Below are positions 1-35,445 of a stretch of DNA of 35,445 bases, in pieces. The position numbers and the translations under genes were made by a program. How positions within the stretch are numbered: position 1 is the stretch's first letter; the number at the start of each line of letters is the position of its first letter. The notes under the pieces are model-generated. The model made no database searches. It had not been told where the DNA came from and saw only the letters and a list, made by a program, of their open reading frames with translations. The stretch comes from an uncultured Pseudomonadota bacterium. Lineage in GTDB: Bacteria; Pseudomonadota; Alphaproteobacteria; UBA9219. The stretch is taken from the NCBI GenBank assembly GCA_903875345.1, contig CAIQVS010000079.1, positions 1 through 35,445 of the forward strand, written 5' to 3'.

Positions 1-817
1 CACGGTGAAGTTTACGTTGCTTGGTGTGCGCGCTGGGTTTTGTCCAGATACCGTTTTCAAGATCGAACATGTCCCATGTAGCGCTTAACACCTCATTCTT
101 CCGGGCGCCGGTGAGCATCAACAACTTAATAGCATTCGCGGAAGCATGCTCGTGATGCGCGTTTAGAGCCATCGCCAGCGCCGCAATTTCATTTTTGTTG
201 AGATAACGATTGCGTTTTTCTTCGTGATTGCGGCGAACACCGATCACAGGGTTCTTGTCGATCCAGTTCCAGCGAATGGCGAGGTTGAAGGCTTTTCTCA
301 CGCTGGCGATAACGCGGTTGGCTCGGGTCGGGGTTTTACGAACCGTCGTGACGTCATGATGCAGCTTATCGATGTCCGCCGATTCGATGCTGACAAGCGT
401 TTCCTTCCCCAATTTTGGCAAGACGATATTTTCCCACATGCTGGTTTCATTTTTTCGGCTGGTCAGCGCCTTGCGCGGCAACCATTCATCCCGATAACGT
501 TCCCACAAATCTTGCATGGTGGGGGCTTCGCGCAAATTCTGGCGCTTACCCATCGGATCAGCACCCGTGTCGATTTCCTTCTTGTGTTCGCTGGCGACCT
601 TGCGCGCCGCTGCCACAGTCCAGTCGGGATAGGCGCCGATGGTAAAACGGCGTTGCCGCTGGCCGCTGCGATAATCAAGAATGAACGATTTTGCGCCGCC
701 TGACGTTATGCGGACGCCGAAGCCCTTCACATCGCTGTCCCACAGGATGCGCTGGCCCTGCTTGGGCGACAAAGCCTTGCGGACTTCGTTATCAGTCAGT
801 TTCGAGCTTGCGGGCAT
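1..817 (-). CDS. Phage/island-type tyrosine integrase (N-terminal arm-binding region plus start of catalytic domain; C-terminus beyond window edge)
   Basis: Not in ORF track because it has no stop inside the window. Reverse-strand translation from ATG at 817: MPASSKLTDNEVRKALSPKQGQRILWDSDVKGFGVRITSGGAKSFILDYRSGQRQRRFTIGAYPDWTVAAARKVASEHKKEIDTGADPMGKRQNL...KNEIAALAMALNAHHEHASANAIKLLMLTGARKNEVLSATWDMFDLENGIWTKPSAHTKQRKLH; contains LLMLTGARKNEVL catalytic box I. Confidence 0.9.
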   Translation of the reverse strand, partial: MPASSKLTDNEVRKALSPKQGQRILWDSDVKGFGVRITSGGAKSFILDYRSGQRQRRFTIGAYPDWTVAAARKVASEHKKEIDTGADPMGKRQNLREAPTMQDLWERYRDEWLPRKALTSRKNETSMWENIVLPKLGKETLVSIESADIDKLHHDVTTVRKTPTRANRVIASVRKAFNLAIRWNWIDKNPVIGVRRNHEEKRNRYLNKNEIAALAMALNAHHEHASANAIKLLMLTGARKNEVLSATWDMFDLENGIWTKPSAHTKQRKLHR

Positions 818-982
818 GGTCCGTGTCAACACTGTGTCAACAACCTGAATGGCGAAAACTGTAAATGGGTTTCGCCCAATGGCGTCAAACAATCGCTCAA
901 TTTCGCAAATAAATCAAGGGTTTTTGACGTTCGTGCCGGAATATGCAATGTTGACAAAAGGTTGAGGAAAGGCGCGAAAACG

Positions 983-1029
983 GACTCTTAATCACCGGGT
1001 CCACGGTTCGAGCCCGTGATCGCCCACCA
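983..1029 (+). other. tRNA-Lys(CTT) 3'-half fragment, probable att site of an integrated element
   Basis: gactcttaatcaccgggtccacggttcgagcccgtgatcgcccacca: anticodon loop CTCTTAA, T-arm CACGG-TTCGAGC-CCGTG, acceptor 3' strand ATCGCCC plus ACCA; no matching 5' half (no D-arm, no GGGCGAT) upstream. Confidence 0.8.
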
Positions 1030-1031
1030 TC

Positions 1032-1487
1032 CTAAATTGCTATGTGCCTGGCAGTAGGTGCGCGAGATGAACGTCTGTGCGGCGTTTGTTTCAGGGCAGG
1101 AAGTTCAGTAACGACGAGAGTGTCGCAGCTTGTTTTGTGACCGGCGGCGCGGGCAAGCGATAATCGGCATACCCCTGATGCAATCAGAGCTGCGAGACAG
1201 CGCAAACGAGATCCGACTCGGCCAAGCAAGGTTTTTGCCACCGTATAGGCTATCCAGTTAACGAAAAACATGATGTGGCGCGCTTCTTCCTGCGCAACAG
1301 GCTCAAACACATTGATCAGTTCAGGCGGGAAGCATCCCGAATGCGAAATGGGAGCCGGGATCGTGCGGCACCAGCAGGGAAGACAGCAGTCTCTGACATG
1401 ACAAATCTCCGGAATCTGATCATCGGGGCACGGGACGCCAAGTCTTGAACTGCGAGAGGTATAGAAACCACGGGCAATTATAATCAT
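1032..1487 (-). pseudogene. Decayed fragment of a ferritin-like domain protein (tentative)
   Basis: Only the middle of the ORF ([28 protein letters not shown]) looks protein-like (ferritin-like EExxH pattern); the flanking residues are low-quality and Cys/Arg rich. Confidence 0.35.
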
Positions 1488-1673
1488 CGCAACCTAGGGC
1501 TGGGCGCGATGCTGTCGGTTTCGATTTTTGATCAAGGGGTTAGCGGCGTGTCACTCCAACTCTCGGTCTGTGATTAAGTATATCCCAAATTATCGCGCTT
1601 TCTAAATTAAGGATTGTTTATCGAATCCAAGGTTAGAATTTCACCATGCAGGCGATTCTTGGGAGGTCTTTTG

Positions 1674-1895
1674 ATGCTAAGCAAGCCTGATTTGACAAAA
1701 GGAAACCTCGCGTCGATCGATTTCGGCAATTTCGGCATTGAGGATATTGCTTATATCAAAGCCGTCATGATTGACGGACAGAAAGTGCATGCGATCCATG
1801 CGGCGGACGGTACGCCGCTTACGGTTGTCGGCGATCGTAAGCTTGCTTTTGCGACGGTCAGCCAGCACGAGATGCAGCCGGTCAGCGTGCATTAG
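1674..1895 (+). CDS. DUF1150 family protein
   Basis: MLSKPDLTKGNLASIDFGNFGIEDIAYIKAVMIDGQKVHAIHAADGTPLTVVGDRKLAFATVSQHEMQPVSVH matches the DUF1150 pattern (AIHAADGTPL, QHxxxPVSVH). Internal ATG at 1674 with upstream GGAGG preferred over 1614. Confidence 0.8.
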   Translation: MLSKPDLTKGNLASIDFGNFGIEDIAYIKAVMIDGQKVHAIHAADGTPLTVVGDRKLAFATVSQHEMQPVSVH

Positions 1896-1904
1896 GACTT
1901 GGCT

Positions 1905-4568
1905 CTAGGCTACCGGCAACCACAACACATCATCGATATGCTCGGCGCCTGTCGCCAGCATGACAAGCCGATCAAAGCCGAGCGCGATTCCGGCGCATTC
2001 CGGCAAGCCGTGGCGCAAGGCGGCGATGAAATCCTGATCGATCGGCGTGCGTTCGCCGTATAGTTTTTGCTTCAAATTCATATCGGCCTGAAAACGGCGT
2101 AGCTGTTCTTCGGCATCGGTTAATTCGCCGAAGGCGTTGGCGAGTTCAATTCCGCAAACATAAAGCTCGAACCTTTCCGCCAGACGCGGGTTGTCATTCT
2201 TGGGGCGCGCGAGCGCAGCTTGACGGATGGGGTAATCGCAGAGAAAGGTCGGTCGATCCTTGCCGAGGAATGGCTCGATGCGTTCGCCGAGGATGCGGAA
2301 AAACAGGTCGTCCCAGCCATCCCCCTCGGCAACCCGTACGCCAATGCGGGAAGCTTCGGAGATCAGGTGTGTGGCGGAGGGATTCCAATCGTCGTCGATG
2401 GTCGCCAGAATATCGATATCCGTATACCGGCGGAAGGCTTCCGGCACGCCGAGATTTTCCCACGTGTCGAATGGATCGCACGTCAGGCCTTGCGCGGCGA
2501 AACCTTTGCGTCCGGCGACCGTTGCCGCGCTGCGCAAGAGGTGAACGCAGTCTTGCTTAATGGCTTTAAGATCGGCGTTTCCGCGATACCATTCCAGCAT
2601 GACAAATTCAGGATGATGACGAGACGACCGCTCACCGTTGCGGAAAACATGCGCCATCTGGTAGAGGCGCGGCACACCGGCGGCGAGCAATTTTTTCATC
2701 GCGAATTCGGGGCTTGTTTGCAGATAAAGCGTGCGCTTCGGCTCGTCGCTATGGGGGCTTTTGATTTCAGTCGCGAACGTTTGCAGATGGACTTCGTTGC
2801 CGGGGGACGTTTGCAGGATGGGCGTATCGACTTCGACAAAACTTTCCATGACGAAATAATCGCGGACGGCGTGGGTGATCTTCTGTCGGATTTCCAGATT
2901 GGTTTTGCGCCGCGCGAAGGTTTTAGGATGCCATGGCGGAGAAGGCGTGGGTGCCGGTGCGGTCGTATCTTCCGGTAACTCGATAGCATGAGGGTTCGTT
3001 TGCAACGGGGGGCCATTCCAGCGTTTGGGGATCAGCGTACTATGATCGCCAGAAATGAAGCCGCGCAATTCCTCGATGACATGGGCGATAACGGGTGCCC
3101 AGTTGCCGGGTTCGGTTTGCCGGAATAAACGCAAGGTTGGATACCAAGGACTGTCTTCACGCCCCAAAAGCCAGACCCAGTAGGGATCGAAACACAGCAT
3201 CAGCCATGTCGGGCGTCCCATGGCGCCTGCAAGGTGGGCCGTTGATGTGCATGTGGTTATGACAAGGTCGAGTTCCGCCATAAGAGCGGCGGTGCTGCTG
3301 AAATCCTCAAGCATGAAATCGGCATCGAATATTCCAAGACCATCAAGATTGACGCCTTTCTTGTGGGGACCCTTCTGCAGGGACACAAGATGAGGTCGGC
3401 CTTCTTTCAGCAAAGGTTCAACCATCGCTGGCGGTAAGGAACGCAAAGGATCGTTCGCGTTGGTGGGATTGCCGCCCCATACGATGCCAATGCGTGGACG
3501 CGGAACCGACGCAAGCCGTTCACGCCAGATCAAGCGTTGGCGTTCTTCAGCCCAAATATAAGGAATGGGAGTGGGAATTGAGTCAATGCATGTCTCGAAC
3601 CAAAAGGGCAGGCTCATCAAACGCGCGCGCGCATCAGCCTTGGGAACGGGATCATCGAGCGTGATCACGTCGATCATGGGGAAATTTTCGGCAAACAATT
3701 TTTGCAAAGGAGCTGCGACCTGCAGGGTTATTTGCTTCACATGATCGGCGAGCATCAGAAGATAGCGCGCTCCTTGCAAGGCATCGCCGAAACCTTGATC
3801 CTCATACAACAGAAGGTGATTGATGCGCGCGCCTTGCCAGAAGGGCAAATGGTGGAAGCGTGCGTCAAAATCTTGCCGCATTTCCCAAAGTTTCCATCCT
3901 TCATGGTAATCGCCGATCTGTAACCAAGCCATCGCCTCGTTGATCAGGCTCGGCGCGTGATTTGATAGCTGTGCGTTCGCGGCGCGGAAGAAAGACAGCG
4001 CGCGTCCGGGATATCCGGCGCTTTTAAGGACGTTTGCCAACGTCATGGGAATGGTTTTGTTGTCGAGCTTTAGGGCGCGCCGCATCAGGACATAAGCTCC
4101 GCGCAAATCGTGCGAGGCATAGAGCGTTAAGGCATAATCGCTGGCGTATCGGGCTTCGTCCGGTTGCAATTTGAGCGCTTTCTCATGGCAATCACGCGCG
4201 TGTTCCGGTTGTCCCATCCGGTTGAAAACGATGCCCATGAAATTCCAAACGTCGGCTGAGTTCGGATCGAGACGCGCGGCTTCCATTGCGGATTTTAGGG
4301 CGTCATCAAAACGCCCCAGCGTATGTAAAATTAGGGCCCGATTGTACCACGCGGTGGCCATATCTATTTTTTTGGCCAGCGCCGCTTCGATAAGCTTGAG
4401 CGCCAGCTCAGGGTTTTTCCTTTGGTTTGCGATGAGGCCAAGAACATGCAGCGTCTCCGGATTTTGAGGATCCTCGGCAAGAATGGCTTGGCATAACGCA
4501 ACAGCTCCAGCCAAGTCTCCGGCTGAACATCTGTCTAGGGCTTCAAGGAGTTTATGCTGGTTTGTCAT
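1905..4568 (-). CDS. Fusion protein: TPR repeats + GT9/FlbA-like glycosyltransferase region (about 2950-4568) + EF-P lysine--tRNA ligase-like domain EpmA/GenX (about 1905-2950)
   Basis: Single 887-aa ORF. N-terminal TPRs (NPETLHVLGLIANQRKNPELALKLIEAAL...), then LLLYEDQGFGDALQGARYL...PRIGIVWGGNPTNANDPLRSLPP...ITTCTSTAHLAGAMGRPTWLML; C-terminal class II aaRS motifs VEVDTPILQTSPGNEVHLQTF, RLYQMAHVFRNGERSSRHHPEFVMLEWYRG, GIALGFDRLVMLATG. Confidence 0.85.
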   Translation of the reverse strand: MTNQHKLLEALDRCSAGDLAGAVALCQAILAEDPQNPETLHVLGLIANQRKNPELALKLIEAALAKKIDMATAWYNRALILHTLGRFDDALKSAMEAARLDPNSADVWNFMGIVFNRMGQPEHARDCHEKALKLQPDEARYASDYALTLYASHDLRGAYVLMRRALKLDNKTIPMTLANVLKSAGYPGRALSFFRAANAQLSNHAPSLINEAMAWLQIGDYHEGWKLWEMRQDFDARFHHLPFWQGARINHLLLYEDQGFGDALQGARYLLMLADHVKQITLQVAAPLQKLFAENFPMIDVITLDDPVPKADARARLMSLPFWFETCIDSIPTPIPYIWAEERQRLIWRERLASVPRPRIGIVWGGNPTNANDPLRSLPPAMVEPLLKEGRPHLVSLQKGPHKKGVNLDGLGIFDADFMLEDFSSTAALMAELDLVITTCTSTAHLAGAMGRPTWLMLCFDPYWVWLLGREDSPWYPTLRLFRQTEPGNWAPVIAHVIEELRGFISGDHSTLIPKRWNGPPLQTNPHAIELPEDTTAPAPTPSPPWHPKTFARRKTNLEIRQKITHAVRDYFVMESFVEVDTPILQTSPGNEVHLQTFATEIKSPHSDEPKRTLYLQTSPEFAMKKLLAAGVPRLYQMAHVFRNGERSSRHHPEFVMLEWYRGNADLKAIKQDCVHLLRSAATVAGRKGFAAQGLTCDPFDTWENLGVPEAFRRYTDIDILATIDDDWNPSATHLISEASRIGVRVAEGDGWDDLFFRILGERIEPFLGKDRPTFLCDYPIRQAALARPKNDNPRLAERFELYVCGIELANAFGELTDAEEQLRRFQADMNLKQKLYGERTPIDQDFIAALRHGLPECAGIALGFDRLVMLATGAEHIDDVLWLPVA

Positions 4569-4655
4569 CGGGAAAAAGGTAGTACAATCTTAGTTTATGA
4601 AACCTAAACTCTTTCTGAACGGAGAAATGAGGGGGAAATCGGCAAATAGCCGGAC

Positions 4656-4691
4656 GAAAAACGCCCCGGCCCATTTTAACGAGCCGGGGCG
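4656..4691 (-). terminator. Rho-independent terminator of the flagellar operon
   Basis: Perfect 9-bp stem CGCCCCGGC (4662-4670) / GCCGGGGCG (4683-4691), followed on the minus strand by TTTTT, just after the stop at 4706. Confidence 0.85.
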
Positions 4692-4705
4692 CTTATTTTT
4701 CGGCA

Positions 4706-6205
4706 TCAAGCGGCCTGAAGAAGTCCGTAGGCGTACCATTTCACAATCGACTGCGAAACGACATCTTCAACCATCTGTTGCGCGATCTCAGGAGTCGCTT
4801 TGGCGGCGTTCATGACCTGTTGTGCGGCTTCCGGCAGGTCAGACAGGCGTTCCAGTTCCGGCATCAGCGCGGAAACGGAATTGGCAAGACCGGCGCGGTC
4901 GAGCGCCTGCATGACCAGCGCATCGCGTGACGAAACCATAATGGTATCGCCAAGCACGGCAGAGGCCATGCTGAATGTTTCGCCTTGCACCGTTGTTTTG
5001 CCAAGATATTGGTTGTAACTGCCCGCAAGACGGGGTTGAGCGATGCTGCCAATGGCTTCCGGCTCCGTAATCGACAGCCCACGCATGGGACGCGCAACCC
5101 CACAGGCTACAAGCACCTGAACCGCTTCAAGAATATCGCTGACGGCAAAGCCTTTGCATTCAGGATAAATCAGGATATCCCCGATGCTGACCGGCATCAG
5201 AGTCATCAGCTCAATCAGTGCTTTGTAAAGCGGCGAGTCAAGAGGAATGGTCTTGCCTTCGGCGGCAAACTGCGACGGCACGTCTTTGCTGGCGCACGTT
5301 ATGCCGTATGAAAATCCGCCGAACAAATCGACGGGATTTGCGCTGAGGCTTGCTCCTTGCCTCCGCCAGATGTCATGCCGCACCGTGCGGTTAAGCGTGA
5401 AATCCTTGATGGCTTCGTAAAGGGGATTCTCCCGGCATCCGACGATGATCGATTGGGCATCCTGTGGCACGGCCAGCTCGACATAGTTTGCCGGAATATG
5501 CGTGTCTCCGGCATAGGCAAGGCCACGGGGATGGAGGGCGACGATCGTGTCGAAGGCTGCCGAACGAGCTTCGCCGCCGTCAAACAAAGCAAAAAATTCG
5601 TCCGGTATGTGCCGCTGTATGGCTTGATCCAGCGCCTGAGCCTGATCTTTGCGCTCGGCAAAATAAAGTTTGCCCAGTTTTTTCAGTTCAGTCAGGAACA
5701 CGTTGGCCTGATTGACGTTCATTTCCGGGGCAAATTCACGCACCAGAAAACGTAACGTGCTTTCGACATTCGGGTTGGACTTGTATCCGGTTACAAAAAG
5801 CCCATCGACGCCAAGGCATGTAGCGGCAAGATCGAACACCGCATTCCGGTCCAAAGCGCTCAAGGGCTGATCGCTTTCATCGCAGATCAGATAATCCAGC
5901 TTTGGCAGGAAAAGTTCATCCTTGTTTGCGTGCGCCAGAATCTCGCGAGGCGCGGCGCAGATCATGCGGACATTATTGACGTGGCGAGCCTTGGCCAGTT
6001 CTTGCGCGTTGGCACAGGCGGCATTGTCGCGCGTAAAGCCATAGAATTGCCCTTCGGGATTGCTTGCGGCGAGGCCGATCAATCCCTCCGCGTCGCGGCA
6101 ATCAACGAGAGCATAACTGAAGGCTTTGCCCGGCATCCGGGGTTTGACGCTACGCAACGCGGCGACATAGCTGAGGGAGACGGGGCTGAGGTTTGGCATG
6201 TTCAT
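4706..6205 (-). CDS. Methyltransferase-like protein with methyltransferase regulatory domain; SAM-binding motif degenerate
   Basis: Translation from MNMPNLSPVSLSYVAALRSVKPRMPGKAFSYALVDCRDAEGLIGLAASNPEGQFYGF...; internal VELAVPQDAQSIIVGCRENPLYEAIKDFTLNRTVRHDIWRRQ. GGAG upstream of 6205; ORF-track start at 6343 overlaps flgL and is less likely. Confidence 0.6.
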   Translation of the reverse strand: MNMPNLSPVSLSYVAALRSVKPRMPGKAFSYALVDCRDAEGLIGLAASNPEGQFYGFTRDNAACANAQELAKARHVNNVRMICAAPREILAHANKDELFLPKLDYLICDESDQPLSALDRNAVFDLAATCLGVDGLFVTGYKSNPNVESTLRFLVREFAPEMNVNQANVFLTELKKLGKLYFAERKDQAQALDQAIQRHIPDEFFALFDGGEARSAAFDTIVALHPRGLAYAGDTHIPANYVELAVPQDAQSIIVGCRENPLYEAIKDFTLNRTVRHDIWRRQGASLSANPVDLFGGFSYGITCASKDVPSQFAAEGKTIPLDSPLYKALIELMTLMPVSIGDILIYPECKGFAVSDILEAVQVLVACGVARPMRGLSITEPEAIGSIAQPRLAGSYNQYLGKTTVQGETFSMASAVLGDTIMVSSRDALVMQALDRAGLANSVSALMPELERLSDLPEAAQQVMNAAKATPEIAQQMVEDVVSQSIVKWYAYGLLQAA

Positions 6206-6230
6206 AGAGAGGACTCCTTCCTTGGTGTGG

Positions 6231-7685
6231 TTAAAGATAACTAACGAGGCTAAGCTTTTCGAGACTGGCGGTCGCGGAATAGGATGCTTCCATCTGCGAT
6301 TGCAGGATTGTGAGTGCCGTCGCAACTTGTGTCGTATCGGCATTCTGGATCGTGCCGAGATTGTTTTGCAGAAGCGTAATATTGCTGTTTTGATTGGTCA
6401 CTTCCTGAGACAGCGCGTTCTGGTTATTGGCAACGTCGGCATTTAAGGTTTGAATTCCTGTTAGCGCCTTGTTGAGCATGGACGATCCCAGCTGCATATA
6501 CGATTGGTAGGTGGCCGTGTCACCGCTGTTGCCCGCCGTCACCGCTGCGTTGATATAGCGCAGACCATTGATCAGCCGCTGGAAGCTCGGATCATTGCTC
6601 GAAAGACCATAAGAAAGACTGTTGTTTGCGTCAATGAGGGCTGAGTCTGCTGTGTACGCTTCCGGGTTCGTTGCCGTGATGGCTTTGCCATCCTGTGTAA
6701 AGGTATTCTGACTTACGGTCGTGCCGGTGCTGGAAATGGTCAAGGCATTATTGCCTGCTGCCAGCCCATAGGAACCAAAATCCAGACTGATAGACTGCGG
6801 CGATGTTTGGCCGGGGAACGTCATGGAAAGACTGACATCCGCAGCCTCTCCCGTTCCTGTCGGCAATCCTACGGAATAAGGCGACGGGGCTGAGGCGCTT
6901 GAGCTGTAATCTGATATGCTGCTGAGTGTTCCGGTCGAGGAATCAAACGTGAAGGGAATAACGGTTGTGTAGGTGGCGTCCGGCGAACTGACGGCTAAAT
7001 CCCATTGCGGTGGTGTACTGCCGGTGTTGCTCCATGTATAATTAAGGTCATGCGACGTTCCGCTTGCATCGTAAACCTGAACGGTTGACGTTGGGGCTGT
7101 GTAGCCGCCGCCTTGGGTTCCGGGCAGCGCTGCGCCATAGGTGGCATTTTTTGTCGCTACAGCGGGACGCTCAGTGTCATAATCGGGCAGCGTTGTGTTG
7201 TCTGTAATAATAGACTGAGGTGTATTGTTGAGGGTGGTCGGATTGTTGGAAACGGGTTGGGTATTGTAACGCAGTCCGGCGTAGATATAACGTCCGCTGA
7301 CTTGCTGATTCAGGTCGTCGGCAACCTGATGTAGGTAGTTTTGCGCTTCCGCTTGAATGTTGCTCGCGGTTGCCGCGTTATAGCTCTGATTGCCCGCTGC
7401 GAGGCCGGCAGCGTTTGAGGCTATCGTCTCCATGTCCGACATGGTTGAATTGTAAATGGTTAGGCGATTTTGCACGGTCTGAATCGAAGAGAGATACGAT
7501 TGTCTCTGCGTGATGCTGTTCTGAAAATTGACGATTTGCGACGCATCGTTTGGCGCATAGTTCGTCAAATTGCTGTGTTGTTTTCCGCTCGCAAGCTGCT
7601 GGTTCAGGGTTTCCAGATACGCCATTTCGTTCTGCAACCCTGCGGTTAGCGTGTAATTTATTCCTATGTTGCTGATTTGCGTCAT
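6231..7685 (-). CDS. flgL: Flagellar hook-associated protein 3 (hook-filament junction) FlgL with inserted hook D2-like domain
   Basis: N-term MTQISNIGINYTLTAGLQNEMAYLETLNQQLASGKQ and C-term coiled region typical of FlgL/flagellin; directly follows flgK. Confidence 0.85.
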   Translation of the reverse strand: MTQISNIGINYTLTAGLQNEMAYLETLNQQLASGKQHSNLTNYAPNDASQIVNFQNSITQRQSYLSSIQTVQNRLTIYNSTMSDMETIASNAAGLAAGNQSYNAATASNIQAEAQNYLHQVADDLNQQVSGRYIYAGLRYNTQPVSNNPTTLNNTPQSIITDNTTLPDYDTERPAVATKNATYGAALPGTQGGGYTAPTSTVQVYDASGTSHDLNYTWSNTGSTPPQWDLAVSSPDATYTTVIPFTFDSSTGTLSSISDYSSSASAPSPYSVGLPTGTGEAADVSLSMTFPGQTSPQSISLDFGSYGLAAGNNALTISSTGTTVSQNTFTQDGKAITATNPEAYTADSALIDANNSLSYGLSSNDPSFQRLINGLRYINAAVTAGNSGDTATYQSYMQLGSSMLNKALTGIQTLNADVANNQNALSQEVTNQNSNITLLQNNLGTIQNADTTQVATALTILQSQMEASYSATASLEKLSLVSYL

Positions 7686-7695
7686 CGCGGATCCG

Positions 7696-9132
7696 TTACC
7701 CTATCGAAGAAATGAGAGTCGATAGCATGTTGTTAACCGTCGTAATGACGTGCGCCGAGGCGGCGTAGCTGTTTTGATAGATCACGAGATTGGCGAGTTG
7801 TGTGTCAACATTGACGCCGGTTGTGCTGGCAAGGGTGGTTTTATAATAACTCTGCTGGCTGGCGTTGGTTGTGTTCTGCGTGCTCAGAATGTTAGCGCTT
7901 TGCTGAAAGCCCGAAAGCACCTGCGCGCCAAGCTGGGTGTAGGTAACTCCGTTTGCGGTCAATCCTGAAGCTGTATAGTTCGCAGTCGTCGTGAATGTGC
8001 CCGCGATTGCCTGAGTGCCAGTTTGTGGAATTTGGGATGTGCCGTTCAGCAAATCCGGATTAACGACAAAGGAGCTGCTGTTGGCGACGCCTGCGTTGAA
8101 GGATGCCTGAAAAAAATTATTGTCAACCGTATCGCCGTGCTGCGTAGCCGTGGTCGCCGTGGAGGCCGAGGCCGCGTTTGAGTATGCGTTGGCGAAAAGG
8201 GATGTCGATCCCCCCGGTTGATTGACAAACGCGGCAACGATTGCCGATAATTGCGATTGCATTTTTGGAATTGTCGCGACGCCGGGTGACGTGCTGGTGA
8301 CCTGATTGGGGTCGCGAAAATCAAGTTCAGCCTGAAGGGAGCCGCCCGTTAGCGAGCCGTTGACGGGCGCTCCGGTCTGGTCTTTGACGTTCGTGCCGTC
8401 ATAAGAAAAGGATGTTGACGTCGGGCCGTCGACCAGAAGCTGTCCGCCCGTCGTATAAACGGCAATTTCGCCGTTGCTACGGCTTTCGCTCGTTACGGAA
8501 AGGTAGGTGGAGAGTTGATTGATAGCCGTGTCGCGCTGATCTTGGAGGTCGGTTGCGTTTTGTCCGGAGGTCGTGGCGAGTTGGATCTGGGAATTGAGGC
8601 TGGCGATATGCTTCAATGCGCTGTTGAGACTCGTGACCGTGGTCGACGTGTCGGATTGCACTTGGGTATTGAGCGTTCCCACATTGGCCGCGATCGTTTG
8701 GATGTCGCTCGCAAGTTGTTTTCCGGCATTGATGACGTTTTGCTGCTGAATTGAACTTTCCGGTTGTGCCGAATACTGGGTCCAAGCTGAAGCAAAATTG
8801 GAGATGTCGCTGGTCAGGGTTGGGTTGCTGGCCGTCGAATCGAGAATGGCCTGCACCTGTGTCATGTAGCTGTTGAGGGTGCCAGTGTAGGACGCTGTCG
8901 ATGTCGCCGCATTGTAATTGTTGGTTAAGGTGGGATCGGTCGTGCGGGTGTAGGACGTGATCGTCGAACCGCCGCCTTCCGCGCCAAAATCGAGGGAGGC
9001 GACGTTGGCCGTTTTGTTGGAATAGCCGGGGGTGTTGGCGTTCGAGATGTTGTCGCTGGCCACCGAGATGAGGCCAGTGGTGGTTTGCAACCCGGAGAGT
9101 GCGACCGACAAAGCCTGTGTAAGCGAGGTCAT
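7696..9132 (-). CDS. flgK: Flagellar hook-associated protein 1 FlgK
   Basis: N-term MTSLTQALSVALSGLQTTTGLISVASDNISNANTPGYSNKTANV; C-term GVNVDTQLANLVIYQNSYAASAHVITTVNNMLSTLISSIG. Confidence 0.93.
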   Translation of the reverse strand: MTSLTQALSVALSGLQTTTGLISVASDNISNANTPGYSNKTANVASLDFGAEGGGSTITSYTRTTDPTLTNNYNAATSTASYTGTLNSYMTQVQAILDSTASNPTLTSDISNFASAWTQYSAQPESSIQQQNVINAGKQLASDIQTIAANVGTLNTQVQSDTSTTVTSLNSALKHIASLNSQIQLATTSGQNATDLQDQRDTAINQLSTYLSVTSESRSNGEIAVYTTGGQLLVDGPTSTSFSYDGTNVKDQTGAPVNGSLTGGSLQAELDFRDPNQVTSTSPGVATIPKMQSQLSAIVAAFVNQPGGSTSLFANAYSNAASASTATTATQHGDTVDNNFFQASFNAGVANSSSFVVNPDLLNGTSQIPQTGTQAIAGTFTTTANYTASGLTANGVTYTQLGAQVLSGFQQSANILSTQNTTNASQQSYYKTTLASTTGVNVDTQLANLVIYQNSYAASAHVITTVNNMLSTLISSIG

Positions 9133-9164
9133 GACATGACTTTCCTAAACCGGCGAAACAAACG

Positions 9165-10487
9165 CTATTGCACCATGCTGAGCGTTACTTGCAGCAACTG
9201 GCTGTCCGTCGTCACAATTTTTGCGTTGGCCGAATAAATCTGCTGTGCTTCGATCAGGCCTGTGAATTCATTTGCAATATCGACGTTGGAGGATTCGAGC
9301 GAACTGCTTGAGAGCGTACCGGCACCGGCAATGCCTGGCGTGTTGTATCGGGCCGTGCCCGCATCAATCGTTGCCTCATAGGCGCCGCCGCTCACGCGCT
9401 GCAACTGATCCTGAGCGTAGAATTGCACGATCGGAATCTGCGCAATCGAACGGGTCGTGCCGTTGCTGTAGTTGATCGATACAAAACCGTCTTTGCTGAT
9501 GGACAGGCTGTTGAAGGAACCTTGCGGCAGACCGTTCTGGCTGAAATTATTGACCGTGACCGTGCTGCTGGTGTTGGCAAACTGTGTCAGTCCGGTTGAG
9601 GAGCCATAGGCGTCGCCGAAATTCAAATCGATGGTTTGTCCCGTTGTAAATCCGGGAAAGGTGGCTGACAGGGTAACGTCCGGGGTGCCTGACGAAACGC
9701 TATAGGGCGAGGGCGCGGAGGCGCTGGATGAATAGGCACCGATGGCTTCAACTGTGCCGGCTGTACCCAAGGCGCCATCGTTAAACGTGAAGGGGATGCT
9801 GGTTGTATAAGTTGCATCAGGAACTGTAACCTGAAGATCCCATTGATTGGCCGTGGATGTTTTGGTCCATGTGTAATTGATGTCGTGCGTGGTGCCTTCC
9901 GAGTCATAGGCCAGCACGGTCGAAGTTGACGACACATAACCGCTGGTCGCATTGGACGGAAGGTTCGCATTGTAACTGACTAAGCTTGTTTTAACCGGGT
10001 TGTCGAGCGTCGCCGAAATCTGGATAGGGCTTGTCGTTGACGTATTGACGACACCTGTCGACGCATTGACGCTATAGCCGTTGAGATAAAATCCGGAACT
10101 GTTAACAAGATAGCCGCTTCGATTGAGCGTGAAATCGCCTTGGCGCGTATAATAGGTTGCTCCCGTGAAGGTCGTGGCGCCGGTCGTGCCGACCGTCGCG
10201 GTTCCGACCGCGAAGTAACCCTGACCCGATATGGCCAGAGAGGTCGAGGTATTCGAACTGGTAATACTACCCTGCACATCGTTCTGGTAGGAAGGTAAGG
10301 CCTGCACGCCGCCCGGATTGTTGACAGTCGCGCTCGATGAGTTCACCAGCTCTTCGAAGGCTGTGCCGACGGCCTTGTACCCTGTGGTTTGCGCGTTAGA
10401 CAAATTGTCGGAAATGTTGCCGATCGCAGTCGATTGCGCGTCAAGGCCGGAAATGGCTGTTGTCAAAGCGGCAAAGAGTGAACCCAT
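9165..10487 (-). CDS. flgE: Flagellar hook protein FlgE
   Basis: MGSLFAALTTAISGLDAQSTAIGNISDNLSNAQTTGYKAVGTAFEELV...ISGQGYFAVG...SSLESSNVDIANEFTGLIEAQQIYSANAKIVTTDSQLLQ. Confidence 0.93.
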   Translation of the reverse strand: MGSLFAALTTAISGLDAQSTAIGNISDNLSNAQTTGYKAVGTAFEELVNSSSATVNNPGGVQALPSYQNDVQGSITSSNTSTSLAISGQGYFAVGTATVGTTGATTFTGATYYTRQGDFTLNRSGYLVNSSGFYLNGYSVNASTGVVNTSTTSPIQISATLDNPVKTSLVSYNANLPSNATSGYVSSTSTVLAYDSEGTTHDINYTWTKTSTANQWDLQVTVPDATYTTSIPFTFNDGALGTAGTVEAIGAYSSSASAPSPYSVSSGTPDVTLSATFPGFTTGQTIDLNFGDAYGSSTGLTQFANTSSTVTVNNFSQNGLPQGSFNSLSISKDGFVSINYSNGTTRSIAQIPIVQFYAQDQLQRVSGGAYEATIDAGTARYNTPGIAGAGTLSSSSLESSNVDIANEFTGLIEAQQIYSANAKIVTTDSQLLQVTLSMVQ

Positions 10488-10557
10488 GATCTACCTCATC
10501 TGTTATCCGGATCGGGCTAACGTTCGATGGAACGATCCCGGTCTCCGGACATCACGA

Positions 10558-10574
10558 AGCAATGACCGTGCCAA
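10558..10574 (-). promoter_or_regulatory. Sigma-54 (RpoN) -24/-12 promoter upstream of flgE
   Basis: Minus strand TTGGCACGGTCATTGCT fully matches YTGGCACGRNNNTTGCW; about 70 bp upstream of the flgE start codon at 10487. Confidence 0.85.
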
Positions 10575-10702
10575 ATCGCATTTTATTGATTCATTTGAGG
10601 TCTTTAACCTTGGAGGCGCTTTATTTGACGTCGAGAAAACCCCTGAGGGAAATTCTTTCTCGGTCAATCACGGCATTTTATGCGCAGCGCGACAGGAACA
10701 AT

Positions 10703-11350
10703 TCAGGCGTCGTCGCGATAGCAATTCTCGCCGAGGCGGATAGCGTCACGCCCTGTTTCGCGGCGGGAGGCATTGGCGTCGCGCAGGCTGTAGACGCAGC
10801 CGCAATATTCCTGCTGGTAAAACTCCTCGCGTTTGGAAATCTCGATCATGCGGTTGGAGCCGCCTTGCTTGCGCCAGTTGTAATCCCAGTAGGCGAGGCC
10901 GTTATACCGGGCGGCGGCGCGATGGCCGCAACCGTTGACCTGCTCCATGTTTTTCCAGCGCGAGATGCCGAGGCAGGAGGAAAACAGCTTAAACCCGTTT
11001 TCATGGGCAAAGAGCGCGGTGCGTTCAAGGCGCATGTCAAAACATTTCGTGCAGCGCGCCCCTCGTTCCGGTTCCCATTCCAGACCTTTGACGCGTTCGA
11101 ACCAGCTGTCGGGATCGTAATCCGCATCGATGAAGGAAACATTCATCTTTCGCGCAAGGGCGATAATCTCGTTTTTGCGCAGGTCATATTCCTCGCGCGG
11201 ATGGATGTTGGGGTTGTAGAAATAGACCGTGATCGCGAGGCCGCTGGCCTGCATCGCCTCCATCACCTCGCCGGAACAGGGCGCGCAACAGGAATGCAGC
11301 AGCACCTTGTCGATGCCGTCAGGGACGGGAAGGCGGAGGCGGGTAGTCAT
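10703..11350 (-). CDS. queH: Epoxyqueuosine reductase QueH (DUF208)
   Basis: [60 protein letters not shown] motifs. Confidence 0.9.
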
Positions 11351-11406
11351 GGGCGGGGCTTATAGCTGTTCCGCATCAAGAACGGAAGAGATCGGGTCAG
11401 ATAAAG

Positions 11407-13011
11407 TTAATGAACCGGTTCATGGTACAGCGCCGCCTTTAACAACGCCCTGGTATAACTCTCGCGCGGGTTGGTGAAGACATCCAGCGCCGCGCCTTGC
11501 TCGACGACTTTGCCGTCCTTCATCACGATCACATAGTGCGACAGGGCTTTGACGACGCGCAGATCGTGGCTGATGAACATATAGGCCAATCCGTGTCGGC
11601 GTTGCAGATCGCGCAGCAGATCGACGATTTGCGCCTGCACCGACATATCGAGCGCCGAGGTCGGCTCGTCCAGAACGATGAATTTGGGTTTCAGGATAAT
11701 CGCGCGCGCGATGGCGATGCGTTGGCGCTGCCCGCCGGAAAATTCATGCGGATAGCGGTCGCGCATGGCAGGATCAAGTCCGACCTCGTTTAAAGCCTCG
11801 GTCACCCGCGCGGCGCGTTCCTCCGGCGAGGCGGCGAGGCGATGAATGTCCAGCCCCTCGGCAACGATGTCGCCGATCGACATGCGCGGACTTAGACTGC
11901 CATAGGGATCCTGAAACACGATTTGCATGGCGCGGCGGATCGGGCGCAACTCGCGGCGGTTCAGTCCGGTCAGGTTTTGCCCAAGGAACAGGACGGTTCC
12001 GGTCGAGGAAATCAGCCGCAGCAACCCCAGCCCCAGCGTGGTTTTGCCGGAGCCGGATTCGCCGACGATGCCGACCGTCTCGCCTGCCCGCACCGTCAGC
12101 GACACGCCGTCCACGGCGCGGATGTAATCGACGGCGCGGCGCAAAACGCCCTTACGGATCGGGAAATAAACCTTGAGATCGTCAATGCGCATAATCTCGG
12201 CGGCATCGGCGTGGACGGTCAGCGCCTCGCCCTTCGGCTCGGCGGCGAGCAGCATTTGGGTGTAGGGATGCTGCGGCTTGGCGAAAAGCTGTTGAGCCGG
12301 GGCTTGCTCGACGATCTGCCCGTTCTTCATTACGCAGACCCGATCCGCCACCTTGCGCACGATGCCGAGATCGTGGGTAATCAGCAAAATAGCCATGCCG
12401 AGTTTTTTCTGCAGCTCTTTCAGCAATTCCAGAATTTGCGCCTGAATGGTGACGTCCAGCGCCGTCGTCGGCTCGTCGGCGATCAGCAAGGCCGGATCGT
12501 TCGCCAAGGCCATCGCGATCATCACGCGCTGCCGCTGTCCGCCGGAAAGTTCATGCGGATAGGAAGTCAGCCGTTGCTCGGCGTTCGGCAGGGCGACGAG
12601 CCGCAGCAACTCCAGCGTCCGCGCGCGCGCCTGCTCGACGGTCATTTTCTTGTGCAGCAGCAGAACTTCGCCGATCTGCTTTTCCAGCGTGTGCAGGGGA
12701 TTGAGCGAGGTCATCGGTTCTTGAAACACGATCGCGATCTTGTTGCCGCGAATGGCGCGCATGACGCTTTCCGGCGCGCCGACCAATTCCTGCCCGTCAA
12801 ACGTAATGCTTCCGCCCGGATGCCACGCGTTGGGATAGGGCAAAAGCTGCAACACCGATAAAGCCGTCACCGATTTGCCGGAGCCGGATTCGCCGACCAG
12901 CGCCAGAGTCTCGCCGCGTTCGATTCTAAACGACACGTCGTGCACGGCTTCGACGGCTTGTCCGCCGTGACCGAAGGTGACGCTGAGATGATCGACTTTC
13001 AGCAACGTCAT
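11407..13011 (-). CDS. yejF: Microcin C/oligopeptide-type ABC transporter ATP-binding protein YejF (two fused ATPase domains)
   Basis: Start [47 protein letters not shown]; two Walker A ([16 protein letters not shown]) and two [16 protein letters not shown] signatures. ATG at 13011 overlaps the yejE stop (ATGA). Confidence 0.92.
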
Positions 13012-14036
13012 TTCCTGCCACCCTGAATCTTCCTCGGATCGAACGCGTCGCGCACGGCTTCGCCGATGAAGATCAGCAAGGTCAGCATCACCGCCAGAAC
13101 GGTAAAGGCGCTGAGGCCGAGCCACGGCGCTTGCAGATTGTTCTTGCCCTGATTGAGCAGCTCGCCGAGGGAGGGCGAACCGGGCGGCAAACCAAAACCC
13201 AGAAAATCCAACGCCGTCAACGTCGTGATTGAGCTGTTCAGGATAAAAGGCAAAAAGGTTAGCGTCGCCACCATCGCGTTCGGCAGCACATGTCGGAACA
13301 TGATCGTGAGGTCGTTGGCTCCCAGCGCTCGCGCGGCGCGGACGTAATCGAAATTCCGCGCGCGCAGGAATTCGGCGCGGACGACATGCACCAGATGCAT
13401 CCACGAAAAACACAGCATCAGGATCAGCAACCACCAGAAATTCGGCTGCACGAGGCTCGCCATGATGATGAGCAGGTACAGCATCGGCAACCCGCTCCAA
13501 ATTTCGATGAAGCGTTGCATCAGCAGATCGGTCAGGCCGCCGAAATAACCCTGCACCGCACCGGCGGCGATGCCGACGATGGAGGACAGGAGCGTCAACG
13601 CGAGGCCGAACAGAACCGAGATACGAAAGCCGTAAATGATCCGCGCCAGCACGTCGCGTCCTTGATCGTCGGTGCCGAGCCAGTCGGTCGCGTCCGGCGG
13701 CGATGGCGCGGGCTCTCTGAGGGTATAGTTGATCGTGTTGTATGAAAACGGAATCGGCGGCCAGAGCATCCAGCCCTTGGCCTCGATCAGTTTTTTGACG
13801 AAGGGATCGCGGTATTTGGCCTCGGTCTGGAACTCGCCGCCGAAGGTGGTTTCGGGATAGCTGGCGAAAACCGGAACGTAATAATGCCCGTCGAACTTGA
13901 CCAGCAACGGATTGTCGTTCGACACGAACTCGGCGAACAACGTCACGCCGAACAGGACAAGGAAAATCCAGAACGACCAGTATCCGCGCCGGTTGGCCTT
14001 GAAATTCGTGAGGCGTCGTTGGGTGAGGGGTGACAT
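13008..14036 (-). CDS. yejE: ABC transporter permease YejE
   Basis: LGTDDQGRDVLARIIYGFRISVLFGLALTLLSSIVGIAAGAVQGYFGG...EFLRARNFDYVRAARALGANDLTIMFRHVLPNA; inner-membrane permease EAA-type motif. Confidence 0.9.
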   Translation of the reverse strand: MSPLTQRRLTNFKANRRGYWSFWIFLVLFGVTLFAEFVSNDNPLLVKFDGHYYVPVFASYPETTFGGEFQTEAKYRDPFVKKLIEAKGWMLWPPIPFSYNTINYTLREPAPSPPDATDWLGTDDQGRDVLARIIYGFRISVLFGLALTLLSSIVGIAAGAVQGYFGGLTDLLMQRFIEIWSGLPMLYLLIIMASLVQPNFWWLLILMLCFSWMHLVHVVRAEFLRARNFDYVRAARALGANDLTIMFRHVLPNAMVATLTFLPFILNSSITTLTALDFLGFGLPPGSPSLGELLNQGKNNLQAPWLGLSAFTVLAVMLTLLIFIGEAVRDAFDPRKIQGGRK

Positions 14037-14117
14037 GGGGAGCAGATGACAGACGACGGAGGGTGAACGGCGGACGATAACAAAATTTTACGTTAGGCGC
14101 ATGTTTTCTGTCCTCCG

Positions 14118-14405
14118 TTATCCGCCGTTTATTTTCCGTCCCGGCACCGGATCGAAACCTTGTCCGCCCCACGGATGACAGCGGCAGAAACGTCGAAAGG
14201 CGAGGCCTAAGCCTTTCGTCGCCCCGTGAATCCGGAGTGCTTCGTTCGCATATTCGGAGCAAGTGGGCAGAAAACGACACTGACGGCCAAGAAAATAGGA
14301 CAAGCTGTGGCGGTAGAGCCAGACGAGCCCCCGCAAAGCTAAGGTGATTGTTGCGGATAGTGGTTTAACCGTTTGTTGCAGCATGATTTTCGCGTCGCAC
14401 ATCAA
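14118..14405 (-). CDS. yidD: Membrane protein insertion efficiency factor YidD
   Basis: RHSLSYFLGRQCRFLPTCSEYANEALRIHGATKGLGLAFRRFCRCHPWGGQGFDPVP. Confidence 0.95.
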   Translation of the reverse strand: MMCDAKIMLQQTVKPLSATITLALRGLVWLYRHSLSYFLGRQCRFLPTCSEYANEALRIHGATKGLGLAFRRFCRCHPWGGQGFDPVPGRKINGG

Positions 14406-14757
14406 GCCGTTTCAACGCCCACAGGAAGTCTCTTTCCAGTGCCTGAAAATCATGCGTCAGGGCTTTCTCGCGGGCGATGAGGATGTAATGATAACCCGGC
14501 TTGGCGCTCGGCGGCAGCAATTTCGTGGCAATGACGCGCAGACGGCGGCGGGCGCGATTGCGCTTGACGGCGTTGCCGATTTTTTTGCTCGCGGTCAGGC
14601 CATATCTCAGGGGGGGATTATCGGACTCTGGCGCTGCCCCGACTTGCAGGACGAAAGCGGGCGTGACCCACTTTTTGCCGGACGCGGCAGCGGCCAGAAA
14701 TTCGGAGCGACGGCGAAGGACGGTAAGGGCTGGCTCAGACGGCAAGCGGACTGTCAC
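14365..14757 (-). CDS. rnpA: Ribonuclease P protein component
   Basis: LPSEPALTVLRRRSEFLAAA...YGLTASKKIGNAVKRNRARRRLR. GTG start at 14757, just after the rpmH stop, preferred over the track start at 14820. Confidence 0.93.
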   Translation of the reverse strand: MTVRLPSEPALTVLRRRSEFLAAAASGKKWVTPAFVLQVGAAPESDNPPLRYGLTASKKIGNAVKRNRARRRLRVIATKLLPPSAKPGYHYILIAREKALTHDFQALERDFLWALKRLDVRRENHAATNG

Positions 14758-14761
14758 GCCT

Positions 14762-14896
14762 TTAGGCCGACAGGCGTTTGCGTCCCTGCGCACGACGGCG
14801 CGACAGAACTTGACGCCCACCCTTGGTTGCCATTCGGGCGCGAAAACCGTGGCGGCGTTTGCGCACGAGCTTGCTGGGTTGATAAGTACGTTTCAT
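14762..14896 (-). CDS. rpmH: 50S ribosomal protein L34
   Basis: [44 protein letters not shown] (44 aa). Confidence 0.98.
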
Positions 14897-15085
14897 GTCA
14901 CAATTCCTTGACGAAGGCGCGTTTATAGGTGTTTCGAGAGCGGGAGTCAAAAGGTAAGTTATGCCTTGACCCCGGCTTTTGCCGTATTTGCCAAGTTTTG
15001 CGCTGTGGCCTATTTATGAGGCAATGTAAGCTCCTAGAAATTAACCAATTAACGTTTGCCTCGAAAGGCTGTCGACGGGTTGTTC

Positions 15086-16060
15086 ATGCGCGTTTTGTTG
15101 ACCGGAGCCGCCGGATTCATCGGTTTTCATGTCGCGCGGGCGTTGCTGGAGCGCAGCGACGAGGTCATCGGCATCGATAACCTGAACGATTACTACGATG
15201 TCGGACTCAAGAAGGCGCGGCTTGATCTGTTGCTGCCGTACAGGAATTTTTCGTTCCAGAAAATCAATATCGCCGACCGTGACGCGATGCTGCCTTTGGC
15301 GAAGCTGAAACCCGCGCGGATCGTGCATCTGGCGGCGCAAGCGGGCGTGCGCTATTCGCTGCAGAATCCTTACGCCTATGCCGAATCGAACCTGATGGGG
15401 CAGGTGGTGATGCTGGAATTGGCTCGCTCGCTGTCGGGGCTGGAGCATTTCGTCTATGCCAGTTCGTCTTCGGTCTATGGCGCCAATGACAAAGTGCCTT
15501 TCGCCGTTTCCGATCCGGTCGAAAAACCCATCTCGCTTTATGCCGCGACCAAACGCGCCGACGAGTTGATGAGCTGGACCTACGCGCATCTCTACCGTTT
15601 TCCGGTCACGGGGCTGCGGTTCTTTACCGTCTATGGCCCGTGGGGGCGTCCCGACATGGCGGCCTATCTGTTCACCAAACAGATTATGGCCGATGAACCG
15701 GTCAAGGTTTTCAATCATGGCGACATGCGTCGCGATTTTACCTATATCGACGACATCGTCGCGGGTGCGCTGGCGGCGCTGGATCGTCCGGCGCAATCGG
15801 TCGAGGGCGCTCCGCCGGTCGCGCTTTACAACCTCGGCAACTCCCACGCCGAGAAATTGATGGATTTCATCGCGGTGCTTGAGGGCGCGCTCGGCAAAAA
15901 GGCGCGTTACGATTTCCAGCCTTTGCAGGACGGCGATGTGGTGGAGACTTTTGCCGATATAGCCGCCAGCACGCGCGATCTTGGCTTTAAGCCGACGGCT
16001 TCGATTGCCGAAGGCATCCCCCGCTTTGTCGAATGGTATAAGGGGTATCATGAAGCGTGA
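15086..16060 (+). CDS. NAD-dependent epimerase, UDP-glucuronate 4-epimerase-like
   Basis: MRVLLTGAAGFIGFHVARALLERSDEVIGIDNLNDYYDVGLKKARL...HLAAQAGVRYSLQNPYAYAESN...FVYASSSSVYG...SLYAATKRADE...DMRRDFTYIDDI. Confidence 0.88.
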   Translation: MRVLLTGAAGFIGFHVARALLERSDEVIGIDNLNDYYDVGLKKARLDLLLPYRNFSFQKINIADRDAMLPLAKLKPARIVHLAAQAGVRYSLQNPYAYAESNLMGQVVMLELARSLSGLEHFVYASSSSVYGANDKVPFAVSDPVEKPISLYAATKRADELMSWTYAHLYRFPVTGLRFFTVYGPWGRPDMAAYLFTKQIMADEPVKVFNHGDMRRDFTYIDDIVAGALAALDRPAQSVEGAPPVALYNLGNSHAEKLMDFIAVLEGALGKKARYDFQPLQDGDVVETFADIAASTRDLGFKPTASIAEGIPRFVEWYKGYHEA

Positions 16061-16069
16061 AAGCACGGG

Positions 16070-16104
16070 TTGACCATAATGATTAAAATGATTAAAATGG
16101 TCAA
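16070..16104. promoter_or_regulatory. Candidate toxin-antitoxin operator
   Basis: Perfect 8-bp inverted repeat TTGACCAT (16070-16077) / ATGGTCAA (16097-16104) enclosing tandem ATGATTAAA repeats, 25 bp before the antitoxin start. Confidence 0.55.
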
Positions 16105-16128
16105 AACGATTATTGCAGGAGGATGTGC

Positions 16129-16389
16129 ATGAAAGCCTTTGCCGCTACCGAAGCCAAAACCAATTTTGGCGCTTTGCTGGACGCCGCGCAGCGCGCTCCC
16201 GTCGCGATCAAGAAAAACGGGCGTCGCGTGGCCTACGTCATGTCCGAGGAATATTATCAGGATTATGAGCAGCTCAAACAGGACGATCTGCACCGTAAGC
16301 TGCAGGAAGGCATCGCCCAGCTTGATCGTGGCGAATGGGTGGACGGAAAAGAAGTCCTCGCCAAAATTCTCGCGAAACATTCAAAGTAG
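16129..16389 (+). CDS. Type II antitoxin, Phd/YefM family
   Basis: MKAFAATEAKTNFGALLDAAQRAPVAIKKNGRRVAYVMSEEYYQDYEQL; AGGAGG upstream; followed 6 bp later by a ParE-like ORF. Confidence 0.87.
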   Translation: MKAFAATEAKTNFGALLDAAQRAPVAIKKNGRRVAYVMSEEYYQDYEQLKQDDLHRKLQEGIAQLDRGEWVDGKEVLAKILAKHSK

Positions 16390-16395
16390 AAGCTT

Positions 16396-16686
16396 ATGGC
16401 TTTTTACCGCCTTTCACCCCTTGCTGCGCTCGATCTGCAGGAGATCGGTGATTATATCGCGCTCGACAACCGCGAGGCTGCCGTCCGGATGATTGCCTCA
16501 ATTGCGGAAAAGTTTGAGTTTTTGGCGCGAAAACCGAAGATGTTTCCTCTTTATCCCGGATACAAGAATCTGCGCAAACACAACGTCGGCAATTATCTGA
16601 TCTTTTATCGGGCGATCAAAGGCGGTATTGAAGTCGTGCGCATTCTTCATGGTGCCCGTGACCTGCAGAAACCCTTGTCCAACTGA
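16396..16686 (+). CDS. Type II toxin, RelE/ParE family
   Basis: MAFYRLSPLAALDLQEIGDYIALDNREAAVRMIASIAEKFEFLARKPKMFPLYPGYKNLRKHNVGNYLIFYRAIKGGIEVVRILHGARDL. Confidence 0.88.
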   Translation: MAFYRLSPLAALDLQEIGDYIALDNREAAVRMIASIAEKFEFLARKPKMFPLYPGYKNLRKHNVGNYLIFYRAIKGGIEVVRILHGARDLQKPLSN

Positions 16687-17516
16687 TGCAAAACTCTAAT
16701 CCCAAACTCGGTATTATCGCGGGCGGCGGCTCGGCGCCGCGCTTTCTGGTGGAAGCGTGCCAGAAAATCGGACGTGATTTTTTTGTCGTGTGCCTTGAAG
16801 GGCAAGCGGATCAGGGCTGGGCGGACGCCCTGCCGCATGTCTGGCTACCGCTCGGCGCGGGATCGCGGCTGAAGGCCTTGATCGATGAACAGGCGATCAA
16901 GGAAATTGTGATGATCGGTCGTGTGCGGCGGCCTTCGTTGCTGGAGATCAAGCCCGACTGGCTGGCGCTGAAAGTGCTGACCAAGATCGGTATGAATATG
17001 CTCGGCGACGACGCGCTGCTGCGTTCGATCGGCAAAGCGATGGAGGACGAGGCGGGCGTGCGCGTCGTCGGGATTCAGGACATCTTCGCCGACCTGTTGA
17101 CTCCCGCCGGACAGTTGGGGCGCTCCGCTCCGGACGACGAGGCGCGGAAAGATATTGAACGCGGCGTCGCGGTGGCGCGAGCGTTGGGGCAGCTCGATGT
17201 CGGCCAAGCGGTCATCGTGCAGCAGGGCATCGTTCTGGGTGTCGAGGCGATTGAGGGTACGGATGCTCTGATCGCGCGTAGCGCGACGTTGCGCCGCGAG
17301 GGCGCGGGCGGTGTGCTGATCAAGATAGCCAAGCCGCAGCAAGATAACCGCTATGATTTGCCGACGGTCGGACCGGAGACGATCACGTCGATGATGCGCG
17401 CGGGCTTGCGCGGTGTCGCGTTGGAGTCCGGACGCAGTTTATTACTGGAACGCGAACGGACGCTGGCAATGGCAGACGAGGCGGGGATATTCATCCTCGG
17501 TCTTAGCTTTGACTGA
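16686..17516 (+). CDS. lpxI: UDP-2,3-diacylglucosamine pyrophosphatase LpxI
   Basis: KLGIIAGGGSAPRFLVEACQKIGRDFFVVCLEGQAD...GRVRRPSLLEIKPDW...; followed by lpxB. Confidence 0.9.
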   Translation: MQNSNPKLGIIAGGGSAPRFLVEACQKIGRDFFVVCLEGQADQGWADALPHVWLPLGAGSRLKALIDEQAIKEIVMIGRVRRPSLLEIKPDWLALKVLTKIGMNMLGDDALLRSIGKAMEDEAGVRVVGIQDIFADLLTPAGQLGRSAPDDEARKDIERGVAVARALGQLDVGQAVIVQQGIVLGVEAIEGTDALIARSATLRREGAGGVLIKIAKPQQDNRYDLPTVGPETITSMMRAGLRGVALESGRSLLLERERTLAMADEAGIFILGLSFD

Positions 17517-18678
17517 TAATCCATTGATTTTCCTTATAGCTGGTGAGGCGTCTGGCGATTTGCTCGGCGCGAGGCTGATGCGTGCGTTGAAGTCCAAAAC
17601 GCAAGGGCAGGTGAGGTTTGCCGGTATCGGCGGTTCACGCATGCAGGCCGAGGGCATGGATTTGCTGTTTCCGCAGAGCGAACTGGCGCATTTCGGTATC
17701 TTCGAACTGCTCCGGCACATTCCTCATTTAGTAAAACGTATCCGGCAGACCGAAGCCGAAATCCGCCGTCTGCGTCCGGCAGCGCTTGTCACAATTGACG
17801 CTCCGGATTTTAGTTTTCGTGTTGCGAAGAAATTGAAAGGCGAGGGCATCCCTCTCATTCACTATGTCGCGCCGACGGTGTGGGCGTGGCGTCCCAAGCG
17901 GGCGAAAAAGATCGCGCGATTTCTCGATCATCTGCTGGTGCTGTTGCCGTTCGAGCCGCCCTATTTCACCCGCGAAGGGTTGGGCTGTACCTTCGTCGGT
18001 CATTCGATTGTCGAAGGTGGCGCCGGGCAGGGCAACGCCGAGCGTTTTCGCGCCGCGCATAATCTTGCGCCGGAAGTGCCGTTGCTCGTCGTTCTGCCGG
18101 GCAGCAGGATGAGCGAGCTTTCGCGCCTCATGCCCGTCTTCGGCGAAACTTTGACGCGTCTGAAGCAACAGTATCCCGATCTGCGCGTCGTCATTCCCGC
18201 CGCGCCGGGCATGGCTGAAATCATTCGTCAGCGCAGCAGCGATTGGCCGGTGACGCCCATCATCACCGAGGGCGATGCCGATAAATATGACGCCTTCGCC
18301 GCCGCTCGCGCCGCTCTGGCCTGTTCGGGAACGGTTGCGATTGAATTGGCGATGGCGAAACTTCCCGCCGTCATTGCCTACAAAATCAGCGCGTTGACTT
18401 ATCTGCTTTCGCGCCGGTTGATCCGCATTAAATACGTCAATCTCGTCAATCTGATGCATGACCGGATGCTTGTGCCGGAGTTGCTGCAGCAGGATTGCAC
18501 GCCGGAAAAACTCGCGGCGGCGTTGCACGTTCTGTTGACGGATGAAACGACACGGCAGACGCAGATCACGGGTCTTGCCGATGTCGCCGCATGGTTGGGG
18601 CAGGGGCAATTCGTGCCGTCCGAACGCGCTGCGGAGACTGTTCTCGGCCTCATTCAGAACAAGGGCAAGACGACATGA
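17509..18678 (+). CDS. lpxB: Lipid-A-disaccharide synthase
   Basis: LIFLIAGEASGDLLGARLMRALK...GIGGSRMQAEGMDLLFPQSELAHFGIFELL...HYVAPTVWAWRPKRAKKIARFLDHLLVLLPFEPPYF. Proposed TTG start at 17509 overlapping the lpxI stop; track start at 17413 is antecedent out-of-gene sequence. Confidence 0.93.
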   Translation: MTDNPLIFLIAGEASGDLLGARLMRALKSKTQGQVRFAGIGGSRMQAEGMDLLFPQSELAHFGIFELLRHIPHLVKRIRQTEAEIRRLRPAALVTIDAPDFSFRVAKKLKGEGIPLIHYVAPTVWAWRPKRAKKIARFLDHLLVLLPFEPPYFTREGLGCTFVGHSIVEGGAGQGNAERFRAAHNLAPEVPLLVVLPGSRMSELSRLMPVFGETLTRLKQQYPDLRVVIPAAPGMAEIIRQRSSDWPVTPIITEGDADKYDAFAAARAALACSGTVAIELAMAKLPAVIAYKISALTYLLSRRLIRIKYVNLVNLMHDRMLVPELLQQDCTPEKLAAALHVLLTDETTRQTQITGLADVAAWLGQGQFVPSERAAETVLGLIQNKGKTT

Positions 18679-19799
18679 CCCGTTCACGCACAGTGTTGCA
18701 GGTTTTGCCGCGCCTTGTCACAGGCGGCGTCGAGCGCGGCACGGTCGAGGTTACGGCGGCTCTCGTCGCGGCGGGCTGGACGGCGCTTGTGGTCTCCGCC
18801 GGAGGGGCGATGGTGCGCGAGATCGAAGCCGCAGGAGGGACGCACATCGAACTGCCTCTTGCGTCGAAAAACCCGCTTGTCATGTGGCGCAATGTGGATC
18901 GGTTGGTGGAGGTCATCCGGCATTACAATGTCGGCGTTGTTCATGCCCGCAGCCGCGCTCCGGCATGGAGCGCCTATTACGCTACCCGCCGCGCCGCCTG
19001 TCCTTTCGTGACCACCTGTCACAACGCCTATGGAGGAAAATTGTGGCTTAAGCGGCGTTATAACTCCGTGATGGCGAAGGGCGACCGCGTGATCGCGATT
19101 TCCGATTTCGTCGCCGATTATGCTCGCAAGACTTACGATGTTCCTGAAAAAATTCTTCGTGTCATCCCGCGCGGCGTCGATATTGGCCGCTTCGATCCCG
19201 CGAAAGTTGCGCCGGAGCGAGTTCACGCTCTGCGGCAAGCGTGGAACATCGACGAAGGAAAGCCCGTCATCATGCTGCCCGGACGCTTGACGCGCTGGAA
19301 GGGGCAAACGGTTTTCATCGAGGCTTTGGCGCGTCTGACGGGCGACGATTTTCAAGCCTTGATCGTCGGCAGTGGCGATGCGGATTATCGCCGCGAGCTT
19401 GAGTCGCTTATCGAACGTCATCGTCTTCGGGACAAAGTCCGGTTGGTGGATGAATGCCGCGACATGCCCGCCGCGTTCCGGCTCGCCGATCTGGTCGTCT
19501 CGGCCTCGACGCGACCGGAGGGTTTTGGCCGCGTGATCGTCGAGGCGCAGGCCATGGGTTGTCCCGTCATCGCGACCGAACACGGCGGCGCGCGCGAAAC
19601 GGTTCTGGATTGCCAAACCGGTTGGCTCGTGCCGTCCGGCGATATTGAAGCGCTGGCTTCGACAATGAAAATGGCTTTGGATTTATCAACCGACAATCGC
19701 GCCCGTATGACCGAACAGGCGATCACGCATGTGCGCACGCATTTCACGACCGCGCTGATGACGGCGCGCACGCTCGCGGTGTATGAGGAACTTTTATGA
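18675..19799 (+). CDS. Glycosyltransferase family 4
   Basis: ATG overlaps lpxB stop (ATGA). VLQVLPRLVTGGVERGTVEV...VIAISDFVADYARKTYDVP...VIPRGVDIGRFDP...ASTRPEGFGRVIVEAQAMGCPVIATEHGGARE. Confidence 0.9.
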   Translation: MTRSRTVLQVLPRLVTGGVERGTVEVTAALVAAGWTALVVSAGGAMVREIEAAGGTHIELPLASKNPLVMWRNVDRLVEVIRHYNVGVVHARSRAPAWSAYYATRRAACPFVTTCHNAYGGKLWLKRRYNSVMAKGDRVIAISDFVADYARKTYDVPEKILRVIPRGVDIGRFDPAKVAPERVHALRQAWNIDEGKPVIMLPGRLTRWKGQTVFIEALARLTGDDFQALIVGSGDADYRRELESLIERHRLRDKVRLVDECRDMPAAFRLADLVVSASTRPEGFGRVIVEAQAMGCPVIATEHGGARETVLDCQTGWLVPSGDIEALASTMKMALDLSTDNRARMTEQAITHVRTHFTTALMTARTLAVYEELL

Positions 19800-20761
19800 G
19801 TGAAGCGCAAGAACGGTCGGAACGTATCCTCGTCATCCGTCTTAGCGCACTCGGCGATATTGTGCTGTGTTTTCAGGCTTTTCATGAGATTCGCCTTGCG
19901 CATCCGAACGCCAAAATCGCTCTATTAACCATGCCCGCTTTCGCCGGTTTCGCACGGTCGATGCCGTGGTTCGACGAGGTGCTGATCGATGAACGCGCCC
20001 CGGCATGGCGGCTTGACGCGTGGTGGAGTTTGGTTGCGAGCGTTCGTCGTTTCAATCCGACCCGCGTTTATGACCTGCAGGGCAAGCGGCGGCAGAATAT
20101 CCTGTTTGCCTTGACCGGAGGTCCCTTTGGACGCGAATGGTCGGGGGCTGCGCCGTTCGGTTCGCACGGGCGGATGGAACCTCCGCCGACCGACATTCAT
20201 TTCACGGATTTCGTCGCCGATCAGCTTCGCCGTGCCGGAGTACCGCCTGCACCCCCGTTCGATCTCGGCTGGCTGGATGCACCGCTGGACGGATTAACCC
20301 TGCCTCCACGCTATATCGTAACAGTTCCCGGCTGCGGCGCTGGTCGCGATTACAAGCGTTGGCCGGTCGAGCGCTATGCCGAACTTGCCCGCCGGTTTCA
20401 GGCGCGGGGTATCGGCGCGGTCGCCATTGGTACGGCGACGGACGTGGAAACGATTGCCGCCCTCAGGTCGCTTGCGCCGGAAGTCGTTGATCTGGGCGGT
20501 CGGACGAGCTTGCTGCAGCTTGGCTCGCTGGCGCGGCGGTCGGTCGGCGTGGTCGGTAACGATAGCGGCCCGACGCATTTGATGGCAGCCGTGGGCGCTC
20601 CAACGTTGGCGTTGATATCCGAGCGCGTGAATGCGGTCTGGTCGGCTCCGCGAGGCCTTCGTGCCCGAGGGTTACAGGGGCGTCCGCTCGCGGCGCTCGG
20701 CGTCGATGAAGTTTTGCTTGCGCTTGACGCGCTGCTTGATAAAAACAGCGCTTCACCTTGA
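19796..20761 (+). CDS. Glycosyltransferase family 9 (heptosyltransferase-like)
   Basis: RILVIRLSALGDIVLCFQAFHEIRLAHPNAKIALLTMPAF...VGVVGNDSGPTHLMAAVGAPTLALIS. Confidence 0.9.
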   Translation: MSEAQERSERILVIRLSALGDIVLCFQAFHEIRLAHPNAKIALLTMPAFAGFARSMPWFDEVLIDERAPAWRLDAWWSLVASVRRFNPTRVYDLQGKRRQNILFALTGGPFGREWSGAAPFGSHGRMEPPPTDIHFTDFVADQLRRAGVPPAPPFDLGWLDAPLDGLTLPPRYIVTVPGCGAGRDYKRWPVERYAELARRFQARGIGAVAIGTATDVETIAALRSLAPEVVDLGGRTSLLQLGSLARRSVGVVGNDSGPTHLMAAVGAPTLALISERVNAVWSAPRGLRARGLQGRPLAALGVDEVLLALDALLDKNSASP

Positions 20762-20779
20762 ACCGACAGGAATTAGCCG

Positions 20780-21655
20780 ATGCGCCGCGACCCGACAATT
20801 GAACAGATTTCCGAACTGATGAATGAACTCGGCGCGTATCGCGGCCGCACGGTCGTGATAAAAATCGGCGGCAATTCCATCGCCGAGGACGAGCATTTTC
20901 TCGGCAAGATCGCTCAACAAATTCAATTCATGCACGACAATCATCTGCGTGTCGTGCTGGTGCATGGCGGCGGGCCGCAGATCGACAACGCGCTGCGCGA
21001 CGCCAAGATCGAAACGTCGAAGGGCGCGGATGGCCGCCGCATCACTTCGCCTAAAGCGATGCGCGTCGTGCATAAGGTCATGAACGAGATTAACCGTCAG
21101 GTCGCGGAGGCTCTGGTCGAGGCCGGTTGTCGCAAGGACAGCGTTGTTTTCGCCGCGCGTTATCCGCACTTTTTCGTCGAAGCCGAGCCTTTGGATACGG
21201 ACGATGGCGGCGTCAACAATCGCAGCGGGCGGGCGGCCAAAGTCGCGCATGCCGAGATCAACGGGTTGCTCGACAAGCGCAAGATCGTCGTTCTGCATTC
21301 GCTCGGCGTCGGTCCCGACGGCAAGAGCGCGTTCAACATCAACGGCGACGATTACGCTATGGCAATCGCGATTGAAATCAAGGCCAAGCGGCTCATTCTG
21401 GTGACCAATGTTTCCGGCGTGCTGGATAAAAAGCGTGAGCGCATTCCGGCCATCGATCAGGCTATGGCCGACCGGCTGATCGACGAAGGCGTGATTACGG
21501 GCGGCATGGTACCGAAGGTCGAAAGCGCGCTGTGGGTCGTAAAGAACGGCGTCGGCGGCGTCGCCATCATCGACGGATTCCAGCCGTGGGCGATCCTCGC
21601 CGAGCTTTTGACCCACGAAGGATTCGGCACGCTGGTGCAGGCCAAGCTGGGGTAA
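20780..21655 (+). CDS. argB: Acetylglutamate kinase
   Basis: TVVIKIGGNSIAEDEHFLGKIAQQIQFMHDNHLRVVLVHGGGPQIDNAL...NINGDDYAMAIAIEIKAKRLILVTNVSGVLDKKRERIPAI...GMVPKVESALWVVKNGVGGVAIIDG. Confidence 0.96.
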   Translation: MRRDPTIEQISELMNELGAYRGRTVVIKIGGNSIAEDEHFLGKIAQQIQFMHDNHLRVVLVHGGGPQIDNALRDAKIETSKGADGRRITSPKAMRVVHKVMNEINRQVAEALVEAGCRKDSVVFAARYPHFFVEAEPLDTDDGGVNNRSGRAAKVAHAEINGLLDKRKIVVLHSLGVGPDGKSAFNINGDDYAMAIAIEIKAKRLILVTNVSGVLDKKRERIPAIDQAMADRLIDEGVITGGMVPKVESALWVVKNGVGGVAIIDGFQPWAILAELLTHEGFGTLVQAKLG

Positions 21656-21658
21656 GCT

Positions 21659-22249
21659 TTACTGCGGCGTATCGTAAGTGGCAGCGGTAGCTGACGTGCC
21701 GATAGCGACAGTGCCTCCAGCTAGCCCGTTTTCTTGGTCAACGCCGTAGGCCCGTACTCTAACCAGTTGCCCCAGCACGTTGCTGGTGTTCGACGCGATT
21801 TGCGCAACGGGGTTTTTCGGGAAACAGCTGGCGGTGACGGAACTGGTGCCGGTGGTAACAGGGGGCGCAGGATTATAGGCCGTGTATTTCCACTGCACGG
21901 TCGCCGAACACAGCAGGCCGGGGACATCGGCAAAACCATCCATAGTGTGTCGCACAGGCGATCCATCGCCGCACGTGACAGGCAAAGTTTTAGTCGGGAG
22001 CGTATAAACATTGACACCGAGAGAAGCTGGGCAATAACCGACGGCTGTTGCTTGGTTCGACAGGCTCGTTATGCATCTGCCTTCTATAAAATGAATTCCG
22101 TAACCGCGCACGGTGTCAGATGTAGTTCCGGAATAGCTTTCAATTTCAATTTTTCCTATGCAACTTGTCTCCGATGCAGCTTGGGCAGAAACTGCGGCTG
22201 TCAGAACCATGGCCGATACGGCCAGACCGAGAAAATGAATTGAACGCAT
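21659..22249 (-). CDS. Hypothetical secreted Cys-containing protein
   Basis: Signal peptide MRSIHFLGLAVSAMVLTAAVSAQAASETSCIGKIEI...; GGGAGGG Shine-Dalgarno just upstream of ATG at 22249; no family recognised. Confidence 0.65.
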   Translation of the reverse strand: MRSIHFLGLAVSAMVLTAAVSAQAASETSCIGKIEIESYSGTTSDTVRGYGIHFIEGRCITSLSNQATAVGYCPASLGVNVYTLPTKTLPVTCGDGSPVRHTMDGFADVPGLLCSATVQWKYTAYNPAPPVTTGTSSVTASCFPKNPVAQIASNTSNVLGQLVRVRAYGVDQENGLAGGTVAIGTSATAATYDTPQ

Positions 22250-22404
22250 TAAACCCTCCCACTTAAAGAATGGCGATATCTCGCCTGTATTTCTATCGTT
22301 TTGGTCGGTTCTGATCAATGAAAATGTGATTGAGGGAGTGTGGCCGGATTAACCATATTTGTCCATTATTTGTCTATTGCAAGTGTCGCGGTGTTTTTGT
22401 CATT

Positions 22405-22664
22405 TTCTGGTGACCAATGTTTCCGGCGTGCTGGATAAAAAGCGTGAGCGCATTCCGGCCATCGATCAGGCTATGGCCGACCGGCTGATCGACGAAGGCG
22501 TGATCACGGGCGGCATGGTACCGAAGGTCGAAAGCGCGCTGTGGGTCGTAAAGAACGGCGTCGGCGGCGTTGCGATCATCGATGGATTCCAGCTTTGGGC
22601 GATCCTCGCCGAGCTTTTGACCCACGAAGGATTCGGCACGCTGGTGCAGGCCAAGCTGGGTTAG
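22405..22664 (+). pseudogene. Duplicate of the 3' end of argB (no 5' portion)
   Basis: Near-identical to 21396-21655 at constant offset 1009: LVTNVSGVLDKKRERIPAIDQAMADRLIDEGVITGGMVPKVESALWVVKNGVGGVAIIDGFQLWAILAELLTHEGFGTLVQAKLG. Confidence 0.95.
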
Positions 22665-22751
22665 TTGGTTGTTGAAGCTTGCCGGGTTAGCCCATAGAAT
22701 GGGGGCGCGGCGGGCATATGCGCCACCCTCAACTGTATCAGGAGTCTATCG

Positions 22752-23189
22752 ATGGGCGTCCTTAAAGAATTTCGAGATTTTGCCGCGCGCGGCAATGTGA
22801 TCGATCTGGCGGTCGGCGTCATCATTGGCGCGTCGTTCGGAAAGATTGTGACGTCGCTGGTTAACGATGTGCTGATGCCGCCCATCGGTTTGTTGCTTGG
22901 CAAAGTCGATTTCTCAAATTTGTTCATCAACTTGTCGGATAAACATTATGATAGCCTTGGGGCAGCCAAGGCCGCTGGCGCGCCCACAATCAATATCGGA
23001 TTGTTTATTAATGCGATGATCGATTTTCTGATTGTGGCTTTTGTGATTTTTCTGATTGTGAAACAAATAAACCGCTTTCTTAAAAAGCCCGATGAACCGG
23101 CCAAGAAAGATTGTCCGCGTTGCTGTTCATCCGTTGCGATTAAGGCGACCAAGTGCCCATGCTGTACCGCCGACATTTCGGATGTTTGA
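22752..23189 (+). CDS. mscL: Large-conductance mechanosensitive channel
   Basis: [50 protein letters not shown]-terminal Cys motif [22 protein letters not shown]. Confidence 0.95.
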
Positions 23190-23195
23190 TAATCC

Positions 23196-24290
23196 ATGCA
23201 AAACACTGCCCAAAATCGAGAAGAAGACGAACTGACGGCGCTCCGGCGCGAGCTGTTGGCTGCGGTTGAATCGGCCTCCGATGCCGCCGCCGTCGAGGAT
23301 CTGCGCGTCACCGCGCTCGGCAAGAAGGGGCGCATTACCGATCTGATGAAAACGCTTGGCGCTTTGCCGCCGGATGTGCGGAAAGCGCGTGGCGCGGCGC
23401 TGAATGTGTTGAAGGACGAAGTCGCGGCCGCGCTCGAAGCCAAAAAGAAAACGCTGGCCGTTGCGGCGCTGGAGTCCCGCATCGCGAGCGAACGCATCGA
23501 CGTGACGCTTGCGCCGCGCCCGATGCCGGAAGGCCGCATTCATCCGATCAGCCAGACGGTTGATGAAATCGTGAATATTTTCGGCGCGATGGGGTTTTCG
23601 GTGGCGCGGGGACCGGACATCGAATCCGACCATATGAATTTCACGATGCTGAACATTCCGCCCGATCATCCGGCGCGGGATATGCAAAGCACGTTCTATC
23701 TGCCGCAGACGGGCGAGCATCCCACGATCCTTCGCACGCAGACTTCGCCGGTACAAATCCGCACGATGATGAAGCGCAAGCCGCCGATCCGCATCATCGC
23801 GCCGGGGCGTACCTATCGCTGCGATTACGACATGACTCACACGCCGATGTTTCATCAGGTCGAGGGGCTGGTGATCGACGAGGCGACGCATATGGGGCAT
23901 CTGAAAGGCTGCCTGATGGATTTTCTGCGCGCGTTTTTCGGCATCAAGGATTTGCCGGTGCGGTTCCGCCCGTCCTATTTCCCGTTCACCGAGCCGAGCG
24001 CCGAGGTTGACATCGGCTGCTCGCGCAAGGGTGGCGAACTCAAGCTGGGCGCGGGCGGCGACTGGCTGGAGATTCTGGGTTGCGGCATGGTGCATCCGAA
24101 CGTGCTGCGGAATTGCGGCCTCGACCCTGAAGTCTATCAGGGCTTCGCCTTCGGCATGGGCATCGAGCGCATCGCGATGCTGAAATACGGCATCCCCGAT
24201 TTGCGCACTTTCTTCGAAGCCGATTTGCGTTGGCTTAAACATTACGGCTTCGCCGCGCTCGACATCCCGAACGTGGCGTTAAGGGGTTAG
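23196..24290 (+). CDS. pheS: Phenylalanine--tRNA ligase alpha subunit
   Basis: [57 protein letters not shown]...[12 protein letters not shown]-like, [39 protein letters not shown]. Confidence 0.96.
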
Positions 24291-24296
24291 GGTTTC

Positions 24297-24737
24297 ATGT
24301 CGCTTTATTGGCTTCTGTTCATCAGCCTGACGGTATTGGGTGGCGTGACCTACAATGTCGGAATGAAGCTCGGCACGGCCAACATGAACGTGTTCGCCTT
24401 CGCGTTGGTCATTAGCTCTACGGTTCTCGTGATAGAAGCGGTCTGCTTTTTAACTGCAAAATATGCTTTTAAAGTTGATGTGTCCCAAGGCGTGGATATG
24501 CAGAACGCCAAATTTGCCGTTATGGTCGGTGCGGGTGGGGCTTTGGTGGATTTTGCCTATTTTCTTGCTTTGCGGCATGGCTCGGTCATTGCTTCGCAGA
24601 TATTCTGGATGATCGGCGGCATGGTCGCCACGGCGCTTGCGGCTATTTTCCTGTTTCATGAAGCGATGACGCCAACCAAAATTCTGGGAATCTTTTTCGG
24701 CATCGTTTCCGTTGTTCTCATCACTCTGAAACCTTGA
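24297..24737 (+). CDS. Small EamA/DMT-like membrane protein (single-domain)
   Basis: 146 aa, about four hydrophobic segments; C-term GSVIASQIFWMIGGMVATALAAIFLFHEAMTPTKILGIFFGIVSVVLITLKP typical of an EamA half. Confidence 0.7.
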   Translation: MSLYWLLFISLTVLGGVTYNVGMKLGTANMNVFAFALVISSTVLVIEAVCFLTAKYAFKVDVSQGVDMQNAKFAVMVGAGGALVDFAYFLALRHGSVIASQIFWMIGGMVATALAAIFLFHEAMTPTKILGIFFGIVSVVLITLKP

Positions 24738-24743
24738 AACTCC

Positions 24744-27446
24744 ATGAAATTCACCCTTAATTGGCTCAAGCAACATCTCGATACCGACGCGTCGCTGCAG
24801 GCGATTTGCGAGCGACTGACCGCGCTCGGTCTTGAGGTCGAAAGCGTCAAGGATCCGGCGAAGGCGCTGGCTCCCTTCATCGTCGCGCACGTGTTGGAGG
24901 CGGAAAAACATCCTCAGGCCGACCGGCTGAAAGTCACGACGGTCGATACCGGAACGGAAAAGCTTCAGGTCGTATGCGGCGCGCCGAATTGCCGCGCCGG
25001 GATCAAGGCGGTGCTGGCGCGTCCGGGCGACGTCATGCCCGACACGGGCGAGGCGCTGAAGAAAGGCGTCATTCGCGGCGTGGAGAGCATGGGCATGCTG
25101 TGCGCGGCGGATGAGTTGAAACTGACCGAACAGGAAACCTCCGGCATTATCGAACTTCCGGAGGATGCCCCCGTCGGCGCGAATTACGCGCGTTACGCTG
25201 GACTCGATGATCCGATTATTGAAATCAATTTGACGCCGAACCGTCCGGATTGCGCCGGAGTTTACGGCATCGCCCGCGATCTGGCGGCGTCCGGTCTCGG
25301 CAAGCTGAAACCGCTTGATATAAAACCGATAAAGGGCAGCGAGGCGAGTCATATAAAAATCATTTTGGATTTCTCTCCCAATCTCTCGGCAGGTGTCATT
25401 CCGGCGCAAGCCGGAATCCACGCGAGCCTCAGCGAGCGTCCAATTCTATCGGCAAGTGCTGGAGCGGCGCTTGAAGCGCCGCTGGATTCCGGCTTGCGCC
25501 GGAATGACGAGCTGAGAGACGTTTCCCCAACCAACGCTACGCCATGCCCGCTTTTTGTCGGGCGTCTGATCCGCAACATTCGCAACATCGCAAGCCCCGA
25601 ATGGCTGCAACGGCGCTTGACCGCGATCGGCTTGCGGCCAATTTCCGCGCTGGTCGATATCACCAATTATCTGACCTTCGATTGCGCGCGTCCGTTGCAT
25701 GTGTTCGACGCAAACAAGATCGCGGGCAATCTGTGGGTGTGTTCCGCCAAGGGTGGCGAGACGTTCAAGGCTTTGGACGGAAACGACTACGCGATGCAAC
25801 CCGGCATGACGATCATCGGCGACGATACGGGCATGCTGAGTCTCGCGGGAATTATGGGCGGCGAAACCAGTAAGTGCGAGGCGACGACGACCGACGTGCT
25901 GATCGAAGCCGCGTATTTCGATCCGGTGCGCACGGCGCGAACAGGGCGGGCGTTAAACCTGTCCTCCGATGCGCGTTACCGTTTCGAGCGCGGCGTCGAT
26001 CCGGCTTTCACTATTGCCGGTGTCGAGCTGGCGACGAAGCTGGTTCTCGAACTTTGCGGCACGCCGGAAACGGTGGTGAGCGAAGTGGTGATCGCCGGAG
26101 CCGTCCCTGAACCTCGCGCGCCGATTGCGTTCGACCCGCGCCTCTGCGTCAAGAGAACGGGCGTCGATGTTTCGACGGCAGAGCAGGAGAAAATCCTGAC
26201 CGCGTTGGGGTTTGCCATAACCAATAAACCAACAGAGCAGTCGGGTTCCCTCCCCCTTGCGGGGAGGGATAGGGAGGGGGGCTATCGGCAGGCGACAACG
26301 GTTGGTTTGACCGGAGACTATGCCTCTGAGATCACCCCCCCCCACCTAACCTCCCCCGCGAGGGGGGAGGAAAAGACCGCGCTGCTTGTTACTCCTCCCA
26401 GCTGGCGACCGGATATCGAAGGCGCTGCCGATCTGGTCGAGGAAATCATTCGCGTCAAAGGCTTCGATCATATTCAGGCGATTTCGCTGCATCGTCCCGA
26501 CGCCGTGTCTGCAACGGCGATCGATCTTCAGGATCAACGCGCCAACGCGACGCGGCGAGCGCTCGCGGCTCAGGGCTTGATGGAAGCCGTGACGTGGTCG
26601 TTTATGCCAAGCGCGATTGCGGCGCATTTCGGCGGCGGCGATGCCGCGTTACGATTGACCAATCCGATCAGTTCCGATCTGGACGCGTTGCGCCCGTCGA
26701 TTCTCGGCAATCTGATGCTGGCGGCGAAGCGCAACGCTGACCGTGGTTTTTCGGATGTCGGCCTGTTCGAAGTCGGTCCGGTTTTCCGCGACGTGACGCC
26801 GGAAGGGCAATCGACCGTTGCCGCCGCGCTGCGCGCCGGATCGACGCCGCGCCACTGGGCGGAATCTCAACGCGCTGTCGATGCCTATGACTCCAAGGCC
26901 GATGCGATTGCGGCGCTGACGGCGGCGGGAGCGCCCGTAGCCTCGTTGCAAGTCACGACCGATGCGCCCGCGTGGTATCATCCCGGACGGTCGGGAGCGT
27001 TGAAACTCGGACCGACGGTGCTGGCGTATTTCGGCGAGATTCATCCGTCCTTGCTCGCAACGCTTGATATCGCGATGTCGATGGCTGGATGCGAGATTTT
27101 CTTTGCCTCCATTCCACAGAGCCGTTCTTCAGGAACCGCGAAGCCGTTGCTGAAGCTGGAGCCCTTGCAGCCAGTCTTGCGCGATTTCGCTTTCGTGGTG
27201 GATGAAGCGGTCACGGCGGCGAAACTGGTCAAGGCCGTTCGCGATGCCGACAAAGCTCTGATCCGCGATGTGACCGTGTTCGACGTTTATGCGGGCGAGC
27301 ATGTCGCCTTCGGCAAGAAGTCGGTAGCGCTCAGCGTCACCCTGCAACCGACCGATAAAACCCTGACCGATGCCGAAATCGAATCCATCGCCGCCCGCAT
27401 CACCGCCGCTGTAGGAAAAGCCACCGGCGCTGTGCTGAGGGGTTAA
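24744..27446 (+). CDS. pheT: Phenylalanine--tRNA ligase beta subunit carrying two in-frame repeat insertions
   Basis: MKFTLNWLKQHLDTDASLQAICERLTALGLEVESV...VVCGAPNCRAGIKAVLARPGDVMP...INLTPNRPDCAGVYGIARDLA...RLTAIGLRPISALVDITNYL; C-terminal anticodon-binding-like FDX domain. Confidence 0.95.
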   Translation: MKFTLNWLKQHLDTDASLQAICERLTALGLEVESVKDPAKALAPFIVAHVLEAEKHPQADRLKVTTVDTGTEKLQVVCGAPNCRAGIKAVLARPGDVMPDTGEALKKGVIRGVESMGMLCAADELKLTEQETSGIIELPEDAPVGANYARYAGLDDPIIEINLTPNRPDCAGVYGIARDLAASGLGKLKPLDIKPIKGSEASHIKIILDFSPNLSAGVIPAQAGIHASLSERPILSASAGAALEAPLDSGLRRNDELRDVSPTNATPCPLFVGRLIRNIRNIASPEWLQRRLTAIGLRPISALVDITNYLTFDCARPLHVFDANKIAGNLWVCSAKGGETFKALDGNDYAMQPGMTIIGDDTGMLSLAGIMGGETSKCEATTTDVLIEAAYFDPVRTARTGRALNLSSDARYRFERGVDPAFTIAGVELATKLVLELCGTPETVVSEVVIAGAVPEPRAPIAFDPRLCVKRTGVDVSTAEQEKILTALGFAITNKPTEQSGSLPLAGRDREGGYRQATTVGLTGDYASEITPPHLTSPARGEEKTALLVTPPSWRPDIEGAADLVEEIIRVKGFDHIQAISLHRPDAVSATAIDLQDQRANATRRALAAQGLMEAVTWSFMPSAIAAHFGGGDAALRLTNPISSDLDALRPSILGNLMLAAKRNADRGFSDVGLFEVGPVFRDVTPEGQSTVAAALRAGSTPRHWAESQRAVDAYDSKADAIAALTAAGAPVASLQVTTDAPAWYHPGRSGALKLGPTVLAYFGEIHPSLLATLDIAMSMAGCEIFFASIPQSRSSGTAKPLLKLEPLQPVLRDFAFVVDEAVTAAKLVKAVRDADKALIRDVTVFDVYAGEHVAFGKKSVALSVTLQPTDKTLTDAEIESIAARITAAVGKATGAVLRG
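25395..25508. repeat. Palindromic repeat element (VIPAQAGIH...LDSGLRRND type) inserted in pheT
   Basis: Perfect 26-bp terminal inverted repeat GTCATTCCGGCGCAAGCCGGAATCCA (25395-25420) / TGGATTCCGGCTTGCGCCGGAATGAC (25483-25508), with internal hairpin AGCGGCGCTT-G-AAGCGCCGCT. Confidence 0.9.
26246..26372. repeat. Second palindromic repeat element (SLPLAGRDREGG...PPHLTSPARGEE type) inserted in pheT
   Basis: Imperfect inverted repeat TTCCCTCCCCCTTGCGGGGAGGGATAGGGAGGGGGG / CCCCCCCCCACCTAACCTCCCCCGCGAGGGGGGAGGAA. Confidence 0.85.
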
Positions 27447-28399
27447 CCCTGTTTTGTCGTTTTTCCTAACGGATGATGCTGTTCGACGATGCGGCTGAGG
27501 CGGTCTCCGGCGACGTGGGTATAGATCTGCGTCGTGGCGATGTCGGCATGGCCGAGCATCGTTTGCACGCTGCGCAAATCCGCGCCATGTTCGATCAAAT
27601 GCGTCGCAAAAGCATGCCGCAATACGTGCGGGCTGAGCCGCGCCGTGTCGATTTTGGCAGCGATGCCTATTTCCTTGATGAGTTGAAAAAGTCTTTGCCG
27701 CGTCAGGTGGCGCGTAGTGTCGCGGGCGGGAAACAAGTAAGACGAGGTCTTTTTATCGCCGAGCATTTTTTTGCGATGCGGCAGCCATGCTTTCAGCGCG
27801 ACGATCGCCGGTTCGCCCAGCGGCACAACGCGTTCTTTCCCGCCTTTGCCTTTGACGCGCACCGTGCCGCGTTCGAATTGCAGGGCAGTGAGCGGCATAC
27901 CGACAAGCTCTGTGACCCGCAGTCCGGACGCATACAGCAGCTCCAGCATCGCCATCAAGCGTATATGGTCGGCTCCGGGGCGCGCCGCTACGGCTTTCAG
28001 CAAACGGCCAACTTCTTTTTCACTTAGGTATTTCGGCAGGCTCTTGCCGAGTTTCGGCGCGTCGATGGTTCGCGTGGGATCATCATGGCGATGGCGTTCG
28101 GAACAGAGAAAACGATAAAATTGCCTGAGCGCCGATAATCTTCGCGCCTGTGTCCGGGCGGCAGCCTGACCGAGCGTTTGCAGATAGCCTCGCAAGTCAT
28201 CTTCGCCTGCATCGGGTAATTCGACGTTATGTTCCGTGAGGTGCCTCGCGACGTCGTGCAGATCGCGGCGATAGGCGAGGCGCGTGTTGATCGCGGCGTT
28301 GCGTTCCGCCAGCAGCATATCGAGAAAAGCGTCAATCAGGCCAAAAGTACGAGCGCCGGGTTCTTTGCCGCCGCAGGGGGCGCTGCGCACTTCAGGCAT
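27443..28399 (-). CDS. xerD: Tyrosine recombinase XerD
   Basis: FLDMLLAERNAAINTRLAYRRDL...LELLYASGLRVTELVGMPL...LSPHVLRHAFATHLIEHGADLRSVQTMLGHADIATTQIYTHV. Confidence 0.93.
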   Translation of the reverse strand: MPEVRSAPCGGKEPGARTFGLIDAFLDMLLAERNAAINTRLAYRRDLHDVARHLTEHNVELPDAGEDDLRGYLQTLGQAAARTQARRLSALRQFYRFLCSERHRHDDPTRTIDAPKLGKSLPKYLSEKEVGRLLKAVAARPGADHIRLMAMLELLYASGLRVTELVGMPLTALQFERGTVRVKGKGGKERVVPLGEPAIVALKAWLPHRKKMLGDKKTSSYLFPARDTTRHLTRQRLFQLIKEIGIAAKIDTARLSPHVLRHAFATHLIEHGADLRSVQTMLGHADIATTQIYTHVAGDRLSRIVEQHHPLGKTTKQG

Positions 28400-28988
28400 T
28401 TTCGTCGTGCGGCAAGTTGCTGTTGGCGCAGAGAGGCGGCTTGGTCTTCAGTTTCTTGAAGCACTCCAGCCACAGGCACGCGATCATTTCAGGCGTATGG
28501 TCTTTATTACAGTCGGGAATGACGACGGTAGGAACCGATTTCTGGCGCAGCGGCGCGGCGACGGCATCGTCTGCCGTTACGATCATATCGGCCAACGCGG
28601 AAAATTTCTCTTCAACGGACGGGACGATAGGGACTGCGCCAAAATCGACGACCACGTAGCATCCCAGATGCTTGGCCATGCGCGCGAGATTGAACAAAGA
28701 CAGGTCATTGACGTTGCACATCACGACAATATCGGTTTTCAGTTTCTGCAGGTGCTGGGCGACATGCTGGGGATCGGCATCGTGCAGATTGCCAAAGACG
28801 GAACAGGCGACGCCCATTTTTTCCAGAGTTCGGGCGGGTTCGAGACAACGATGGAGAACGCCATCAATGGGGGATGACAATTCACCTTTGGCGTCCGGCG
28901 CCACGGTTGCTTCGTTGAACCAAGCAATGTGTCGAAGCATAAATACCTGCCCGAAAGTGGCCACATAATGCCAAGCTATAACATCCAT
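28392..28988 (-). CDS. Hypothetical protein, possible glycosyltransferase-like (Rossmann) fold
   Basis: 198-aa ORF with alternating beta/alpha pattern (CSVFGNLHDADPQHVAQHLQKLKTDIVVMCNVNDLSLFNLARMAKHLGCYVVVDFGAVPIVPSVEEKFSALADMIVTADDAVAAPL); overlaps xerD start by 8 bp. Internal start at MLRHIAWFNEA possible. Confidence 0.6.
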   Translation of the reverse strand: MDVIAWHYVATFGQVFMLRHIAWFNEATVAPDAKGELSSPIDGVLHRCLEPARTLEKMGVACSVFGNLHDADPQHVAQHLQKLKTDIVVMCNVNDLSLFNLARMAKHLGCYVVVDFGAVPIVPSVEEKFSALADMIVTADDAVAAPLRQKSVPTVVIPDCNKDHTPEMIACLWLECFKKLKTKPPLCANSNLPHDENA

Positions 28989-29004
28989 TACGGTAAAGGC
29001 TAGC

Positions 29005-29045
29005 GGGAGCGACAGGGATTGAGCCCGTGACCTCTGCCGCGTGAA
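29005..29045 (-). other. tRNA-Val(CAC)-like 3'-half fragment, candidate att scar
   Basis: Minus strand TTCACGC GGCAG AGGTC ACGGG CTCAATC CCTGT CGCTCCC: anticodon loop with CAC, variable loop, T-arm, acceptor 3' strand; no 5' half, no CCA. Confidence 0.6.
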
Positions 29046-29239
29046 GAGCCTTCAGATCAACATATTCATTTCATTAGACATCACAGCTTCGAGTCAATAT
29101 ACCAAAAATTCTACTGTTTCATACAGATTTTATTGCAGTGTAATACCCCACAAAGACCCGTAAATTTTCGCTAAAAGTAAAGGCCGTTTGCTGATTTTCG
29201 ATGCGTCTTGTCTTGAATGGCGGTACGGCAGATGGATAT

Positions 29240-30712
29240 TTATCCATTGGAGTCATTTGACTTTGGCGCGCTTTGAAAAGCTTGTCGCTGCATAGGTCCC
29301 CACCCTTTTTTCTTCCAAAGGAATTGCCATAGGCCTATGACGCGCCAGACATTGTTGATTTGGCGGTAGCCGAAATTCTCGATCACCGAAATAAAAAATA
29401 GCTGGGCAAGATCGCGTGTGCGCGGAAAACTCCAGAGTTCTTCCTCCTCAAGAATTAAGGCCATAGCGCTAATGAAAATGCCGTAAAATACTACAAGGCC
29501 AGTGAATGCGAAGTAGAACGAAGCGTCAATCGCATCAATCAAATAAAAAATGGTCAGTAAAAAATATCCCGTCACTTCAGCCAACGGAGATAAAACGTCA
29601 GCAAGAAAACTATAGGGATAGCCCAGCATGCCGATTTTGCCGTAGCGCGGGTTCAAGAACATTTTGATGTGCTTAAAAAAACTTTCCAAAGCTCCGCGCT
29701 GCCAGCGCGTACGTTGCAGGCTTAAGAGAGCCAAGGTTTCCGGCACTTGCGTCCAACATACGGGTTCCGCCACGTAACGCATGGCGTAATCTCGTTTCTG
29801 ATCGCACAGATAGTGGTGAAGCTTGACGATCAACTCCATGTCTTCGCCAACGGTGTTTTTGGAATAGCCTCCGGCTTCGACCACCGGATCTCGGCGAAAA
29901 ACGCCGAACGCCCCGGAAATGATCAGGAGGATATCCCATTGGCTGAAAGCCGTGCGCGCCATCAGAAAAGCGCGGATGTATTCCATCGTTTGGGCGAGTG
30001 GCAAAAAGCGTCCGGGTAGTTTTATTTTTTGCACAAGCCCCATACGCGTTTCGCACCCATTCACAACACGAATGGTGCCGCCGACTGCGACCATACGCAG
30101 GGGATCTTCGATGAAAGGGCGTACCGCGCGCAGCAGAGCGCCGCTGTCCAGCAGGGAATCGGCGTCCACCACGCAAAACAAAGGCAGGCGCGACACGTTA
30201 ATTCCGGCATTGATGGCGTCCGCCTTGCAATAGCCGCTGGCTTTGTCGACGACAACCAGATTGGAATAAATCGTTGAGCCATAAATCGCCCGAATTGGTT
30301 CGTGCGACAAAGTTTCGTCATAGGCTCTGGTCTTCTCCTTGAGGTCATAGGCTTTGATCAGAACATCAAGCGTCGCGTCGTCCGAACCGTCATTGACGAC
30401 GATAACTTCGAACTCGGGATATTGCAGCCCCAAAAGGCCTCGTACGCTTTCGACGATTACGGTTTCCTCGTTATGCGCCGGGACGATCACGGTCACGGGA
30501 AGGGTCGTGTCGGAAAGAAGGGTTTGCCATGATATTTCCGTGTCGCTGGCCAATGAATAACGGCGCAATGCCCACCATGCGACTGGAATTTGCAAAAGAT
30601 AAATCAAATTTTGCAACGACGCTATGCCGAGGATGCTCCAGACAAAAGCGTCAACCACCCGCTGATGGAGAACGACAAAATTTGTCAGGGATTGAATGAT
30701 CGTGTCCATCAT
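29240..30712 (-). CDS. Membrane glycosyltransferase family 2 (processive polysaccharide synthase-like)
   Basis: LPVTVIVPAHNEETVIVESVRGLLGLQYPEFEVIVVNDGSDDAT...CVVDADSLLD...GEDMELIVKLHHYL...QRTRWQRGALESFFKH (D,D,D,Q(Q/R)xRW pattern) flanked by TM segments. Confidence 0.9.
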   Translation of the reverse strand: MMDTIIQSLTNFVVLHQRVVDAFVWSILGIASLQNLIYLLQIPVAWWALRRYSLASDTEISWQTLLSDTTLPVTVIVPAHNEETVIVESVRGLLGLQYPEFEVIVVNDGSDDATLDVLIKAYDLKEKTRAYDETLSHEPIRAIYGSTIYSNLVVVDKASGYCKADAINAGINVSRLPLFCVVDADSLLDSGALLRAVRPFIEDPLRMVAVGGTIRVVNGCETRMGLVQKIKLPGRFLPLAQTMEYIRAFLMARTAFSQWDILLIISGAFGVFRRDPVVEAGGYSKNTVGEDMELIVKLHHYLCDQKRDYAMRYVAEPVCWTQVPETLALLSLQRTRWQRGALESFFKHIKMFLNPRYGKIGMLGYPYSFLADVLSPLAEVTGYFLLTIFYLIDAIDASFYFAFTGLVVFYGIFISAMALILEEEELWSFPRTRDLAQLFFISVIENFGYRQINNVWRVIGLWQFLWKKKGWGPMQRQAFQSAPKSNDSNG

Positions 30713-31806
30713 GCGCCGTCGATCTGGTTTTCAACCAAGATGTCACGGGCGAGTTTTGCCGTTTTTCCATGGCCGACGCTGGCTTCTTTCAAAAGGACGA
30801 GGCCTGCCGCCCCCATTTTCGTCAACGCTTCCGCTGCGCGGAATCGAACCCACCAAGCGGGATCATGAAGACGCTCGACCAGTTTGGTCATAAAAGCGGG
30901 GCATTTCAAATGCGCTGCGGCGTTGACAGCGCTGACGCGAATGGTGGCTTCGGGATCGTCAAGTCCGGCCAGAATGGCGGTTTCAGCTCGATAATCGCCA
31001 ATGCGACCAAGGGCGGTCAGTGTTTGCGCTCTCAAATCTTTGGGAAGGTCGCTGTGGCGACAGAGGGACAAAAGCGGTTCGATAGCCTCAAGGGAACAAA
31101 TATGCCCAAGCGCCATGATCGCCGCCATGCGAATTTCAACCGAGGCCTGTTCCTTGTTCATCAAGGAAACCAGAAACGAAACGCCGTCGTCGCCAAGCTT
31201 TGTGAAAATGTCCGCCAGCACAAGGGGGCTTTTCATCTTCGACAGATTAAGCCGGTTTAGAACGGACGCCAAAGTCGCGCTTTCGCCGCGTATGGCCAGA
31301 CCGCGCAAACAGATGATTTGTATGTGATGGTCTTTGTCCGCGCAATGATCGACGAGATGCCGCAAAGTCTCCGGTGTTGTTTCGTGGGAACAATAGATCA
31401 AGGCGCGGACTTTTTCTGCCTTGTCGCCGTGGCGCGATAACGTTTTCTTCAGATAGGCGGCGCTGCCCCATGCGCGCATTAGAAAAACAATATGTTCGGC
31501 TTGTTGCCCCGACAAATTGCGCAACCATTCAATTGAAATTTCCGTGGCAATGGATAGCTCGACCAGAGCAGGCTTGCCGTTGTCACTAAGGCCTGAGGCC
31601 TCCATCGAATCCAGAACGGCGCGCATCGTTTTGGCGGTTTCGTCCTTGCGTAAGGCGCGGCGCCTAAAGTCTCTCTCCTTCAACGCATGCTTGCCCAGCA
31701 AGATGACGGCCAACAGGACCGACAGGCCAGCCAAAGTTAGCGAGCCTTGCCACATAATCGTCAGGACGAGTTCCTTAAAACTTGTAAGAGAAACTGACAT
31801 CAACAA
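30709..31806 (-). CDS. Membrane-anchored HEAT-repeat protein
   Basis: N-terminal TM (GSLTLAGLSVLLAVILLG) then helical repeats (EIRMAAIMALGHICSLEAIEPLLSLCRHSDLPKDLRAQTLTALGRIGDYRAETAILAGLDDPEATIRVSAVNAAAHL). Start uncertain (31806, 31800 or 31755); stop overlaps GT2 start. Confidence 0.8.
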   Translation of the reverse strand: MLMSVSLTSFKELVLTIMWQGSLTLAGLSVLLAVILLGKHALKERDFRRRALRKDETAKTMRAVLDSMEASGLSDNGKPALVELSIATEISIEWLRNLSGQQAEHIVFLMRAWGSAAYLKKTLSRHGDKAEKVRALIYCSHETTPETLRHLVDHCADKDHHIQIICLRGLAIRGESATLASVLNRLNLSKMKSPLVLADIFTKLGDDGVSFLVSLMNKEQASVEIRMAAIMALGHICSLEAIEPLLSLCRHSDLPKDLRAQTLTALGRIGDYRAETAILAGLDDPEATIRVSAVNAAAHLKCPAFMTKLVERLHDPAWWVRFRAAEALTKMGAAGLVLLKEASVGHGKTAKLARDILVENQIDGA

Positions 31807-32908
31807 CGTTTCGCGTGTAAGATTGAGACCGATCTTCGCGAGCGTAATCCACCCGTGCCGTCACCTGCTCCGTCACGTCATACATCAACGCGCCAAAAGC
31901 TGTATAGACAGGGGTAAGCGAAGACAATTCGAGGTCAGGGGCATAAGAATAACCCGCCGTAAACCTAAGGCTTGGCACAAAACGGCCATCCAGTTGCGCA
32001 ATCCACCCTTTGGTTGCTTTTCCATCGACTTGATAGGTATAGATCATTTTGGCCGATGCGTTCCAGTCGTCGGCGATGGCGACCAAAGGCCCCGCAGAAA
32101 AGGTTCTGTTCTCGACCGTCGTATACCAGTCGTCTTGATAAGTTACGGGCAGCCAAAGGGGAAAATAAGTTTGATCCTCTGTCGTCATGCGTCCATTAAT
32201 GCCCGCTTGCAAACGAACCTGAGGTTTATAGAGAGCCTCTGGCGATCCCGCGAGGGCTAGATCGCCATATAAGGCTTGCGAAAACTTCCGCGTCGCTCCG
32301 ATTTCGTAAAGGGTATTGATGGTTTTGTATTGGTCAAATCGCTCGGCGCGGGCGTGGATGAGCAGGTTTTGGTCATCCAACGCGCGCGTGATCTGAACGA
32401 ACCCATGATTCCAATCCGGCTGGTTGCTATGTTCAAACGTGCTGATGCCATAGCCGGTATCAAGCCGCCACAAATTTCCTTCCTGTTCAGTCTTTTGCGC
32501 GTGAATGTTGTTTAGCCCCTCTCGCGCCTCGGCATAGTCGGGGTGCTGAGCGACAATGGCGGCGTAATCTTTCTCTGCCGCATCCAGATTGCCTTGATAA
32601 TAGTTTTCGTTTGCGCGCAGCAAAAGATAGTCGGGATTTTGCGGATATGTGGTCACTAACCGGTCGATCATCGGGCGCGCCTGAATGTAGTCGTTCTTCC
32701 AGAGCAGAACGGTGGCCTGAGCCGCCTGAATATCGGGATTGTCGGGGTGGGCTTGTCTCTGCTTCTGCAAAATTGCTTCGGCTTGCGCGTAATTCTTCTC
32801 TCCTGCCAGACGGAGAGCTTGCGCCACGGGATCGCTTTGTTGTGCCAAAACCGAGGTAACGCAACAGAATAGTCCGATGATGACGGCAGAGGTTTGCCTT
32901 AAGTTCAT
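31775..32908 (-). CDS. TPR + YaiO-family-like outer-membrane beta-barrel protein
   Basis: Signal peptide MNLRQTSAVIIGLFCCVTSVLAQQ, TPRs, then alternating beta strands ending VDVSFSYKF* (terminal aromatic F as in OMPs). Confidence 0.8.
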   Translation of the reverse strand: MNLRQTSAVIIGLFCCVTSVLAQQSDPVAQALRLAGEKNYAQAEAILQKQRQAHPDNPDIQAAQATVLLWKNDYIQARPMIDRLVTTYPQNPDYLLLRANENYYQGNLDAAEKDYAAIVAQHPDYAEAREGLNNIHAQKTEQEGNLWRLDTGYGISTFEHSNQPDWNHGFVQITRALDDQNLLIHARAERFDQYKTINTLYEIGATRKFSQALYGDLALAGSPEALYKPQVRLQAGINGRMTTEDQTYFPLWLPVTYQDDWYTTVENRTFSAGPLVAIADDWNASAKMIYTYQVDGKATKGWIAQLDGRFVPSLRFTAGYSYAPDLELSSLTPVYTAFGALMYDVTEQVTARVDYAREDRSQSYTRNVVDVSFSYKF

Positions 32909-32909
32909 G

Positions 32910-34043
32910 TTATTTCCGCCCGCTGATCTTCACGTTCATGAATCGCGTACAGCGCGCGACGACCTCGTCGATATTAAAGGGTTTAATGACATAATCCTGC
33001 GCGCCTTGATTCAGCGCCTCGACGATATCGCTTTCGCGGCGTTTGGCGGTCAGAAACAGAACCGGAATTTCCCGTGTTTTGGGATCGTCCCTAAGGTTGC
33101 GAAAAACGGAGAGGCCGTCGCCGCCCGGCATCATGCGATCCAGAATAATCAGATTTGGGATGTTGTCGCGCGCAAGCGCGAAAGCGCTTTCCCCATCTTC
33201 CGCGAGAAAAACATTATACCCCAACGACTGGAATTTATTGCCAAGCAAGTCTCTGATCGCAACATCGTCGTCGGCGATAAGTATTTTTTGTTTGGATCGC
33301 GCCAGCAAACCCAAAACGCGAGAATGAAAAACAGCGGGAACAAAGGGTTTTACGACATAATCGACAACCCCTGATTTAAAAGCCTGAACGACTTCGGCGT
33401 TCTTTTTGCTGGAGGTCAGCATAATGATCGCCATTTTCTTTTTTAAGCCCTTTTCGTTCAGGATTTCCAGCAATCGTAACCCATCGAGGTTTGGCATATT
33501 GCTGTCGAGGACAACCATATCCGGCGCATACGTCTCGATAAGCGATAAAGCCTCTTGGCCATCGTTTGCCAACAAGATCTCGGCGTCGGACTGGAAAAGC
33601 AGAGGCAAAAGCTGCCGAATGTTTTCATCATCATCGACGCAAAGAATGACGGGCAAGCCAAGATTCTTTCTAGGCGCTTCCTTCTCTAAGGCGGGATGAC
33701 TTTGCTTCCTCAGCGACATGCCTCCACGTGCGTTTGTGCAAGCGTCCAAAAGCAACCGCGCTTTACCGGCAAGTTCATCGAGGGAAAGCGCCGACTCACC
33801 GGCTAAAGATTCTTCAAGTTCACGCGCCGCGACGCTGATTGCGCCAAACCCATAGGTCGCGCCTGATCCGCACAGCTTGTGCGCGGTTTCGCTGGTCGTC
33901 CTTTTTAAATTGGGGTCAAGTTCGCCGCCGCGACACGACTCCATGAAAAGCTTGATTTCCTTGATGCGTCCTTCCAGTTGTTCAAGGTACTTTTGGCGCA
34001 AGGCCTTCATTTTGTCGTCAATTTTCGAATCTTCGGATCTCAT
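32910..34043 (-). CDS. HPt-REC-REC phosphorelay protein
   Basis: HPt motif TAHKLCGSGATYGF; two receivers with intact acidic pockets and phospho-Asp (ILCVDDDEN...VVLDSNMP; ILIADDDVA...IILDRMMP; ...VKPF / IKPF). Confidence 0.88.
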   Translation of the reverse strand: MRSEDSKIDDKMKALRQKYLEQLEGRIKEIKLFMESCRGGELDPNLKRTTSETAHKLCGSGATYGFGAISVAARELEESLAGESALSLDELAGKARLLLDACTNARGGMSLRKQSHPALEKEAPRKNLGLPVILCVDDDENIRQLLPLLFQSDAEILLANDGQEALSLIETYAPDMVVLDSNMPNLDGLRLLEILNEKGLKKKMAIIMLTSSKKNAEVVQAFKSGVVDYVVKPFVPAVFHSRVLGLLARSKQKILIADDDVAIRDLLGNKFQSLGYNVFLAEDGESAFALARDNIPNLIILDRMMPGGDGLSVFRNLRDDPKTREIPVLFLTAKRRESDIVEALNQGAQDYVIKPFNIDEVVARCTRFMNVKISGRK

Positions 34044-35176
34044 GGTGCGTCCTTAGTCCTGTTTGTTCTTTGTGAAACCAGAATTTGACCAATGCGTCTG
34101 ACGATGTCGTCTTCTTTGTCCGTTCGGGCGAGTAGAGTTACCGTTGCTGCTTGTGCGGCAAGCGATATGACTTCATCCCCATTAACGAGGTAGAGCAACC
34201 GGCAGTTTGGAAATTCTGTCGATCGCAAAAGGAAGTCGTCGATCGCGAGCGAATCTTGGTCGCCGATGACGATGGTGAACTCCGATCCTATATGATCCCA
34301 TATGTCTCCGTCGCCGTTCTTCAGCGTATGGACAAGGCAGTTCAGTTGAGACAATCGATCGGATAGATTTTGTATGAGGCGGCTGTCATTAAGTTTTAAA
34401 ATAACACGATGGGGTTTTCTTGAAAGAACGTCGCGTACGGTTTGCCTAAGTTTCTCAGGATTGAATGGTTTGGTTATGTAATCGCAGGCTCCTGCGGCAA
34501 GGCCGCGCAAGACATCTGCGTTCTTGTCGCTGGCGGTAAGCATGATCACGGGTATCTTTGATAAAATCGGATCATTTTTGATTGTTTCCAAAAACTTCAG
34601 CCCGGTAATTCCGCCCGGCATGATGTCGTCTAACAGAACAAGTGAGGGGCTGTGTTCACGCATCAGCTGTTCGGCGTCCACGGTGTTTTCCCCCTGTATT
34701 AAACGGGCTTCCTTTCCCAGCAGCGCTCTGATGGCTTGTCGTATCATCGGATCGTCATCAATGGTTAATATCAAGGGCAAAGATTGCAGGGGCGTCAGGG
34801 GGGGGGCACTCTGATCAACAAAATGTGATAGAAAGCTGTCTTCTTGCCTTTTTCCCACAACTTTTTTGCACTCTAAACAGAACTGGGCAATCTTCTCCGA
34901 CAGCAGCGAGTTCTCGACGGGTTGGGAACTATCCAAAAAACCCTCTAACGTTCGGGCGTTTTCCGAGAGCGAGGGAAAGCCGTAGATTCCCCCGCTGCCC
35001 GCCAGCCGATGAAAAAGTGCGATCAGCATTGCGCGATCCTGATCTAATAGAATCCCGTTGAGTTTTGATTGGCTAAAAATCTCTAGTTCTTTGATGCGTT
35101 CGGAAAGCTGAACAAGATAGCGCGTCAGCGCCAGACCAAATTTTTCGTCAGTGGGGGAAAACTCATGCGGGGGCAT
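34040..35176 (-). CDS. HPt-REC protein with degenerate C-terminal receiver-like domain
   Basis: HPt motif LFHRLAGSGGIYGF; REC1 ILTIDDDPM...LVLLDDIMPGG...ITKPFN; C-terminal region RVILKLNDSRLIQNLSDRL...FTIVIGDQDSLAIDD lacks the acid pocket. Start 35176 (MPPHEF) or 35212. Confidence 0.83.
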   Translation of the reverse strand: MPPHEFSPTDEKFGLALTRYLVQLSERIKELEIFSQSKLNGILLDQDRAMLIALFHRLAGSGGIYGFPSLSENARTLEGFLDSSQPVENSLLSEKIAQFCLECKKVVGKRQEDSFLSHFVDQSAPPLTPLQSLPLILTIDDDPMIRQAIRALLGKEARLIQGENTVDAEQLMREHSPSLVLLDDIMPGGITGLKFLETIKNDPILSKIPVIMLTASDKNADVLRGLAAGACDYITKPFNPEKLRQTVRDVLSRKPHRVILKLNDSRLIQNLSDRLSQLNCLVHTLKNGDGDIWDHIGSEFTIVIGDQDSLAIDDFLLRSTEFPNCRLLYLVNGDEVISLAAQAATVTLLARTDKEDDIVRRIGQILVSQRTNRTKDAP

Positions 35177-35369
35177 GATTGTCTTCCCATATTTTGATAA
35201 CCTGATCGCCAAGCGTCATAGGGTCAAAAGGTTTGGTAATCACCGCTGTCGCGCCGCCGCTCATATATTCCTGAATTTCATGGCGCTGGGCGCGCGCCGT
35301 CATCAAGACGATAGGGATGGCCTCAGGGCAATCGATTGAGTTAACGCGCGATGATATCATAAAGGGCAT
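35163..35369 (-). pseudogene. C-terminal half of a response-regulator receiver domain (truncated or frameshifted; near window edge)
   Basis: CPEAIPIVLMTARAQRHEIQEYMSGGATAVITKPFDPMTLGDQVIKIWED covers only beta4-alpha5 of REC; upstream in-frame stop at about 35398. Confidence 0.5.
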
Positions 35370-35445
35370 CGGCGTCCCAAGCAGCGATATGGCGCTTTAA
35401 TTGCAGGCTTTCCTTGCCCTTAGAGCGGCGAAGAAGGTTGCTAGC

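Follow-up and report, generated by a model that had tools for sequence, protein, structure and literature searches.

An 887-codon open reading frame (ORF) in the contig analyzed here (GenBank CAIQVS010000079.1, from an uncultured alphaproteobacterium; its 35,445 nucleotides are referred to as the window) joins a TPR-glycosyltransferase (GT) of a flagellar locus to EpmA, the EF-P beta-lysyl ligase. The locus raises the question of whether this ORF is one gene or two genes made to look like one, and what each half would contribute to a joint product. We consider it rather probable that the fusion is genuine and specific to this lineage, and that it places the cell's sole EF-P ligase on a TPR/GT-B body whose own catalysis is probably crippled. 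The domain arrangement is new; its parts are known.

A single ORF encodes a TPR-GT and EpmA

The ORF reads without interruption on the minus strand from an ATG at position 4568 to a stop at position 1905 (Table 1), and the plus-strand frame over the same interval contains many stops. An inspection of the letters alone (the sequence-only reading) had described this ORF as a TPR-GT, lying beside the flagellar operon, that continues in frame into a complete EpmA-like domain. Both halves proved to be full-length in alignments, with no stop between them, and the EpmA domain is full at residues 554 to 886 by TIGR00462, above the curated cutoff of 286.9 bits. The description of the other half as a complete TPR/GT9-like protein was borne out in its completeness: the GT half aligns full-length with the family's stand-alone TPR-GTs at 43 to 49% identity, its TPRs are found at about residues 15 to 215 by Pfam, and its AlphaFold2 model, built from 30 homologues, is confident (pLDDT, 95.4; pTM, 0.90). 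Pfam recognizes the GT part weakly, with a PF01075 match below its cutoff (14.8 bits against 22; E = 0.018). An AlphaFold2 model of the full-length fusion, for which only three EpmA rows were alignable, reached a mean pLDDT of 71, with low values in the linker, and gave no information on the EpmA half.

Table 1. Features of the fused gene and its flagellar neighborhood
Feature	Position	Strand	Basis
FlgL-like, FlgK, and FlgE genes, the flagellar block of the GT	6231..10487	-	Domain matches; synteny
Methyltransferase-regulatory-domain protein, the GT's conserved neighbor in relatives	4706..6343	-	PF10119; synteny
Terminator hairpin with a TTTTT tail, separating the fused gene from the methyltransferase gene	4659..4694	-	-29.8 kcal/mol, z = -5.9
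Fused TPR-GT and EpmA gene	1905..4568	-	ORF; Pfam and NCBIfam matches
TPR (about residues 1-228) and GT-B domain (about 240-515), natural C terminus at about residue 533	2970..4568	-	Orthologue ends; AlphaFold2; PDB fold matches
Codon 440, Cys replacing the donor-site Asp of D(T/S)(A/G)xxH	3249..3251	-	Asp in 30/30 aligned homologues
Codon 465, Val replacing the invariant Arg of the W-R-W motif	3174..3176	-	Arg in 30/30 aligned homologues
Pro-rich 12-residue linker DTTAPAPTPSPP, matching EpmA's own leader	2934..2969	-	Stand-alone EpmA starts
PPW motif, residues 544-546; its Trp is that of the W-x-P conserved at the EpmA N terminus	2931..2939	-	EpmA comparison
EpmA (EF-P beta-lysyl ligase) domain, residues 546-887	1905..2933	-	TIGR00462, 382 bits

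The EpmA half looks intact and is the only EpmA of the genome

When compared with 34 EpmAs, the EpmA half was unchanged at all 103 columns conserved at 90% or above, and it keeps 54 of 54 invariant columns. The class-II core and the beta-lysine-type motif 3 (A before LG) are conserved, with alignment to PDB 3g1z and 3a5z. By these comparisons the EpmA half looks intact, and EF-P lysylation activity is predicted. A check of the class-II synthetase matches in the genome identified the fused copy as the sole epmA; the remaining matches were LysS, AspS, and a weak HisS-like protein.

Neither epmB nor efp is among the annotated genes of the window, as the sequence-only reading had remarked, and its suggestion to locate them led to other contigs. 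The EF-P encoded there retains the modifiable Lys (PGKG/PGKGAA), and an EpmB-like lysine-2,3-aminomutase matches TIGR03822 at 486 bits while falling below the cutoff of the EpmB model TIGR03821. The genome thus contains both partners of EpmA, an EF-P with a modifiable Lys and an aminomutase, in addition to epmA, with the three genes scattered. A comparative genomic study of the pathway reported no clustering of the three genes in 9% of the genomes that have it, and the words "fusion" and "fused" are absent from its text (PMC2821294).

The GT half keeps its fold and lacks two invariant residues

Alignment of the GT half with 30 homologues drawn from the family, order, and class revealed 25 invariant columns, of which the fused copy keeps 23. 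The two changes are D440C, at the signature Asp, and R465V, at the W-R-W Arg; all 30 homologues have both residues. Each change requires at least two base substitutions, which rules out single-base sequencing errors as their explanation. The count of two is unexceptional, and an orthologue (L121) likewise has two unique changes, which are milder (G224A and A427T); it is the positions changed in the fused copy that are exceptional. General decay of the GT half was considered and rejected, since its identity to four outgroup genomes (0.43 to 0.48) is like that of the orthologue in the relative G011 (0.45 to 0.48), with no acceleration. Retention of the body together with a changed active site is the pattern of a pseudo-enzyme or of changed specificity.

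If the latter applies, the product could be a bifunctional enzyme, in which EpmA modifies EF-P and the GT, its donor site or specificity changed, is still active. Flagellar modification and EF-P activation would then be made in a fixed 1:1 ratio. The confident fold, the 23 kept columns, and the G011-like divergence are consistent with this idea. Moreover, the WahF heptosyltransferases work with Ser at the position of the signature Asp, D261 in HepI (PMC3559599), and D440C is therefore no proof of inactivity. However, both lost residues are invariant throughout the 30 homologues, and the D261A substitution at the corresponding Asp of HepI lowers activity about 2000-fold (PMC5713226). We regard a bifunctional enzyme as unlikely. 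Under the preferred reading, that of a crippled GT body, the loss of two invariant residues, including the donor-site Asp, suggests that the ancestral flagellum-linked glycosylation is most likely gone; the GT half, its fold and general constraint kept, would act as a pseudo-enzyme or carrier.

GT and epmA are separate genes in relatives

The fusion was compared with 23 family relatives, none of them from the same genus. Among the resulting 24 family genomes, which represent 9 genera, no second fusion was found, and the halves are separate wherever both were seen, as nonadjacent ORFs at different loci. The expectation that EpmA is normally a stand-alone protein was supported in these relatives. 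The closest genome for both halves is G011 (GT, 552 bits at 49% identity; EpmA, 555 bits at 69%), where the two genes lie on different contigs; a two-species chimera was rejected because the same genome is nearest for both. Beyond the family, none of the EpmAs was recognized as having a genuine extra domain, either among 385 class genomes (128 with a match) or, in a phylum sample, at about 150 loci among the matches listed. The search for the same fusion in relatives, proposed in the sequence-only reading, was accordingly negative in the family, class, and phylum samples.

In the course of this search, we extracted and inspected 21 loci at which a long frame is open around epmA. At 13 of these (L155-L158, L160, L161, L163-L166, L169, L171, and L173), the extension is the antisense of a divergent efp gene and hence no fusion. 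At L175, efp lies just upstream of epmA in another frame. At the rest (e.g., L159, L162, L167, L168, L172, and L174), nothing beneath the extension matched efp, and visual inspection alone led us to regard these frames as spurious. In many high-GC alphaproteobacteria epmA diverges from efp, and the frame antisense to efp is free of stops and continues in phase into epmA. The result is spurious long EpmA ORFs that annotators could mistake for fusions.

The flagellar locus is rearranged behind the GT gene

The position assigned to the fused gene by the sequence-only reading, beside the flagellar operon and behind its terminator, was correct. The hairpin closes the block of FlgE, FlgK, FlgL-like, and methyltransferase genes, and the fused gene starts behind it; a sigma-70 scan upstream of the fused gene found no promoter. 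In at least six family relatives (G011, G004, G022, G013, G020, and G018), the order is FlgE-FlgK-FlgL-methyltransferase-GT, with the GT as a separate gene that ends the block. In several of these six, the next genes past the GT, which are convergent, include flagellin. Here, the flagellin cluster is found apart from the GT on another contig (C62), and there, once past the gene that in relatives comes before the GT, the genes have no match at that place in those relatives. The location of the flagellin cluster on a different contig indicates that the flagellar locus was rearranged in this genome: the GT lost its usual 3' neighbor and gained epmA.

Beyond epmA lie a DUF1150 gene, the remnant of a decayed gene, and, where the contig ends, part of a tyrosine integrase, which makes mobile-element activity near the breakpoint plausible. 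The integrase (positions 2-892, minus strand) is truncated by the end of the contig, so that only an N-terminal part is present, with Arm-DNA-bind_3 and the beginning of Phage_integrase. The remnant between it and the DUF1150 gene (1032-1487, minus strand) is a frame without a full gene that matches part of a 298-aa gene of G005 (L122:3369-4265; 58% over 79 aa). The neighborhood of epmA varies among the family relatives, and rearrangement is therefore a common background, which counts against the preferred reading. No conserved epmA neighborhood carried along into the fusion locus was found, nor does this genome contain a match to the porin-like gene that G011 and G006 have upstream of epmA.

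The join falls between the natural ends of two proteins

The Pro-rich linker EDTTAPAPTPSPPW is as the sequence-only reading had described it. Twelve residues separate the end of the GT from EpmA's conserved Trp. Stand-alone EpmAs of the family start 3 to 14 residues ahead of this Trp, and one has an additional TTG 2 residues before W-x-P. Because the spacing in the fused copy lies within the range of these leaders, the linker is best taken for the leader of EpmA itself, lacking a start codon that could be used. Between codon 500 and M574 there is neither an ATG nor a GTG in frame, just TTG501 and TTG522, both within the GT part. Orthologous GTs end in NPLEIKLPD, SPNALRLDK, or NTHAIHLPA, with C-terminal residues LPD, LDK, LPA, or LPS at this point, where the fused copy reads NPHAIELPE and enters the linker. 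In these comparisons, the join appears seamless, with the natural C terminus of the GT on one side and the EpmA leader on the other.

An assembly artefact, either a missed base or a chimeric join, could also make two genes appear as one. An out-of-frame ATG at 2989 and a TAA at 2925 exist in frames fit for two separate genes, and a single base missing within about 2934-2987 would let the GT end at the latter and epmA start at the former. Also favoring an artefact are the occurrence of the fusion in no relative and its source, one draft MAG of 454 contigs with 8% contamination, which is the chief weakness of the fusion reading. Against it, the linker contains no homopolymer above 4 (one AAAA; the other runs are of 3), a separate EpmA would have a leader of 18 to 19 residues, longer than the first candidate starts in the 15 relatives checked (2 to 14), and a chimeric join would have had to meet each protein at its natural end while keeping the frame. 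No repeat of the junction sequence was found in the rest of the genome, and repeat-mediated misassembly was rejected on this ground. In addition, the loss of the GT's original neighbor is independently visible. The sequence-only reading had held that two ORFs in close relatives together with signs of an indel at the junction would count against the fusion; of the two, only the first holds, as the relatives do have two ORFs, but at different loci. With the ORFs of the relatives nonadjacent and the flagellar locus rearranged, a one-base error between neighboring genes is not the simplest account, and we judge an artefact improbable.

Autoregulation through the PPW motif, in which scarcity of beta-lysylated EF-P would stall ribosomes at Pro-Pro-Trp and reduce EpmA, had been raised as a speculation in the sequence-only reading because such motifs need modified EF-P for translation. 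PPW indeed showed the highest EF-P dependence of three motifs tested in a Bacillus subtilis efp mutant (PMC5885033), but the idea is scarcely credible, since the motif occurs in one copy, comes from EpmA's own N terminus, is present in at least two stand-alone relatives (L025 and L031) and is thus no feature created by the fusion, and would form a positive feedback loop that turns EpmA off when it is needed.

A model for the origin and function of the fusion

Returning to a real fusion with a crippled GT half, we propose that the flagellar locus was disrupted by a rearrangement directly after the TPR-GT gene, which brought epmA to this point in the same frame. The GT would have lost its stop codon, and epmA its start codon. 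In the product, the cell's sole EpmA would carry the complete TPR/GT-B body at its N terminus, and we infer that the product is not processed. Its EpmA half would bind (R)-beta-lysine from the EpmB-like aminomutase, activate it with ATP as the adenylate, and attach it to the conserved EF-P Lys, and EF-P so modified would relieve stalling at Pro-Pro.

Since EpmA was unfused in every other genome examined, the fusion shows that a 545-residue N-terminal body is apparently tolerable on a sole EF-P ligase. It also appears to have been caught near its birth: the parents are intact at separate loci in relatives, the breakpoint is visible, and the active site of one partner is altered. If the TPRs still bind flagellar proteins, EF-P activation would be linked to flagellum assembly, a process that is sensitive to EF-P in B. 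subtilis (PMC6613710). The altered or dead TPR/GT-B body might then serve as a targeting module that couples motility and Pro-Pro translation through one protein, by recruiting EpmA, and hence EF-P modification, to flagellar protein synthesis or by making EpmA also act on a flagellar target; we hold this to be doubtful. If the fusion is merely neutral, it would be a clean example of fusion through rearrangement.

Comparison with known systems

The EpmA half resembles EpmA/GenX/PoxA/YjeA (PDB 3a5y, 3a5z, and 3g1z) over the full-length domain, with a LysRS-like core that lacks the anticodon domain and with GIALG at motif 3 (GVALG in Escherichia coli EpmA); it differs in its N-terminal extension, as the other members examined are stand-alone. 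The likeness of the GT half to the GT9 heptosyltransferases (WaaC/HepI) lies in the D(T/S)(A/G)xxH region, at PF01075 positions 174-205. It is recognized by this signature motif only, and Cys440 stands in place of the Asp. In a PDB fold search with the TPR and GT-B model, the best matches were SPINDLY and OGT (GT41), with low full-length TM-scores, and the catalytic motifs of these enzymes differ from those of the fused GT.

In architecture, the GT half is like FlmG of Caulobacter crescentus (PMC7591256), with its N-terminal TPR, C-terminal GT-B, and flagellar role; the flagellar context here is given by the synteny of the block and by the flagellin beside the GT in relatives. Unlike FlmG, the fused GT lacks the signature Asp and the W-R-W Arg, is joined to EpmA, and occurs in a genome without the nonulosonic acid synthase NeuB (PF03102), which was found neither in this genome nor in nine relatives (10 genomes searched). 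The FlmG-type donor is thus probably not used by these TPR-GTs, and the donor of the family's TPR-GT probably differs from that of FlmG. LysX, the MprF-LysRS fusion of Mycobacterium (PMC9437257), likewise joins a LysRS-type unit to an unrelated enzyme, but with another partner and another substrate, and with a true LysRS rather than EpmA.

Other features of the flagellar locus

The protein at the FlgL position (6231-7685, minus strand) has a FlgE D2 match (PF07559, residues 199-333) before its flagellin C-terminal domain and is an unusual hook-filament junction protein. The adjacent methyltransferase gene, whose counterpart adjoins the TPR-GT in six relatives, encodes a candidate flagellar protein methyltransferase. 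Elsewhere in the window, a 957-aa ORF (11407-14280, minus strand) has two C-terminal ABC ATPase domains; Pfam gives no match for its first 400 or so residues. In three relatives (L123:7886-10719, L124:8042-10923, and L132:5713-8513), a second GT-like ORF follows the flagellar TPR-GT and overlaps it.

Follow-up and report, generated by a model that had tools for sequence, protein, structure and literature searches.

In Escherichia coli K-12, the layout icd–e14–icdC arises via an integrase (PMC6379469). A different route has been described in the same species, in which linear DNA that escapes degradation can be religated and then integrates by a single crossover. Duplications of 109–950 bp were present in 14 sequenced recombinants; by contrast, homology-facilitated illegitimate recombination is expected to cause loss of recipient DNA (PMC3240628). 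An insertion with a long target duplication was found in Helicobacter pylori (Nobusato et al. 2000, described in PMC1643837), and T6SS effector/immunity genes and Rhs C-terminal modules enter by homology at one end, displacing the old end downstream (PMC5361080).

Here we describe the argB locus of an uncultured alphaproteobacterium, in which the 3′ end of the gene is present twice around a small insert. The locus lies in contig CAIQVS010000079.1 of assembly GCA_903875345.1; the whole stretch analysed, 35,445 nucleotides, is referred to as the window. Like e14 at icd, the argB locus consists of an intact gene with a putatively incoming 3′ end, an insert directly behind it and a displaced, presumably native tail. 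The copies differ mainly by synonymous changes in e14 as at the three loci described below: by the same comparison, the icd/icdC repeat is a 165-bp tail reaching to the stop codon, with 9 of 11 changed codons synonymous. However, e14 is a prophage of 15 kb that has an integrase and a single target, whereas the inserts here are shorter than 1 kb, have no integrase and follow three different genes. The integration of religated DNA in E. coli resembles the present case in that part of the homologous locus is duplicated around the insert, but it involved plasmid DNA under laboratory selection (PMC3240628); here the events are natural, are repeated within one genome and, unlike in the laboratory case, have donor tails diverged by about 3–4% at the DNA level. 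The H. pylori case, as recounted in PMC1643837, likewise has a small gene insert between long direct repeats of the target; that account concerns restriction–modification genes in a two-strain comparison, whereas here other genes are involved and the repeat runs up to a core-gene stop codon, where it ends. Entry by one-end homology with downstream displacement of the old end is also shared with the T6SS and Rhs modules, but in those systems the gene end is the cargo (PMC5361080), whereas here it is the anchor and a separate gene is the cargo.

The end of argB is doubled around a 749-bp insert

The gene order at the locus is argB (20780–21655, plus strand), 749 bp of unrelated DNA (21656–22404), the last 260 bp of argB again, a spacer (22665–22751) and mscL (22752–23189, plus strand; Pfam MscL, E = 8e-43). 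The argB gene is of the acetylglutamate kinase family (Pfam AA_kinase, E = 3e-39; 150.0 bits against TIGR00761 argB, cut-off 151.3) and is intact, probably as a hybrid. Sequence comparison within the window bore out the direct repeat that the first-pass annotation had reported at an offset of 1009, with 97% identity between 21396–21655 and 22405–22664 (both plus strand) and similarity that ends at the stop codon and, in the 5′ direction, has an abrupt limit at 21396/22405. The first copy, the 3′ end of intact argB, is probably for the most part the incoming allele; the second is severed from its own gene start. Similarity to argB begins abruptly at the new junction between insert and displaced tail (22404–22405), which may mark where the ends of the incoming fragment were ligated. 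The spacer would then be the native flank of the original argB, and mscL its former neighbour before the insertion.

The codon differences listed in that annotation, said to be synonymous with one exception, were also confirmed. The copies differ at 8 bases across 7 codons (ATT/ATC, GTC/GTT, GCC/GCG, GAC/GAT, CCG/CTT, GGG/GGT and TAA/TAG), 7 of the 8 at third positions; their stop codons are therefore unequal, CCG/CTT gives the single replacement (P269L), and the opening 100 bp are without difference. Proline 269 is retained by most of the ArgB relatives compared and is leucine in the displaced copy. When the eight differences were polarised using relatives, third positions varied freely and P269 alone could be called ancestral; P269L in the displaced copy may be later drift. 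A second ArgB-like frame, 31% identical, lies at a contig end of the draft genome (G000 contig C186, bases 7–552; L161) and is either a paralogue or a contaminant.

Among the relatives compared, which belong to the same family but other genera, many genomes retain lpxB, glycosyltransferase(s) and argB in this order, and the DNA behind argB changes from genus to genus. None has mscL or the insert behind argB, and the argB tail has no further close copy in any of them; mscL and pheS, where located, sit away from argB.

The insert carries a single orphan gene

An insert of about 750 bp encoding a secreted protein on the minus strand, free of integrase and transposase, had been proposed, and each element of this description held. 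The GC content of the insert is 51.5%, compared with 59.5% for argB and 55.8% for the window. Its sole gene (21659–22249, minus strand) encodes a 196-aa product from a likely ATG at 22249 behind GGAGGG, or 219 aa from an alternative TTG start at 22318, and stops 3 bp past the argB stop codon. The predicted protein has a signal-peptide-like N terminus followed by six cysteines in the mature part. It had no match in Pfam, NCBIfam, PHROG, phages, plasmids or viral contigs, no significant match in the PDB and no significant relative in the family or in the 33 order-level genomes searched; a search of 387 genomes from the class gave a single weak alignment, interrupted by stops (E = 1e-3), which was not convincing. 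Structure prediction from the single sequence was uninformative (mean pLDDT 36). Neither the open reading frames nor a profile search revealed an integrase or transposase gene in the insert, and no inverted repeat was found framing it.

The arrangement recurs at dnaE and parB

To look for close direct repeats with a minimum length of 150 bp and a minimum identity of 95%, we compared every contig with itself across about 712 kb of the draft genome (23% of it, window included). Just three places reached these thresholds, all of them gene 3′ ends: argB, dnaE and parB. A chance origin of the argB repeat is excluded, and its recurrence within the genome is a new result beyond the first-pass annotation. 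At dnaE, the last 242 bp are doubled (contig C70, L131; 8839–9084 and 10034–10279, offset 1195), and the insert between the copies holds a single gene, of up to 281 aa, whose match to DUF7796 is below the cut-off. At parB, the doubled end is 157 bp long (contig C10, L070; 673–829 and 1341–1497, offset 668), and the 511-bp insert holds a 74-aa frame with no match. The architecture is common to all three loci: an intact gene ending at the stop codon of the repeat, then a small insert, then the displaced tail. Insert sizes range from 511 to 953 bp and gene content differs, and open reading frames and profile searches gave no integrase or transposase in the dnaE and parB inserts. With these few cases (n = 3), the probability that all fall at 3′ ends and none at a 5′ end by chance is one in four (two-sided).

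The remaining repeats within single contigs were tandem domains, paralogues, IS-like copies, inverted repeats and overlaps of contig ends. In a control of 250 kb of E. coli outside e14, repeats were intergenic, intragenic or paralogous, and no gene 3′ end was doubled around an insert. The dnaE tail is single in 13 of 13 family relatives, in which neither the gene of the dnaE insert nor the phosphoesterase gene behind the displaced dnaE tail was found. This phosphoesterase gene, too, adjoins the old dnaE stop codon to within a few bases and may be an older arrival of like kind. On contig C118 (L179), a 109-bp gene-end repeat with 84% identity (252–358 and 1215–1323), each copy with its terminal stop codon, surrounds a methyltransferase gene, and umuDC-like genes adjoin; it may be an older case, or the contig may be a contaminant.

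The copies diverged as alleles would

In the three pairs combined, 22 codons differ and 19 of these differences are synonymous, compared with 27% expected without selection (P = 1.3e-8), and the synonymous excess was present in the argB pair alone (P = 0.002). The pS values were 0.09, 0.14 and 0.14, and pooled pN/pS was 0.05. Because the changes are nearly all synonymous, the copies diverged as working gene ends, that is, as alleles in separate lineages, and were joined recently. The earlier proposal that incoming DNA had carried its own diverged argB 3′ end was therefore supported, by argB itself and more strongly by the two further loci of like signature (combined P about 1e-8). The comparable pS values suggest that the donors were about equally distant in all three cases.

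A single crossover is the probable route of entry

The best explanation for the three loci is probably that a circle (or linear equivalent) from a close relative integrated by a single crossover. A fragment comprising the last 260 bp of argB from a closely related lineage and the 749 bp behind it would have circularised to about 1009 bp, or acted as the linear equivalent of such a circle, and integrated through one RecA-type crossover within the shared argB tail. The product would be a hybrid argB with the donor tail, followed by the accessory gene of the donor and the old tail of the recipient, displaced downstream. The same steps would have taken place at dnaE and parB with circles of 1195 bp and 668 bp, such that the fragments, each a gene tail with the DNA behind it, would span 0.7–1.2 kb across loci. 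Because such a fragment brings its own gene end, it could insert downstream of an essential gene and leave that gene unbroken, and the process is probably reversible through recombination between the repeats. We infer the donor, the circle, the crossover and RecA from what is directly visible, namely the structure at the three loci, the stop-codon edges and the allele-like divergence.

Direct repeats flank the insert at all three loci, as a single crossover needs. A comEC gene is present in the draft genome, and uptake via competence is possible. The absence of a Ku match in the draft genome counts against the circle, although religation did occur in the experiments with E. coli, a species whose control genome likewise gave no Ku match. 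Against the circle also stands the position of the events, with three of three cases at 3′ ends, none at 5′ ends and homology that stops exactly at the stop codon. A model of random fragments must explain this bias by selection or by the insertion history of the donor itself. P269L in the displaced copy and the fragmented, metagenome-type draft count on the same side. That similarity breaks off exactly at the stop codons is best accounted for by a change from conserved coding sequence to flanks that are unrelated, and this feature alone does not separate a circle from an integrase.

Alternative explanations

A local duplication of the argB end, after which one copy decayed, would be a simple explanation, and the sole amino-acid change in argB does fall in the displaced copy, at a proline common to most relatives. 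However, decay does not predict 19 synonymous codons among 22 changed where 27% are expected, and unrelated DNA is not brought in by tandem duplication; with differences that are almost all synonymous, we rejected it as the main explanation and regard it as highly improbable. A chimera, in which coexisting strains with and without the insert were merged in one contig, would itself produce allele-level differences between copies, and the draft is of a fragmented metagenome type (454 contigs, 8% contamination). Yet no contig examined contains an N, and hence none has the sign of a scaffold gap, and contig ends overlap by exactly 141 bp, from which we infer an assembly graph with k = 141 and no scaffolding. 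The longest exact tracts between copies (100, 72 and 49 bp) are too short to confuse such a graph, and the distance from the junction to the first difference varies among loci. A strain-mixed assembly is unlikely on these grounds.

Two other explanations deserve somewhat more weight. Integrases typically restore their target genes at the 3′ end, and site-specific integration of small elements or remnants that carry the 3′ end of their target, with an integrase acting in trans or since lost, would fit this habit. Every repeat stops at a stop codon, and icd/icdC of E. coli K-12 gave the same signature by the same comparison. But none of the three inserts has an integrase, their contents (511–953 bp) are unlike one another, their three 5′ edges share no common motif by eye, and three unrelated target genes would require three specificities. 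Because the inserts lack an integrase and their edges show no visible common feature, we rate site-specific integration lower, as a possible rather than a probable explanation. Of the two mechanisms originally offered for argB, a Campbell-type circle of about 1 kb fits best, given that DNA was duplicated instead of deleted, that no integrase is present and that an experiment provides a direct precedent (PMC3240628). Homology-facilitated illegitimate recombination of a linear fragment, anchored in the gene tail and joined non-homologously inside the same gene, would yield the same parts; it has been proposed for displaced T6SS immunity genes (PMC5361080), and comEC is compatible with it. That process normally deletes recipient DNA, whereas the circle route is recognised by duplication (PMC3240628). 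The expected deletion was not seen and 157–260 bp were duplicated instead, which makes this mechanism doubtful here. Transposon insertion was rejected, as the inserts contain no transposase and the argB insert is not framed by an inverted repeat.

A piece of about 140 bp recurs at many contig ends (L107 13665–13805, L118 1–141, L110, L111, L061 and L072) and by eye looks like the beginning of an IS5-type transposase; the assembly is probably interrupted at IS copies.

Short fragments as a source of accessory genes

Three cases in one genome suggest that integration of short fragments by a single crossover is a natural and repeated route, which bears on how genomes acquire small accessory genes when no mobile-element machinery is involved. 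The signature can be counted in any genome, as a close direct repeat that ends at a stop codon and has synonymous differences. We also considered a dedicated, integrase-free gene-moving system, in which cassette-like circles of 0.7–1.2 kb dock behind core genes, and hold it to be improbable. If it did exist, each circle would carry one accessory gene and a core-gene tail serving as the homology key, the core gene would stay in working order, and three cases in 23% of the genome would scale to roughly a dozen per genome. Elsewhere in the window, an 887-aa frame on the minus strand (1905–4568) combines, by eye, TPR/glycosyltransferase-like and EpmA/lysyl-tRNA-synthetase-like parts, a possible gene fusion.
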